In this document: piece after piece, positions 1 to 50,561 of the stretch
How positions within the stretch are numbered: position 1 is the first letter of the stretch
How the letters are laid out: the number at the start of each line of letters is the position of its first letter
Origin: Helicobacteraceae bacterium
GTDB lineage: Bacteria > Campylobacterota > Campylobacteria > Campylobacterales > SZUA-545
Assembly: GCA_031275395.1 (NCBI GenBank)
Contig: JAISOU010000084.1
Coordinates: 1-50,561, forward strand
DNA length: 50,561 nt
Reading direction: 5' to 3'
The notes under the pieces: model-generated
The model's database searches: none
Seen by the model: the letters and a program-made list of their open reading frames with translations, nothing else
Told to the model about the DNA's origin: nothing
Program-made: the position numbers and the translations under genes

Positions 1-13
1 GCGGCGATCTTTA

Positions 14-1845
14 CTAGGGCGCGACTGTCTGCCAATATAACGTGGGATAAGGATAACCGCTAAAAGCTCCCCAAACCCAAGGATTATCCTTGTCGTTTCC
101 AAACTTCCAACCTAAACCGCTCTTATAAGTCGATTGCGATTTAAGCTCGTCGATTGATTTAGACGTTCCGTGATTAGCGGGAACGCTTTTGTCTGAAAAA
201 CTGCCGCGATTTGTGGTCATATCCACAAACGCGAAGTTGTTTTGAACGTCGCTGGCTTCTGCATTTTTATTTCCAGTAGATTCGCTTGCGCGACTCATAT
301 CAATAAATCCGACCGTGTTATTTAGGTCAATAAATCCAACTATGCGATTTACGTCTAATGATCCGTTAGCCTTTTGATTGATTGCGGCGTTGTTTTTGAT
401 CGTAGCATAATAAACAAACCCCGCAATACCGCCGACTTGATTGCCTGTTCCTCTAATGTCTCCCGTCGAATAGCTATTGGTTATGTCGGAGGAAATAACA
501 ATATATCCCGCGATACCGCCAACCGAGCTTTTTCCGCTAACGTCTCCCGTAGAGTAGCTATTGGTTATGGAGGAACCAAAAATATGCCCCGCAATACCGC
601 CAACCTGATCGCCTGTCGCGCTAATGTTTCCTATAGAGTAGCTATCGGTTATGTAGGATGCACCGTCAACATGCCCTGCAATACCGCCGACTTGATCGCC
701 TGTTGCGCTAATGTTTCCTATAGAGTAGCTCTTGGTTATGGAGGAGTTGTAACCAACGTATCCAGTGATGCCGCCGACACTCGACACTCCGCTAATGCTT
801 CCCACAGAATAACTGTTGGTTATGGGGTTGCCGGAAGTCGATCCAGCGATACCGCCGACATATTTACTTCCGCTAACGTTTCCCGTCGAATAGCTATTGG
901 TTATGGGGGAGCCCCCGCCAACGACCCCAGCAATACCGCCGACCGTTTCGTCTCCGCTAACGTTTCCCGTAGAGTAGCTATTGGTTATGGAGGATCTGCC
1001 GAGAACATACCCCGCAATAGCGCCGACACAGCTTTGTCCTTGAACTCCGCCTTTGCTATTATCGATCTCTACGCCAAGATTTCTGATTTGAACATTCTCG
1101 CGGATATTTTCAAAAAGACCAACGTAATTGGTTGATGGTCTATTGATCCATAAGTTTCGGATTGCATATCCGTTACCATTGAAAATACCTGTGAAGGGTT
1201 TAGGGTCGTCGCCAATAGGATTCCAGCCCGCCGAATCGTCTAGCGTAGCGCTTGTTAGATTTATATCGTTAAGCAGAATATATTTGCCAGATAGATCGTT
1301 ACGAACGTTATTTAGTTCCGCTTCCGTCCGTATTTCATAAACCTTTGGAATGGCGTAGAAATTAACGTTTTTCTTTACTTTATAAGAAGTTTCGCCGATA
1401 TGATCGGTTGTATCGCTTATTAGATATAGAGCCTTAGCGTTTAGACCAAGCTTTGTTTTTAATTGAGCGATACTGATCGGGCTATCGCCTGAACGTTTAT
1501 CGATCCGTTAAAATCAAGATTAGCGTCGTAGAAGCTAACTTTATAGGTTGCGACTATAGGCTGAACGTCAATCTTTGGAGTTTCTGCGTCGGTAATTGTA
1601 GGCGATTGATTGATCGGGCTATTCTCTTGAACGCTTATCGATCCGTTAAGATCGGGGTTAGCGTCGTAGGAGCTAACGCCCATTAAAGTTAAAATTAAAG
1701 CGAAAATTAAAAAGAAAATTGAAGCAAAAGCTAAAACGAATAAAAGAGCAACGAGGCTAAAAACTCTTTTTAACGTTTTGCGGTAGAACATAGTCGCTTT
1801 CTCTATCAACCGTTTTAAGGAAGAAACTAACGGGAGTTGAGACAT
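14..1845 (-). pseudogene. GLUG-repeat surface/secreted protein, split by a 1-nt frameshift
   Basis: Two reading frames together form one protein of about 610 residues. The 5' part (1845 to 1459) starts at an ATG behind AAGGAG and encodes a basic N-terminus with a long hydrophobic segment, probably a signal anchor. The 3' part (open from about 1507 to 14) has no start codon near its opening. It encodes about eight GLUG-type repeats of roughly 30 residues, each with a VGGIAG core followed by ITNSYSTGN-like sequence, and ends in a GW...PYPTLYW tail typical of GLUG proteins. The break lies near 1486-1490. A degenerate 62-nt unit occurs twice in the gene (about 1479-1539 and 1615-1676), and the second copy is one base shorter exactly there. 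GLUG repeats are known from bacterial surface adhesins and peptidase-associated proteins. The function here is unknown. It is either a pseudogene or a contingency gene. Confidence 0.75.
1479..1676 (-). repeat. Pair of ~62-nt direct repeats inside the GLUG gene
   Basis: The segments at about 1479-1539 and 1615-1676 are imperfect copies, both encoding a YDAN-D-NGSI-VQ peptide unit. The copy nearer the GLUG domain lacks one base relative to the other, which breaks the reading frame. Confidence 0.7.
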
Positions 1846-1994
1846 AGAAGCTCCTTTTGGAAAAAAGTACTTGAAATCATAGCGGAAAGCAAGACAAAGC
1901 TAAAACGCGACGATCGCCGCATTATAAACTCCTTTTTTCACAAAGCAAAATCGACATAAGCGGTCGTTTCACAAAGCGCCCGCTCCGTAACGGA

Positions 1995-3690
1995 GTGAAG
2001 TGGCGCAAAGCGCAAAGGAGGGCGGAAATCCAAATATACTACTACCGATACTATTTGGATTATAAAGGGACGCTTAACAACGACGAAGGCTTTGTGGCGT
2101 TTTATTCTAGTGATATTGATATAGGGGTAGCGTTATATCCCACCGTAGCGTCATACGATCTAAACGACGACGGCTTGCCCGATACCGTATTTATGGATTG
2201 GCGCGAACTTGTCGGCGTTGATGGCGGCGCAAGGGTATATGCTATGGCAATCATAACCGAAGCCGACACGCTCAATCATAAGCCGATCTTTACTAAAAAG
2301 ATAACTGGCTATTTTCTGACGAGTTACGGCACACACAAACCAAGAGCGCCGAAAATCGCCGTTAGAAAAAGCGGCGCGGAAAAAATAATTGAAAGCGAAG
2401 GGTTTTGGATTTATTATAGCAACGACAAGTTTACTTTCATCATAGGTAATAATTTCAAAGACGCCCTAACCGATCTGGTCGTCGGAGATATTAACGGAGA
2501 CGGGATAGAGGACGTTGTAAGAATAGCTGGCATTCTTTATGGCGCTGGTTCTAATATCAGGCAGAGGATCGTTTCGAGCATCGACGAGCAGGGTTATCGC
2601 GATATTAGCGTCTATAACAACCCAACCCTTGTCCTCCCCAATGTCGAGACGAGCGGTAACGAGCTTATATTAAAGTTCAAAGAGCATCAGGTTCAGTTTA
2701 GCAATCCTCGTATTATCGCCGTATTAACCTCTCCTCCTTATTGGGAAGGCAGCGATAACGACAGCGGAGGAACCTCTTTAGGATCGTCGATTAGCAAAGG
2801 CGATAGCGAGAGCCACGCCGTTGGTATGAGCGTGGGTATTGCTGTAGGAGCGGAAGTGGACGCTTTGGCTTTTGGATCGCTAAAAATCATGGCTAAGATC
2901 GATTCGAGCCTTCACAAAGGCTGGACTAAGAGCAAAGAGATTACCGAATCTGTGGGAGATTCTATTAGGAGTAGGAGAAGATCTTGTGATCTTTAGCTCC
3001 GTCGCTTACGACGTTTATTATTACGAAGCAGTCGATTCTAATTTAACGCGCTACGATAACGTAACGCCGCTACTTAGAAAAGCGTCGCTCGTCTCCGTAG
3101 CCGTTCCGCGTCAGGCAAAGATATTCAAGCTTGAGAAAGACACCTATAACGAGTGGGTAGGAAAGCATAACGACGAAACGGGCGATACGGGATATATTAT
3201 TCCTAGCGGAGAGGATAACGCCACAGCCGTAAAGTTTGGCATAGAGCATACGCTCGGTAATCCGCTCAGCTATCCTAACGAGACGCAAAAGAACCTTTTT
3301 CAACTGCTTGCGTTTGGAAGCGGGTTCTTTTCCACTGAGACTCAGACGGTTGGAACAAGCGATACTGGAGCCGATACTATCACGCTTTCCGAAGCGATAG
3401 GAGAAAGGACGACTTGGGATTGGAGTACCTCTGCGGGAGTAGAAGCCGAAGCGAGCGGCGGATTTTTCGCTAAAGCTACCGTTCAAACCTCTGTTAGCGT
3501 GGAATACGAGGGTAGCACATCGAGCACGATTACAAACTCGACGGAGATAGAGAGGCAAGTGCCTCATATATCGAACGCTTATTGGAAGGACAACCAAGGT
3601 TCGCGCTTTGAATGGGGATTGATGTCTTATCCCGTAAAGCACGGAAACCAGAAATACACGGTGGTAACCTATTGGGTTGAGGGGGATTGA
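1995..3690 (+). pseudogene. FG-GAP/VCBS-like calcium-binding repeat protein, frameshifted
   Basis: Two overlapping frames (1995-2996 and 2986-3690) read as one protein of about 564 residues. The first frame contains two Asp-rich loops, DLNDDGLPD and DINGDGIED, which match the calcium-binding loops of FG-GAP/VCBS integrin-like repeats. The second frame continues with a Ser/Thr-rich, beta-strand-like sequence ending in TYWVEGD. Reading passes smoothly from ITESVGDSI to GVGEDLVIFSS if one base near 2966-2969 is removed, so a single indel broke the gene. The only start visible is a GTG at 1995 without a convincing ribosome site or signal peptide, so the 5' end may also be lost. The C-terminal part was not recognised. 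It was probably an exported protein; a toxin or adhesin role would be a guess. Confidence 0.65.
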
Positions 3691-3701
3691 CGCGGGGTTT
3701 G

Positions 3702-3723
3702 GTTCAACCAATCGGTTGAACCT
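3702..3723. terminator. Hairpin after the FG-GAP-like gene
   Basis: A perfect 9-bp stem GGTTCAACC/GGTTGAACC with an AATC loop begins 12 bases after the stop codon. There is no clear T-run, so it may be a weak terminator or only an RNA 3' end structure. Confidence 0.4.
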
Positions 3724-3797
3724 GACCGACGTAGATACCTTGATCGCGCCGCGACGCTCAAAGCGACAAACGCTTTTAGCGTTGATATAAATAGTTG

Positions 3798-3830
3798 ATC
3801 GTAGGGGGGCTTAGCGATCCCCCCTGCGAT
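3798..3830. repeat. Strong G6/C6 hairpin
   Basis: A 12-bp stem (six G:C pairs plus six further pairs including one G:T) closes a 9-nt loop. A smaller hairpin of the same style (CGGGGG/CCCCCG, 16035-16056) follows the TPR gene remnant. It could be a terminator or a REP-like intergenic element. Confidence 0.4.
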
Positions 3831-3895
3831 AATTCTCGTTCGCTTCTGCGTTATTCCCCGTTTCTTTTCTAGTTATTCCCGCGTAACGCCCTAAA

Positions 3896-3945
3896 TCGCG
3901 TAAAAGGTTTTGCCGCCTTGCGTTTTTACGACAATAGCGTCGCTT
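3896..3945 (-). pseudogene. Duplicated 3'-end fragment of the radical SAM gene
   Basis: Bases 3902-3939 match bases 8744-8781 with one mismatch in 38. The latter are the last codons of the radical SAM gene at 8730-9635. Read on the minus strand, the fragment encodes [15 protein letters not shown] and then a TAG stop, so the reading frame and a stop are kept. Nothing else of the gene is recognisable here. It is a remnant of a duplication or of recombination between the two sites. Confidence 0.7.
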
Positions 3946-3997
3946 CGCGCTTATTTAATGCGATGAGCGTTTTGGCAAAACAACAAACTGCGCGGCG

Positions 3998-4486
3998 CTA
4001 AGCGTTTAGTAGGTTTTCTTTGATCCATCGCTTAACTACATATTTGGCTTGTTCGAGAAAAAGCATATCGTAATCGATAAGCTCTCCATTTGGCGAATAG
4101 TTAAGTAAATATCCGCATTCAGCTCCTTTAGCGACCGTCATAAACGCTAACTTTGTCATATCGTTTTTGCCGACTTCAAAAGGCTGATCGATTAAAATAT
4201 CAAAGCAAATACGAGAATGGCGCGCCATTACGCCTATGATCTTACGAGTTGTAGCCCCCGTTGTTTTATTGGCAATAACAATATATCTATCGTAACAATG
4301 CGCGTTAATAGGTTCAGGATAAAAATGCCTACGCTCATGATAGTTTCCATGAGGATTTGGCAGATGTGGAAACATTACGTTATTAAAATTATCCGCGCAT
4401 GAAGTTGGTATAGGCGTAGGCGAAAATTCGCGATCTACTTTATGCTTATAAAAATCTTCGTGGATGCACATGGACCTCAATAACAT
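3998..4486 (-). CDS. Hypothetical protein
   Basis: This 162-residue protein starts at an ATG preceded by AAAAGGAG at ideal spacing, which supports a real gene. It is soluble in appearance, with no signal peptide or membrane segment. It is rich in His, Tyr and Cys near the N-terminus and has a mixed alpha/beta-looking centre (RYIVIANKTTGATTRKIIG). No family was recognised. It stands alone between two intergenic gaps, and a hairpin at 4516-4546 lies just upstream. Confidence 0.65.
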   Translation of the reverse strand: MLLRSMCIHEDFYKHKVDREFSPTPIPTSCADNFNNVMFPHLPNPHGNYHERRHFYPEPINAHCYDRYIVIANKTTGATTRKIIGVMARHSRICFDILIDQPFEVGKNDMTKLAFMTVAKGAECGYLLNYSPNGELIDYDMLFLEQAKYVVKRWIKENLLNA

Positions 4487-4815
4487 TTTTTCTCCTTTTG
4501 AACTTGAAAAATATAGGCTTCCGATCGCCGTATAGCGATGGAAGCCGAAAGAGCGTAACAGCTTAATGTTTATGGACTTTTATGCCTCTCTAAACAGCGT
4601 GATTGCTCAAGCTTTGTTGTAACTTGGCTTAATAAGTCGTTCTCGCTTTATTAAGCGATAGACTTATGGAATAAGGGTTAATCTAGAGCTTGATAGCCTC
4701 CTTAAATAAATTTACGCGTCGCAAGCGCCGCGCATGCCGAAACCGAAACAGAAAGAAGCGCCCGCTTTGGACTTAAAGCGTCTCTCAAGCGGAGCAGAAC
4801 GCTACGCCGCGCTTG
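4487..4815. other. Intergenic stretch, no gene seen
   Basis: These 329 bases hold the hairpin at 4516 and a small TCGCTT/AAGCGA stem-loop near 4643-4658. A 35-codon open frame at about 4735 on the plus strand has no ribosome site and was not called. Confidence 0.5.
4516..4546. terminator. Hairpin upstream of the 162-residue gene
   Basis: The arms GGCTTCC...ATCGC and GCGAT...GGAAGCC form an almost perfect 12-bp stem with one bulged base and a six-base loop. Its role is unknown; it could be a 5' leader structure of the minus-strand gene. Confidence 0.35.
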
Positions 4816-4986
4816 TTATTTGGCGTAGCCGTAGATTTTAAGCGCCAAACGTCTTATACCGTCGTGTTCGATAGCCATAATGCCGTCGTAGAGAAGATCT
4901 CTTTGGCTCTTTCGGCGCTTTCGTTTTTCGGCGTTTTGGCTTTGAAACGCTTGCGCGACGACAAATGATTTTGCCTTGCCGTTCAT
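4816..4986 (-). CDS. Small basic hypothetical protein (56 aa)
   Basis: A 56-residue protein starts at an ATG preceded by AAAGGAT. A longer reading from 5100 exists but its extra N-terminal part looks non-coding. The centre is strongly basic (KRKRRKSQR) and the C-terminal half could be helical (LLYDGIMAIEHDGIRRLALK). Such a composition would suit a nucleic-acid-binding peptide, but no family was recognised. Confidence 0.4.
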   Translation of the reverse strand: MNGKAKSFVVAQAFQSQNAEKRKRRKSQRDLLYDGIMAIEHDGIRRLALKIYGYAK

Positions 4987-5215
4987 GCCGAATCCTTTGA
5001 ATTTTGTTTGCGATCGCAAACGCCGTTCTTGGCGTCCATTTTGATCGGCGCTATGACAACTTGAGGGAATTTTGAAAGGTTGAGCGCATATTATACCCAA
5101 ATTTTTGCTTTATATGCAAATCTTTGCGCTTTTTGTCCGCAAAATAGCCTTAATTAATTGGAAAAAGGACTAAAACTGACAATAATCGGCTACAAAATTT
5201 TGATTACGCAAACAA

Positions 5216-6610
5216 TTATTTTTTGCTTTTTGTTTTCAAAGTCGCCAAATCGTAGAGTAGCCCGTCGATAGTTCTAATGCCGAACAATTTAGCGTGAAGT
5301 TCTCTAGTAACGTCTATTGTGATAATTGACGTATCGCCGTGCATTAACTGATTTCTAATTTCCTTTACCCTTCTAAGTCTCATTTTATATATATCGTCTT
5401 TATTTTTATATCTAGCGATAATGTCTATGGCGGCGTCCAAAGTGTTGATGGGCTGTTTATTTAAGGAGATCTTTTTTGCTTGCTCCATAGCTATACGCTC
5501 AAAACCAACGCACCATCCATATAGGATTAGCAACATATATTCATGCCGTATATTGTAGAAGTAATACGATTCGGCGATTCGATGCAATATATCGCGCGAA
5601 ATACTTTTTTCAAACTCCGCGTCAAACTTTTCAATTAAAGTCTTAATTTCAACTTCTTTCTTAAGATCTTTTTCATTCTCTTCGCCTTCCCGTAATTTTT
5701 CCTCCGCTGATTTTAGCTTCGTTTGGAGCGATTCGTTCTCGGATTTTAAGTGCGTTATTTCGTCTTCTAATTTAGCCTTTTCTATTAAAAGATTTCGTTC
5801 TTCGTTGCTGGAGACGCCGTTTTCTTCTATTTTATCAAGTTCTTTTTGGGCTTGCGCTAACATATTTTCTTTTTCGGATAGCTCTTTATTGCCCGCTTCT
5901 AGCTTATTTTTTATTTCGTTGATTATTTTTTTATCGTTTTCTATCTCGAGTTCCTGCGCTTTTAATTTTTCTTGCGCTATTTCTTTTGTTTGCGTTAGTT
6001 CATTGACATACCTTTTTATTCGTCTTATAATAACGTAGAATAAGAACCAAAATATAGCTAACGGAATATAAAAAGTTGTACTCCGTAGAAAGTTATAACC
6101 GATAAATTTATCAAACCATTCAGAGATAGTAAATTCGGATTTGATGCAATCGGGTAATATCGAAAGGCTAAGCGATCTGATAATACCTACCCATAATTTT
6201 GGCTTAATATAATATCCGTAAATAAAGTTATGATCGCCTGACTTTATTGTTATTTCGCTTCGCTCATAATAGTCGGCTCTGTCCGTATAGTCGTATTGAT
6301 AGACGACATTGCTATTTTTATTGTCTATTATAGTTAAAGAAACTTCCGATTTATCTAAACTATAATCTGAAAGTTTACCATTTTGAAATTGCTGTTCAAT
6401 AAAATTGTAATGCATTGTATTTATTTGCTTCATTTTGCCTCTATTGTAACCGCCGTAATACGCCTCGTAATCTATAAAAACCCATACGCCAAACGCAAGA
6501 ACAAGCGCTAATATAAACGAGACAATGAAATCGTGATTTAACGCGCGAGCCAACCAATAAACGTGTCGCCCTTTTAATGTTGTTGGAGACGTAACGCCTT
6601 CTTTTGCCAT
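5216..6610 (-). CDS. Membrane-anchored coiled-coil protein with C-terminal HEPN-like domain
   Basis: The protein has 464 residues when started at the ATG behind AAAGGA; a TTG eight codons upstream is less likely. A first membrane helix lies at about residues 28-48. An extracytoplasmic segment of about 130 residues follows, then a second helix at about 175-197. A long Glu/Lys-rich coiled coil spans about 205-335. The C-terminal domain of about 125 residues is helical and carries IRNQLMHGD, matching the RNxxxH signature of HEPN domains, many of which are RNases in toxin-antitoxin, abortive infection and CRISPR-linked systems. The two helices place the coiled coil and HEPN-like end in the cytoplasm. 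The stretch is AT-rich compared with core genes, which suggests transfer. A defence or stress role is inference. Confidence 0.75.
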   Translation of the reverse strand: MAKEGVTSPTTLKGRHVYWLARALNHDFIVSFILALVLAFGVWVFIDYEAYYGGYNRGKMKQINTMHYNFIEQQFQNGKLSDYSLDKSEVSLTIIDNKNSNVVYQYDYTDRADYYERSEITIKSGDHNFIYGYYIKPKLWVGIIRSLSLSILPDCIKSEFTISEWFDKFIGYNFLRSTTFYIPLAIFWFLFYVIIRRIKRYVNELTQTKEIAQEKLKAQELEIENDKKIINEIKNKLEAGNKELSEKENMLAQAQKELDKIEENGVSSNEERNLLIEKAKLEDEITHLKSENESLQTKLKSAEEKLREGEENEKDLKKEVEIKTLIEKFDAEFEKSISRDILHRIAESYYFYNIRHEYMLLILYGWCVGFERIAMEQAKKISLNKQPINTLDAAIDIIARYKNKDDIYKMRLRRVKEIRNQLMHGDTSIITIDVTRELHAKLFGIRTIDGLLYDLATLKTKSKK

Positions 6611-7033
6611 AGTCGTTCCTTTAGCTTTTTGCAATGATATCAGACAAAACTTAATTATTTTGACTTAGTTTTTGCAATGCGCGGGTAGCGGCGGGCGGGG
6701 AAGGCGTTTTAATGAAGGCGCAACAGGGCAGCTCGCAAGGCGCAAAGACGAGCGTGATAGAATAAAGACGTTTTAAGGAATGGCGTAAAAAGTTTTTATC
6801 GTTTTGCATTTTTATTGCGATCGCGATCCGTTTGTAGCCGCTAACCGCGATCTATACGCCCAAATGAGAAGCGCCACTTGCCCGCAAGTTCCTCATTTCC
6901 GCATAGCGCTCGCCATGCCGTATAAAGCCGCCGCCCGCGCAAGAGGCGGGGTAGCGCAAAAAAAACCGCCGCTAAAAACTATTGCGAATCATCGCCAGTC
7001 GCAAAGCGTCAAAACAATGCAACGTCGGCAATG
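6611..7033. other. Intergenic stretch, no gene seen
   Basis: These 423 bases separate the HEPN-like gene from the DUF488 pair. A 98-codon open frame at 6804-7100 lacks a ribosome site, has a composition unlike the neighbours and runs into the real DUF488 gene. Nothing else was recognised. Confidence 0.5.
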
Positions 7034-7471
7034 TCAGAGGTGTGCAATTTTAACGTCGCTTAATTTTTCCGCAAAATGCTCGGCTACTAATCTCCTATGA
7101 CAAAACTTTGGTTCAGGCTCGCTACATAAAAGAACGCTATCGACCATTTCGCTTTTTTTTATTAAGTTAAAAACTTTGCGTTCGTTCACAAGCGCCTTAA
7201 AACGCTCTTCATATACTTTCCAATCAATTTTTTTATTTTTATAGTCGGACAATATGCTTTCGGTTGGAACTAATTCGGGCTTATGGATATATTCCCAATC
7301 TAAAATTGTTTTCAGAAAATAGCGCAGATCGTCTTTTTTTGAAAATGCGGCTAATTGTGAAAGATTATTCAAACGAATATCAATTAACCGTTTCGCTCCG
7401 CTATTTTTCAATAACGTGAAAAACTTTTCCGCCCCTTTGCCCGCAAAACCAATTGTATATATATTATTCAT
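7034..7471 (-). CDS. DUF488 family protein (second copy)
   Basis: This 145-residue protein belongs to DUF488 (YeaO-like). It begins MNNIYTIGFAGK and contains the family signatures DIRLNN and SQLAAFSKKDDLRYFL. Near the C-terminus it has CSEPEPKFCHRRLVAEHF, with paired Cys and CHR residues. The start chosen is the ATG that overlaps the end of the upstream DUF488 gene by eight bases, which indicates translational coupling. DUF488 proteins are rhodanese-like in their ends, but their reaction is not established. The gene is the last of a three-gene cassette with another DUF488 gene and a broken DuOB gene. Confidence 0.85.
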   Translation of the reverse strand: MNNIYTIGFAGKGAEKFFTLLKNSGAKRLIDIRLNNLSQLAAFSKKDDLRYFLKTILDWEYIHKPELVPTESILSDYKNKKIDWKVYEERFKALVNERKVFNLIKKSEMVDSVLLCSEPEPKFCHRRLVAEHFAEKLSDVKIAHL

Positions 7472-8054
7472 CGTATGCCTCTCCTTTTTTGTATGCAATT
7501 TTTGCCGAATATACCTCATAAACCGAATCTAATGCATCTTCGAGAAATAAGCCGCCTATACCTTGCTCTTTAAGCATTTTTTGCTCTAGGTTTTTTTGGC
7601 TCAGTACTGAGCCGTCAAACAAAATATGATTAGCGTTAATTTGTAAAGCGCCGACTATATTACGAGCTACCAAAAGGAACCTATGGCATTCTAGCGGATT
7701 CTTTTCGGTGCACATCAGCGCTATATTTTTGCTATAGCTATCAATAAACTTTTCTATTTTTTCAATCCCTTTATTAAAGATAGCTAATTTGCTTGTTTTA
7801 TGAAAATCAACGCGATTATCCGTGTATGCTTCTGGCTCGTCTCGTCTTGCGCCAAACTCTGCGCCCATATGCAGATATTCAATATCATATTTACGCAAAA
7901 AAGCCGAAAGCGATTCTTTGTTGAATTGCGGAGCGTATCTACTATACGGTTGCGAGCGCACGTCCGCAATCATTGTAATTTTATTTTTCTTTAGAGCCAT
8001 AGCAAAAGCTTCTAACGTATGGACTGAACACCCTATTGTAAAAACTTCACCCAT
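7464..8054 (-). CDS. DUF488 family protein (first copy)
   Basis: The 196-residue protein starts MGEVFTIGCSVHTLEAF and carries the DUF488 signatures ADVRSQPYSRYAPQFN, HMGAEFGARR and CTEKNPLECHRFLL. It is related to, but diverged from, the DUF488 protein encoded directly downstream, so the two probably act as a pair or a heteromer. The start lies only four bases after the stop of the broken DuOB gene, so all three formed one operon. The biochemical role is unknown. The frequent pairing of DUF488 with DuOB proteins (my recollection of the families) suggests nucleic-acid-related stress or defence work. Confidence 0.88.
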   Translation of the reverse strand: MGEVFTIGCSVHTLEAFAMALKKNKITMIADVRSQPYSRYAPQFNKESLSAFLRKYDIEYLHMGAEFGARRDEPEAYTDNRVDFHKTSKLAIFNKGIEKIEKFIDSYSKNIALMCTEKNPLECHRFLLVARNIVGALQINANHILFDGSVLSQKNLEQKMLKEQGIGGLFLEDALDSVYEVYSAKIAYKKGEAYDE

Positions 8055-8058
8055 TGCG

Positions 8059-8655
8059 TTATCCTAGCATTGCGGCAACAAGCTTATAGCGATAATTATC
8101 CTTAAATAGTTCGCCGAGCGAAATTGTAAGAAATACATCGCTATAACCGCCAACGTCAAGTTGCCTATCATAATCCGTATATGCCAAGTCGTATTCAATA
8201 TTATTATACGCGAATCGCACTCGAGGTTTTGACTTGTCTTCGTATGGCGCTGAGTAATAAAATTCAGCCTTATCTACTTTTCACTAAATAAAGAGAGTTT
8301 GTTACCTCAAGACTTGGCGCGTTCCATATTTTGGCGCCTATTCCCCAAATACTTTCAGGTTGATCAAGGATGTCAATCGCTATTTCGTTTGTCTCTAACC
8401 TATCCCATTTTGGAGGTAGCAACACGTTTTCTGGTTGCCACGGTATTGGAGCAAGATCGCCTATTTCAACATCGTACTTGCAATATAGCTGAATATCAAG
8501 CGCTCTGGCTATATTTTTATCAATGGCGCTTCGGCGCTTCCATCTTTGTCTTGCACAAACCTATACCATTTGCCCGTCATCAGACTTTTGCCCGCTACGC
8601 AATACCCGCCATGCTTTGTTGATTTGGCAAGTACTATTATGTTGTCTCGTATCAT
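8059..8655 (-). pseudogene. DuOB (dual OB-fold) domain protein, two frameshifts
   Basis: Three frames on the minus strand line up into one protein of about 198 residues. The first starts at ATG 8655 and encodes IVLAKSTKHGGYCVAGKSL, then GKWYRFV. The second encodes NIARALDIQLYCKYDVEIGD through WDRLETNEI to SLYLVK. The third encodes VRFAYNNIEYDLAYTDYD to the end. Adding one A to an A5 run near 8513 and removing one A from an A4 run near 8273 restores a single frame. The order of motifs resembles the dual OB-containing domain family, known to neighbour DUF488 genes; the family call is from memory of its consensus. It lies immediately upstream of two intact DUF488 genes, so the cassette may have lost its partner. 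Confidence 0.65.
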
Positions 8656-8729
8656 AATTGCCGCCCCGCTTTGCGCTTTGTTGCGTAAAATTTGAATATC
8701 ATACAGCGCTTAAACTTAATCATTGACGT

Positions 8730-9635
8730 TTATTTGAGGGCATAAAAGGTTTTGCCGCCTTGCGTTTTTACGACGATAGCGCCTTCCGTAACAAGAGAGT
8801 TTAGTAGCTCTAAAGAGGATTGATCTAAGATCGATTCGGCTTCGCTCAAACCGAGCGATCGCCGTTTTAATAACTCTAATATCGCGGACTTATTTAACGA
8901 TTGTTTAGCGACCGCGTGTTTGTTTGGAATAATTTGCGCGTTCAAACCCTTTAGGCAATCCGCAAGCGCCCGTATTCTTTCAGGCGCTGCGGCTTGGACT
9001 TTATAGGCGCTTGGGCGCTCGATCGTGCCTATGTCGATTCGATCGGGCGCGATCTTTTTTAGAGCTAAAGCGAGAGCCTCAAAATTAGCGGGAGTATCAT
9101 TAACTTTATCGACCAATAATATCTCGATCGCAAGCGTTCCTTTATAGCGTTTTCTAAACGCGATCATACCATTGATTATCGCGTTTAGATCGCTATAGTT
9201 TTTTTGCGGACGATCGATTTTCTTAAAAGCGATTGGTTCGGCGGCGTCTAAAGAGAGTTTAACAATATCTATTTTAGAGAGCGCGTCGGATACGTTAGGA
9301 ACTCCAATCGCGCTTGCGTTTGATAAAATCATCAGTTTTGCGTTTCTTTTGATCGCGTTTAGTCGATCGACAAGCTCGTTTAGATATGGATACAAAGTAG
9401 GCTCGCCGTTTGCGGTGATCGTAAGAACGTTTGGCGTACAGGTTTTTAGCGCCGCTTCAACCTCTTGTATGATCGCGTCCGGTTCGATTGGACTATCAAA
9501 AAATGCGATCGGATCAGCCTTTTTTAATTCGCAATAAAGACAGTCGTAATTACAGCGTTTGCGATCGGGCGAAAGATCGATTCCTAGCGATAAACCAAAA
9601 CGGCGGCTTGAAACAGGCCCAAAAACAAAGCTCAT
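8730..9635 (-). CDS. Radical SAM protein
   Basis: The 301-residue protein has the radical SAM cluster motif C28-x3-C32-x2-C35 ([12 protein letters not shown]), followed by [11 protein letters not shown], a typical SAM-binding segment. The N-terminus ([17 protein letters not shown]) is characteristic of a conserved group in Campylobacterota related to the wybutosine/MoaA-like superfamily. The substrate is unknown. A small C-terminal winged-helix-like part ([17 protein letters not shown]) may bind nucleic acid. Its start codon overlaps the hemE stop as ATGA, so it is translationally coupled to hemE. A fragment of its 3' end is duplicated at 3902-3939. Confidence 0.88.
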
Positions 9636-10654
9636 CTAGCGAACGTTTCGTGAATTAGATCGACTAGATATTTGGCGTTTTGACGCGAAAAATCTGGTTG
9701 CATTCCGTGTCCTAGATTAAAAATATAGCCGTTTTCTTTGCCCATTACCCGCGCAATTTCTAGCGCTCCCTCTTCGATCGCGTTTTTGCTATAAACTCTC
9801 GCAGGTTCCATATTGCCCTGAAGCGCGTAACGATCAAACAAAATATCTTTTGCGCGTTCTATCGGCGTATTCCAATCTACGCCAAAAACGTCAAAGTTTC
9901 CGCTAACGTTTTCAAGATAACAGCCCGCGCCCTTACTAAATAAAATAATTGGTATTTTTGGATATTCGGCTTTAATACGATCGGCTATTTGCAGCATATA
10001 ACGCCAGCTAAACTCAAAAAACGCGCTTTTTTCTAAAGCGCCGCCCCAACTATCAAATATCTGAACGGCGTTTGCGCCTGCTTCAATTTGGCGCAAAAGA
10101 TAGCCGCCTACGGCGCGCGAAAGTCTATCTAATAATTTATGTAATAACTCGCTTTGGCTATATACCATTTTTTTAATGATCGCGTAGTTTTTACTACCGC
10201 CGCCTTCGATCATATAGGTCGCAAGAGTCCAAGGACTGCCCGCAAAACCTATCAACGCCTTTTTTTGATCGAGTTTAGCGCGTACAAGTTTAACCGCGTC
10301 ATAAACGTAACCTAGACGATCGACGCTATGATCGCTAAGTCTATCGAGATCGCTTTGCGTTCTGATAGGATTATGCAAAATTGGGCCGTGTTTCTCTACA
10401 AACTCTAATTGCATTCCCATTTCAAGCGGCACGACTAAAATATCGCTAAATAGAATAGCCGCATCGACGTTAAGAATATCAATCGGCTGAAGCGTGGCTT
10501 CGGCGGCTAATTCTGGGCGGCGGCAAAAATCTATAAAATCTTTTGCTTTTGCCCTAGTCGCGCGATACTCCTCAAGATAACGTCCCGCCTGCCGCATAAG
10601 CCAAACGGGCGCCGTCGGCGTGGATCTTTTAAAACAGGCGTCTATAAATATCAA
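9632..10654 (-). CDS. hemE: Uroporphyrinogen decarboxylase
   Basis: HemE removes four acetate carboxyls from uroporphyrinogen III to give coproporphyrinogen III in haem synthesis. The 340-residue length is normal. The signature [16 protein letters not shown] lies at residues 16-31 with substrate-binding R21 and R25, and the catalytic Asp sits in FSDIL at D71. The start is a TTG with AAAGG six bases upstream. The stop overlaps the next gene's start, coupling it to a radical SAM protein. Haem supply fits the cytochrome c assembly gene elsewhere in the window. Confidence 0.97.
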
Positions 10655-10692
10655 TGCGAACCTTTAGTAAAAATCGACATATAAATATCCGT

Positions 10693-11214
10693 TTAATGTC
10701 CGCTTTTGGTCATCAAATATAGCGCGACTCCAAGCGCCAAAATAGCCAAAGCTAAATAAAGCATTTCCAGCGGAGTACTAAAGGTCATATGTAAGACGCG
10801 CTGAAAGAAGCTAACCACAAGAACCATTATGATCACTTTACCCAGTTTGTCTTTCAGTTGATCAAGCGATTTAATCGTAAGAATATCAACGTCTTTTAAC
10901 TCGATCGATTCCAACTCTTCAATACGAGATATAAACAGCTCGTAAAGCCCGAAACTAAAAATTAGCATTACGACGGCGATCAGATATAGATCGACCGCGC
11001 CGATAATTAACGATACGCCGTCTGCGTGCAGATCGATTTTGTCGTTGTGTTCAATATAGTATTCCCACATAATCGCGATCGACTTTATCACGTCGTAACT
11101 TGCTATAATAAAAAGCGCAAGTGCTCCGATAAGTCCGAAAACTACCGAAAACAGAACCAACAATCGGCTCTTTACCAACATAGATTCAAAGATTTTTTCT
11201 ACCATTTTTCTCAT
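10693..11214 (-). CDS. UPF0114 (YqhA) family membrane protein
   Basis: The protein of about 173 residues has four hydrophobic segments (about 15-40, 62-86, 120-140 and 145-168). It has the YqhA/UPF0114 pattern, including FESMLVKSRLLVLFSV near the start and a central ELFISRIEELE. Its function is unknown; family members sit in the inner membrane. An ATG (MRKMVEK) is preferred over an upstream TTG at 11226. It follows asd by about 20 bases and probably shares its transcript. Confidence 0.8.
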   Translation of the reverse strand: MRKMVEKIFESMLVKSRLLVLFSVVFGLIGALALFIIASYDVIKSIAIMWEYYIEHNDKIDLHADGVSLIIGAVDLYLIAVVMLIFSFGLYELFISRIEELESIELKDVDILTIKSLDQLKDKLGKVIIMVLVVSFFQRVLHMTFSTPLEMLYLALAILALGVALYLMTKSGH

Positions 11215-11235
11215 TTCTATTACCAAACTCTTTAA

Positions 11236-12258
11236 TCAGTTTTCCTCGATCCATTTTTGCGCGATTCTAACCGCGTTTGTCGCCGCTCCGACGCGCAAAT
11301 TATCGGCGACGACCCACAGATGTAAAATACGCTTATCGTAAAGATCTTCGCGTATTCGCCCGACAAATACATCGTCTTTTTCGTTTGCCAAAAGCGGAGT
11401 TGGATATTCGTTTTTTGACGGATTGTCGATTACTTTTACGTTCAAAGCGGCTTTAAGCGCTTTTGCCGCCTCTTTTGCGCTAATCTCTTTTGAAAATCTA
11501 GCCGCGATCGCTTCGCTATGTCCGCGTAAAACCGGAACTCTAACGCAGGTCGCCGCGATCTCTATTTTGCTATGCAAAATCTTTTGGCTCTCATTCACTA
11601 TTTTTAGCTCCTCTTTTGTGAAGCCGCTATCGGTAAAACTATCGATATGAGCAATCGCGTTTAGCGCGATCTTATGCGGAAACTTTTTAGGCTCGATACG
11701 ATCAAAATCAAAGCTAAAAATCGCCTTCATCTGATCCATTAACTCCTCCATCGCTTTCGCGCCCGCGCCGCTAACCGCCTGATATGTGGCGACGTCGATT
11801 CGCTCCAAATTATATAGATCGTGCAAAGGTTTTAACGCTATTACCATTTGTATTGTAGAACAGTTTGGATTAGCGATAATTCCTCTGTTTTTCCACAATT
11901 TTATATCTTGCGGATTAACCTCTGGAACGACGAGCGGAATATCTTTATCCATTCTAAAATAACTCGTGTTATCGATAACGACGGCGCCTGCTTTTACGGC
12001 GCTTGGCGCAAACTCTGCGGAGATCGAACCCCCCGCGCTAAATAAAGCGATCTGAACGCCCTCTTGCGCGAAAACCTCATGCGTCAAAGTTTTTACTTTA
12101 ATCTCTTCGCCTCTATACTCGATCGTTTTGCCCGCGCTATTTTCGCTTGCAAGCGCTACAAGCCGCTCTATTGGAAACTTTTGTTTCTCTAAAACGCGGA
12201 TTATCTCTTGTCCTACGGCGCCTGTTGCGCCCGCTACGGCTACGACATATTTTTTCAA
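11236..12258 (-). CDS. asd: Aspartate-semialdehyde dehydrogenase
   Basis: Asd reduces aspartyl phosphate to aspartate semialdehyde with NADPH, the branch point to lysine, diaminopimelate, methionine and threonine. The 340-residue protein has the NADP loop GATGAVGQ at residues 10-17 and the catalytic cysteine C133 in NPNCST. A CVRVPVLRGHSEAI segment holds the substrate-binding residues. The start is TTG with AAGGAAACAAG upstream. It lies 19 bases after the regulator gene at 12278-13585 and may be co-transcribed with it. Confidence 0.96.
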   Translation of the reverse strand: MKKYVVAVAGATGAVGQEIIRVLEKQKFPIERLVALASENSAGKTIEYRGEEIKVKTLTHEVFAQEGVQIALFSAGGSISAEFAPSAVKAGAVVIDNTSYFRMDKDIPLVVPEVNPQDIKLWKNRGIIANPNCSTIQMVIALKPLHDLYNLERIDVATYQAVSGAGAKAMEELMDQMKAIFSFDFDRIEPKKFPHKIALNAIAHIDSFTDSGFTKEELKIVNESQKILHSKIEIAATCVRVPVLRGHSEAIAARFSKEISAKEAAKALKAALNVKVIDNPSKNEYPTPLLANEKDDVFVGRIREDLYDKRILHLWVVADNLRVGAATNAVRIAQKWIEEN

Positions 12259-12277
12259 CTTGTTTCCTTTTGTTTTC

Positions 12278-13585
12278 TTAAACGTTTATCTTGTGTTTTG
12301 CGTATTTTAACTCAAAATCCGCAATCCTCATTCCTAAAAGTTTCGCCGCTTCCTCTTTATCGCCGTTTGCCTCTTCAAGCGCCTGAATAAGTAACTCCTT
12401 TTCCAAGCTATCTATATTTTTTGCGCCGCCTCTTGCCTGCAAAAAAAGATCGTTCGGACTTATCTCTTCGCCCTCGCTGATAATTGCGCTTCTTTCGCAA
12501 ACGCTGATCATCTCTCTGATATTGCCATACCAGCGATAGCTTAAAAGCTCCTCTTTCGCGGCCTTTGAAAATCGTTTTTTATCCAAGCCGTATCGTTCGC
12601 AAAACTGCAATAAAGTCGCCTCCGCAAGCGGTAAAATCTCCTCTTTGCGCTCCCTTAACGGAGGAATTGCGATCTCGATCGTATTTAGACGATAATAAAG
12701 ATCTTCTCTAAAACGTCCCTCTTTGATCGCTTCGCCAATATTTTGATTGGTCGCCGAGATCAATCTAACGTCGATCTCTATATCTTTCGCGCCGCCCAAT
12801 CTTCTGATCTTTTTTTCTTGAATTGCGCGTAGGATTTTAGCCTGTAAATTATAAGGCATTTCGGCGATCTCGTCCAAAAACAACGTACCGCCGCTTGCCT
12901 CTTCAAACCGCCCGGGTTTAGAGGTTTGCGCGTCGGTAAAAGCGCCTTTTTCATAACCAAAAAGCTCGCTCTCCACGAGGGCTTCGGGCAAAGCCGCCAT
13001 ATTGATCGGCACAAAAGGTTTTTCGTTTCGCGACGAATTAAAGTGAATAAACCCCGCAAAGATCTCCTTGCCGACGCCGCTTTCGCCTAGCAACATAACC
13101 GAAGCGTCCGTTTTGGCCGATCGAAGCGCCACTTGGCGCGGACGCTCCAGCGCGGGCGAGCTGACGACAAAAAACTCGTCTTTTGCCGCCTCTTTATGCT
13201 TGATCGGCGCGATTTTCGGGACGTTTTTCATCGTTTGCGCCACTCTTTTTGCCCGCTCGATCGCCTCGATAAGCGTTTCGATCTCAAAAGGCTTTTGCAA
13301 AAAATCCTTCGCGCCCAACCGCAACGCCTCGATCGCCTTGTTTAGCGTCGCGTTTCCCGTAATGACAATCGCTTCGTATTTGCCGTTTAATTCGCGTAGA
13401 AACTCAAGCCCGTCCATAAACGGCATCGTCAGATCGGTTACGATAAGCTCAAAACTTTCGTCCAGCCTTTTAAGCGCGTCTTTGGCGCTCTTGAAACTAA
13501 CGACCTCGTAATCGTCGCGTTCGGCAAAAGCCGCCTCAAGAGATTTTCGCAGATTAATATCGTCTTCAACGATCGCTATCTTCAT
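12278..13585 (-). CDS. flgR: Sigma-54-dependent response regulator, FlgR/NtrC type
   Basis: This 435-residue activator has a receiver domain (residues 1-115, phospho-acceptor D51 in IVTDLTMP, K98). The AAA+ domain has Walker A GESGVGKE (167-174), the sigma-54 contact GAFTDA (214-219) and Walker B GGTLFLDEI (232-240). A short Fis-like helix-turn-helix is at about 393-435. In Campylobacterota such a protein is FlgR, which with kinase FlgS switches on sigma-54 flagellar genes. The gene name is inferred from domain order and phylum, since no flagellar genes are adjacent except cheV nearby. The ATG (MKIAIVEDD) overlaps the upstream gene's end by 20 bases. It keeps an HTH that H. pylori FlgR is reported to lack. 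Confidence 0.85.
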   Translation of the reverse strand: MKIAIVEDDINLRKSLEAAFAERDDYEVVSFKSAKDALKRLDESFELIVTDLTMPFMDGLEFLRELNGKYEAIVITGNATLNKAIEALRLGAKDFLQKPFEIETLIEAIERAKRVAQTMKNVPKIAPIKHKEAAKDEFFVVSSPALERPRQVALRSAKTDASVMLLGESGVGKEIFAGFIHFNSSRNEKPFVPINMAALPEALVESELFGYEKGAFTDAQTSKPGRFEEASGGTLFLDEIAEMPYNLQAKILRAIQEKKIRRLGGAKDIEIDVRLISATNQNIGEAIKEGRFREDLYYRLNTIEIAIPPLRERKEEILPLAEATLLQFCERYGLDKKRFSKAAKEELLSYRWYGNIREMISVCERSAIISEGEEISPNDLFLQARGGAKNIDSLEKELLIQALEEANGDKEEAAKLLGMRIADFELKYAKHKINV

Positions 13586-13967
13586 AAACGGCGATTGTAA
13601 CCATATCATCTTTAACGACGGCGTTAATCCGCGTCGCTCTTAGGGTCAAAACCGTCTTCGCGCCAGCTCCGCTACTCCGCGAAACGCCCGCGTCGCTTAG
13701 GAAAACGCCGTTTTTAAGCAGATTTTCCAACAGATCGTCTTGGCGGAGTTTTAGGATCGCGCTTATGGGTAGTTTGGCGTTCTGCGTTCCGATATCGAAG
13801 CTAAAAACGCTTTTGTAACGCTTGGATTGCGGGGGAAGCATAGCTTTGGCGATCATCAATTTTTCGTTTGCGATCGTATGATTGGCGCTTACCTGCCTAA
13901 AACTTACGATATAGTCGTTCGCAAAAGCGCCCAAAACGCATAAAAAGAGAAATAAAAACGCCTTCAT
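13566..13967 (-). CDS. Small exported protein of unknown function
   Basis: The 133-residue protein starts with a clear signal peptide (MKAFLFLFLCVLGAFAND), giving a mature periplasmic domain of about 116 residues. The mature part looks beta-rich, and a GAGAKTVLTLRATRINAVV segment resembles SAF/FlgA-type extracellular domains only loosely. Its end overlaps the start of the FlgR-like regulator by 20 bases, so the two are co-translated. A role in flagellar or envelope assembly is a context guess. Confidence 0.7.
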   Translation of the reverse strand: MKAFLFLFLCVLGAFANDYIVSFRQVSANHTIANEKLMIAKAMLPPQSKRYKSVFSFDIGTQNAKLPISAILKLRQDDLLENLLKNGVFLSDAGVSRSSGAGAKTVLTLRATRINAVVKDDMVTIAVYEDSDR

Positions 13968-14015
13968 ATCCGTAAAAAAGCAATAGTTATTCCCGATATA
14001 AAAGAGTTAGGCGGT

Positions 14016-14021
14016 TATAAT
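14016..14021 (+). promoter_or_regulatory. -10 element TATAAT upstream of cheV
   Basis: A perfect TATAAT lies 28 bases before the cheV start, in the gap between two divergent genes. There is no clear -35, as is usual for the main sigma factor of Campylobacterota. Confidence 0.5.
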
Positions 14022-14049
14022 GTACGCAATTTCAAATTAAAGTTATGCA

Positions 14050-14985
14050 ATGGCTATGACATCTGTCGACGACCGCACCAAATTGACGCTTCGCAATCAA
14101 GTGGAGTTGCTCTGCTTTCGCGTCATACCGAGCGGTACGCGCTTTTCGATCAACGTTTTCAAGGTGCGCGAAACGGTAAAATACAAAACGCTTACCGATC
14201 TTCCCGAAACAAACGAGGCGATCTGCGGACTCTTGACGCTTCGCAAAGAGATCATTCCGATCGTCGATCTTAAACGGTGGCTTTACGCGGGTTCGGCTTT
14301 AAGGGCGCGTATCGACGAGGAAGCAAACAAGATCGATCCTATGGACACGCAGATTATCGTATGCGAATTCGACAACGTAACGATCGGGCTTTGGGTCTAT
14401 CGCGCCGATTATATTATGCGAAAAAATTGGGAGGATATTAAAGTTCCCGTTTCAAACGAGTTTGGGGCGAAAACTAATAACTATACTAAAAACGATAGCG
14501 GCGATATAGTATATATCGTCGATGTGGAGGGTATGCTTTCCGAATTGTTTCCTATGATCGCGGTGAAAAACCGCGACGAAACCGAGTCGCTTCAGCAGAT
14601 GAATCTGCGCAAAGACGTAAACGTTTTAATCGCCGAAGATTCCAAGAGCGCGCTAAAGGGTTTGACAAACGTTCTTGACAAATATCAGGTTACTTATATT
14701 TCGTTTGAAAATGGACGCAAACTCTTAAACTATATTGCCGAGGTAGGCGTAGAACATACCGCGCTGATCATCACCGATCTAGAGATGCCGGAAGCCAGCG
14801 GATTTACCGTGATAAAAGAGCTAAAAAACAATCCGCGCACCGCAAAGATTCCGATCGTCGTTAATACCTCTATGACTGCCGAAAGCAACGTGGAGCTTGC
14901 GAAAAATCTTAACGCGCAAGGCTTTATAGGCAAAACCAACCCTAAAGAGGTTTCGCGTTATTTGCAAATGTATCTTGGCAAATAA
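14050..14985 (+). CDS. cheV: Chemotaxis coupling protein CheV
   Basis: CheV couples chemoreceptors to the kinase CheA and tunes adaptation. The 311-residue protein has an N-terminal CheW-like domain (about 15-170, with LTLRKEIIPIVDL) and a C-terminal receiver domain (about 190-311). The receiver has acidic E196/D197, phospho-acceptor D243 (IITDLEMPE), T273/S274 and K295, all needed for phosphorylation. An ATG two codons upstream (14044) is an alternative start. It is transcribed away from the flgR-like operon, so motility-related genes share this region. Confidence 0.95.
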   Translation: MAMTSVDDRTKLTLRNQVELLCFRVIPSGTRFSINVFKVRETVKYKTLTDLPETNEAICGLLTLRKEIIPIVDLKRWLYAGSALRARIDEEANKIDPMDTQIIVCEFDNVTIGLWVYRADYIMRKNWEDIKVPVSNEFGAKTNNYTKNDSGDIVYIVDVEGMLSELFPMIAVKNRDETESLQQMNLRKDVNVLIAEDSKSALKGLTNVLDKYQVTYISFENGRKLLNYIAEVGVEHTALIITDLEMPEASGFTVIKELKNNPRTAKIPIVVNTSMTAESNVELAKNLNAQGFIGKTNPKEVSRYLQMYLGK

Positions 14986-15120
14986 TGCATTTGCAAAACC
15001 TACGCATTATCGGCAAAACCGTCGCGGGTACGACGAAAGAGAAGCGCCGATTTTATTGATTTTTGCGGGGATTTGTTGGGATTGGTTAAAAAATGGGCTG
15101 GTCTTTAATTTAAAGATTGA

Positions 15121-15126
15121 TATAAT
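15121..15126 (+). promoter_or_regulatory. -10 element TATAAT for the peptide/TPR operon
   Basis: A perfect TATAAT lies 42 bases before the start of the 42-codon frame at 15169, preceded by an AT-rich tract. Confidence 0.5.
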
Positions 15127-15168
15127 CCGCTTTTAGTTTGAACTTGAGATTAGACAAGGAGCTAAATT

Positions 15169-15297
15169 ATGGCTATGCAAGCAAAAGTTTCGCAAAGCGT
15201 TATTAAAGCCGAAGGCTTCAATTTCTCTCTCGGTAGTCCGCTAGTTTTTTATCGTTTCTCAACAACGCAAACAAACATAATAGGAGGACAACTATGA
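15169..15297 (+). CDS. Small protein or leader peptide (42 aa), coupled to the TPR gene
   Basis: An ATG preceded by AAGGAG at seven bases opens a 42-codon frame beginning MAMQAKVSQSVIKAEGF. Its TGA overlaps the ATG of the TPR gene, an ATGA junction typical of translational coupling. A -10 box lies upstream. No family was recognised and there is no signal peptide. It could be a real small protein, a leader peptide, or the truncated 5' end of an older gene joined to the TPR gene. Confidence 0.5.
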   Translation: MAMQAKVSQSVIKAEGFNFSLGSPLVFYRFSTTQTNIIGGQL

Positions 15298-15932
15298 AAA
15301 CGTTGTTTAAGTTTGGAATGGTCGCAACCGCGTTAATCGTTTTTTGCTTAACGGTAGCTTTTACCTTTGGCGCAAGCGCCGCCGAAGAAGCGTATAATCG
15401 CGGCGTAACGGCGCAAGATCGTGGCGATCTGCAAGAGGCGATCAAACAATATACGGAAGCGATCAAACTCGATCCAAAACTTGCGCCGGCTTACAACAAT
15501 CGCGGAAACGCTTACGACGAGTTAGGCGACACAAGTAAAGCGATCGCCGATTACGACCAAGCGACTAAACTTGATCCGAGCAACGCAAAGGCTTACTACA
15601 ATCGCGGTCTTGCTTACAGTAATTTAGGGGATAAAAACAAAGCGATCGCCGATTACAACCAAGCGATTAAACTTGATCCGAACCTTGCGCTGGCTTACAG
15701 CAACCGCGGAAACGCTTACGACGAGTTAGGCGACACAAGTAAAGCGATCGCCGATTACGACCAAGCGATCAAGATCGATCCGAACCTTGCGCTGGCTTAC
15801 AGCAACCGCGGACTTGCTTACTTTAATTTAGGCGATTATAAAAGCGCGACAAAAGACGCTCGTAAAGCGTGCGAACTCGGCGATTGCGAAGGATTGCAGT
15901 ATTTAGAGCAAAAAAATCTATTGTCCGATTAA
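15294..15932 (+). CDS. Exported tetratricopeptide-repeat protein
   Basis: The 212-residue protein has a signal peptide (MKTLFKFGMVATALIVF to ASAAEEA) and then about five TPR units of 34 residues covering residues 30-195. Each has the pattern AYNNRGNAYDELGD...AIADYDQAIKLDP. Bases 15501-15564 and 15705-15768 are identical, exactly two repeat units (204 bases) apart, so the array grew recently by duplication. TPR arrays bind protein partners, here in the periplasm; the partner is unknown. The start has TAGGAGG upstream and overlaps the preceding 42-codon frame. Confidence 0.9.
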   Translation: MKTLFKFGMVATALIVFCLTVAFTFGASAAEEAYNRGVTAQDRGDLQEAIKQYTEAIKLDPKLAPAYNNRGNAYDELGDTSKAIADYDQATKLDPSNAKAYYNRGLAYSNLGDKNKAIADYNQAIKLDPNLALAYSNRGNAYDELGDTSKAIADYDQAIKIDPNLALAYSNRGLAYFNLGDYKSATKDARKACELGDCEGLQYLEQKNLLSD

Positions 15933-15948
15933 AAAACGAGAGAACAAT

Positions 15949-16010
15949 AAGTTTGGAATAGTCGCAAAAGCGTTAATCGCTTTTTGCCTAACGTCGGCTT
16001 TTGCGTCGCG
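15949..16010 (+). pseudogene. Remnant copy of the TPR gene's signal-peptide region
   Basis: Bases 15949-16002 match the TPR gene's 5' end (15309-15362) at about 46 of 54 positions and keep its reading phase (KFGIVAKALIAFCL). The homology stops abruptly and no TPR units follow. A second, diverged paralogue probably stood here and was deleted. Confidence 0.65.
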
Positions 16011-16034
16011 CATATTCAAAACCCTACAAACGAT

Positions 16035-16056
16035 CGGGGGATCAACATTTCCCCCG
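16035..16056. terminator. Hairpin CGGGGG/CCCCCG
   Basis: A 6-bp GC stem with a 10-base loop lies downstream of the TPR gene and its remnant. It may end that transcript, although no T-run follows. Confidence 0.3.
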
Positions 16057-16175
16057 CGCTTTACGCCGTTTCGCTTCGCGGCGATCGCTTCCTCCGCGCC
16101 TTGCGCTCCTCCACTTTGTTATGGAGCGGGCGCTACGCTAAGGTCGCGGAAATAACGGGAGCGGGCGCTAGCGTT

Positions 16176-16721
16176 CTAAACGCATAGAGCGGCTTTTTCG
16201 CCCGCTTCGTAAGCTTTTACGTTTATATCGAGTAGTTTTGGCGGCACATGGGTTTTCATAGCCGCAATAACGTCCGTCCTCTCCAAACAATCGGTCAAAA
16301 CGATCGTAATCGCTAGCGCGACGACGCTTTGCGTTACTACGTTTCCGACCTCCTCTTTGGCGATCGTAATGATCGGTATTTCGCGGATCTTCCACTTTGC
16401 GCGATCGGCGGCGCTTGGCGTTACCAGATTAGGATCGACGACGATAATCGCGCCTTCTTTGACGCCGTTTTTGAACTGATTGTAACTGATGCTTGCCGTC
16501 GAAAGCATAAACTCGATCTCGCCCTCGTTAGCGTAAGGGTAGATAATTTCCGTATCGTCCAAAATAATATCTACTTTCGTCGCGCCGCCGCGCACTTGCG
16601 ACGTATATGTCGCGGCTTTTAGTCCATAGCCGCCGCTTTCGATTTTCGCTACCGCCAAAATCTCGCCCGCAAGCAAAACGCCCTGCCCTCCTACGCCCGT
16701 AAATCTTAACTGTCGCTTCAT
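16176..16721 (-). CDS. oorC: 2-oxoglutarate:acceptor oxidoreductase, gamma subunit
   Basis: OorC is the gamma subunit of the four-part enzyme that converts 2-oxoglutarate and CoA to succinyl-CoA, passing electrons to flavodoxin or ferredoxin. The 181-residue protein has the family start RQLRFTGVGGQGV (glycine loop 9-15) and the TSQVRGG segment. Its ATG has AAAGGAG upstream. In Campylobacter and Helicobacter oorC directly follows oorB, but here about 630 bases holding a broken secreted-protein gene separate them. Confidence 0.94.
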   Translation of the reverse strand: MKRQLRFTGVGGQGVLLAGEILAVAKIESGGYGLKAATYTSQVRGGATKVDIILDDTEIIYPYANEGEIEFMLSTASISYNQFKNGVKEGAIIVVDPNLVTPSAADRAKWKIREIPIITIAKEEVGNVVTQSVVALAITIVLTDCLERTDVIAAMKTHVPPKLLDINVKAYEAGEKAALCV

Positions 16722-16904
16722 ACGATCTCCTTTCGTTCTTTTACGCGATTTATGCGCGCAAAATTGCCTATTAAATATAAAACTGAATATCCGCCCGTAC
16801 GCCCGTTTTCTGCCACGAGAATATCAAATCAGCGCCTACGCGCACGCTAAAAACTTTCTCATCTTGACTCCCCCTTTGACTTTTTTGTAATCGCTCGTCT
16901 TCGA

Positions 16905-17319
16905 CTAATCGGGCGAATATGTAATAGTCATTGTCGTTCCGTTATCTTCTTGCACAAATTCAACTCTAGTATCTCCGCCCGCATAAAACATGCTAATATC
17001 TAGCTTTTTATCCTTATCCCACGCATAACCTATTGTGATTATTGAGTCTCCCTTGTACCTGATCATTGTAATTTTTGCCAATCTCAAGTTTAGTGCGAAG
17101 GTTCTCATAACCCGAATCGTTAGAGTCGCTTTTGATTTTGGTTTTGCGAAAATCTGCGTACGCTTCCAAAAGCGTTTGTTTGGGATAAAAGCATATTTCC
17201 TTCCTCGTATAGCTTTCCATGTCAAAATCTTTGACCTCGCATTGTTTTTCGACCGCGATCACAAATGCGGATAACAACGCAAACGCGCAAAAAAACCGCA
17301 ATAACTTAAACGTTTTCAT
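16905..17319 (-). pseudogene. Small exported protein, frameshifted, inserted between oorB and oorC
   Basis: The frame opens at an ATG behind AGGAGAG with a signal peptide (MKTFKLLRFFCAFALLSAF). It runs into a second frame encoding ITMIRYKGDSIITIGYAWD and ending TYSPD. Removing one A from an A5 run near 17066-17070 joins them into about 137 residues. No family was recognised. Its place inside the oorDABC cluster suggests insertion, and the frameshift suggests it is no longer under strong selection. Confidence 0.65.
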
Positions 17320-17353
17320 CGCATACTCTCCTTTTCTGACGCAATATAGCGCT

Positions 17354-18181
17354 TCAATGTTTCGCGCTTGCTTGCGCTTTTTCAATCACGCTTTCATACG
17401 CTTTGCAATACTCGATTTTCGTTTCGTCTTTATGCAAAACGCCCGTCGGAAACTTGCCAACTTTTTCGGCTTCGCTCAATTCGTCAAACTTTGGCTTAGA
17501 AACGACGATCGACTCGATCCATTTAAGCGCCTGAACCGCCTCGCCCATCTTGTTTTTGCGCCCCAAGTTAATATGACAGTTGCTGAAAATATCGAAAAAG
17601 CTAAAGCCGTTATGTTGCAAACCCTCCGCAAAAACCTTTTCAATCCGTTTAGGATTATTCACGCTCTCACGCGCTACAAACGTCGCGCCCGCCGCGATCG
17701 CAAGGTTTGCCGCGTCAAAATTGGGATCGACGTTGCCATATTGCGTCGTTACCGTCCAAAAACCTTGCGGCGTGGTTGGCGAGACCTGCGAATTGGTTAA
17801 GCCATAAATAAAGTTGTTGATTACAATAAAGTTCAGATCGATATTGCGTCTTGCGCCGTGAATCGTATGATTGCCGCCGATCGCCAGCGCGTCGCCGTCG
17901 CCCGCCACTACGATCACGCGTTTATCCGGATTTGCCAGCTTGATCCCCGTTGCGACGGGTATAGTACGCCCGTGCGTCGTATGAACGGTATTGCAGTTGA
18001 TATAAGAGCTTAGCCGCCCCGAACAGCCTATTCCGCTTACCACGCAAACGTCGTCCATATTCCAGCCAATCTTGGCGATAGCGCGAATCAACGATTTTAA
18101 TATAACGCCGTCGCCGCACCCCCAACACCATAGAGTGGGCAGTTTATCTACTCTTAGATATTCGTCGTAATTAAACGCCAT
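17354..18181 (-). CDS. oorB: 2-oxoglutarate:acceptor oxidoreductase, beta subunit
   Basis: OorB binds thiamine diphosphate and part of the iron-sulphur system of 2-oxoglutarate oxidoreductase. The 275-residue protein has WCWGCGDG with C19 and C22, C53 in SGIGCSGR, and the TPP/Mg motif beginning GDGD (94-97) through NNFIYGLTNSQ. Its ATG overlaps the oorA stop as TAATG behind AAAGGAG, so translation is coupled. Confidence 0.96.
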   Translation of the reverse strand: MAFNYDEYLRVDKLPTLWCWGCGDGVILKSLIRAIAKIGWNMDDVCVVSGIGCSGRLSSYINCNTVHTTHGRTIPVATGIKLANPDKRVIVVAGDGDALAIGGNHTIHGARRNIDLNFIVINNFIYGLTNSQVSPTTPQGFWTVTTQYGNVDPNFDAANLAIAAGATFVARESVNNPKRIEKVFAEGLQHNGFSFFDIFSNCHINLGRKNKMGEAVQALKWIESIVVSKPKFDELSEAEKVGKFPTGVLHKDETKIEYCKAYESVIEKAQASAKH

Positions 18182-19299
18182 TAAAGCTCCTTTATCCGCT
18201 TCAAAATAACGCTAGGCTCGATCGCCCTGCCATTCGCCTGATTTAAGGTCGCAAACGATCGTTTGGCGACGCGTTCGATCTCTAACGAATACTGCCCCAT
18301 ATTCAGCTCGACGATCAGCGCTTTTTCGTATCTTTCGCCGATTTCTCTGATCGCCTCTTGCGGGCTAGGCCACAACGCGATCGGGCGAAAAAGCCCCGCT
18401 TTTATCCCCTCTTTTCGCGCCATATTAACCGCCTCTTTTGCGGCTAAACTCGCGCTACCGTAAGCGATTACCGCGATTTGCGCGTCGTCAAGCAAATAGC
18501 GCTCGTTTTTCTCGATCGCTTTTTGATTTGCGTCGATCTTGCCTATAAGCCGCTCGATTAGATTCTGGCATAACTCGGCGTCTTCGGTGGGAAACCCGGT
18601 CGCGCCGTGGTGCAATCCCGTTATATGGTAGCGATAGCCCGTGAAAAACGGATTCAAAACGGCGGGTTCGTTCTTTTTCGCTTCGTATGGTTTGTAACTT
18701 TGGCGATCGCCCTCGTATTTTTTGCGATCGACAATCCCGATCGCGTCAAGATCGGGCAAGAGAGCTTTTGAGTGCATATGTCCGATCGTTTCGTCAAGCA
18801 GGACAAAAACGGGCGTCATATAGGTTTCGGCGAGATTAAAAGCGCGGATCGTTTCGGTATAGGCTTCCGCAAGCGTCCCTGGGCATAGCGCGATTGATCG
18901 CACGTCGCCAAAGGTGGGATTACGCGCGAAACTAACGTCGCCCTGCGCGACGCGAGTAGGCAAGCCCGTAGAAGGCCCGCCGCGCATCACGTCAATACAA
19001 ACGAGCGGAGTTTCATACATAAACGCCAAGCCAAAACTTTCGGATTTAAGCGACATACCAGGCCCGCTTGTGGCGGTAAGAGCTTTTACGCCGCTTGCCG
19101 CCGCGCCGATCGACACTAAAACGCCCGCGATCTCGTCTTCCATTTGGATAAACTTTCCGCCGACTTTGGGCAGAAGAACGCTCATCTCGTGCGCAATTTC
19201 GCTAGAAGGCGTGATCGGATAACCGCCGAAAAACCGACAGCCCGCGTCGATCGCCGCGCGCGCCGCAAGCTCGTTTCCGTTGCATATCGTTTGCCTCAT
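18181..19299 (-). CDS. oorA: 2-oxoglutarate:acceptor oxidoreductase, alpha subunit
   Basis: OorA supplies the pyrimidine-binding half of the TPP site. The 372-residue protein begins with NELAARAAIDAG and FFGGYPITPSSEIA, typical of KorA/OorA. It continues with QMEDEIAGV and TSGPGMSLKSE, the TPP-contacting segments. The ATG follows AAAGGAG and overlaps the oorD stop by four bases. The enzyme closes the oxidative part of the citric acid cycle in microaerophilic and anaerobic Campylobacterota. Confidence 0.96.
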   Translation of the reverse strand: MRQTICNGNELAARAAIDAGCRFFGGYPITPSSEIAHEMSVLLPKVGGKFIQMEDEIAGVLVSIGAAASGVKALTATSGPGMSLKSESFGLAFMYETPLVCIDVMRGGPSTGLPTRVAQGDVSFARNPTFGDVRSIALCPGTLAEAYTETIRAFNLAETYMTPVFVLLDETIGHMHSKALLPDLDAIGIVDRKKYEGDRQSYKPYEAKKNEPAVLNPFFTGYRYHITGLHHGATGFPTEDAELCQNLIERLIGKIDANQKAIEKNERYLLDDAQIAVIAYGSASLAAKEAVNMARKEGIKAGLFRPIALWPSPQEAIREIGERYEKALIVELNMGQYSLEIERVAKRSFATLNQANGRAIEPSVILKRIKEL

Positions 19300-19604
19300 C
19301 GTTTCTCCTTTGGCGCGTAGTAGCCGTCCGCTCTGATCGCTTCGGCGGCGGCGCGGGATTGATCGGTAAGTTTTGCGAATGTATAAGTTTTGCGATCGGC
19401 AACCGTTATCGCAAAATCAGGACAGCATAGCTCGCACTCGTTACAGCCTATGCAGTCTTGCGGCGCGATCACGCTCGCCATAGCGCCTAACGCGCTTTTT
19501 GGTTCGGCTCGCATAGCAAGCGTTCCGCTTGGACAGACCTCGACGCAGAGCGAACAGGCTTTACAGCGACTTTCAACGACGACGACAGGCGCGGTTTGCG
19601 TCAT
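19296..19604 (-). CDS. oorD: 2-oxoglutarate:acceptor oxidoreductase, delta subunit (ferredoxin)
   Basis: This 102-residue ferredoxin-like subunit carries two 4Fe-4S motifs: C14-C17-C20-C24 and C51-C54-C57-C61, each followed by Pro. It passes electrons within the OorDABC complex. Its ATG has GAAGGAG upstream. It is the first gene of the oor operon, and a gap of 86 bases separates it from the transporter gene downstream on the map. Confidence 0.95.
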   Translation of the reverse strand: MTQTAPVVVVESRCKACSLCVEVCPSGTLAMRAEPKSALGAMASVIAPQDCIGCNECELCCPDFAITVADRKTYTFAKLTDQSRAAAEAIRADGYYAPKEKR

Positions 19605-19690
19605 AATGCGCTCCTTCGGGATTTACAAAAACGTGTCGCGTATTATCGCGCATTTTACCTATCGACGCTCGAACGCTAGGCAAGCGTATC

Positions 19691-21043
19691 CTAAATAGTT
19701 AAGAATATAGCCCAGTAGAAATATGCGGCGAAAATCAGTAAAAACGATCCGATCAGCGTAAAAATCGCGCCGTAAAAAACCATATCTTTTACCTTAAGCG
19801 CGCCGCTACTTAACGCTATGGCGTTTGGCGGAGTAGATATAGGAAGCAAGAAAGAAAAACTTGCGCAGACGGTCGCGGCAAATAGTAGTTGTTCCGCGTT
19901 GAAACCGCCCTGAAGCGATAAAGAATAGACGATCGGAAGCGCGATCGAGGCTTTAGCGGTATTGCTAACGGCAAAGGTTAAAAAGCTCATAACAAAAACG
20001 ATCGCGATCATAACGACAAGGCTTCCAAACGACAAGAAAAAACTCATAGCGTTTGCGGCGCTCTTATCTAAACCCGTCGATAAAAAAGCGTTAGAAAGCG
20101 CGAAGCCCGCGCCGAACAGAAAGATAATTTCATAGGGGATTTTTTTGCTGTCGTTCCAATCGATAAACGAAAAGCCCGGCATAAATAATAGAAGCCCAAA
20201 AAATAAAATTAGCGATCCTTCGTTTAATCCAAGCCCTGAAAAATAGGGATCGATCGGAGAGTTTAACAGTAATAAAATCGCTAAAAACAGAATAATTAAA
20301 GCCAATTTTTTCTGCTCTTTAGTCGATGGCGACCATTCGCTTAAACTATAAGTTAATTTCATATCTCTCGCGCCGATCGAAAGCAATAAAGAAAGAGCGA
20401 TCAGCATTGTAACGGCAAGCGGAAACATAAGCGCGATCCAGCCGACAAAAGAGATACTGGGTAGATTTTGCGAATTTAGAAAGCCAAATAAAATTAAGTT
20501 TGGCGGCGTGCCGATCGGCGTAATAATTCCGCCTACGCTCGCTCCAAAAGCGATTGCTAAAGCAAGGCGCGTTTTTAACCGCGTATCGCTTGTAAGAAAG
20601 TGCGCCAAAGGCATAAGTAAAAGAGCGGTGGTCGTGTTTGAAAGGACGGCGCTAAGAAGCCCGCTCGTAAAACTTAAAGCAAAAATCGCGCCGCGCGCGC
20701 TAGCGGGAAAGATTTTTAAGAGTTTGCGAGCGATCAATTTATGAAGTTCGGTTTTTTCCACCGCCAAAGAGAGCATAAAACCGCCCAAAAATAGAAATAT
20801 GATCCCGTTTGCGTAATTACCCGCCGTAGCGTCGCCGTCCATAATGCCAAACGCGGGAAAAATCGCGATCGGAAGCAAAGAAACGACCCCTAGCGGCAAA
20901 GCTTCATTCGTCCAAAGCGCGACGAGAAAAACGACCGCGCCCAAAAGCCGCGAATGCTGTTCGCTTAAACCGCTAAGCGCGATCGCATAAACCGCCAACG
21001 CCGCCGCGATCGCAATCGCGATACCTTTTATCTGTTTATTCAC
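19691..21043 (-). CDS. DASS/SLC13 family carboxylate (or sulphate) sodium symporter
   Basis: The 450-residue membrane protein has about 12 hydrophobic segments and the two family signatures, ITPIGTPPNLI at about 173-183 and PISTPPNAIA near residue 400. It also has NTTTALLLMP in the first half. DASS proteins take up C4-dicarboxylates, citrate or sulphate with sodium. Its position just upstream of oorDABC would suit C4-dicarboxylate import feeding the citric acid cycle, which is inference. The GTG start lacks a strong ribosome site. Confidence 0.88.
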   Translation of the reverse strand: MNKQIKGIAIAIAAALAVYAIALSGLSEQHSRLLGAVVFLVALWTNEALPLGVVSLLPIAIFPAFGIMDGDATAGNYANGIIFLFLGGFMLSLAVEKTELHKLIARKLLKIFPASARGAIFALSFTSGLLSAVLSNTTTALLLMPLAHFLTSDTRLKTRLALAIAFGASVGGIITPIGTPPNLILFGFLNSQNLPSISFVGWIALMFPLAVTMLIALSLLLSIGARDMKLTYSLSEWSPSTKEQKKLALIILFLAILLLLNSPIDPYFSGLGLNEGSLILFFGLLLFMPGFSFIDWNDSKKIPYEIIFLFGAGFALSNAFLSTGLDKSAANAMSFFLSFGSLVVMIAIVFVMSFLTFAVSNTAKASIALPIVYSLSLQGGFNAEQLLFAATVCASFSFLLPISTPPNAIALSSGALKVKDMVFYGAIFTLIGSFLLIFAAYFYWAIFLTI

Positions 21044-21268
21044 AATAGTTTTGCGCGTCTTTCATAGTTTGATAATCTTTATAAATCGGATTTTATACGA
21101 AAAGCCAAAAAGCCGCCGCAATCGTTTGTTTTTGTTCTTGCGCGCTATGCTGACTTGACTAAGGTTAATCAAATCTATTAAGGCGGCGCGGGCGGGGCGT
21201 TTGAGGGTTGATCTGCTAAACTTACGGATTACCAAAAACCAATTCGGCGAAACTAAGGACTTTTGTTT

Positions 21269-24200
21269 ATGCTAGTAAAAGCAATCTTATCGTGTTTTGT
21301 TTTTCTTACTTCTATGCGCGCGGCTATCGTTTGGTTATTTGTCGTCGCTTTTGCCTGCGCGGCCGCGACGTTTATCGAAAACGACTATGGAAGCCAAGCG
21401 GCTAGAGCGGCGGTCTATAACAACCGAATATTCGAGATCCTTTTGTTTTTGTTCTGCGTATCGCTGGTGGGTTCTATGGTCAGGTTTGGCATGTTCCATA
21501 AAGAAAAAACGGCGGTATTCGTCTTTCACGCCGCGATCCTAGCGATACTAATCGGCGCGTTTATCACCCGCTATTTTGGCTACGAAGGTTATATGCACCT
21601 GCGCGAAGGGCAGACGAGCGCAGAGATTCTTAGCGCCGATCCATATCTGGCGGTTTCTAGTAGCGGATTAAACGCAAGCTGGCGTTTGCCGCTTTCTCCG
21701 ATCGCCTCCTCCGATCGCTCCTTTAGCGCCAATCTTGGCGGCGGCGCTCCCGTAACGATCGAAACCAAATCCTACTATCCGCGAGCGAAAGAGGCCGTCG
21801 TAGAGGTCGAAAACGACGGCGCGGCGTATATCGCGTTCGCGCTTTTTTACGGAGAAAAACCGATTGGCGCGGAGCTCTTCGAGGGGCAGTATTTTGAAAA
21901 TAACGGCGTTATCTTTTATTTTGGCGATTTTGAGGATATAAACTTCACGCAACCTACGATCGCGATCGGAATGCAGGATAATCAGCTTGTGATCCGATCT
22001 TACGTCGATATGACGCGATTTGATCGGCAAACGGGCGAACAAATCTCGCTTCGCGCCCACTCCGCGCACCCGTTCGATCTAAACGTGTCGTACGCCACGA
22101 ACGACGGCATAGGCATAGCTTTACTTAAACATTTCTTATCTGCGGACAAAAAGGTCGTCGAAGCCGCGCCAAACGAAGATGGTTTGGCGGCCATAATCGT
22201 CGACGTTTCGCACAAAGACGAGCATAAAGAGGTTGCGCTTTTAGGCGGCGCGAGAATGAGCGGCGAGCGCGCCGAAGTGGAGCTTTCGGGGCGAAAGTTC
22301 GTTCTATCTTTTGGATCGGAAACGATCGAGCTACCGTTTTCGCTTAAACTCGACCGCTTTATCGTCGGACGGTATCCCGGCTCTACCGTTCCCTCGTCGT
22401 ATGAAAGCCAAGTAACGCTTATCGACGAGGAGCGCGGCTTAAACGAGCCAAGACGCATATATATGAACAACATTCTGACGCATAGGCAGTTTCGCTTTTA
22501 TCAAGCGTCTTACGACACGTGGGACGAGCGCGGCACGCTTTTATCGGTTTCAAACGATCCCGGCGTGTGGCTAACCTATATCGGATACGCGCTTTTGACG
22601 TTCGGTTTTTTTATCGCGTTTTTTAGCCCGAAAAGCCGCTTTAGGACGCTCGCGGAGCAGATCGAAAAAAGCAGGCGTATGAAGTCGTTCGCCCCCGCTC
22701 TTGTCGCGCTTATTTTGCTTGGCGGCGCTTTGGAATTAAAAGCGGACGAAACCGATACCGTATCGAACGCTAACGAGGCGATCGTCGATATTCGCTCCGA
22801 CGAGGTTAATCAATCCGTTCGCGCCGTAGATACCAACCGCACAGTCCAATCCGTTAGATCGGTCGATATAAATCAATCCGTTTCGATCGATTCAAACCAA
22901 ACCGTCCGATCGGCGGATACAAATCGCACAGTCCAATCCGTTAGATCGACGGACGCTAACCAAACCGCCCGATCTACGGATACAAACCGCACAGTCCGAT
23001 CCGTTAGATCGGTCGATACAAATAGAACGATTCGCGTTGTGGATAGTAACCGATCGATCCCCGTAGAGGTTAATCAATCCGTTCGCGCCGTAGATACCAA
23101 CCGCACAGTCCGATCCGTTAGATCGACGGACGCTAACCAAACCGCCCGATCTACGGATACAAACCGCACATTCCGTCCCGCTCAAGAAACCAATCGAAGC
23201 GCTCCCGCAGTCGTTCGCCCCGCTAAACAAGAGGCAGGCCAGACCACTTTAGATAAGAAAGAAACAAACGCGACTTCGGACGAAACCAATCGCTCCGCCC
23301 CCGCAAGCGTTCGCGGCGACGAAACCAACGTTACGACGACGCGGGTTAAAGGCATTGTCGATCTGGATCACGCAAAGCGCTTTGGCTCGCTTTTGGTTCA
23401 GGACGCAAACGGACGAATCAAGCCAATCGATACGCTCGCGCGCGAAACCCTAAGCAAGATTTCAAGGCAGAACGAGTTTAGCGCCCTCAGCGCAACGCAG
23501 GTTTTTTTAGGAATGTTGAGCGTGCCGGAAGGCTGGTTAAGCGTCAAAATGATACGGGTAAATCACCCTGAAATAGGTCCGAAACTTAATTTAGAATACG
23601 GCGTTAAATACGTTTCTTTTTTCGATATTGCCGCGCTCGATAGCGACGGCGCGTTGGTTTATAGGCTCGCCGACGAAACGGCGCTGGCGAAGATCGTTCC
23701 CGATTCGCAAAAGACGCAGCTGGATAAGGAGTTGCTAAAGCTCCACGAACGATACATTGTGGCGTATATGGTTTATGTAAAGGATCTTTTGCGGATTTTT
23801 CCCGTTAGGCACGATCCCTCCTTTACGTGGAACTCCCCCATACAGATGAGAAATCTAGCCAAACTTTCGCCTAGCGAAGCGGAAGAAACAAACCGGACCC
23901 TGAGCGCCTATTTGGACGAACTTAGAAAGGCGCAGATCAGCGACGAATGGAATAACGCCGATCTTGCGCTAGACAAGTTGCGCGCCTATCAAGAAACCTA
24001 CGGCGTAGCCGTTATGCCAAGCGAAACGCGAGTAAAAGCGGAGCTTCTGCTAAACGCCATTAAACCCTTTTCGGTTTTGCTTTACGCCTACTTTTTGCTA
24101 GGGACGTTTCTGCTTATTTGGGCGTTCGTTCGATCGCTTGCGCCAAATCTGTTGAAAAAAAGAGGGTTCTATATCTCGTTGGCGTTGGTCGGCGCGACGG

Positions 24201-25003
24201 CGCTTTCGTTTGCCTTTCACACGATTGCGCTCGCTTTGCGCTGGTATGTTTCCGGACACGCGCCTTGGTCAAACGGTTACGAATCGATTATCTATGTTGC
24301 GTGGAGCGCGTTATTCGCGGGGCTTTTTTTCGCTAGGCGATCGATCTTTGCGCTTCCCGCCGCTACCCTTATCGGCGCGTTTGCGCTCATAACGGCGTTG
24401 ATCGCCGAGTATGATCCGCAGATCACGACGCTTGCGCCCGTGCTAAAATCGCATTGGCTAACGATCCACGTTAGCGTGATTTCGGCTAGTTACGGCTTTT
24501 TGGGAATGTCTATGCTTTTGGGGCTAACTTCGCTGGCGCTTTTTGCGTTTCGCGCGCCTAGAAAAGTAAAGATCGACGAGGCGATCGCGGAGTTGCGGCG
24601 CATTAACGAGATGGCTATGATGGTAGGGCTTGCGCTTCTTACGATTGGCAATATTTTCGGCGCGATTTGGGCAAACGAATCGTGGGGTCGGTATTGGAGT
24701 TGGGATCCCAAAGAAACATGGACGCTAATTAGCATATTGATCTACGCCGCGATTTTGCACTTTAGATTTGTGCCTACGCTCAAAAGCGCCTTTGTTTTTT
24801 CGTTTTCGAGCGCCTTTGCGTTCGCGTCGATCTTAATGACCTATTTCGGCGTTAATTTCTACCTATCGGGAATGCATTCGTATGCAAGCGGCGACGCTCC
24901 GCCCGTTTCGATTTGGTTTTACGTCGTAATAACCTTTTTCTTTAGTTTGTCGATCTTAGCGTGGAACAAAAGCGACGGACGCTACCCGCTCGATTGCAAA
25001 TAA
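21269..25003 (+). CDS. ccsBA: Fused cytochrome c assembly protein CcsBA (ResB-CcsA) with a sequon-array linker
   Basis: CcsBA carries haem across the membrane and attaches it to apocytochrome c. The 1244 residues start at an ATG eight bases after AAGGAC. The ResB part has three N-terminal helices, a periplasmic domain, and a helix at about 434-455. A second export-like hydrophobic stretch follows at 473-490. Residues 511-690 are a low-complexity repeat with 17 D/E-X-N-X-S/T sequons. A further periplasmic domain (about 695-930) and the multi-helix CcsA part follow, with the haem-handling WWD motif WGRYWSWDPKETW at 1139. The fusion is typical of Campylobacterota, but the linker is an unusual addition. 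The gene is monocistronic in appearance, with a hairpin behind it. Confidence 0.95.
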   Translation: MLVKAILSCFVFLTSMRAAIVWLFVVAFACAAATFIENDYGSQAARAAVYNNRIFEILLFLFCVSLVGSMVRFGMFHKEKTAVFVFHAAILAILIGAFITRYFGYEGYMHLREGQTSAEILSADPYLAVSSSGLNASWRLPLSPIASSDRSFSANLGGGAPVTIETKSYYPRAKEAVVEVENDGAAYIAFALFYGEKPIGAELFEGQYFENNGVIFYFGDFEDINFTQPTIAIGMQDNQLVIRSYVDMTRFDRQTGEQISLRAHSAHPFDLNVSYATNDGIGIALLKHFLSADKKVVEAAPNEDGLAAIIVDVSHKDEHKEVALLGGARMSGERAEVELSGRKFVLSFGSETIELPFSLKLDRFIVGRYPGSTVPSSYESQVTLIDEERGLNEPRRIYMNNILTHRQFRFYQASYDTWDERGTLLSVSNDPGVWLTYIGYALLTFGFFIAFFSPKSRFRTLAEQIEKSRRMKSFAPALVALILLGGALELKADETDTVSNANEAIVDIRSDEVNQSVRAVDTNRTVQSVRSVDINQSVSIDSNQTVRSADTNRTVQSVRSTDANQTARSTDTNRTVRSVRSVDTNRTIRVVDSNRSIPVEVNQSVRAVDTNRTVRSVRSTDANQTARSTDTNRTFRPAQETNRSAPAVVRPAKQEAGQTTLDKKETNATSDETNRSAPASVRGDETNVTTTRVKGIVDLDHAKRFGSLLVQDANGRIKPIDTLARETLSKISRQNEFSALSATQVFLGMLSVPEGWLSVKMIRVNHPEIGPKLNLEYGVKYVSFFDIAALDSDGALVYRLADETALAKIVPDSQKTQLDKELLKLHERYIVAYMVYVKDLLRIFPVRHDPSFTWNSPIQMRNLAKLSPSEAEETNRTLSAYLDELRKAQISDEWNNADLALDKLRAYQETYGVAVMPSETRVKAELLLNAIKPFSVLLYAYFLLGTFLLIWAFVRSLAPNLLKKRGFYISLALVGATALSFAFHTIALALRWYVSGHAPWSNGYESIIYVAWSALFAGLFFARRSIFALPAATLIGAFALITALIAEYDPQITTLAPVLKSHWLTIHVSVISASYGFLGMSMLLGLTSLALFAFRAPRKVKIDEAIAELRRINEMAMMVGLALLTIGNIFGAIWANESWGRYWSWDPKETWTLISILIYAAILHFRFVPTLKSAFVFSFSSAFAFASILMTYFGVNFYLSGMHSYASGDAPPVSIWFYVVITFFFSLSILAWNKSDGRYPLDCK
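22796..23337 (+). repeat. In-frame degenerate repeat array encoding N-glycosylation sequons
   Basis: The array encodes units such as VDTNRTVRSVRS and TDANQTARS. Sequon asparagines fall at residues 514, 523, 535, 543, 552, 564, 573, 585, 594, 602, 611, 623, 632, 642, 667, 674 and 687 of CcsBA, mostly 8-12 apart. Long identical blocks show recent duplication: 22802-22847 equals 23066-23111 (264 bases apart) and 22936-22993 equals 23113-23170 (177 bases apart). Both distances are multiples of three, so the frame is kept. Confidence 0.92.
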
Positions 25004-25057
25004 CGGTTTTTAATTAGCGACGAAAAACGGCGCTTCTTTTCGCAAGCGTTTAATATA

Positions 25058-25077
25058 AAGGTCGCGGAAGCGACTTT
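25058..25077 (+). terminator. Hairpin downstream of ccsBA
   Basis: An 8-bp stem AAGGTCGC/GCGACTTT (one G:T pair) with a GGAA tetraloop follows the ccsBA stop by 55 bases. It probably marks the end of that transcript. Confidence 0.5.
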
Positions 25078-25139
25078 GCGCGGCGATGTACGGCGGCGCT
25101 CTTGCAAACGAGAGCGCGGTTTCTTAAAGACGACTTATC

Positions 25140-25145
25140 TATAAT
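25140..25145 (+). promoter_or_regulatory. -10 element TATAAT upstream of hypC
   Basis: A perfect TATAAT lies 26 bases before the hypC start, suiting a promoter for the hypC-hypD-nitroreductase-dnaB-comEC run. Confidence 0.5.
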
Positions 25146-25171
25146 ACTTAATTTATTTAGGAAAGGCGTAA

Positions 25172-25453
25172 ATGTGCCTCTCTATACCTTCTAAAATCAT
25201 AGAGATCGACGAGGCAAACAACGCTTTAGTCGATACGCTTGGCGTTAGGCGCAGGGTTTCTTTAGATCTGCTTGGAGAAAGCGCGAGCATAGGCGACTTC
25301 GTCCTAATTCACGTCGGATTCGCTATGGGCAAGATCGACGAAGCCGAAGCGTTGGAGAGCCTAAAGATATTCAAAGAGATCGCCGCGCAGATGGAAAGCG
25401 GCGAAATCGACGAGCGCGACGGAGATTTAGGGCTTGCCGATCGACTACATTAA
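25172..25453 (+). CDS. hypC: Hydrogenase maturation chaperone HypC
   Basis: HypC works with HypD to assemble the Fe(CN)2CO centre of NiFe hydrogenases and to deliver it to the large subunit. The 93-residue protein starts MCLSIPSK with the essential Cys2, followed by the OB-like fold through GDFVLIHVGFAMGKI. AGGAAAGG lies upstream. The frame overlaps hypD by 20 bases. The hydrogenase structural genes are not in this window. Confidence 0.97.
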   Translation: MCLSIPSKIIEIDEANNALVDTLGVRRRVSLDLLGESASIGDFVLIHVGFAMGKIDEAEALESLKIFKEIAAQMESGEIDERDGDLGLADRLH

Positions 25454-26534
25454 CGAATACCGCGATCCGCAACTGATCACCGCTTTAAGCTCGCAGATAC
25501 GCCGCGAGGTTACGCGACCTATCAATATAATGGAGATATGCGGCGGGCATACCCATACGATTATGAAGTTTGGCGTTTCTCAACTACTGCCGCCGCAAAT
25601 CAACTTTATTCACGGGCCGGGCTGTCCCGTCTGCGTAATGCCAAAAGAGCGAATCGATCAGGCGATCGCGCTGGCAAATACGCAAGGCGTCGTTTTGGCG
25701 ACTTTGGGCGATATGATCCGCGTTCCGGGAAGTCAGGGTAGCCTACAAGAAGCGCGATCGCGCGGGGCGGACATTCGCGCGCTCTACTCGCCGCTAGACG
25801 CGTTAAAGATCGCGGCTGAAAATCCAGATAAAAAGGTCGTTTTTTTTGCGATCGGCTTTGAAACGACGACGCCGATGAGCGCCGTTTTGATCGATCGCGC
25901 GATCGTTCTTGGGGTAAAAAACCTGCTTTTTCATATCAATCATATTCTTGTCCCGCCGCCCGTTTGCGCCATTATGGACGACGGCGCGGCGATCGACGCT
26001 TTTTTGGGGCCTTCGCACGTAAGCGTGATTGCGGGCTACGAGATTTTTCAGCCGATCGCCGATCGTTACAAAACGCCGATCGCGGTGAGCGGTTTTGAAC
26101 CAACCGACGTTTTGGACGGCGTTTTAAGAATCGTTCGGCAGTTTAACGAGGGGCGTTGCGAGGTAGAAAATCAGTATTCGCGCGCCGTGAGCGCGCGCGG
26201 AAACGCGAAAGCAAAAGAGCTAATCGATCGTTATATGCAACCGCGCCCCTCGTTTAGATGGCGCGGACTAGGGGATATCGCCAATAGCGCGTTAAGGTTG
26301 CGCGACGAGTTCGGCTTTTTGGACGCGGAAAAGATCTATGCCGATATTCTGCCGACAAAACCGATCGACGATCATAAACTATGTATTTGCGCGGAGATTT
26401 TACGGGGGCGCGCCAAACCGATCGACTGCAAAGTTTTTGGCAAAGCCTGCGTTCCAAACGCGCCGCTTGGCTCCTGTATGGTTTCTAGCGAAGGCGCGTG
26501 CGCGGCGTATTACCGCTACGCCTTAAAAACCTAA
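25434..26534 (+). CDS. hypD: Hydrogenase maturation protein HypD
   Basis: HypD holds a 4Fe-4S cluster and forms the scaffold with HypC where cyanide and CO ligands are placed on iron. The 366-residue protein has the conserved CGGHTHTI, HGPGCPVCVMP and GFETT motifs and a Cys-rich C-terminus (KACVPNAPLGSC, EGACAAYYRY). The start is a TTG inside hypC with GGAG ten bases upstream. Translational coupling would keep HypC and HypD in step. Confidence 0.96.
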   Translation: MPIDYINEYRDPQLITALSSQIRREVTRPINIMEICGGHTHTIMKFGVSQLLPPQINFIHGPGCPVCVMPKERIDQAIALANTQGVVLATLGDMIRVPGSQGSLQEARSRGADIRALYSPLDALKIAAENPDKKVVFFAIGFETTTPMSAVLIDRAIVLGVKNLLFHINHILVPPPVCAIMDDGAAIDAFLGPSHVSVIAGYEIFQPIADRYKTPIAVSGFEPTDVLDGVLRIVRQFNEGRCEVENQYSRAVSARGNAKAKELIDRYMQPRPSFRWRGLGDIANSALRLRDEFGFLDAEKIYADILPTKPIDDHKLCICAEILRGRAKPIDCKVFGKACVPNAPLGSCMVSSEGACAAYYRYALKT

Positions 26535-26590
26535 ATCGCGTTGATAGATTTTGCTAAAATCTTCGCCAATATCCGCCAAAGGAGAAGGCA

Positions 26591-27091
26591 ATGCAAGAGA
26601 TTTTCAACCGCTTTAGCGTTCGAAAGTTTTTGGATAAACCCGTCGAGCCTCAAAAGGTCAAACGGCTTTTGGAGGCGGCAATGCAAGCGCCGAGCGCGGG
26701 CAACCAGCAACCTTGGGAGTTTTTGGTCGTAACCCAAAAAGATAGCCACGAGGCGATCGCGCGAATTTGCCAATACAGCAAGCCGATTTTGAACGCGCCG
26801 CTTGGAATTATGGTCTTGCTTAGCGGCGAGAAACTGCGTTTTCCGGAGTGCGTTCAGCAAGATTTGGGCGCGGCGTGCCAAAACATTTTGCTTGAAGCGG
26901 TTAGCTTGGGGCTGGGCGGCGTTTGGATGGCGATTATGGATTTCAAGCCGCTTATGGCGGGCGTTAAAGAGCATTTCAAGTTACCCGCGCATATAGAGCC
27001 GTTCGCTACGATCGCGCTAGGCTATCCCGCCGAAGAAAAAACGCCTAAACTTCGCTACGAAGAAAACCGCGTTCATTACGAGGCGTATTAA
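26591..27091 (+). CDS. Nitroreductase family flavoprotein
   Basis: The 166-residue protein is a small FMN-dependent nitroreductase: RFSVRKFLDKPVE at the N-terminus, APSAGNQQPWEFLVV for FMN binding, and GLGGVWMAI and ATIALGYP in the second half. Such enzymes reduce nitro groups or quinones with NAD(P)H. The true substrate is not known. It has AAAGGAG upstream, 56 bases after hypD, and ends two bases before dnaB. Confidence 0.92.
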   Translation: MQEIFNRFSVRKFLDKPVEPQKVKRLLEAAMQAPSAGNQQPWEFLVVTQKDSHEAIARICQYSKPILNAPLGIMVLLSGEKLRFPECVQQDLGAACQNILLEAVSLGLGGVWMAIMDFKPLMAGVKEHFKLPAHIEPFATIALGYPAEEKTPKLRYEENRVHYEAY

Positions 27092-27093
27092 AG

Positions 27094-28533
27094 GTGGAGA
27101 TCGAGCTTTATAACCTTAATATCGAGCGCGCGGTTTTAAGCTCTATTCTGTTTGAATCTAGCTATTACAACGAAGCGGCTGAACGCTTAAACGCGCGCGA
27201 CTTTTATCTGCCCGCGCATCAGGCGATCTTTACCGTTATGGGCACTTTGAGTTTGGAAAACGTTCCAATTGATCAGGAGTTTTTGAAAATACGGCTGACA
27301 AAAGAAAACCAATACAACGAAGACGCGATATTAGATATTTTAGCTACGACTCCGCTTTCTAATACCTACGCGTATATCGGAGAGATCAAAGAGCTTGCGA
27401 CTAAACGCAATATGATCTCCTTAACAACGGAAATTAAACGGGTTATTTACGAGGAGCAACAAGGCGCGGACGCGGCGATCGACAGCGTTCAAAAACGATT
27501 ATTTGAAATCGGCGTAGATTCAAGCTCAAAACAGTTTAGGGGCGGCAAAGAGATAGTCGCTTCCGCGCTAGATAGAATTAAAGTCGCCAAAGAGCGCGGC
27601 AATAAACTGATAATCGGTTTAGATACGGGCTTTCACGGGCTAAACAAGATGACCAACGGCTTTAATAACGGCGATATGATCGTGCTTGGAGCGCGTCCTA
27701 GTATGGGCAAAACCGCGTTTGCGATGAACTTAGCCGAAAAGATATTAAAGGGCGGAAACGGCGTGGCGATATTTAGTTTAGAGATGTCCGCCGAAGATCT
27801 AATGCTACGGCTTTTATCAAGCACGACAAGCGTATCTATGGGGCGGATCAAAACGGGCGATCTATCCGACGAGGAGTGGGGACGTATTTCTACTGCGGCG
27901 GATTACTACGCGCATAGCCATATTTTTATCGACGACGATCCTTCTTTAACGGTAAATAAGATGCGTAGCCGTTTAAGACGATTAAAAATGCAACATTCCG
28001 AAATAAAATTCGCCATTATCGACTATATTGGTTTAATGGGGGATCAAAGCAGAATCGAAACAAACCGCCAACAACAGATCAGCGATATTTCGCGCGGCAT
28101 AAAGATATTAGCAAGAGAGCTAGATATTCCAATTCTCGTATTATGCCAGCTAAATAGAGGGCTTGAAAATCGCGAGGAAAAACGCCCTAAACTAGCCGAT
28201 ATTAGAGAGAGCGGATCGATCGAGCAAGACGCTGATATTGTTATGTTTGTTCATAGAGAGGACGTTTATAAGGCAAAAGAGGAAAAAGAGAATAAGAAAA
28301 AGGCGCAAAAAGAGGGCAAAGATTACCGATCGGAGTTTAAGGAAAAACCCGAAGAGGAAGCGGAAATTATTATAGAAAAACACCGCAACGGCGCGACGGG
28401 AACGATTAAGATGATCTTTCAAAAAGCTTTTACGCGCTTTGTCGATGCGGAAATCTCGCGCGCGGAACCTATCTATTACAAAGACACCAATATCCAGATC
28501 GAGGTCAAGGGCGCGCAAATGCCCCCGATATAA
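27094..28533 (+). CDS. dnaB: Replicative DNA helicase DnaB
   Basis: DnaB unwinds DNA at the replication fork. The 479-residue protein has the N-terminal DnaB domain (about 5-105) and a RecA-like ATPase domain with Walker A GARPSMGKT (199-207), IFSLEMSAEDLMLR and the IDYIGLM Walker B region. A charged Lys/Glu-rich insertion near residues 390-430 sits before the C-terminal RNGATG segment. The start is a GTG. It abuts comEC without a gap, the same order as HP1362-HP1361 in H. pylori. Confidence 0.97.
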   Translation: MEIELYNLNIERAVLSSILFESSYYNEAAERLNARDFYLPAHQAIFTVMGTLSLENVPIDQEFLKIRLTKENQYNEDAILDILATTPLSNTYAYIGEIKELATKRNMISLTTEIKRVIYEEQQGADAAIDSVQKRLFEIGVDSSSKQFRGGKEIVASALDRIKVAKERGNKLIIGLDTGFHGLNKMTNGFNNGDMIVLGARPSMGKTAFAMNLAEKILKGGNGVAIFSLEMSAEDLMLRLLSSTTSVSMGRIKTGDLSDEEWGRISTAADYYAHSHIFIDDDPSLTVNKMRSRLRRLKMQHSEIKFAIIDYIGLMGDQSRIETNRQQQISDISRGIKILARELDIPILVLCQLNRGLENREEKRPKLADIRESGSIEQDADIVMFVHREDVYKAKEEKENKKKAQKEGKDYRSEFKEKPEEEAEIIIEKHRNGATGTIKMIFQKAFTRFVDAEISRAEPIYYKDTNIQIEVKGAQMPPI

Positions 28534-29826
28534 GTGGAACGGCTCGCGTTATTTGATTCCTATTGGAGCCGCGCGGTTTTTTTTCTTATTTGTTTAATTG
28601 TTTTTTGCGTTAATATGGGCGTTGAATATAGCCGTTTTTTAGAAATAAAAGAACAAAAGTTTTTTGATATTAACGGCGTTATCGCTAACCAAACCAATAA
28701 AACCAATAAAAACGGAAAACCGTATTGGGTTTTGCGAATAGCAACCGAAAAATACGGCTCGTTTTTTACGACGACTTTTGAAGATTTACGCGAAGATCTT
28801 GCGGGGCTTGAAACAAAACTAGTAATCATAACGGATAAAATCGGTTTTTGGGATTTTATGCGCGGTTTTTACGCGCCGAGTTTCAAGATTTCGCTTCTGC
28901 CGAGTATAATTGCCGCCGAAAAAAACGGCGCTTATGACGGCGCGATCGCCTACATAGCCGATCAGCATAGCGATTCTTATATGCGCGAATTATTTCCCGC
29001 GATCTTTTTCGCTTCGCCGCAAAGCGCCGAATTGCGCTTGGCGGTAACGAAATACGCCGCCGCTCACCTGATCGCTTTGAGCGGTATGCACTTGGGGATT
29101 TTGTCGCTTGTTTTGGGCGCGGCGATCGGTTTTCCGTATCGTCTGTTGCAAGCGAGATTTTTCCCTTGGCGAAACGCGTTTTTTGATCTTGGCGCCGTTT
29201 CGATCGTCGTTTTTGGCTTCTATCTTATTTTTACGGGTATGGTTCCTTCCCTGATTCGCGCTTACGCAATGTATTTATTTGGTTTGTTTTTATTTGCGCG
29301 GCATTTTAGAGTATTAAGTTTTGAAACGCTGCTAATCGTTTCTATTTTACTAATCGCGTTTGCGCCGCGTATGATCTTTTCCGTCGGTTTTTTATTAAGC
29401 GTCGCCGGCGTTTTTTATATCTTTTTGTATCTGCGTTATTTTGGCGAACAGTCCAAAATCAAAACGGCGATCGGAATATCCGTCTATGTTTTTACCGCTA
29501 TGCTTCCAATCGTTCATTACTATTTTCCTATTACGGCGCATACGCAACTTCTTAGCCCTATCTTAACGCTTATTTATACTCCATTTTATATTATCGAAAT
29601 TGTTTTGCATTTAATCGGCTTTGGCAATCTGCTTGATCCGCTTTTAATTCCGGCTATTGAATTAAAAGTTCCGCAATGGGATTTTCGCGTTCCCCTATGG
29701 ATATGTTTAAGCTATATCGCCCTTAGTATAGCCGCGATCTTTCATCGTTATATTCATTATGTTTTCATCGTAACGCTTATCTTCTGGCTCTTTTGGCAAT
29801 ATCTACTTGCTCCGTTTTGGCTTTAG
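28534..29826 (+). CDS. comEC: ComEC/Rec2-like DNA uptake channel
   Basis: ComEC forms the inner-membrane channel for single-stranded DNA in natural transformation. The 430-residue protein has an N-terminal soluble segment (OB-like) and about eight membrane helices with the competence-domain signature HLIALSGMHLGIL at about 179-191. It lacks the C-terminal metallo-beta-lactamase domain of long ComEC proteins, as in other Campylobacterota. The GTG start directly follows the dnaB stop, so expression is tied to replication genes. Confidence 0.92.
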   Translation: MERLALFDSYWSRAVFFLICLIVFCVNMGVEYSRFLEIKEQKFFDINGVIANQTNKTNKNGKPYWVLRIATEKYGSFFTTTFEDLREDLAGLETKLVIITDKIGFWDFMRGFYAPSFKISLLPSIIAAEKNGAYDGAIAYIADQHSDSYMRELFPAIFFASPQSAELRLAVTKYAAAHLIALSGMHLGILSLVLGAAIGFPYRLLQARFFPWRNAFFDLGAVSIVVFGFYLIFTGMVPSLIRAYAMYLFGLFLFARHFRVLSFETLLIVSILLIAFAPRMIFSVGFLLSVAGVFYIFLYLRYFGEQSKIKTAIGISVYVFTAMLPIVHYYFPITAHTQLLSPILTLIYTPFYIIEIVLHLIGFGNLLDPLLIPAIELKVPQWDFRVPLWICLSYIALSIAAIFHRYIHYVFIVTLIFWLFWQYLLAPFWL

Positions 29827-29828
29827 TT

Positions 29829-30401
29829 TTATTTTTTCCATTCTATATGCCCGTTGACATTATTTCGCTCAAACGTTTCTAATATCTCTTCGCAAAACTT
29901 TTGAGTTTCCTTATCGCCTAGCGTTTTTGAAAGCTCGTATAAACGAATAAACATTTTTTTGCCCGTCTCCGTTTGCTTATAATGTTTCTTTTTTATGTTG
30001 TGTTGCGCGCAAAGCGTTTGACCGTTTTCTATTGTGGCTTTTCCGCCAAAATCTTTTGGTTTTATATGATCGACGCATAACTCTATGCCTTCATTTAATC
30101 CCCTGCCGCATATAACGCAACGATAACCGTCGCGTTTCATAATAGCTTCTTTTTGCGTTTGCGTAAAATCTTCCAATTCACGATTTATTACAAAATCTGG
30201 ATCGTAGCGGTATACGCCCTTTTTTATTTTTTGCAATTTTCCCATCTGCGCTAATTTTCGTATTTGCCTATCGGGGTCTCTAAATACTTCGCCCGTTATT
30301 TCCTTCCATTTATTCGTCGCCCAATCCACAACTTCCGCATGCGGTATATCTCTATTTGGATGAGTCATGAAAAACTCTAGTATTAGGTTGTTTTGAGTCA
30401 T
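29829..30401 (-). CDS. HNH restriction endonuclease
   Basis: The 190-residue protein has an N-terminal winged-helix-like part (IPHAEVVDWATNKW to KKGVYRYDP). It is followed by an HNH nuclease domain with CVICGRG, CVDHIKPKDFGG and CAQHN, which gives two zinc-type cysteine pairs and the catalytic His-Asn-His pattern. It directly follows the methyltransferase gene on the same strand, so it is probably the restriction half of a type II system. The cut site cannot be read from the sequence. The pair is oriented against its neighbours, as expected for an inserted cassette. Confidence 0.88.
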   Translation of the reverse strand: MTQNNLILEFFMTHPNRDIPHAEVVDWATNKWKEITGEVFRDPDRQIRKLAQMGKLQKIKKGVYRYDPDFVINRELEDFTQTQKEAIMKRDGYRCVICGRGLNEGIELCVDHIKPKDFGGKATIENGQTLCAQHNIKKKHYKQTETGKKMFIRLYELSKTLGDKETQKFCEEILETFERNNVNGHIEWKK

Positions 30402-31229
30402 CTATATATCCAGCTTATTGGTTTCTCGTAAAATCCTTTTTCTGGATAATTCGCAGTAGCTTTCGTCAATCTCTAAGCCAACGGCTATACGGTTGTTTTG
30501 TATCGCGGCGATCATAGTCGTTCCGCTACCAGAAAATGGATCGAACACAACGTCGCCTACGTAGCTAAAAAGTTTGATGGCGCGATAAGGAAGCTGCAAT
30601 GGAAACGGCGCTGGATGTCCTATGCGCTTTTTACTTTCGCCGTTAAACGTCCATAGCCCGTTTGTCCATTCCATAAACTCTTTTTTATCTATATCGGATA
30701 TGCGCGATCCGCGCGTTTTTTTCCACTCGTTCTTATACAATACGACTATCAACTCGACAGGCGCTATTACAAACGGCGACGACGCCGAAAGCCACGATCC
30801 CCATGCCGTGCGTCTTGATATATTGCCTTCGTTCCAAACAATAGTCGAATGATATTTCCAGCCGACCTCTTGCGCAATACTTGTTAAATCCGCGCCGACG
30901 CTCTTCTGTCCGCCCTTGTTTTTATCAAGCGGTATATTTAATAAAAAACGCGCCTGCGGAACGCTCCACAATAGACAGTTTTTTATCCACCGCTCGGAGA
31001 AATCCAAATATTCCTTATAACTTAACGCATCGTCGTTTGAACCGTATTGTATATCCACGTTATAAGGCGGCGAAGTTACGATCAGATCGGCAAACTCTTC
31101 GCAAAAAGTTTCTGTTACAAGCGCGTCGCCGCGATACAAAACGGTTTCTTTGAGCCTGAAATACTCGTTTGCGGCGTTTCCGTAAGAGATTGGTTGCCCC
31201 AGTGTTTTCGTTGCGTTGATACCACTCAT
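30402..31229 (-). CDS. DNA methyltransferase (N4-cytosine or N6-adenine, beta class)
   Basis: The 275-residue enzyme has the catalytic motif TSPPYN (motif IV) first and the SAM-binding FDPFSGSGTT (motif I) near the C-terminus, the beta-class order. SPPY is compatible with N4-cytosine or N6-adenine methylation. The ATG of MSGINATK is preferred because the stretch up to 31310 looks like non-coding upstream DNA; the ribosome site is weak either way. It protects the host from the HNH nuclease encoded directly downstream. Transfer is likely, since the pair splits comEC from the ABC/priA genes. Confidence 0.9.
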   Translation of the reverse strand: MSGINATKTLGQPISYGNAANEYFRLKETVLYRGDALVTETFCEEFADLIVTSPPYNVDIQYGSNDDALSYKEYLDFSERWIKNCLLWSVPQARFLLNIPLDKNKGGQKSVGADLTSIAQEVGWKYHSTIVWNEGNISRRTAWGSWLSASSPFVIAPVELIVVLYKNEWKKTRGSRISDIDKKEFMEWTNGLWTFNGESKKRIGHPAPFPLQLPYRAIKLFSYVGDVVFDPFSGSGTTMIAAIQNNRIAVGLEIDESYCELSRKRILRETNKLDI

Positions 31230-31270
31230 ATTTTCGCGCGCCGTCGCTTTCCATAAACTTGTAAATATGA

Positions 31271-31298
31271 TTGGTATAATAGCATTTATGGCTTTACT
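31271..31298 (+). repeat. 28-nt direct repeat, copy A (promoter-like)
   Basis: This copy matches 31674-31701 at 26 of 28 bases and contains TATAAT (31275-31280) and an ATG ten bases later. The downstream frame in this copy is only 14 codons. It precedes the small gene at 31346. Confidence 0.7.
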
Positions 31299-31345
31299 GT
31301 TGCGCGGCAAAGCCGATAAAGCGTCTTTTTAGAGAGGGATAAAAG

Positions 31346-31534
31346 ATGACCGAAGTTAACACTTTCATAACCTTAAACGAAATACGCGATTTTTACAAAG
31401 AAAAATGCGAGGAAGCGGAACTAAAGTTTTCCGAAGACGATTTTGCGAGATTTATTCGAGTATGTGAAACTGATTTTTTTACGTGGCTACAAGAAAATTG
31501 GAACTATTTTCCCCAGAAAACAGAGCGGAGTTAG
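31346..31534 (+). CDS. Small acidic hypothetical protein (62 aa)
   Basis: The 62-residue protein begins MTEVNTFITLNEIRDFYKEK after AGAGAGGG at good spacing. It is acidic and helical in appearance, with a Trp-rich end (FTWLQENWNYFPQ) and no export signal. No family was recognised. It lies between the two copies of a 28-nt direct repeat and next to the restriction-modification pair, so it may be a passenger of the same insertion; a control-protein or antitoxin role would be a guess. Confidence 0.55.
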   Translation: MTEVNTFITLNEIRDFYKEKCEEAELKFSEDDFARFIRVCETDFFTWLQENWNYFPQKTERS

Positions 31535-31673
31535 CGGCGATCGCGCTAGACGATTTAATTTTTATTTGCGGGGCTTTAAGTATTTATTCATCATGAAAAA
31601 ATCGTAATTCGCCATTATGCTTATCAACGCGTTTCAAGTCGCTTTCGCAAAGGACGCGTTTTATCAATTTTAG

Positions 31674-31701
31674 TTGGTATAATAGCGTTTATGACTTTAC
31701 T
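31674..31701 (+). repeat. 28-nt direct repeat, copy B (promoter-like)
   Basis: This copy contains TATAAT (31678-31683) and runs into the first codons of the truncated ABC ATPase at 31691. It matches copy A at 31271, 403 bases away. Confidence 0.7.
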
Positions 31702-32293
31702 AGGACACAACGGGGCGGGCAAAAGCACGCTTATCGGTTATCTTTTGGGCTTTTACAACAGGTTGGATCAACATCCTTTTCTGCCGCATTTCGCGGAGCG
31801 AATCAAGCCTCTTGATCGCCGCGACGTCGGTTACGCGCCCGAAGCCGCGTGGCTGACGGGCAGAGCTTGCGCGGACGACTACCTTTCGCTGATGGCAAAT
31901 CTGCGCGGCGCTAAAAGCTACGACGTTGGTCGTCTTTTTGCCCGCGTCGGTCTGCAAGCCGATCCGCAAAAGCCGATCAGAACCTATTCAAAAGGTATGA
32001 AGCAGCGCCTGCTTCTTGCGATCGCGCTGATTGGCGAACCGACTACGCTAGTTTTAGACGAGCCGACTAGCGGTCTTGATCCCTTCGGACGCGAGGAGAT
32101 CGAATCGTTGCTTGTCGATCTTGCTAAAACGCACAAATTGATCGTATGCACTCACTCTTTGGAACTCGCGCACAAACTCGGCGACGAGGTGTGGATTTTA
32201 TGCGAAGGCAAGATTGCCTGCCAAAGACGATTTGACGCGATCCAAGAGTTAGAAGAAACGTTTTTTGCCCTGCGCCCGTCGCGGGTGGATTAG
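31691..32293 (+). pseudogene. ABC transporter ATPase lacking its N-terminal strands
   Basis: The 200-residue product has Walker A LLGHNGAGKST almost at its first residue, the signature YSKGMKQRLLL, Walker B LVLDEPTSGLDP and the H-loop CTHS. Complete ABC ATPases have 25-30 residues before Walker A, including the aromatic A-loop that stacks on ATP. Those are missing here. An 18-codon frame at 31617-31673 might be the displaced N-terminus. The break coincides with copy B of a direct repeat, and the TATAAT lies only eight bases before the ATG. No permease gene follows; the next gene is priA. It is probably inactive, or expressed as a truncated protein. Confidence 0.6.
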
Positions 32294-32295
32294 GC

Positions 32296-34134
32296 TTGTT
32301 TTATTACGACGTAGCGTTAATAGGATTAAAACTTGCGCCGCTAACCTACAAAAGCGAAATCGCGATTGATTGCGGCGCGAAAGTCCTCGCGCCTCTTAAA
32401 GGCAAAAAAGCGGAGGCGATCGTATTAAATAAACGCGATCAGCCGCCTTTTGAATGCGAAGTTATTACCGATATTTTAGACGAAACGCTTTCGCCAGAAT
32501 ATCTTAAAACGGCGAAGTTTATCGCCTATTATTACATCTGCGAAATCGGCGAAGCGCTAGCGCTTTTTATTACCGCGAAAAAAAGCGAGATAAAACCGAT
32601 TAAAATCGACGTTAATATCATGTTAAACGATCGGCAAAAAGAGGCGCTGGATTTTATCGATCGCCCAAAACCAACGCTACTTTTTGGCGACACCGGTTGC
32701 GGTAAAAGCGAAATCTATATGAAGCTATTCGAGCGCGTTTTGAACGATAACAAAACCGCGCTTTTTTTAATGCCCGAAATTAGCCTAACGCCGCAGATAG
32801 AAAAACGTCTAAAAGAGCGCTTCGGATCGCTTGCGACGCTCTGGCACTCTAAAATATCCGCAGCCAAAAAACGCAAAACCTTATTAGCGATCGCAAGCGG
32901 AGAAGTTAGGATTGTCGCGGGCGCTAGAAGCGCGCTCTTTTTACCTATGCCAAATCTCGGCGCAATCGTCGTCGATGAAGAACACGACGAAAGTTATAAA
33001 TCGGCGCAAACGCCCAGACATAACGCCCGCGACGTAGCCGTCGTTTTAGCAAAAGAGTTAAATATTCCCGTAACGCTTGGAAGCGCCACGCCTTGCGCAG
33101 TTAGTTTTAATCGTTTTGAAACCTTTCGTTTGAAGGGGCAATTTTTTAAGGAAGGCGGGCGAAACTTTCGCTTTATTCCTAACTCGATCGACGCGCCTAC
33201 AGACGAAACGCTTTTAGCGCTTAAAGAAACAATCGAGCGCAAAAAACAGGCGATCGTTTTCCTGCCTACACGCGCTAATTTTAAGTATCTAGTATGCCAA
33301 ACGTGCGGCGAAAGTATTAAATGCCCGTTTTGCGACGTTGGAATGAGCGTGCATAGCGCTAAGCGCGCTTTAATTTGCCACTACTGTAACGCCGCTTTGC
33401 CGATTCCAAAGATATGTCCTAAATGCGGGAGCGCGGAATTATCCGCTAATAGACGCGGCGTTGCGGAGGTTGCGGGGCTATTAAAAGAGGCGTTGCCAAA
33501 CGCGACGATCGCGCAGTTTGATCGCGACGCGATCAAAAGCGACGCGGCGTTAAGAAATACGCTTGAACTTTTCAACGATCGCAAAATAGATATTCTCGTC
33601 GGCACGCAGATGCTTTCTAAAGGACATAACTATCACGACGTTGAAACCTCGATCGCGCTTGGATTAGATCGACTTTTGGCGCAATGCGATTACCGCGCTT
33701 ACGAACGCGCCGTTAGTCTGCTTACGCAACTTGCGGGCAGAGCTGGACGCAAGACAAAAGCGCTGGTTTTAGCGCAGACGGCGAACTACGATCGATTCGC
33801 GCCGTATATTAACGATTACGAACGTTTTTTGAAAGAGGAGATCGCAAAGCGCGATCCGCTCTATCCGCCGCATATTCGACTTTTGCGGATTTTGGTTAGC
33901 GCTATAAACGAGGATAGCGCGATAAAAAGACTTGAAGAGATCGTGGAAAAACTTATGCCGATCGAAGGCGTAGAAATCATCGGTTACGGCGTATGTCCGA
34001 TCGCTAGAATTAAAACCAAATACCGCTTTCATATTTTACTAAGAAGTAAATCCGCAAAAGCGTTGATATTCGCGGGCAGAATCTCTCGCGGAAAATGGAC
34101 GGATATAGAGATGGACCCGCTTAGTATCTCTTAG
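32296..34134 (+). CDS. priA: Primosomal protein N' (replication restart helicase)
   Basis: PriA recognises stalled forks and reloads DnaB. The 612-residue protein has an N-terminal DNA-binding part, helicase Walker A GDTGCGKS at 131-138, the DEEH box (IVVDEEHDES) and SALFLP. Its zinc-binding module has CQTCGESIKCPFC, CHYCN and CPKCGS, and helicase motifs (GTQMLSKGHNYHDV, LTQLAGRAGR) follow. The start is a TTG two bases after the ABC fragment's stop, with a GTG a few codons upstream as alternative. It is shorter than E. coli PriA, as is usual in this phylum. Confidence 0.96.
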   Translation: MFYYDVALIGLKLAPLTYKSEIAIDCGAKVLAPLKGKKAEAIVLNKRDQPPFECEVITDILDETLSPEYLKTAKFIAYYYICEIGEALALFITAKKSEIKPIKIDVNIMLNDRQKEALDFIDRPKPTLLFGDTGCGKSEIYMKLFERVLNDNKTALFLMPEISLTPQIEKRLKERFGSLATLWHSKISAAKKRKTLLAIASGEVRIVAGARSALFLPMPNLGAIVVDEEHDESYKSAQTPRHNARDVAVVLAKELNIPVTLGSATPCAVSFNRFETFRLKGQFFKEGGRNFRFIPNSIDAPTDETLLALKETIERKKQAIVFLPTRANFKYLVCQTCGESIKCPFCDVGMSVHSAKRALICHYCNAALPIPKICPKCGSAELSANRRGVAEVAGLLKEALPNATIAQFDRDAIKSDAALRNTLELFNDRKIDILVGTQMLSKGHNYHDVETSIALGLDRLLAQCDYRAYERAVSLLTQLAGRAGRKTKALVLAQTANYDRFAPYINDYERFLKEEIAKRDPLYPPHIRLLRILVSAINEDSAIKRLEEIVEKLMPIEGVEIIGYGVCPIARIKTKYRFHILLRSKSAKALIFAGRISRGKWTDIEMDPLSIS

Positions 34135-34200
34135 GAAACTCTCGTTATTCCAGCGAAACGTTAATTGCATTGTTTTGTTCGTCTTAATAAAATACGCATA

Positions 34201-34219
34201 AGCGTCGTTAAACGACGCT
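34201..34219. terminator. Hairpin AGCGTCG/CGACGCT downstream of priA
   Basis: A 7-bp perfect stem with a five-base loop lies 67 bases after the priA stop. No T-run follows on the plus strand. Confidence 0.35.
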
Positions 34220-34289
34220 AAAAGCGAATAAACCGCGATTTATCTTACGCAAACGCTTTTGCGGCGTTGTTAGCGGCAAAAACCGCAAT

Positions 34290-34315
34290 TTTTGTCTTTT
34301 ACGTCAAAGACAAAA
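34290..34315. terminator. Symmetrical 10-bp hairpin
   Basis: The arms TTTTGTCTTT and AAAGACAAAA form a perfect 10-bp stem with a six-base loop. The stem is AT-rich, so it is weaker than its length suggests. It may separate priA and rpmH transcription or bind a dimeric regulator. Confidence 0.4.
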
Positions 34316-34495
34316 CCTATTTGCAAGGTTTTTCGAGAGAAGGCGGCGCTCGTCCGTTTTGTCCGACCGCAACCTTGTAACGCGATCGGGCGCGAGCCGT
34401 CCTTTATCCGTCGTATTCAATTACATTCGCTTGGCTTAAGCCTTCGCAGGTTAAACTTACGCGTCTTTAACAAACTTTAAATAAAGGATAGAGCT

Positions 34496-34633
34496 ATGAA
34501 ACCGAGCTATAACCCGTCAAAGCGAAAGCGCGTCAATACGCACGGCTTTCGCATTCGTATGGCGACGAAAAGCGGCAGGAAGCTGATCAACCGCCGAAGA
34601 GCTAAAGGTCGCAAGCGGCTTGGCGCGTCGTAA
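34496..34633 (+). CDS. rpmH: Ribosomal protein L34
   Basis: The 45-residue, strongly basic protein reads [18 protein letters not shown] and ends [11 protein letters not shown], the full L34 pattern. AAAGGAT lies upstream. L34 is part of the 50S subunit. It heads the rpmH-rnpA-yidC-jag-mnmE run, conserved across bacteria, linking ribosome supply, RNase P, membrane insertion and tRNA modification. Confidence 0.97.
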
Positions 34634-34648
34634 GCCAATAATTGCAAA

Positions 34649-34984
34649 ATGATTTTTGCGAGTATGAAGAATTCGCAGGCTTTTAACGCTCTTTTTAAGC
34701 AAGGCAAAAGTTTTCACACCGACGCTTTTGTCTGCTTTTTTCAAAGCGAGGAAGCAAACGAGGTAGGTTTTATCGCCTCTAAAAAGGTTGGCAACGCGGT
34801 TAGGCGAAACTTTGCGCGAAGACGCTTGCGCGAGCTTTTTAGAGCCGAACAAAATAATCTGATGGGCGGTCGTTACGCCATTGTCGCCAAAAAACCGATC
34901 GTTACAAAAGAATTTAGCTTGCTAAAAGAGCAATTTAGCCGCGCTATAAAACAGGTTTTTAAGGAAAAACGTCCAAAGGTTTAA
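34649..34984 (+). CDS. rnpA: Ribonuclease P protein component
   Basis: RnpA assists the RNase P RNA in trimming 5' ends of tRNA precursors. The 111-residue protein has the RNR signature in GNAVRRNFARRRLREL at about 48-63. An internal ATG at residue 6 (MKNSQAF) is an alternative start. It follows rpmH by 15 bases, as usual. The small yidD gene that often sits between rnpA and yidC is absent; only three bases separate rnpA and yidC. Confidence 0.95.
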   Translation: MIFASMKNSQAFNALFKQGKSFHTDAFVCFFQSEEANEVGFIASKKVGNAVRRNFARRRLRELFRAEQNNLMGGRYAIVAKKPIVTKEFSLLKEQFSRAIKQVFKEKRPKV

Positions 34985-34987
34985 TTC

Positions 34988-36586
34988 TTGATAGAAAAAC
35001 TCAGTCCCACAACGAGATGGATCATATTTGTCGCGGTTTTATTCGCGTTTATTACGCTTTATCAGCGTTATTTTGTCGAACCGCAGGCGGCGGCTAGGCA
35101 GGAAGCCAATAAGATCGCGCAACGGCAAAACGCGAGCGCTCCGATCGAAGCAAACGCCGCGCCGAGCGTCGCCTCTAATAACGCCGCGCCAAACGCGGCG
35201 GGCATAGTGCTATCGGGCAAAGAGGCTATATTTACGGTCAAAACCGCGATAAGCGAGCTAACGATCGACAATCTTGGCAGAATATCGCAAGCGACGCTAA
35301 CGGGGGTCGTTTTTAAGGGCGAGGAGGGCAAATCCACGCCGCTTCTCGATCCCAAAAATCCGCGTCCGTTGGAGATTCGTTTCTCTGATCGCGCAATTCA
35401 CGCGGAGGCGTTTAAAACCGCGTATGAAAGCGACTATAAAGGCGATCTTATCGACGCGAGCGAAAGCCCCGCCGAATTGATTCTGACGCAAACTTTAAGC
35501 GATATAACGATCGTAAAAACGCTTACTTTTTACCCCGACGGACATTACGATCTAAAGGTTAAAACAAGCCGCCAAACCGACTTTTTTATAACGACCGGCT
35601 TTAGACCAGTCGCCGCGAGCGATCCAATGACGGTTCAGGGCGCGCTTGTTCACACGCAAAATGGAACGATCGAAACGATCGAGGACGGCGAAGCGATCGA
35701 TAAGATCTTTAGCCAAGCGAAAATGGTTAGCGCGTTCGATCGCTACTACGCAAGCCTGTTTTTTAACTACGAATCGCCGTTAAACGTTGTTATTAGCAAA
35801 GAAAACGGGGACGATCCGCTGGCGTTTGCGCGCTCGAACGGCAATCTGGCTCTAAGCGGCTATATAGGGCCAAAATATGTCGAACGGCTTCGCGCGATCA
35901 ATCCCGAATTAACTAACGCGGTGGAATACGGCTTTTTCACCTTTCTTTCAAAGCCCCTTTTTGTCGTTTTAGAGTGGATATATTCGTTTATTCCAAATTG
36001 GGGTTGGGCGATCGTCCTATTTACTATTCTTGTCAAGATTGTTTTATTTCCGCTAAGCCATAAGGGTATGGTTAGTATGGCGAAATTAAAAGAGCTAGCG
36101 CCAAAAATGAAAGAGCTTCAGGCGCGTTATAAAGACGACAAGGCAAAATTGCAAACGCATATGATGGAGCTATACAAAAAGCACGGCGCAAATCCGCTTG
36201 GCGGTTGTTTGCCGCTTTTACTTCAGATTCCAATCTTTTTTGCAATCTACCGCATATTGCTTAACGCAATCGAGCTAAAGGGCGCGAACTGGTTTTATAT
36301 TGGCGATCTTTCTCTAAAAGATCCGTTCTTTATTTTGCCGATCTTGATGGGCGCGGCGATGTGGTTTCAGCAGAAAATTACGCCTAGTAATTTTACCGAT
36401 CCTATACAGGAAAAACTTTTTAAGTGGCTTCCGGTGGTCTTTACGGTATTTTTCCTCTTTTTTCCTGCCGGATTAGTTTTATATTGGTTGGTTAATAACA
36501 TTATCTCCATTGGACAACAATGGTTTGTAAATAAAAGCATAAAACTTGCAAAAGAAAGAAAAGTAGAAGGCAATGAAAAAAATTGA
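34988..36586 (+). CDS. yidC: Membrane protein insertase YidC
   Basis: YidC inserts and folds inner-membrane proteins, alone or with SecYEG. The 532-residue protein has an N-terminal helix (about 12-28), a large periplasmic domain (to about 310) and the conserved C-terminal five-helix insertase core. The core includes GWAIVLFTILVKIVLFPL, GGCLPLLLQIPIFFAIYR and FFPAGLVLYWLVNN. The start is a TTG behind AAAGG. Its 3' end overlaps jag by 14 bases. Confidence 0.96.
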   Translation: MIEKLSPTTRWIIFVAVLFAFITLYQRYFVEPQAAARQEANKIAQRQNASAPIEANAAPSVASNNAAPNAAGIVLSGKEAIFTVKTAISELTIDNLGRISQATLTGVVFKGEEGKSTPLLDPKNPRPLEIRFSDRAIHAEAFKTAYESDYKGDLIDASESPAELILTQTLSDITIVKTLTFYPDGHYDLKVKTSRQTDFFITTGFRPVAASDPMTVQGALVHTQNGTIETIEDGEAIDKIFSQAKMVSAFDRYYASLFFNYESPLNVVISKENGDDPLAFARSNGNLALSGYIGPKYVERLRAINPELTNAVEYGFFTFLSKPLFVVLEWIYSFIPNWGWAIVLFTILVKIVLFPLSHKGMVSMAKLKELAPKMKELQARYKDDKAKLQTHMMELYKKHGANPLGGCLPLLLQIPIFFAIYRILLNAIELKGANWFYIGDLSLKDPFFILPILMGAAMWFQQKITPSNFTDPIQEKLFKWLPVVFTVFFLFFPAGLVLYWLVNNIISIGQQWFVNKSIKLAKERKVEGNEKN

Positions 36587-37727
36587 AGCTCCAACATTAG
36601 AAGAAGCGTATAGACTAGCGGCGTTAGAGTTTGGCTGTTCCGTTACCGAACTTGACGTAGAGGTGGCGCAACAGCCGACCTCGGGTTTTCTTGGAATATT
36701 TAAGAAAACGGCGATCGTATTCGTTACGAGAAAAGAGCCGACCTCTTACGCGCCTCCTCGCGCGACGCAAAGAAACGAAAACGCCTATAAGACAGAACAG
36801 TTCGCTACAGACAAAACGCCTTTAGAAAAAATCGATCTCGACGAAACAGAGCTTGGGGAAACTTTTACGCCGACTCTGATCGCGCCTAAAGCCAGAAGCG
36901 AAAGGCGAGAAGTTAAAACCGTCGAACGCGATCGCCATGAAAGACCGTCTTTGAAACCTAGCGTAGCCGATCGTCTGATCGACGGCGCTTTTGCGGACGA
37001 AGCCGCGCCGATTCTAGCTCCAGAAAAAACGCAAAAAGCGGATCTATTTATCCGCGCCGAACGAACGGGATTTACCCTATCCGATCGAGTCGAAAAAGTT
37101 AGCCGCGCGGAAAAAAGCGCGAATTGGGTTGAAAAAAGCGAAAAAATAGAGAAAAAAGAGCGACCAAAAACGCCTCCTATAAGACCGCTTATCGATCGGG
37201 GCGAAAGTTTTGGATCGCTCGATCTTTCTATAGAAAAAATCCGCCAAAAAACTCAAGATTATAAAGTTATCTGCGAGCAGATCGAAACGACTTTGCGTAA
37301 TCTATTCGCGCAAACCTCCTACAAAATCGATACGATTACGGCGACTATGTACGACGATAAAACCGTCCGCGTATTTTTTGACGGAGAAGACGCGGCGCTC
37401 ATGATCGGCAAAGACGGTTATCGCTACAAAGCGTTAAGCTATATTCTATTTAACTGGATCAATCCGACTTTTGGTTATTTGCTTAGACTTGAAATCGCGG
37501 AGTTTTTACAAAATCAAGAGGATATGATCGCGCGTTATTTAGAGCCTTTGATAACGCAGATCGAAGAAAGCGGCAAAGGACAAACGCGGGTATTAGACGG
37601 CGTTTTAGTTCAGATCGCGCTTAAAGAGTTAAGATTGCGCTTTCCCGAAAAATACGTTGGGATAAAAACCGCGCAAGACGGCGAGGGAAAATATGTCGTC
37701 GTCAATGACTTTATCAGAAGATTTTAG
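36573..37727 (+). CDS. jag: RNA-binding protein Jag/KhpB
   Basis: Jag (KhpB) is an RNA-binding protein linked to cell division and envelope growth. The 384-residue protein has the Jag N-terminal domain (residues 1-52, ending SGFLGIFKK). A long charged, disordered-looking linker (about 55-225) follows, then a KH domain with the GxxG loop in IGKDGYRY (278-285). The C-terminal segment is R3H-like, ending VVVNDFIRRF. It overlaps yidC at its start and mnmE at its end by 35 bases. Confidence 0.9.
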   Translation: MKKIEAPTLEEAYRLAALEFGCSVTELDVEVAQQPTSGFLGIFKKTAIVFVTRKEPTSYAPPRATQRNENAYKTEQFATDKTPLEKIDLDETELGETFTPTLIAPKARSERREVKTVERDRHERPSLKPSVADRLIDGAFADEAAPILAPEKTQKADLFIRAERTGFTLSDRVEKVSRAEKSANWVEKSEKIEKKERPKTPPIRPLIDRGESFGSLDLSIEKIRQKTQDYKVICEQIETTLRNLFAQTSYKIDTITATMYDDKTVRVFFDGEDAALMIGKDGYRYKALSYILFNWINPTFGYLLRLEIAEFLQNQEDMIARYLEPLITQIEESGKGQTRVLDGVLVQIALKELRLRFPEKYVGIKTAQDGEGKYVVVNDFIRRF

Positions 37728-39060
37728 CGCCAAAAACGTTACAATCATAGCGCCCGCGACGCCTCTTGGACGCGGAGCTATAGCGATTGCGCGTTTAAGC
37801 GGACCAAAAGCGCTGGAAATCGCGCTTTTGGTCGTCAAAAAAGATAGTTTAACTCCGCGCTACGCCCATCTATTATATTTATACGATTGCAAAGATCAAC
37901 CCTTTGATCGCGCTATTGTTATCTACTTCAAAGCGCCCAAAAGTTACACGGGCGAAGAGGTTGTAGAGTTTCAGACGCACGGCGGTTTAGCGGCGTTAAG
38001 CGTTTTAATAGAAACGCTTAAAAGTTACGGCGCAGTTTTGGCTAGAGCGGGCGAGTTTAGTTTAAGAGCGGTTAAAAACGGCAAAATGACAATCGAGGAG
38101 GCGGAAGCCGCCGCCGCGTACGCTTCGGCGATCGGAGCAAAAGCGGCAAATCTTTTGGCAAAACATTTAAGAGGCGATCTCGGACGATTCGTCGATGATA
38201 TTAGAACGCGGCTTTTGCGTCTAATAGCCTATTCTGAAACCTCGATCGATTACGCCGACGAGGAGCTTGGCGATACGCAAAAACATATGTTAGATCAACT
38301 TGACGAGCTAGAGCGAATTTTGCAATCGACTATCGAATCTAGCAGGCGACGACGCGGGCTTTTGCGCGGTTTTGAGATCGCTATTATCGGCAAGCCAAAC
38401 GTTGGTAAAAGCTCCTTATTAAACGCGCTTTTAGGCGAAGCGCGATCGATTGTGAGCGATCAGGCGGGAACGACGCGCGATCTGGTTAGCGAAGAGCTAA
38501 GAATCGGCGAACATATCGTTAAAATCTTAGATACGGCAGGTTTGCGCCATAGCGAAAATCAAATCGAGGCGATCGGCGTTGAATACGCAAAAAAAGCCGC
38601 AAAAAAAGCCGATCTGATCATTGCGCTTTTCGACGGATCGAGTGCGTTTGAAAACAGCGATCGAGAGGTTTTAGAGCTAACGCGCGATCGTCTGGCGCTT
38701 TTAGCGATCAATAAAAGCGATTTGTCGCAAAAGATCGATCTATCTTTTTTTGAAAATCGCGGCGCTCTAGCTATTAGCGCTAAAAGTACGATCACGCCTT
38801 TAATAGAGGCTTTGGAAACCACGCTAAATAAACAGATCGGAAGCGAAGAAACTATGCTTGTGTCCGAAAGGCAGATCGAGTTGGTAGAGCGCGCCGCAGA
38901 GCGCTTAAATCTCGCTAAATCGCGCCTGATTGACGGCGAATTAGAGTTATTTAGTTATTTAGCTAACGAAGCGATCGTTTCGATCGGATCTATTACCAGC
39001 CCAAGCGAATACGGCGAACTCCTCGATATAATGTTTAGCGAGTTTTGTTTGGGAAAATGA
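37693..39060 (+). CDS. mnmE: tRNA modification GTPase MnmE
   Basis: MnmE with MnmG modifies the wobble uridine of several tRNAs. The 455-residue protein has an N-terminal folate-binding domain (APATPLGRGAIAIARLSG). A helical domain follows, with an inserted GTPase domain carrying P-loop GKPNVGKSS (233-241), DQAGTTRD and DTAGLR. The C-terminal FCLGK holds the catalytic Cys of the C[I/L/V]GK motif. The ATG at 37693 has GAGGG upstream and lies inside jag. Confidence 0.97.
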   Translation: MSSSMTLSEDFSAKNVTIIAPATPLGRGAIAIARLSGPKALEIALLVVKKDSLTPRYAHLLYLYDCKDQPFDRAIVIYFKAPKSYTGEEVVEFQTHGGLAALSVLIETLKSYGAVLARAGEFSLRAVKNGKMTIEEAEAAAAYASAIGAKAANLLAKHLRGDLGRFVDDIRTRLLRLIAYSETSIDYADEELGDTQKHMLDQLDELERILQSTIESSRRRRGLLRGFEIAIIGKPNVGKSSLLNALLGEARSIVSDQAGTTRDLVSEELRIGEHIVKILDTAGLRHSENQIEAIGVEYAKKAAKKADLIIALFDGSSAFENSDREVLELTRDRLALLAINKSDLSQKIDLSFFENRGALAISAKSTITPLIEALETTLNKQIGSEETMLVSERQIELVERAAERLNLAKSRLIDGELELFSYLANEAIVSIGSITSPSEYGELLDIMFSEFCLGK

Positions 39061-39080
39061 CGGACAAAACGATTAAAGAT

Positions 39081-39887
39081 TTAACGCGCTATCTGCATAT
39101 AGAGATATATTAAAAAAATTATAATCGGCTGATGAACAATATAGATAAGTAGGCTATGCCCGCCGACAAAGGTTAAAAAGCCGATCGGACGTTTGAATAA
39201 CGAACGCGGAAGAAAGGCGCGATACGCGCCCATAAACGCGCCCGTTAAAAAAACGAACAGATAGGGAAAGAGCGGAAAGTAATCGATCGATTTGAAACCT
39301 TACGTTTTCATTCCCAATATAAAGAACGCGTCGGTTTCGTATAAAACGGCGGGTAAAGCTAAGCTAAAATCGCCAAAACCAAAATAGCCTTTTGTCGTAT
39401 TCCACACAATCAAGGCGAGCGCCAAACAGACTCCGGCGCCAAACGCGGGCTGGATTTTTTCGATTAGCCTAGAAAATAGCGCGGCGATAAACATAGATGG
39501 CGCCATGCAATGCAAAATGCCAAAGATCACAAAGTTTTTCGCGTTGAATAGATATGTTGCAAACGTGATCAAAAAAGCGCATAACGCTATCTTAAAAGCG
39601 CGTTTATAAGGACGTTTAGAAAACCGCGAGCAAAAACCGGCGATAAATAAAAAACTGCAACAGATATACTCCTGCCAAACGCCTACGCTAAAGCTCGAAA
39701 ACCACGACCAATCCGCGCCGTAAATCTTTACCGCGCAGTAACAGAAGTGATAGGCGATCATATTTAGAATGGCGACGGCGCGCAACTCGTCTATAATTGC
39801 GCTGCGAGAATGAAGCGGCGGCGAACCTTTGAACCAATTAACCGCGATTGATATTTTACTAAACAGCGGTTGGATAGCGATTGTCAT
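39081..39887 (-). pseudogene. DUF1624/heparan-glucosaminide acetyltransferase-like membrane protein, in-frame stop
   Basis: The gene starts at an ATG behind GAGG and encodes a multi-helix membrane protein (SAIIDELRAVAILNMIAYHF, FGILHCMAPSMFIAAL). At 39300-39302 a TAA interrupts the frame, but the same frame continues without any shift: GFKSIDYFPLFPYLFVFLTG, then GGHSLLIYIVHQP, ending at 39081. Both halves fit the DUF1624 family of acyltransferase-like membrane proteins, and the 268-codon total is near family length. A single C-to-T change (CAA to TAA) would explain the stop. The family acylates sugars in some organisms; the target here is unknown. Confidence 0.75.
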
Positions 39888-40181
39888 AAAACCTCAAATC
39901 TTAATTGCGTAGAGAGAATTATAAAATAAACGACATTTAGAAGGTTCGGTTTAATATATTTGCGTATTGAATATCCGTAAGCGCTCGCGGAAAAGTTATT
40001 CGCGATTTACGAAAGCCTTTACGCTTTTATAAAAAAGATAAACCGTCGCAACGGCGCGACAACGTTATCAGGCAAGGTTAGCGTATCATGCGCGTAGGCT
40101 TTGATAGCCAAACGGCATTTTTGCAAGTCCGCGATATAATACTTTTGCGATTATATTTGAACTTTAAGGAGGGCATAAGTT
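39888..40181. other. Divergent intergenic stretch
   Basis: These 294 bases separate the broken acyltransferase gene and the small exported gene. Apart from the -10 box at 40135-40140 I see no gene or strong repeat. Confidence 0.5.
40135..40140 (+). promoter_or_regulatory. -10 element TATAAT upstream of the exported 152-aa gene
   Basis: A perfect TATAAT lies 41 bases before the GTG start, with AT-rich DNA before it and an AAGGAGGG ribosome site after it. Confidence 0.5.
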
Positions 40182-40640
40182 GTGAAAAGATTCTTTTTAG
40201 TTGCGTCGTTGGTTTTGCAAACCTCATTTTCCGAAGATAGTTTTCAAAATCCGTTGGCCGTCGGAGACGTTTCCAGAGAAAACGCCAAACCATTGCCCGC
40301 AATATACGTAAACGATATGTTCAAACGAACGGAAAAAGCGTGCGAAGCTAAGAACGTCGAAGCAACGCTAGATCAAATATCGAACGAGCAACGAAATTTT
40401 ATACTTCAAAATAAGTCTGCTACGAAGCCGCTTTTTGAACATATTTCCTATATATGCAAAGATATGGCGACAATAAAAAATAATATTTTATCCGTCTCGC
40501 CCAATCCTTCCTATGCGACTTTCACAAAAAGAGGATCCGCTCGATTATGCTTTTACGTTCAAGACAAGAACGATCGTCAATGCAAAGGCGAGTTAAGAGT
40601 CGCGTTTGAAAACGGAAAACTCAAAATAAACGAACATTGA
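40182..40640 (+). CDS. Small exported protein of unknown function
   Basis: The 152-residue protein starts at a GTG behind the strong ribosome site AAGGAGGG and has a short signal peptide (MKRFFLVASLVLQTSFS). The mature part contains four cysteines: in KACEAK, YICKD, LCFYV and RQCKGE. These could form disulphides in the periplasm. No family was recognised. It has its own promoter-like sequence and no operon partner. Confidence 0.65.
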   Translation: MKRFFLVASLVLQTSFSEDSFQNPLAVGDVSRENAKPLPAIYVNDMFKRTEKACEAKNVEATLDQISNEQRNFILQNKSATKPLFEHISYICKDMATIKNNILSVSPNPSYATFTKRGSARLCFYVQDKNDRQCKGELRVAFENGKLKINEH

Positions 40641-40746
40641 CGACAATCTCCGACCCCAAGTAAGTCGGCAAAATACGTCGTATTGCGCTAAAAGCGTTTG
40701 CGAAACTAGAGAGTCGATTTTAACGCGCTATATAATTAGTCGCCAA

Positions 40747-41970
40747 TTATTTGCTTTTCCACATTTCGATTAGATCGGGTTTTGCTTTTTCGAAGGCTTG
40801 CGCCTGCTTTTCAAAGTATGCGTTCACGTCGATCGCCTCGTCGCTTAAAGCGTCGATCAGCGAAGCTACGCGGGCGTTGTAGATTGGAATTAAAGAGCTT
40901 AAGAGCTTATTTCTCTGCCTCTCTTGCCTATTATACTGCCAAGCGTATCTATAAACGATTTTTACCCATATATCGATCGGCAGATCGAAAGGTTCGTTTT
41001 CACGTTTTATAGCGAGTTTTTCTAAAGCGACGTAAGATTCTTCGTCTAAAAACTCGCGCCATAAAGCGCCAAAAATTGCGAAGCCGTTTTGAAAGTAGTC
41101 GATCAGCGCCGATTTATCGACTAAAAACGGCGAAGGCTCAATTCCTACATATTCGCCGAGCAGTTCTATATCGCGGGTTTTATTTATGTTGGTCCAGAAC
41201 TCCTGATCGGTCGCCATCAACGAAAAGATTGTCCCTACGACCTGATAAAACATAACGCTTAGATCGTTTGGATCTTTTTGCGGACGAATCTTAACGCCAA
41301 GACGCGCTTGCACGACGCGAAAATTATACGCGAGCGCTCGCGTCGTTATCCATATATCGACGCCGTATTTTGCTATGTCGCTCTCCCACTCGTCGAGCGA
41401 CAATAAAAACCGCGCGAAATTAGCGCCCAATCCCCAATCGCCCCCGATCGGTTGTCGTATATTCGCTCCATAAACGGAGCGAATTAAATTATAAGCGATC
41501 GTTCCCGTGATCATAGCGTCGAACTTATAACGTTTATACGCGGGCGCGATAAAGTCGTATTTGCCGCTTAAAATCGGATCTAAAACGTTGCGAGTCCATT
41601 CGGGAGTCGTCGATTTATGATCGCTTTCAAATATGGCGATCGCTTTCGCGTTTAGCGCCGAAGCCGCTTCTAAAATCTGTCGAAACGCCGTGCCTTTGCC
41701 CGCCGCGCCGCGATAGATCGAAACGATTTTCGGAATTGCGCCGACTTTGACGGCGCTTGCGATCTCCCGCGTGTCGTCCGTGCTGCCGCCGTCGCTTATT
41801 ATGATCGCCGACTTTTTATCGGGATAGTATTTTGCCAATCCAAAAGCGATCGCGTCGATCGCAAAAGCGATCGTATTTTCGCAATGAAAACTAGGAACGC
41901 CTATAAGAATATCAACCTCGCCGATCGCTTTTAATTCTTTAAGCGTTTCCTCCCTGATCGCGCTTTTCAT
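40747..41970 (-). CDS. Family 2-like glycosyltransferase
   Basis: The 407-residue protein has a GT-A fold pattern: VDILIGVPSFHCENT at residues 19-33, IISDGGSTDDT, a GKGTAF loop and the ESDH acidic motif for metal-nucleotide sugar binding. A PIGGDWGLG segment follows. The layout resembles mannosylglycerate/glucosylglycerate-type synthases, which make compatible solutes, but the substrate cannot be fixed from sequence. It ends the long pyrH-led cluster and overlaps the flavoprotein gene by four bases. Confidence 0.82.
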   Translation of the reverse strand: MKSAIREETLKELKAIGEVDILIGVPSFHCENTIAFAIDAIAFGLAKYYPDKKSAIIISDGGSTDDTREIASAVKVGAIPKIVSIYRGAAGKGTAFRQILEAASALNAKAIAIFESDHKSTTPEWTRNVLDPILSGKYDFIAPAYKRYKFDAMITGTIAYNLIRSVYGANIRQPIGGDWGLGANFARFLLSLDEWESDIAKYGVDIWITTRALAYNFRVVQARLGVKIRPQKDPNDLSVMFYQVVGTIFSLMATDQEFWTNINKTRDIELLGEYVGIEPSPFLVDKSALIDYFQNGFAIFGALWREFLDEESYVALEKLAIKRENEPFDLPIDIWVKIVYRYAWQYNRQERQRNKLLSSLIPIYNARVASLIDALSDEAIDVNAYFEKQAQAFEKAKPDLIEMWKSK

Positions 41971-42923
41971 AATCTATGCGCTTTTATGTATTGCACAATC
42001 TTATAAGCGTGATTCAAACTAGCCGCGATCGATCCTCCAATTCTCGCCGCCACGTCGCCCGCTACGAAAAGCCCCGAAACGTTCGTTTGATAATTTTCGT
42101 CGTAGATCGCTTTTCCTTCGCTATCCAACTTGATATTGCAACGCTTTAGAAAATCAAGCGGCGCCGAACCGCCAAGAGCGTAAACGATCCGATCGAAAAC
42201 CTCTTTTTCGCCGTCTGCGAAATTAACCATTACGCGAGCGCCTTCGTCGTTTAGGCTTAAAATATCGACGCCGAGTTTCATACGGATTTTGCCTATCGCC
42301 GCGTGGTGTTCTATGATCGATTGATTGATCGGATTAACCCTTGTAAATCTATCTTTGCGATAGGTCAGCGTAACGTTGTTGCAATCGCTTAGATAATGCG
42401 CGAACTCAGCCGCGCTGTCGCCGCCGCCGACGACTAAAATTCGCTCGTTGCAACCGATCGCGTCAAGATTGAATTGTATGCGATCTTTTAATGTCGTGGG
42501 AATCGCGTAATCGGGTTTATTTGGTTTGCCCATAGCGCCGATCGCGACGATCGCGTTTTTGGCTTTTATAATCTCGCCGCCCGCGATAATCTCAAAAGGT
42601 TCTTTCGGCTCGATCGCCGCGATCTCCGTATTAAAACGCGTTTCGATTGTATGATTAGATAATAGCGCGTCGAAAAGCTCCAGCGTGCTTTCTTTCGTAC
42701 CGTCCATAAAATGCACGTTGCCTTCTAAAATCACCTTCTGCCCGCGCCAATCTTTATCGACGCGCTTATGATCTTTGTAAAAGCTCCTGATCGTCGCCGA
42801 ATGGTTCGGCCCTTTTTCAAAAAGAGCCACTTTTTCCAAGCCCAACGCGCTCGCCTCGACGGCGCTCGCGATCCCCGCCGGCCCTCCGCCAATCACCGCT
42901 AAATCATAAATCGTTTCGCCCAT
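41967..42923 (-). CDS. Thioredoxin-reductase-like NAD(P)/FAD oxidoreductase without CxxC
   Basis: The 318-residue protein has an FAD-binding GGGPAG loop near the N-terminus, an NAD(P)-binding VVGGGDSAAEFA at about 162-173 and the C-terminal FAD motif GLFVAGDVA. The redox-active CxxC of true thioredoxin reductases is absent, so it resembles YpdA or ferredoxin-NADP reductase-type relatives. The electron acceptor is unknown. The ATG of MGETIYD is preferred over an upstream TTG. It is co-transcribed with the amidase and the glycosyltransferase. Confidence 0.88.
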   Translation of the reverse strand: MGETIYDLAVIGGGPAGIASAVEASALGLEKVALFEKGPNHSATIRSFYKDHKRVDKDWRGQKVILEGNVHFMDGTKESTLELFDALLSNHTIETRFNTEIAAIEPKEPFEIIAGGEIIKAKNAIVAIGAMGKPNKPDYAIPTTLKDRIQFNLDAIGCNERILVVGGGDSAAEFAHYLSDCNNVTLTYRKDRFTRVNPINQSIIEHHAAIGKIRMKLGVDILSLNDEGARVMVNFADGEKEVFDRIVYALGGSAPLDFLKRCNIKLDSEGKAIYDENYQTNVSGLFVAGDVAARIGGSIAASLNHAYKIVQYIKAHRL

Positions 42924-42931
42924 TAACCCGC

Positions 42932-44002
42932 CTACCTTTTCCAATTATTTAAGAAGTAATTTTCGATTCCGTTTGCGATCCCTTCGGCGATCGCCTTTTG
43001 GTAACTAGCGTTTTCTAGCCGCTTACTCTCCTCTTTATGGGTAATATAGCCTATCTCGACTAGCGCGGCGGGCATTTGCGCCCCCGTTAGCACCCAAAAA
43101 GGCCCCTCTCGCACTCCCCCGTCGCGGGCTTTGCTATAAACCCCTCGCGCCGAAACGAGAAGCGATCGCTGAATGTCGATCGCGAGCTTATTGGATCTGA
43201 CGACCATTTCGCGGTTTAGGAAGTTCAAAAAGGTTTCTTTAGCGTTTTTCTCCATCGTATCGACGACGACGGAGTTTTCCAAAGCCGCCACCTCTTTTGC
43301 GCGCTGGTTTGTCGCGGGCGATAAGAAATAGGTTTCTATACCCTCTAATTTGCTCGGCGACGCAACCGCGTTGGCGTGGATCGACACGAAAATATCCGCC
43401 CCCAGCTTGTTCGCCATACCCGTGCGATCGTGAAGGCTCACAAACTTATCCGTTTGGCGCGTCATCTTTACGTCGATGCCGCGCGCGCGCAACGCCTGCG
43501 CCGTCAGAAGCGTCATATTAAGCGCGACGTCCTTTTCCTTTTTTTTGCCTATGCCGATCGCGCCCGCGTCCTTGCCGCCGTGTCCCGCGTCGAGAACGAC
43601 GATCGGAGCGCGATCGCCAAAAATGTTGGCGTTTTTACCCGCGATCGCGATCGTCATCGTTTTATCTTCGGTTTTGATCGTTATATCAAAACTGATCTGG
43701 CTTGAAAGGACGATTCGCGCCGTGCCGGAGTTAAACTGAGCGATACGGACGGCGACTTTAGAGCTTTTTTTATCTTCGAAAGGTTTATTTGAAAACGTCG
43801 CTTTTACGTCGATCACGCGGCGAAACGGCTCGCTTGCCGTCGCCTTTATGATGAAATCGTTATACGAGCTTTCGCCGATCGCGCTTTCAAACTTGACGAC
43901 TAGCTTCGCGCCGTCATACTGATAAGAAACGATCGACTGCGCGTTAAGCGCGGCGGCGAAAAACGCGAACGCGATAAAAAGAGCGTTAGCAATTTTCCCC
44001 AT
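42932..44002 (-). CDS. amiC: N-acetylmuramoyl-L-alanine amidase (Amidase_3)
   Basis: The enzyme cleaves peptidoglycan between MurNAc and L-alanine during cell separation. The 356-residue protein has a signal peptide (MGKIANALFIAFAFFAAALNA) and an AMIN-like beta domain (about 25-125). A C-terminal Amidase_3 domain follows, with zinc ligands in VLDAGHGGKD, the Glu of KKKEKDV and the His of VSIHANA. The catalytic Glu lies in ALVEIGYI. It overlaps the NMO gene end by 17 bases. The symbol is by family and not certain. Confidence 0.93.
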   Translation of the reverse strand: MGKIANALFIAFAFFAAALNAQSIVSYQYDGAKLVVKFESAIGESSYNDFIIKATASEPFRRVIDVKATFSNKPFEDKKSSKVAVRIAQFNSGTARIVLSSQISFDITIKTEDKTMTIAIAGKNANIFGDRAPIVVLDAGHGGKDAGAIGIGKKKEKDVALNMTLLTAQALRARGIDVKMTRQTDKFVSLHDRTGMANKLGADIFVSIHANAVASPSKLEGIETYFLSPATNQRAKEVAALENSVVVDTMEKNAKETFLNFLNREMVVRSNKLAIDIQRSLLVSARGVYSKARDGGVREGPFWVLTGAQMPAALVEIGYITHKEESKRLENASYQKAIAEGIANGIENYFLNNWKR

Positions 44003-45086
44003 AAACCAGCTTTTTGATCAGATCATTGACGCTTATTAAACGATCGATCCGGTAGCCGTTGCTTCCCGTAAAAAATAGCCCCGTTTCTACATTGCCTTCC
44101 GCCGCGTCGCTAAGTCTGTCCGCGATACAGTAGCCGACCGCTTTCGCCTCGATTCCTCTACGACAAGGAACAACGCAGTTGCTTACGCAACGAATAGGCG
44201 GTCCCAGACGCTTATCGACAAGCTCTATCAGTTTAGTGCGAACGCCTCTTGCGGGGTAGCCTACGGGCGATTGCAAAAGCTCTATATCGCTCTCCTTACA
44301 ACCGATCAGCAGATCCTTAAAAGCCTGCGGCGCGTCGCATTCGTAAGTACCGATAAAGCGCGTACCCATTTGAACGCCGCTTGCGCCTAACTCCATAAAT
44401 TTAACTATATCGTCGCGAGTCCATATTCCGCCCGCGGCGAATACGGGTATATTTTTATCGATTCTTTGCGCCTCTTGCACGACCGGTTTAACAAGATTTT
44501 CAAGTTGGTAGTTAGGATCTAAACACTGTTCGTATGTAAAGCCCTGATGTCCGCCGCTTAGAGGTCCTTCTAGCACCACCGCGTCGGGAACTCTTTTGTA
44601 GCGTTGCTCCCAGCGCTTGGCGATTAGTCTTAAGGCTTTCGGACTGGATATAATCGGAATTAAAGCTACGTTTGGAAAATCCTGCGCGTATTCGGGCATA
44701 TTCATAGGTAGCCCCGCGCCCGTAATAATCGCGTCGGCCCCCGCCTCGCAACAATCTCTAAAAACTCTAGGATAATCGTTGATCGCAAAAAGTATATTCG
44801 CGCCTAGCGGTCGATCGCCGCATATTTTTCTGGCGTCTTTGAAAATCTGAAAAGTCGCTTCGCGGTTGTAAAACTGCTCGGTATCCGAAGGTCGTCCAAA
44901 TTGTTGTTTGGAAACAAACGAACGGTTGTCGTAGTAGCCCGTGCCAATCGCGCTAATTACCCCTAACGCCCCCGCAAGGCTTACCGCTCCGGCTAACCGC
45001 GACCAACTAATCCCCACGCCCATACCGCCCTGAATAATAGGGTATTTAAGCGTATGGCGACCGATTTTGATCTCTTTAAATTCCAA
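43986..45086 (-). CDS. Nitronate monooxygenase family flavoprotein
   Basis: The 366-residue TIM-barrel flavoprotein belongs to the nitronate monooxygenase/2-nitropropane dioxygenase family: PIIQGGMGVGISW at the N-terminus, ADAIITGAGLP, SGGHQGF with the family histidine, FAAGGIW and ASGVQMGTRF. A Cys-rich tail (RCVSNCVVPC) follows. It oxidises nitronates with FMN, or acts as an enoyl reductase in some relatives. The TTG start sits one base after tyrS. The same neighbours occur in other Campylobacterota. Confidence 0.92.
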   Translation of the reverse strand: MEFKEIKIGRHTLKYPIIQGGMGVGISWSRLAGAVSLAGALGVISAIGTGYYDNRSFVSKQQFGRPSDTEQFYNREATFQIFKDARKICGDRPLGANILFAINDYPRVFRDCCEAGADAIITGAGLPMNMPEYAQDFPNVALIPIISSPKALRLIAKRWEQRYKRVPDAVVLEGPLSGGHQGFTYEQCLDPNYQLENLVKPVVQEAQRIDKNIPVFAAGGIWTRDDIVKFMELGASGVQMGTRFIGTYECDAPQAFKDLLIGCKESDIELLQSPVGYPARGVRTKLIELVDKRLGPPIRCVSNCVVPCRRGIEAKAVGYCIADRLSDAAEGNVETGLFFTGSNGYRIDRLISVNDLIKKLVYGENC

Positions 45087-45087
45087 G

Positions 45088-46272
45088 TTAGCCCACCTTT
45101 ATTCTCGCAAACTTTCTTTTGCCCGCTTGAGCGACGTATTCGCCGATCCCAAGCTCGCTTTTGAAGTTTGTAACTAGTTCGCCGTTAAGTTTAACGGATC
45201 TAGATTGTATCATACGACTCAGTTCGCTCGTAGATTCTACCAATTTCGCCTCCATAAACGCCTTGCCGATCCACACGGGAGCGTCAAAGCAAAAAAGCTC
45301 CGTTTGACTTGGGATCTCGCCGCGTTTATGAACGCGATCAAACTCGTTTTTAGCGTTTTGCGCCGCTTCTTCGCCGTGATAACGCGCCGTCAGCTCCAGC
45401 GCCAAAGCCTCTTTGATCGCCTTTGGGTGTTCGCCGCTCGTTTTAAGCCCTTCGATCTCCTCTAGCGTTTTGAAACTTAGAAGCTCGTACCACCGCCACA
45501 TCTGTTCGTCGTCGATACTAAGTATTTTAGCGTATTGCGTATCGGCGTTTTCGCTAACGCCCACGTAATTATTTAAGCTTTTGCTCATCTTTTGCGTTCC
45601 GTCAAGCCCGACAAGAAGCGGCATAGTCATCACGACTTGTTCCTCTAAACCGTAGGTTTTTTGCAGTTGCCGTCCCATTAAAAGATTAAACTTCTGATCG
45701 TTGCCGCCAAGCTCCATATCGCTTTTTAATTTAACGCTGTCGTAACCTTGCAAAAGCGGGTATAAAAACTCGCTAATCGCGATCGGCGTTCTCGATCTAT
45801 ATCTCTTTTCAAAATCGTCGCGCTCCAACATACGCGCCACGCTCGTTTCTCTTGCGAGCGCTATTAAATCCGCCGCGCTCATAGCGCTCAACCATTCGCT
45901 ATTAAAAACCGTTTGCGTTTTTTGCGGATCTAGGAGCTTAAAAACCTGCTCTTTATAAGTTTGCGCGTTTAGCAAAACCTCTTCGCGGCTTAAAACTTTG
46001 CGCATTTGATTTTTGCCCGTAGGATCGCCGATCGTCGCGGTAAAATCGCCGATCAAAAACTGAACGATCGCGCCGTATTGCTGCAATCTAGCCAATTTGC
46101 TAAAAAGAACCGTGTGTCCAAGATGCAGATCGGGCGCGGTGGGATCAAAACCGGCTTTGACATACCAGTTTCTGCCGCTTTCAAACCATTTTTTCAAACA
46201 GGAGATCAGCCTTTCTTCGCCTATTAACTCTGAAGAGCCGCGTTTAATTTCCAGTAAAGCGTTTTTTATCAT
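45088..46272 (-). CDS. tyrS: Tyrosyl-tRNA synthetase
   Basis: TyrRS charges tRNA-Tyr. The 394-residue class I enzyme has the HIGH motif as HLGH (50-53) and KMSKS at 227-231. A C-terminal S4 RNA-binding domain (about 330-394, with [15 protein letters not shown]) follows. It lies two bases after spoT and one base before the NMO gene. Confidence 0.97.
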
Positions 46273-46274
46273 CT

Positions 46275-48425
46275 TTAAGCGCCTTGCGTTTTATAGGCGT
46301 CGTTCGCCGTTTCAAAAGATACCACCATAAACTTTTTTTCGATCGCTCCTTTAAGTTTGCTAAATGTCGCCATAGGAAATTCGGCGCTTACGCTGCACCA
46401 AGTTAAAGAGCTTTCCGCGCCGTCGCCTAAAGATAGCGTCGTGATATTTACGTCGCGTTTAGACAGATACTCTAAAAACGCTAAAAGCTCGCCTTTTTTG
46501 TTTTGAAGATTAACGATCAGCTTAAACAATTCCGCCTTTCCTCCCGTCCAATTTGCCTTGACGGCGTTGCCGCCCTCTTTAAGCAGTTTATATGCGTAAG
46601 CGCACAGCTTATGATGGATCGAAGCGCGTCCTTTTTTATTGTAAAACATAAGGATCGAATCGCCAAATCGCGGCTGGCAGCAATGCTCAAAATCGATCGC
46701 GCTTACCGCCTTTGGAGAAACGATCTCGATATTTTCTATCCGATAGCGTTTCGGCGCGGCGATCGAAAGACCGAAAATCGATTTTTTGCGTTTGTCTTTA
46801 TGGTAACGCACAACGATCTCTTCAAGCAATTTATTATCTTTTGGAACCTTGTATAGAGCTTCGTCGTATCCGCGCAGTTTAAGCCACGTTTCAAGAGCCA
46901 ATATATCCTCGTCTAAACAAAAGCGAATGATCGACATAGCGCTAAGCCTGTCGATCTCGCGGCTTCGATGATTGCACGCGTGCCGTAAAATATTTTTCGC
47001 CCTAGAGGTTTTTAACGCTTCGATCCAACTGCAACGAGGCATAATCTCTTCGCCCGTGTCGATCTGAACGAGATCGCCCGTTTTTAACTCCGTTAATAGC
47101 GGCTGTTTAACGCGATTTATATGCGCTGTGATCGCCTTTAATCCTACGTCGCTATGAACGATAAAAGCAAAATCCAACGCGGTTGCGCCTCTAGGCAGAG
47201 TAAAGGTGTCGCCTCGCGGAGAATACGCGATAATTTCGTCGCTAAAAAGATCGTTTTTAGCAAGCTCGTAAAAATCGAGGGGATTTTCGCCGCTATACTG
47301 CATAGATTCAAGCCAGCCTAGCTTTGGCGAAAGCGCGCCCGCCTTGTATTTCCAATGCGCGGCAATCCCGTATTCGGCGGTCTTGTGCATATCGTAAGTG
47401 CGGATTTGAACCTCGTAAATACCGCTTGCGTGAAAAAGCGTGGTATGTAGCGTTTGATAACCGTTTTCTTTGGGTAAGGCAATATACTCTTTGAAACGAG
47501 CGATCAAGGGACGATAGCGCGTATGTAATAAACCCAAAACCTTGTAACATTCTTCGGGCGTTCTTACCAAAATCCTAGCCGCCATCAAATCCAAAACTTC
47601 ATCGATCTTTATGCCTTTTCTTTGCATTTTTGTATAGATTGAATAGTAGTGTTTTAACCGCGAAGCGATCTCAAATCCGTCCTCTACGAAACCGTTTTGA
47701 AGTAAGAGATTATGAACTTCGGCGATAAAGGCGTTTAAGCCGAGTCTGAGCGAATGTCCCCGCGCTATAATAAACGCGTTGATCTCTTTGTGTTCTTTTG
47801 GAAAGATATAATAAAAACTTTTATCTTCCAATAGAGTTTTGATAAGCCCTATTCCCAAGCGGTGCGCGATTGGCGCATAAACGACTAGCGTTTCTTCGGC
47901 TATGCGTCGTCTTTTGTCTTCTGGCAATGCGTCTAGCGTTAGCATATTATGCGTTCGATCGCAGAGTTTTATCACCAAAACGCGAACGTCTTTGATCGAA
48001 GCGATCAGCATTTTTCTAAAGGTTAGCGCCGATTCGATCAGTTTTTCGTCCGTGCGATCGGAGGGGATCAGATTTTCCTCGCGGATTTTATCGATTTTGG
48101 TTAATCCGTCTACAAGATTAGCCGCGTCGTCGCCAAAATCGGCTTTGATCGACGCAAAATCGTAATAGGTATCCTCGATCGCGTCGTGCAAAACCCCCGC
48201 GATCGCCATCGCTTCGTCGCCGCCAAAAAACGCGGTCGTGGCGGAAACAAGAAGCGGATGAACGACATACGGCTCGCCGCTTTTTCGCAGTTGTCCTTCG
48301 TGCGCTTTAGCCGCTTTTTCGCACGCCAACCTAATCGACGGAGTGTCGATCAGGCTAAATAAAAACTCTCTTGCCTCGTTCGGATCGCGAATCGTCGCGA
48401 TTCTTGAGGGCAAATCCTCGTTCAT
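46275..48425 (-). CDS. spoT: Bifunctional (p)ppGpp synthetase/hydrolase
   Basis: This Rel/SpoT enzyme makes and degrades (p)ppGpp, the stringent-response alarmone. The 716-residue protein has an intact HD hydrolase domain with HD...ED at H80, D81, E84, D85. The synthetase domain has [11 protein letters not shown] and [24 protein letters not shown] domain ([20 protein letters not shown]) and a C-terminal ACT domain follow. Both catalytic halves appear complete. Its ATG overlaps the rpoZ stop as TAATG. Confidence 0.97.
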
Positions 48426-48622
48426 TAGGCTTTAATTTCAATCAGACCCGCCGCAATTTCGCGTAACGCAATATCGACAGGCTTTTCAAACTTGGCGACC
48501 TCTACTAGCGGTTTCGCCCCGCCTTGCAACTGCGCGACTCTTTTAGCGACGCCGACAGATAATAAATAGCGATTGTCGTCCGATTGTTTTAACGCTTCCG
48601 AAACCGTTTTTTCTAAACGCAT
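48425..48622 (-). CDS. rpoZ: RNA polymerase omega subunit
   Basis: The 65-residue protein begins MRLEKTVSEALKQSDDNRYL and contains the VAKRVAQLQGGAKPLVE segment typical of Campylobacterota omega. Omega stabilises beta' and, in many bacteria, forms part of a ppGpp site. It is translationally coupled to spoT and lies 20 bases after pyrH. Confidence 0.93.
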   Translation of the reverse strand: MRLEKTVSEALKQSDDNRYLLSVGVAKRVAQLQGGAKPLVEVAKFEKPVDIALREIAAGLIEIKA

Positions 48623-48642
48623 AATTTTCTCCTAATTCGTTG

Positions 48643-49380
<738 letters not shown>

Positions 49381-49449
49381 TTACGAGCGCGGATTATAGC
49401 CAAAACTACCTATTTGCTCGTTTTAGCAACGAAATTAGGCGAAAGCGCT

Positions 49450-50481
49450 TTATAGGATTCTTGCGCCGTTTTTTTCTAAAACAATAATATCTTCTATACG
49501 AACGCCAAAAAAGCCTTCGATATAAACGCCCGGTTCGATCGTAAAGATCATACCCTCTTCCAAAATCATATCGTTTCGTTTGTTGATAAACGGCTCTTCG
49601 TGAATATCCAGCCCTACGCCGTGTCCCAAAGAGTGGTTAAACTCCTTTGCGTAGCCCGCTTCGCCTATAATTTTTCGCGTGATCGCGTCAAGCTCTTTTG
49701 CCCTGATTCCCGCCTTTGCCGCCTCGATCGCCGCGTCGCGCGCCTTCAAAACTAAATCGTAGATTTTTTGTTTAAGCTCGTCGTTAAAACGCTGCGCCGT
49801 TTCAAAATTAACGCCGCTTTCGCCGAAAACCGCCGTTCGCGTCCGATCGGAACAGTAGCGGCTATATTTTATCCCCGCGTCGAAAAGAAGCGCCGATCCG
49901 ACTTTTAAGCGATCGTCGCTTGCAAACGCGTGAGGTTTAGCGGCGTTTTGATCGATTGCAAAGATTGGTTCGAAGCTCAGATCGCGCCTGCCGCTATCAG
50001 TCAAAAAACGTTTGGCTTCAAAACTAAGTTCGCGTTCGCTCTTGCTTTCGCCGTTTTGACTCAAAAAACTCGCAAACGCTTTGAACGCTTCCGCGTTTTC
50101 TTTAACGGCTATTTCGATCAGCGCTATTTCGCCTTTGTTTTTAACGGCGCGGCGCTTTTGATGGAAGTTTTGGCGCTCGAAAAAGGCAAAATCGGCGAGT
50201 TTTGTTCTTAACGCGCCGTACTCTTTGGCGTTCCATTCGGCGGGATCGATTACGCAACGGCTTTCGCCGCTTTTGCGAAGCAGTTTTCTTGCGTCGGCGA
50301 TCAGATTTTCGCTTTCGACGACGCAAACGCCGTTTTTAACGCGACTTTTTGCCTCTAGCGCATAGCGCCCGTCGGTAATAAAAAAGCGATCGCGATCGCC
50401 TGTCAAAACGATCGCGTTATCGCAACTAAAACCCGTTTCGTAAAACTGCGCGCTTTCGCTTTTGACAAGCGCCGGATTCAT
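49450..50481 (-). CDS. pepQ: M24 family aminopeptidase (Xaa-Pro peptidase-like)
   Basis: The 343-residue protein has an N-terminal creatinase-like domain (to about 125) and a C-terminal pita-bread metallopeptidase. Its five metal ligands are visible: Asp in LLFDAGIKY, Asp in CSDRTRT, His in HSLGHGVGLD, Glu in FTIEPGVY and Glu in VRIED. It removes N-terminal residues before proline or cleaves Xaa-Pro dipeptides. The choice between PepP and PepQ is uncertain, so the symbol is tentative. Confidence 0.9.
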   Translation of the reverse strand: MNPALVKSESAQFYETGFSCDNAIVLTGDRDRFFITDGRYALEAKSRVKNGVCVVESENLIADARKLLRKSGESRCVIDPAEWNAKEYGALRTKLADFAFFERQNFHQKRRAVKNKGEIALIEIAVKENAEAFKAFASFLSQNGESKSERELSFEAKRFLTDSGRRDLSFEPIFAIDQNAAKPHAFASDDRLKVGSALLFDAGIKYSRYCSDRTRTAVFGESGVNFETAQRFNDELKQKIYDLVLKARDAAIEAAKAGIRAKELDAITRKIIGEAGYAKEFNHSLGHGVGLDIHEEPFINKRNDMILEEGMIFTIEPGVYIEGFFGVRIEDIIVLEKNGARIL

Positions 50482-50483
50482 CG

Positions 50484-50561
50484 CTATTTAACGGCTACGA
50501 AGTTTTGCAACGCCTCGATACGTTTATCAAGCGGCGGGTGGCTCATAAAGAACCTCGCAAG
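50484..50561 (-). CDS. HtpX-like M48 protease, C-terminal end only
   Basis: The last 25 codons of a gene running off the window edge encode a SHPPLDKRIEAL motif, the conserved C-terminal end of HtpX/M48 membrane zinc proteases that degrade misfolded membrane proteins. The stop lies three bases before the M24 peptidase start, so the two are co-transcribed. The zinc-binding HExxH lies outside the window. Confidence 0.7.
   Translation of the reverse strand, partial: LARFFMSHPPLDKRIEALQNFVAVK

Follow-up and report, generated by a model that had tools for sequence, protein, structure and literature searches.

A membrane-anchored coiled-coil protein with a HEPN-like C-terminal domain in one genus of Helicobacteraceae

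The window analyzed here is a 50,561-nucleotide stretch of DNA from a Helicobacteraceae bacterium (contig JAISOU010000084.1), in which one gene (5216..6610, minus strand) encodes a 464-residue protein arranged as transmembrane (TM) helix, outer domain, second TM helix, coiled coil and HEPN-like domain. Computation reveals a membrane anchor, a coil, a HEPN-like fold, invariant active-site residues and purifying selection. We regard it as somewhat probable that this protein is an inner-membrane, signal-linked HEPN ribonuclease whose outer domain would control cytoplasmic RNA cleavage.

The open reading frame runs on the minus strand from an ATG at 6610 to a stop at 5216, exactly as an earlier note on this DNA had placed it (5216–6610, 464 residues). 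A ribosome-binding-like AAAGGAAC precedes the ATG, and because of aaaggaacgactATG this start is preferred over a possible upstream TTG start at 6634. A full-length orthologue in a second genome of the genus (G008) shares 65–66% identity, with a dN/dS of 0.24 between the two, indicating that the frame is a functioning gene rather than a chance one.

The HEPN-like domain spans residues 339–464 (5219..5596, minus strand), as supported by the domain model, VIA-align and sub-threshold HEPN profiles. Since a fold search with the whole protein was filled with coiled-coil matches, residues 315–464 were modelled alone from the nine-row alignment (pLDDT 91.2, pTM 0.87). Among 68 Foldseek candidates aligned to this model with VIA-align, HEPN proteins made up 14 of the 15 best entries (Z 10.9 to 6.8, where helical bundles with Z below ~13 may share just a common arrangement), including HEPN-MNT toxins, 1wwp, YutE, sacsin, LsoA and Csm6; HI0074 (1jog) and 1wty are likewise taken by us to be HEPN proteins. 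The best match was 8xeh (Z 10.9, 3.2 Å over 116 residues), and the sacsin HEPN domain (3o10) aligned at Z 8.8 (3.3 Å over 117 residues). The lone exception among the best 15, Roquin (4qil, Z 9.0), presumably carries a HEPN-like part of its own, and the first clearly unrelated fold in the list was a designed bundle at Z 6.3. Foldseek itself returned nothing significant for the domain model, either against the PDB (best E 0.58) or against viral models (best E 1.2), and a PDB sequence search yielded coiled coils only with the full alignment and nothing relevant with the HEPN part.

According to passages of Anantharaman et al. 2013 (PMC3710099), HEPN domains are characterized by Rx4–6H at the end of helix 3 with a polar residue after the arginine, an acid within helix 2, and extra sequence inserted between that helix and helix 3. 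All of these traits are present in our model and alignment: helix 2 (356–381) contains E371 (5498..5500, minus strand), which is E or D in 9/9 sequences; an insert helix (391–402) follows; and helix 3 (406–423) ends in the RNxxxH motif (RNQLMH, residues 419–424; 5339..5356, minus strand). This agreement with the published description raises the assignment above a mere bundle match, and the predicted domain resembles a HEPN fold, as the earlier note had proposed for the C-terminal helical domain containing IRNQLMHG (residues 418–425). R419, N420 and H424 are invariant in all nine homologues, including paralogues of 25–30% identity, so that the R and H of the motif, whose loss in close homologues would have spoken against that proposal, are conserved throughout. 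The residue four positions after the helix-2 acid is lysine in the seven sequences of one branch of the family (the core branch, described below), as in the Ex3[KR] motif, and methionine in both sequences of the window branch.

None of the nine members reached any Pfam cut-off, a sequence-family criterion that is not decisive for a fast-evolving superfamily such as HEPN. HEPN_MAE_28990 (PF18737) matched 8/9 members of the domain alignment weakly (best E 0.0011, all below the curated cut-off), and sub-threshold matches were also found to a HepT-like profile (1/9, E 0.0014) and to the RiboL-PSP HEPN profile (1/9, E 0.016). Run over the gene's whole own genome at E ≤ 0.1, PF18737 gave a single, sub-cut-off match, at E 0.012, to the core paralogue. 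In hhalign comparisons with nine HepT proteins, the RN...H motifs fell in register in a weak alignment (7.9% probability) and out of register in a forced global one (0.2%). A Cystatin match (Pfam E 0.016) was rejected, being below cut-off and confined to one of nine members.

HepT toxins provide the best structural matches (8xeh, 8yuf, 6m6u, 6m6w, 5yep, 7bxo and 8xdj) and share the RX4H motif. The window protein differs from the HepT of HEPN-MNT (type VII) pairs in that it lacks the tyrosine of RX4HXY, has no MNT gene and is membrane-anchored. In the portion of the literature covered by PMC7641770, the RX4HXY tyrosine of HEPN-MNT toxins is the residue that accepts AMP.

Conservation of the motif also bears on whether the domain cuts RNA at all. 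It could instead be a non-catalytic RNA-binding or docking module, holding RNA or a partner at the membrane, a reading that we consider unlikely. Some HEPN domains are thought to work without catalysis, although in the relevant part of PMC3710099 this is proposed for motif-less ones, and a non-cutting protein would be easier to tolerate as a growth-compatible, constitutively inherited product of a housekeeping gene run. The retention of the motif's R, N and H, along with the acidic residue of helix 2, across branches only 25–30% identical is, however, what active HEPN families show, and not inactive ones.

The membrane anchor consists of two TM helices called by a Kyte–Doolittle scan: TM1 at residues 28–46 (6473..6529, minus strand; hydropathy 2.86 over 19 residues), within a modelled helix at 27–52, and TM2 at residues 177–195 (6026..6082, minus strand; hydropathy 1.87), at the start of a modelled helix at 174–264. 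The N-terminus is short and basic, and basic residues lie before TM1 and after TM2; by the positive-inside rule, both ends would therefore lie in the cytoplasm and the intervening loop of ~130 residues outside. The two helices expected to flank an extracytoplasmic domain were thus recovered, with the outside placement following from charge distribution. In the model, the putative extracytoplasmic α/β domain (residues 47–177; 6080..6472, minus strand) comprises a helix, four strands and further helices over ~130 residues, with segment 151–160 below pLDDT 50. Family searches gave this domain no match to any known family, of sensors or otherwise. A vicinal Cys-Cys pair occurs in the outer domain of 7/7 core copies (residues 108–109 in locus L002, for example) and 0/2 window-type copies. 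This distribution suggests a redox-sensitive input for the core copies; as a guess, the pair might respond to a redox or envelope signal.

Between TM2 and the C-terminal domain lies a coiled coil of two helical arms (residues ~200–264 and 270–332; 5615..6013, minus strand), supported by heptad scores, the model and VIA matches, and modelled as an antiparallel hairpin. In the window protein, the a/d heptad scores of both arms exceeded those of shuffled sequences (p 0.0 and 0.033; 1000 shuffles each), and with the arms scored apart, p fell below 0.05 for arm 1 in 6/9 sequences and for arm 2 in 8/9. In the window protein, no one heptad period ran unbroken through residues 201–335 (p 0.19), and this test failed in 8/9 sequences, because of the break between the arms (265–269 in the model). 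In VIA, residues ~199–334 matched coils made of two helices, among them the p85 inter-SH2 domain and Kif21A, and a Pfam match to ArlX (E 0.00028, residues 179–332) was taken as a coiled-coil match. In the monomer model, TM2 continues as one 91-residue helix (174–264), which is followed by a short break and a second helix (270–332) running back. As both arms have ~63 residues, this model would bring the HEPN domain back to the membrane, and a coil folded back in this way need not hold it at a distance. The long coiled coil named in the earlier note is thus real. A dimeric parallel coil in place of the intramolecular hairpin is possible.

These features are compatible with a plausible sensor-to-RNase reading. 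The predicted topology would place the domain between the TM helices outside the inner membrane, where it may read some condition, and TM2, running directly into the helical coil, would relay the change to the cytoplasmic C-terminal HEPN domain. Two HEPN domains would then pair, and R419 and H424, helped by E371, would cut RNA, so that RNA near the membrane would be lowered or reshaped by cleavage; for a member of the HEPN superfamily, the predicted endoRNase activity would be metal-independent. HepT HEPN RNases act as dimers, as described in the part of PMC7641770 concerned with them, and altered geometry of the coil or the TM helices could thus move two HEPN domains into or out of register. 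Signal, transmission, dimer and cleavage are all putative steps of this scheme.

Membrane-bound HEPN proteins as such are known. Anantharaman et al. 2013 (PMC3710099, section 15) delineated three bacterial groups, proposed stimulus-dependent RNA degradation for them and likened them to Ire1. Group 1 has one WP-signature TM before a DUF4145-type HEPN domain; group 2 has a helical domain, one TM and an Abi2/SWT1-type HEPN domain; and group 3 has an N-terminal HEPN domain, two TMs and a Zn ribbon (PMC3710099). The window protein shares with these groups a predicted cytoplasmic HEPN domain joined to TM segments and the proposal that an outside stimulus controls RNA stability. Unlike all three, it has two TMs that enclose an α/β domain, followed by a coil and then a C-terminal HEPN domain, and since its layout matches none of them, it represents a new layout within a known kind. 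No description of this layout was found in the titles and abstract openings of open-licence literature on membrane HEPN proteins. A further parallel, in layout only, is Ire1, with its outer sensor, membrane passage and cytoplasmic C-terminal RNase of the HEPN superfamily (here, a predicted RNase); the KEN domain of Ire1 and RNase L is a superfamily member in the account given in part of PMC3710099. Ire1 crosses the membrane with a single TM and includes a kinase domain, whereas the window protein has two TMs, no kinase match and a coil in the kinase's place.

Homologues are found in 7/14 family genomes, namely all seven genomes of the window's genus, and none was found in the other seven, which span six genera; the named records that match are Helicobacteraceae metagenome-assembled genomes, among which isolate names such as Im510_bin14 may point to termite guts as the source. 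A full-length alignment searched against 199 genomes of the order gave matches in nine, the seven genus genomes and two with coil-only matches. The HEPN-part alignment against 397 genomes of the phylum (E ≤ 0.05) gave matches in 24, three from the genus and 21 weak ones. Soluble proteins with RN...H occurred in 2/11 non-genus loci examined among the 20 loci that the latter search gave (L031 and L039), with sub-cut-off HEPN matches in L039 and none in L031. A scan of genome contigs gave six loci, all copies of sequences already in the set from five genomes, and viral contigs yielded no relative. On the sequences available, the family appears small, stably inherited and so far limited to one Helicobacteraceae genus.

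The family divides into two branches, a core paralogue and the window branch, with 25–30% identity between them. The core branch is present as one copy per genome in the minE–dprA slot of a minD–minE–X–dprA run in 7/7 genus genomes, with a 4-base overlap of minE with X visible in L002 and L009. The gene is missing from four genomes of other genera, where minE adjoins dprA in two (G003 and G001) and another ORF lies between them in two (G012 and G013). That ORF, which has an N-terminal hydrophobic stretch (L061, 1884–3014; L062, 1865–2929), we take to be polysaccharide-deacetylase-like, and the slot would thus take different genes in different genera. The window branch is present in 2/7 genus genomes (G000 and G008), in both cases downstream of a hemE–radical SAM pair. 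In G005 this pair is followed by other genes; for G007, the closest relative, absence of a window-type copy is not proven because the contig ends after the pair. The copy in the window is thus a second paralogue that has diverged. It is patchy, and the earlier note placed the gene beside other accessory genes, but the family is not simply accessory, because the other branch is present in 7/7 genomes.

Selection differs between the parts of the core protein. Its HEPN part is best conserved, with 80–94% identity among six genomes and 64–67% to the seventh (omega 0.04–0.10 in four pairs measured), as against 47–86% (outer domain) and 47–88% (coil) in those six genomes. The window pair shows no such contrast between parts (66–69% identity, omega 0.16–0.27), and its HEPN part is conserved no more than the others. 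The pattern looks like that of a housekeeping effector whose sensor drifts, together with a diverged duplicate, rather than that of an arms-race gene.

This pattern also weighs on the suggestion, contained in the earlier note, of a role in defence or toxin–antitoxin systems, in which the protein would be a toxin or anti-phage effector that senses membrane damage or phage entry and stops growth through its RNase. HEPN domains are common effectors in such systems, as set out in portions of PMC3710099, and the window copy is patchy; the NCBIfam model DS11_antiphage also matched 5/9 members weakly (best E 0.022), as did two PADLOC CARF-HEPN models, one member each (E ~0.02). The core paralogue, however, occupies one locus in 7/7 genomes under strong purifying selection. 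No MNT antitoxin lies nearby, the genome's only NTP_transf_2 match being in an 825-residue frame of another contig, C26, and thus away from C24 and C36; the position of the AMP-accepting tyrosine is D or E in 9/9 sequences; no phage, plasmid or viral relative was found; and a Pfam scan of 20 ORFs of the window turned up no defence gene. The suggestion is thus not supported, and we consider a toxin or anti-phage function quite improbable. A role in cell division or DNA uptake, with the core paralogue translated together with MinD/MinE and DprA, its HEPN domain regulating RNA or protein partners and the window copy a specialized duplicate, is very unlikely: it draws on the constant gene run and the minE overlap, yet a common operon need not mean a common function, genomes of other genera keep minE and dprA adjacent or split by the deacetylase-like gene, and the window copy is located elsewhere.

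The signal-linked ribonuclease thus remains the favored reading, and it can be extended, speculatively and with low probability, to a bacterial counterpart of Ire1 that reached its plan by convergence: a membrane RNase sensing the envelope, fixed in the Min–DprA run of one genus and duplicated into two channels, with outer sensors that differ (with versus without the vicinal cysteine pair) and two HEPN RNases. The family offers a compact testable case, with clear soluble domain boundaries, known predicted active-site residues and natural duplicates whose outer domains differ. Because its core copy is strongly selected among housekeeping genes and does not lie in a mobile locus for defence, the family would broaden the picture of HEPN domains beyond toxins.

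Several further observations were made in the window. A TTGACA-17-TATAAT site with a 12/12 match to the sigma-70 consensus, the sole such site in the window, lies at 6003–6031 on the plus strand, antisense within the HEPN gene. An antisense promoter as a control of the HEPN gene was dropped, as the site in the G008 orthologue matches only 6/12. Two overlapping DUF488 genes (7034–7519 and 7464–8054, minus strand; Pfam E 4.7e-18 and 7.9e-21) separate the radical SAM gene from the HEPN gene, and are not at the corresponding place in G008 (L003, L010) or G005 (L075). An ORF at 1995–2996 (plus strand) with weak FG-GAP repeats overlaps one at 2986–3690 that has no Pfam match, and an ORF at the window edge (14–805, minus strand) contains GLUG motifs (Pfam E 1.9e-16).

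Follow-up and report, generated by a model that had tools for sequence, protein, structure and literature searches.

The question raised by this locus is why the junction of a cytochrome c synthase, the fused ResB/CcsB-CcsA protein CcsBA, should contain a dense run of acidic N-glycosylation sequons (D/E-x-N-x-S/T), and whether such a run has been maintained as a set of acceptor sites or merely copied as a repeat. The gene lies within the window, i.e., the whole stretch of 50,561 nucleotides analysed here. The reason why bacteria glycosylate many periplasmic proteins is poorly understood, and a single conserved sequon that has apparently been multiplied seventeen-fold, with its neighbours drifting, offers a natural example in which selection for the number of glycans can be tested.

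A sequon array within fused CcsBA

Both the ResB and Cytochrom_C_asm domains of Pfam were found in the single chain encoded by the gene, and the protein matches the cryo-EM structure of H. hepaticus CcsBA (7s9y) with an E-value of 3.6e-178. By this sequence match, which settles the family, the ORF is a member of the fused CcsBA (System II) synthases. The WWD motif (WGRYWSWDPKETW) was found, and in the CcsA half the aligned W and H positions are invariant or nearly so across 28 sequences. The search against Rfam gave no match. The linker between the two CcsBA halves has no counterpart in the 7s9y structure, contains no W, Y, or C but many Arg residues, and carries a net charge of +2. The coordinates of the features are collected in Table 1; residue numbers are counted from the TTG start, those of the preliminary description having been counted from the ATG and being therefore 2 lower.

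Table 1. Features of ccsBA and its linker (window positions; residue numbers from the TTG start).
Feature	Position	Strand	Remarks
ccsBA, fused ResB/CcsB-CcsA cytochrome c synthase	21263..25003	+	1246 aa; TTG start, next ATG at 21269
Asn 227 codon, sequon DINFT, ResB periplasmic domain	21941..21943	+	common to the close relative G005
Asn 274 codon, sequon DLNVS, ResB periplasmic domain	22082..22084	+	common to the close relative G005
Last ResB transmembrane helix, residues 434-455	22562..22627	+	from sequence and AlphaFold model
Hydrophobic segment, residues 474-494 (KSFAPALVALILLGGALELKA)	22682..22744	+	predicted to return the chain to the periplasm; basic residues precede it, none in the next 12 residues
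Whole linker, residues 495-694	22745..23344	+	pLDDT ~30 over 519-693
Degenerate tandem repeat	22797..23180	+	63-nt (21-aa) units, two sequons each (9 + 12 residues)
Array of 17 D/E-x-N-x-S/T sequons, residues 514-691	22802..23335	+	N516 to N689
EAGQT, residues 657-661	23231..23245	+	Gly (GGC) at the would-be Asn
Junction GDETNVTTTRVKGIVD closing the array, with N689	23315..23362	+	corresponds to the lone sequon in four congeners (ADETNSTRIMGIVD and similar)
Asn 877 codon, sequon ETNRT, CcsA periplasmic domain PD2	23891..23893	+	

When counted again, the linker sequons numbered 17, as had been described, with Asn at positions 516, 525, 537, 545, 554, 566, 575, 587, 596, 604, 613, 625, 634, 644, 669, 676, and 689 (spacings of 9, 12, 8, 9, 12, 9, 12, 9, 8, 9, 12, 9, 10, 25, 7, and 13 residues). 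Every Asn within residues 514-693 falls in an acidic sequon (17/17), and all 17 conform to D/E-x-N-x-S/T, both x positions being free of Pro. The 18th sequon of the earlier inventory, N875 in its numbering, corresponds to N877; that inventory was incomplete, having missed two sites of the ResB periplasmic domain, N227 and N274, and the total for CcsBA is thus 20, with 17 of these in the 180-aa linker. EAGQT at residues 657-661 may be a decayed or lost sequon. Chance low complexity as the source of the array was ruled out by shuffling residues 514-693 (20,000 shuffles), which yielded a mean of 0.53 sequons and a maximum of 5 against the 17 present. In 290 proteins from sampled stretches of the genome and the window (~0.37-0.43 Mb, the background for the genome counts), 96 sequons were found, 20 of them being in CcsBA, and the runner-up 180-aa stretch, in a GLUG-repeat protein, contains 7.

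Tandem duplication and retention of the sequons

The array is at the same time a degenerate tandem repeat, a feature absent from the preliminary description; its 21-aa unit has a consensus of about xD-x-NQ-[S/T]-xRxxDTNRTVRSVRSx. Overlying the 63-nt repeat are in-frame duplications at offsets of 177, 264, and 114 nt, in which 58, 46, and 27 nt, respectively, are identical without a break. In the final quarter of the array (N644-N689), the unit takes a looser form with ETNRSAPA, and two copies of this form show 82% identity over 33 nt. The regular spacing of the sequons, previously read as a sign of selection, is real but arises from in-frame tandem duplication of the 21-aa unit, and regularity alone is therefore not evidence of selection.

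In pairwise comparison of the five full units, the non-sequon codons differ by 63 non-synonymous versus 21 synonymous changes; the sequon codons differ by 12 of each kind, the non-synonymous ones being only D/E or S/T swaps. Across the 17 sites, the -2 column uses four codons, the N column two, and the +2 column seven, encoding only D/E, N, and S/T, with D/E at -2 in all 17, whereas the columns neighbouring the sequon positions hold four to seven amino acids. Because the codons vary between units and yet those of the sequons stay within D/E, N, and S/T, the sites look maintained despite free codon variation. A simulation of point changes put the retention of the sequons at about 4e-5 for the minimum number of changes, a crude estimate given that the duplicated units are non-independent and were handled as a minimal set of changes.

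Comparison with relatives suggests where the array came from. Four congeners (L004-L007) join the two domains by a very short linker that has only one sequon, placed immediately behind the hydrophobic segment, at the junctions ADEETNATRIMGIVD, ADEANATRIMGIVD, ADETNSTRIMGIVD, and AADTNATRIMGIVD; the acidic -2 residue is kept at the same place in the linker, in one sequon instead of an array. N689, at the corresponding junction in the window, is likely to be the ancestral site. G004, a more distant congener, has no sequon at the junction, and the contig of the nearest relative, G005 (97% identical; Helicobacteraceae MAG, Kf353_bin5), ends ~30 residues before the array. A similarity search, which arrays of other unit sequences would escape, found no similar array in 60 relatives nor in 249 genomes drawn from the order. 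Within this set of genomes, only the species of the window has the array, G005 being cut off at that point. As the four congeners have one sequon and no array, the simplest history would be an in-frame tandem expansion of a conserved single sequon, running from one to many.

The main rival to a maintained acceptor array is neutral repeat expansion, in which slippage or recombination would have copied a unit with an ancestral sequon, the extra sites being tolerated, perhaps partly glycosylated, and functionless. The clear tandem structure, in which stretches of 58 and 46 nt recur exactly and in frame, the presence of the array in only one sampled species, and the drift expected in length-variable linkers all speak for such an origin. 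On the other hand, the units have diverged at most codons and no sequon inside them has been broken, the non-synonymous changes in sequon codons all being conservative of the motif (D/E or S/T). The codon evidence weighs against neutral expansion and does not remove it, and it is regarded here as unlikely, albeit the strongest of the competing explanations.

The weak matches of the array search that were inspected were of other kinds. One was a 297-aa ORF with an HTH and a single TM (L076 in G057, another family of the order; RodZ-like by eye), in whose post-TM linker (DENISSESNETTATKEDNETLESNLT) a span of 22 residues contains four acidic sequons, a small and independent juxtamembrane sequon cluster; the other was a protein with a polyserine tract of >200 residues (L089, G142:C100). 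In G011, the CcsA half (L008, G011:C55) and the ResB half (G011:C13:14178-15566) are separate ORFs on different contigs, most of the family being fused. Elsewhere in the window, imperfect 84-87-nt tandem repeats (~7 copies, apparently minus-strand coding) occupy positions 413-1027, and 102-nt tandem repeats occur at 15457-15836 in an ORF at 15294-15932 (+) with a TPR-like reading.

Predicted topology and disorder of the linker

In fused CcsBA, the periplasmic domains PD1 and PD2 are separated by two TMs (PMC10663686). In the protein described here, segments 434-455 and 474-494 correspond to these two TMs, and the stretch that separates them contains basic residues. Homology to fused CcsBA, together with the basic residues that precede segment 474-494 and their lack just after it, would place the linker in the periplasm, at the start of PD2. 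An AlphaFold2 model of residues 430-1246, built with 28 sequences, gave a pLDDT of ~30 for the linker, as for a disordered segment, and mostly ~90 for the CcsA fold. The hydrophobic segment was itself modelled at low confidence, so that the side on which the linker lies is argued from homology. The earlier proposal of an export-like segment followed by a periplasmic array is accordingly favoured by the correspondence with PD2 and by the pattern of basic residues, the AlphaFold model being weak at the segment.

Segment 474-494 might instead be a signal peptide that is removed by cleavage (..LKA/DETD..), which would leave CcsB and CcsA as separate chains and the array as a glycosylated N-terminal tail of CcsA. 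The corresponding hydrophobic stretches of the congeners are signal-like and end in small residues (NANA/DEE, INA/AD), and the separate CcsA half of G011 has its own hydrophobic start (L008). Against cleavage, the two TMs that separate PD1 from PD2 are elements of the structure, and fused CcsBA was purified as one active chain (PMC10663686). Cleavage is considered decidedly unlikely, and as a variant of the glycosylated-linker explanation it is compatible with it.

N-glycosylation machinery and acidic sequons in the genome

A pglB gene, the absence of which would have told against the proposal of an acceptor array, was found on another contig. Its 758-aa product matches C. lari PglB (3rce) across its length (E-value 4.7e-127) and, in the alignment to that protein, keeps the catalytic residues: WWDYG is present, E347 is equivalent to E319, and R359 is equivalent to R331. 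It is divergent, scoring 506 bits versus the NCBIfam equivalog cut-off of 1300 bits. The genome further encodes a PglK-like flippase, for which PglK is the top NCBIfam model (4.4e-155), and one PglC-type phosphoglycosyltransferase, and the neighbours of pglB are genes for an AsnB-like amidotransferase and a GT4 glycosyltransferase (G000:C23, L052:12425-15297, -), which possibly build or modify the N-glycan. A complete pgl operon was not found in the genome, the pgl genes being scattered; H. pullorum also has separate pgl loci (PMC6025236). Relatives of PglB were found in 33 of the 40 genomes searched. A loss of pglB in G005 was considered and is unsupported, as a contig ends beside the locus.

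Since the R331 equivalent alone does not fix the -2 rule (PMC4894442), the sampled proteome was tested for acidic sequons, with proteins having a hydrophobic segment (CcsBA excluded) classed as membrane/exported and those without one as cytosolic. The membrane/exported proteins have 46 acidic sequons versus 20.4 +/- 4.0 by shuffling, and the cytosolic proteins 41 versus 42.8. The two classes differ in the acid fraction of their NxS/T sites (Fisher p 0.009, GLUG proteins included). Two GLUG-repeat proteins were set aside in one count, the GLUG motif itself tending to contain GNVSG, and the remaining membrane/exported proteins gave 33 versus 19.7 +/- 4.4, with 5 of 500 shuffles as high. This excess in exported proteins fits an active acidic-sequon system acting on them.

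One GLUG-repeat surface-type protein (G000:C14, L048:5881-7392, +) contains nine acidic sequons, seven of them within 180 aa, and its sequons may be a by-product of the GLUG motif. Two adjacent RCC1-repeat-like lipoprotein-type genes (G000:C1, L035:4500-7061 and 7095-8312, -) contain three and four acidic sequons, respectively.

The proteome counts bear also on the suggestion that the array is kept unglycosylated for its peptide properties, as a charged, flexible, and hydrophilic linker. Its acidic and basic residues are balanced and Trp, Tyr, and cysteine are lacking, which speaks for the suggestion. It explains neither why Asn is confined to the exact sequon and +2 is strictly S/T, nor why acidic sequons are in excess among the other membrane/exported proteins, and it is considered very improbable. 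Hardly credible is an assembly artefact, for although the segment is repeat-rich, the genome a 96-contig draft, and the G005 contig broken close to the same point, the 543 nt lie within a 50-kb contig and keep the frame without a stop, no exact repeat exceeds 58 nt, which is shorter than a normal read, and misassembly of one unit cannot yield diverged units.

A glycosylated spacer as the proposed explanation

The claim that the linker is an acceptor array for PglB is the best reading in view of the sequons, the pglB gene, the topology by homology, and the constrained codons, with glycosylation itself being predicted only. As a whole, the linker is probably an amplified, PglB-glycosylated periplasmic spacer in CcsBA, its occupancy and function being deduced. 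The short periplasmic linker from the last TM to PD2 would have had one PglB acceptor sequon, as in most of the genus, and would have grown via in-frame tandem duplication into a disordered segment of ~180 residues with 17 sequons. On emerging at the periplasmic side, it could receive N-glycans at many sites from the PglB whose gene lies on another contig, and the linker sequons are likely to be glycosylated. The product might be a stiff and hydrophilic spacer coated with sugars, by which the exposed junction of the fused synthase would stay extended and soluble and be shielded from proteases; this function as spacer or shield, the least certain step when taken alone, is proposed tentatively. 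Bolder, and quite unlikely, is the idea of a bottlebrush-like N-glycan domain that sets the spacing or dynamics of the PDs and tunes haem attachment, evolved in one genus by amplifying a conserved sequon; bacterial N-glycans would then have been selected for a structural role. C. jejuni CcsBA (Cj1013c) is listed as a glycoprotein; a report showing it to be one was sought in the open literature and not found. For glycoengineering, the array is a ready-made multi-site acceptor tag, and the differing residues around Asn in its units could serve in tests of PglB preference.

Comparison with known systems

The preliminary description knew of no protein with so dense a bacterial sequon array, a claim that does not stand in view of C. 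jejuni Cj1433c, the source of the GlycoTag, in which nine perfect consecutive KIDLNNT repeats at the N-terminus acquire as many as nine N-glycans on export to the periplasm of E. coli carrying the pgl genes (PMC4879521). Both are natural tandem D/E-x-N-x-S/T arrays in Campylobacterales proteins, with head-to-tail units each containing a sequon. Cj1433c, however, is an unrelated protein with a perfect 7-residue repeat and one sequon per unit, whereas the CcsBA units are degenerate, of 21 aa with two sequons each, and total 17 in the periplasmic linker of a membrane enzyme.

Haem proteins offer a precedent too: N. gonorrhoeae CcoP and cytochrome c5 have O-glycosylated, AlaSerPro-rich low-complexity linkers between haem domains (PMC2924362). 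The likeness lies in the low-complexity interdomain linkers of haem proteins, those of Neisseria carrying glycans of a general system. They differ in being O-linked on Ser at few sites by another transferase, and in belonging to electron carriers, CcsBA being a synthase.

The general PglB system of Campylobacter and Helicobacter, which N-glycosylates membrane and periplasmic proteins mostly at one to three occupied sites per target (PMC9816155, PMC6025236), has the sequon, compartment, and enzyme family in common with the array. H. hepaticus CcsBA (7s9y, 7s9z) is the same fused synthase with the same domain order and junction position, but its junction is short (~50 residues between matched stretches, TM included) and has no array. 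A bacterial sequon array as such is thus already known in kind; new here are the number of sequons, the protein that carries them, and the fact that one conserved site was apparently amplified within a single genus.
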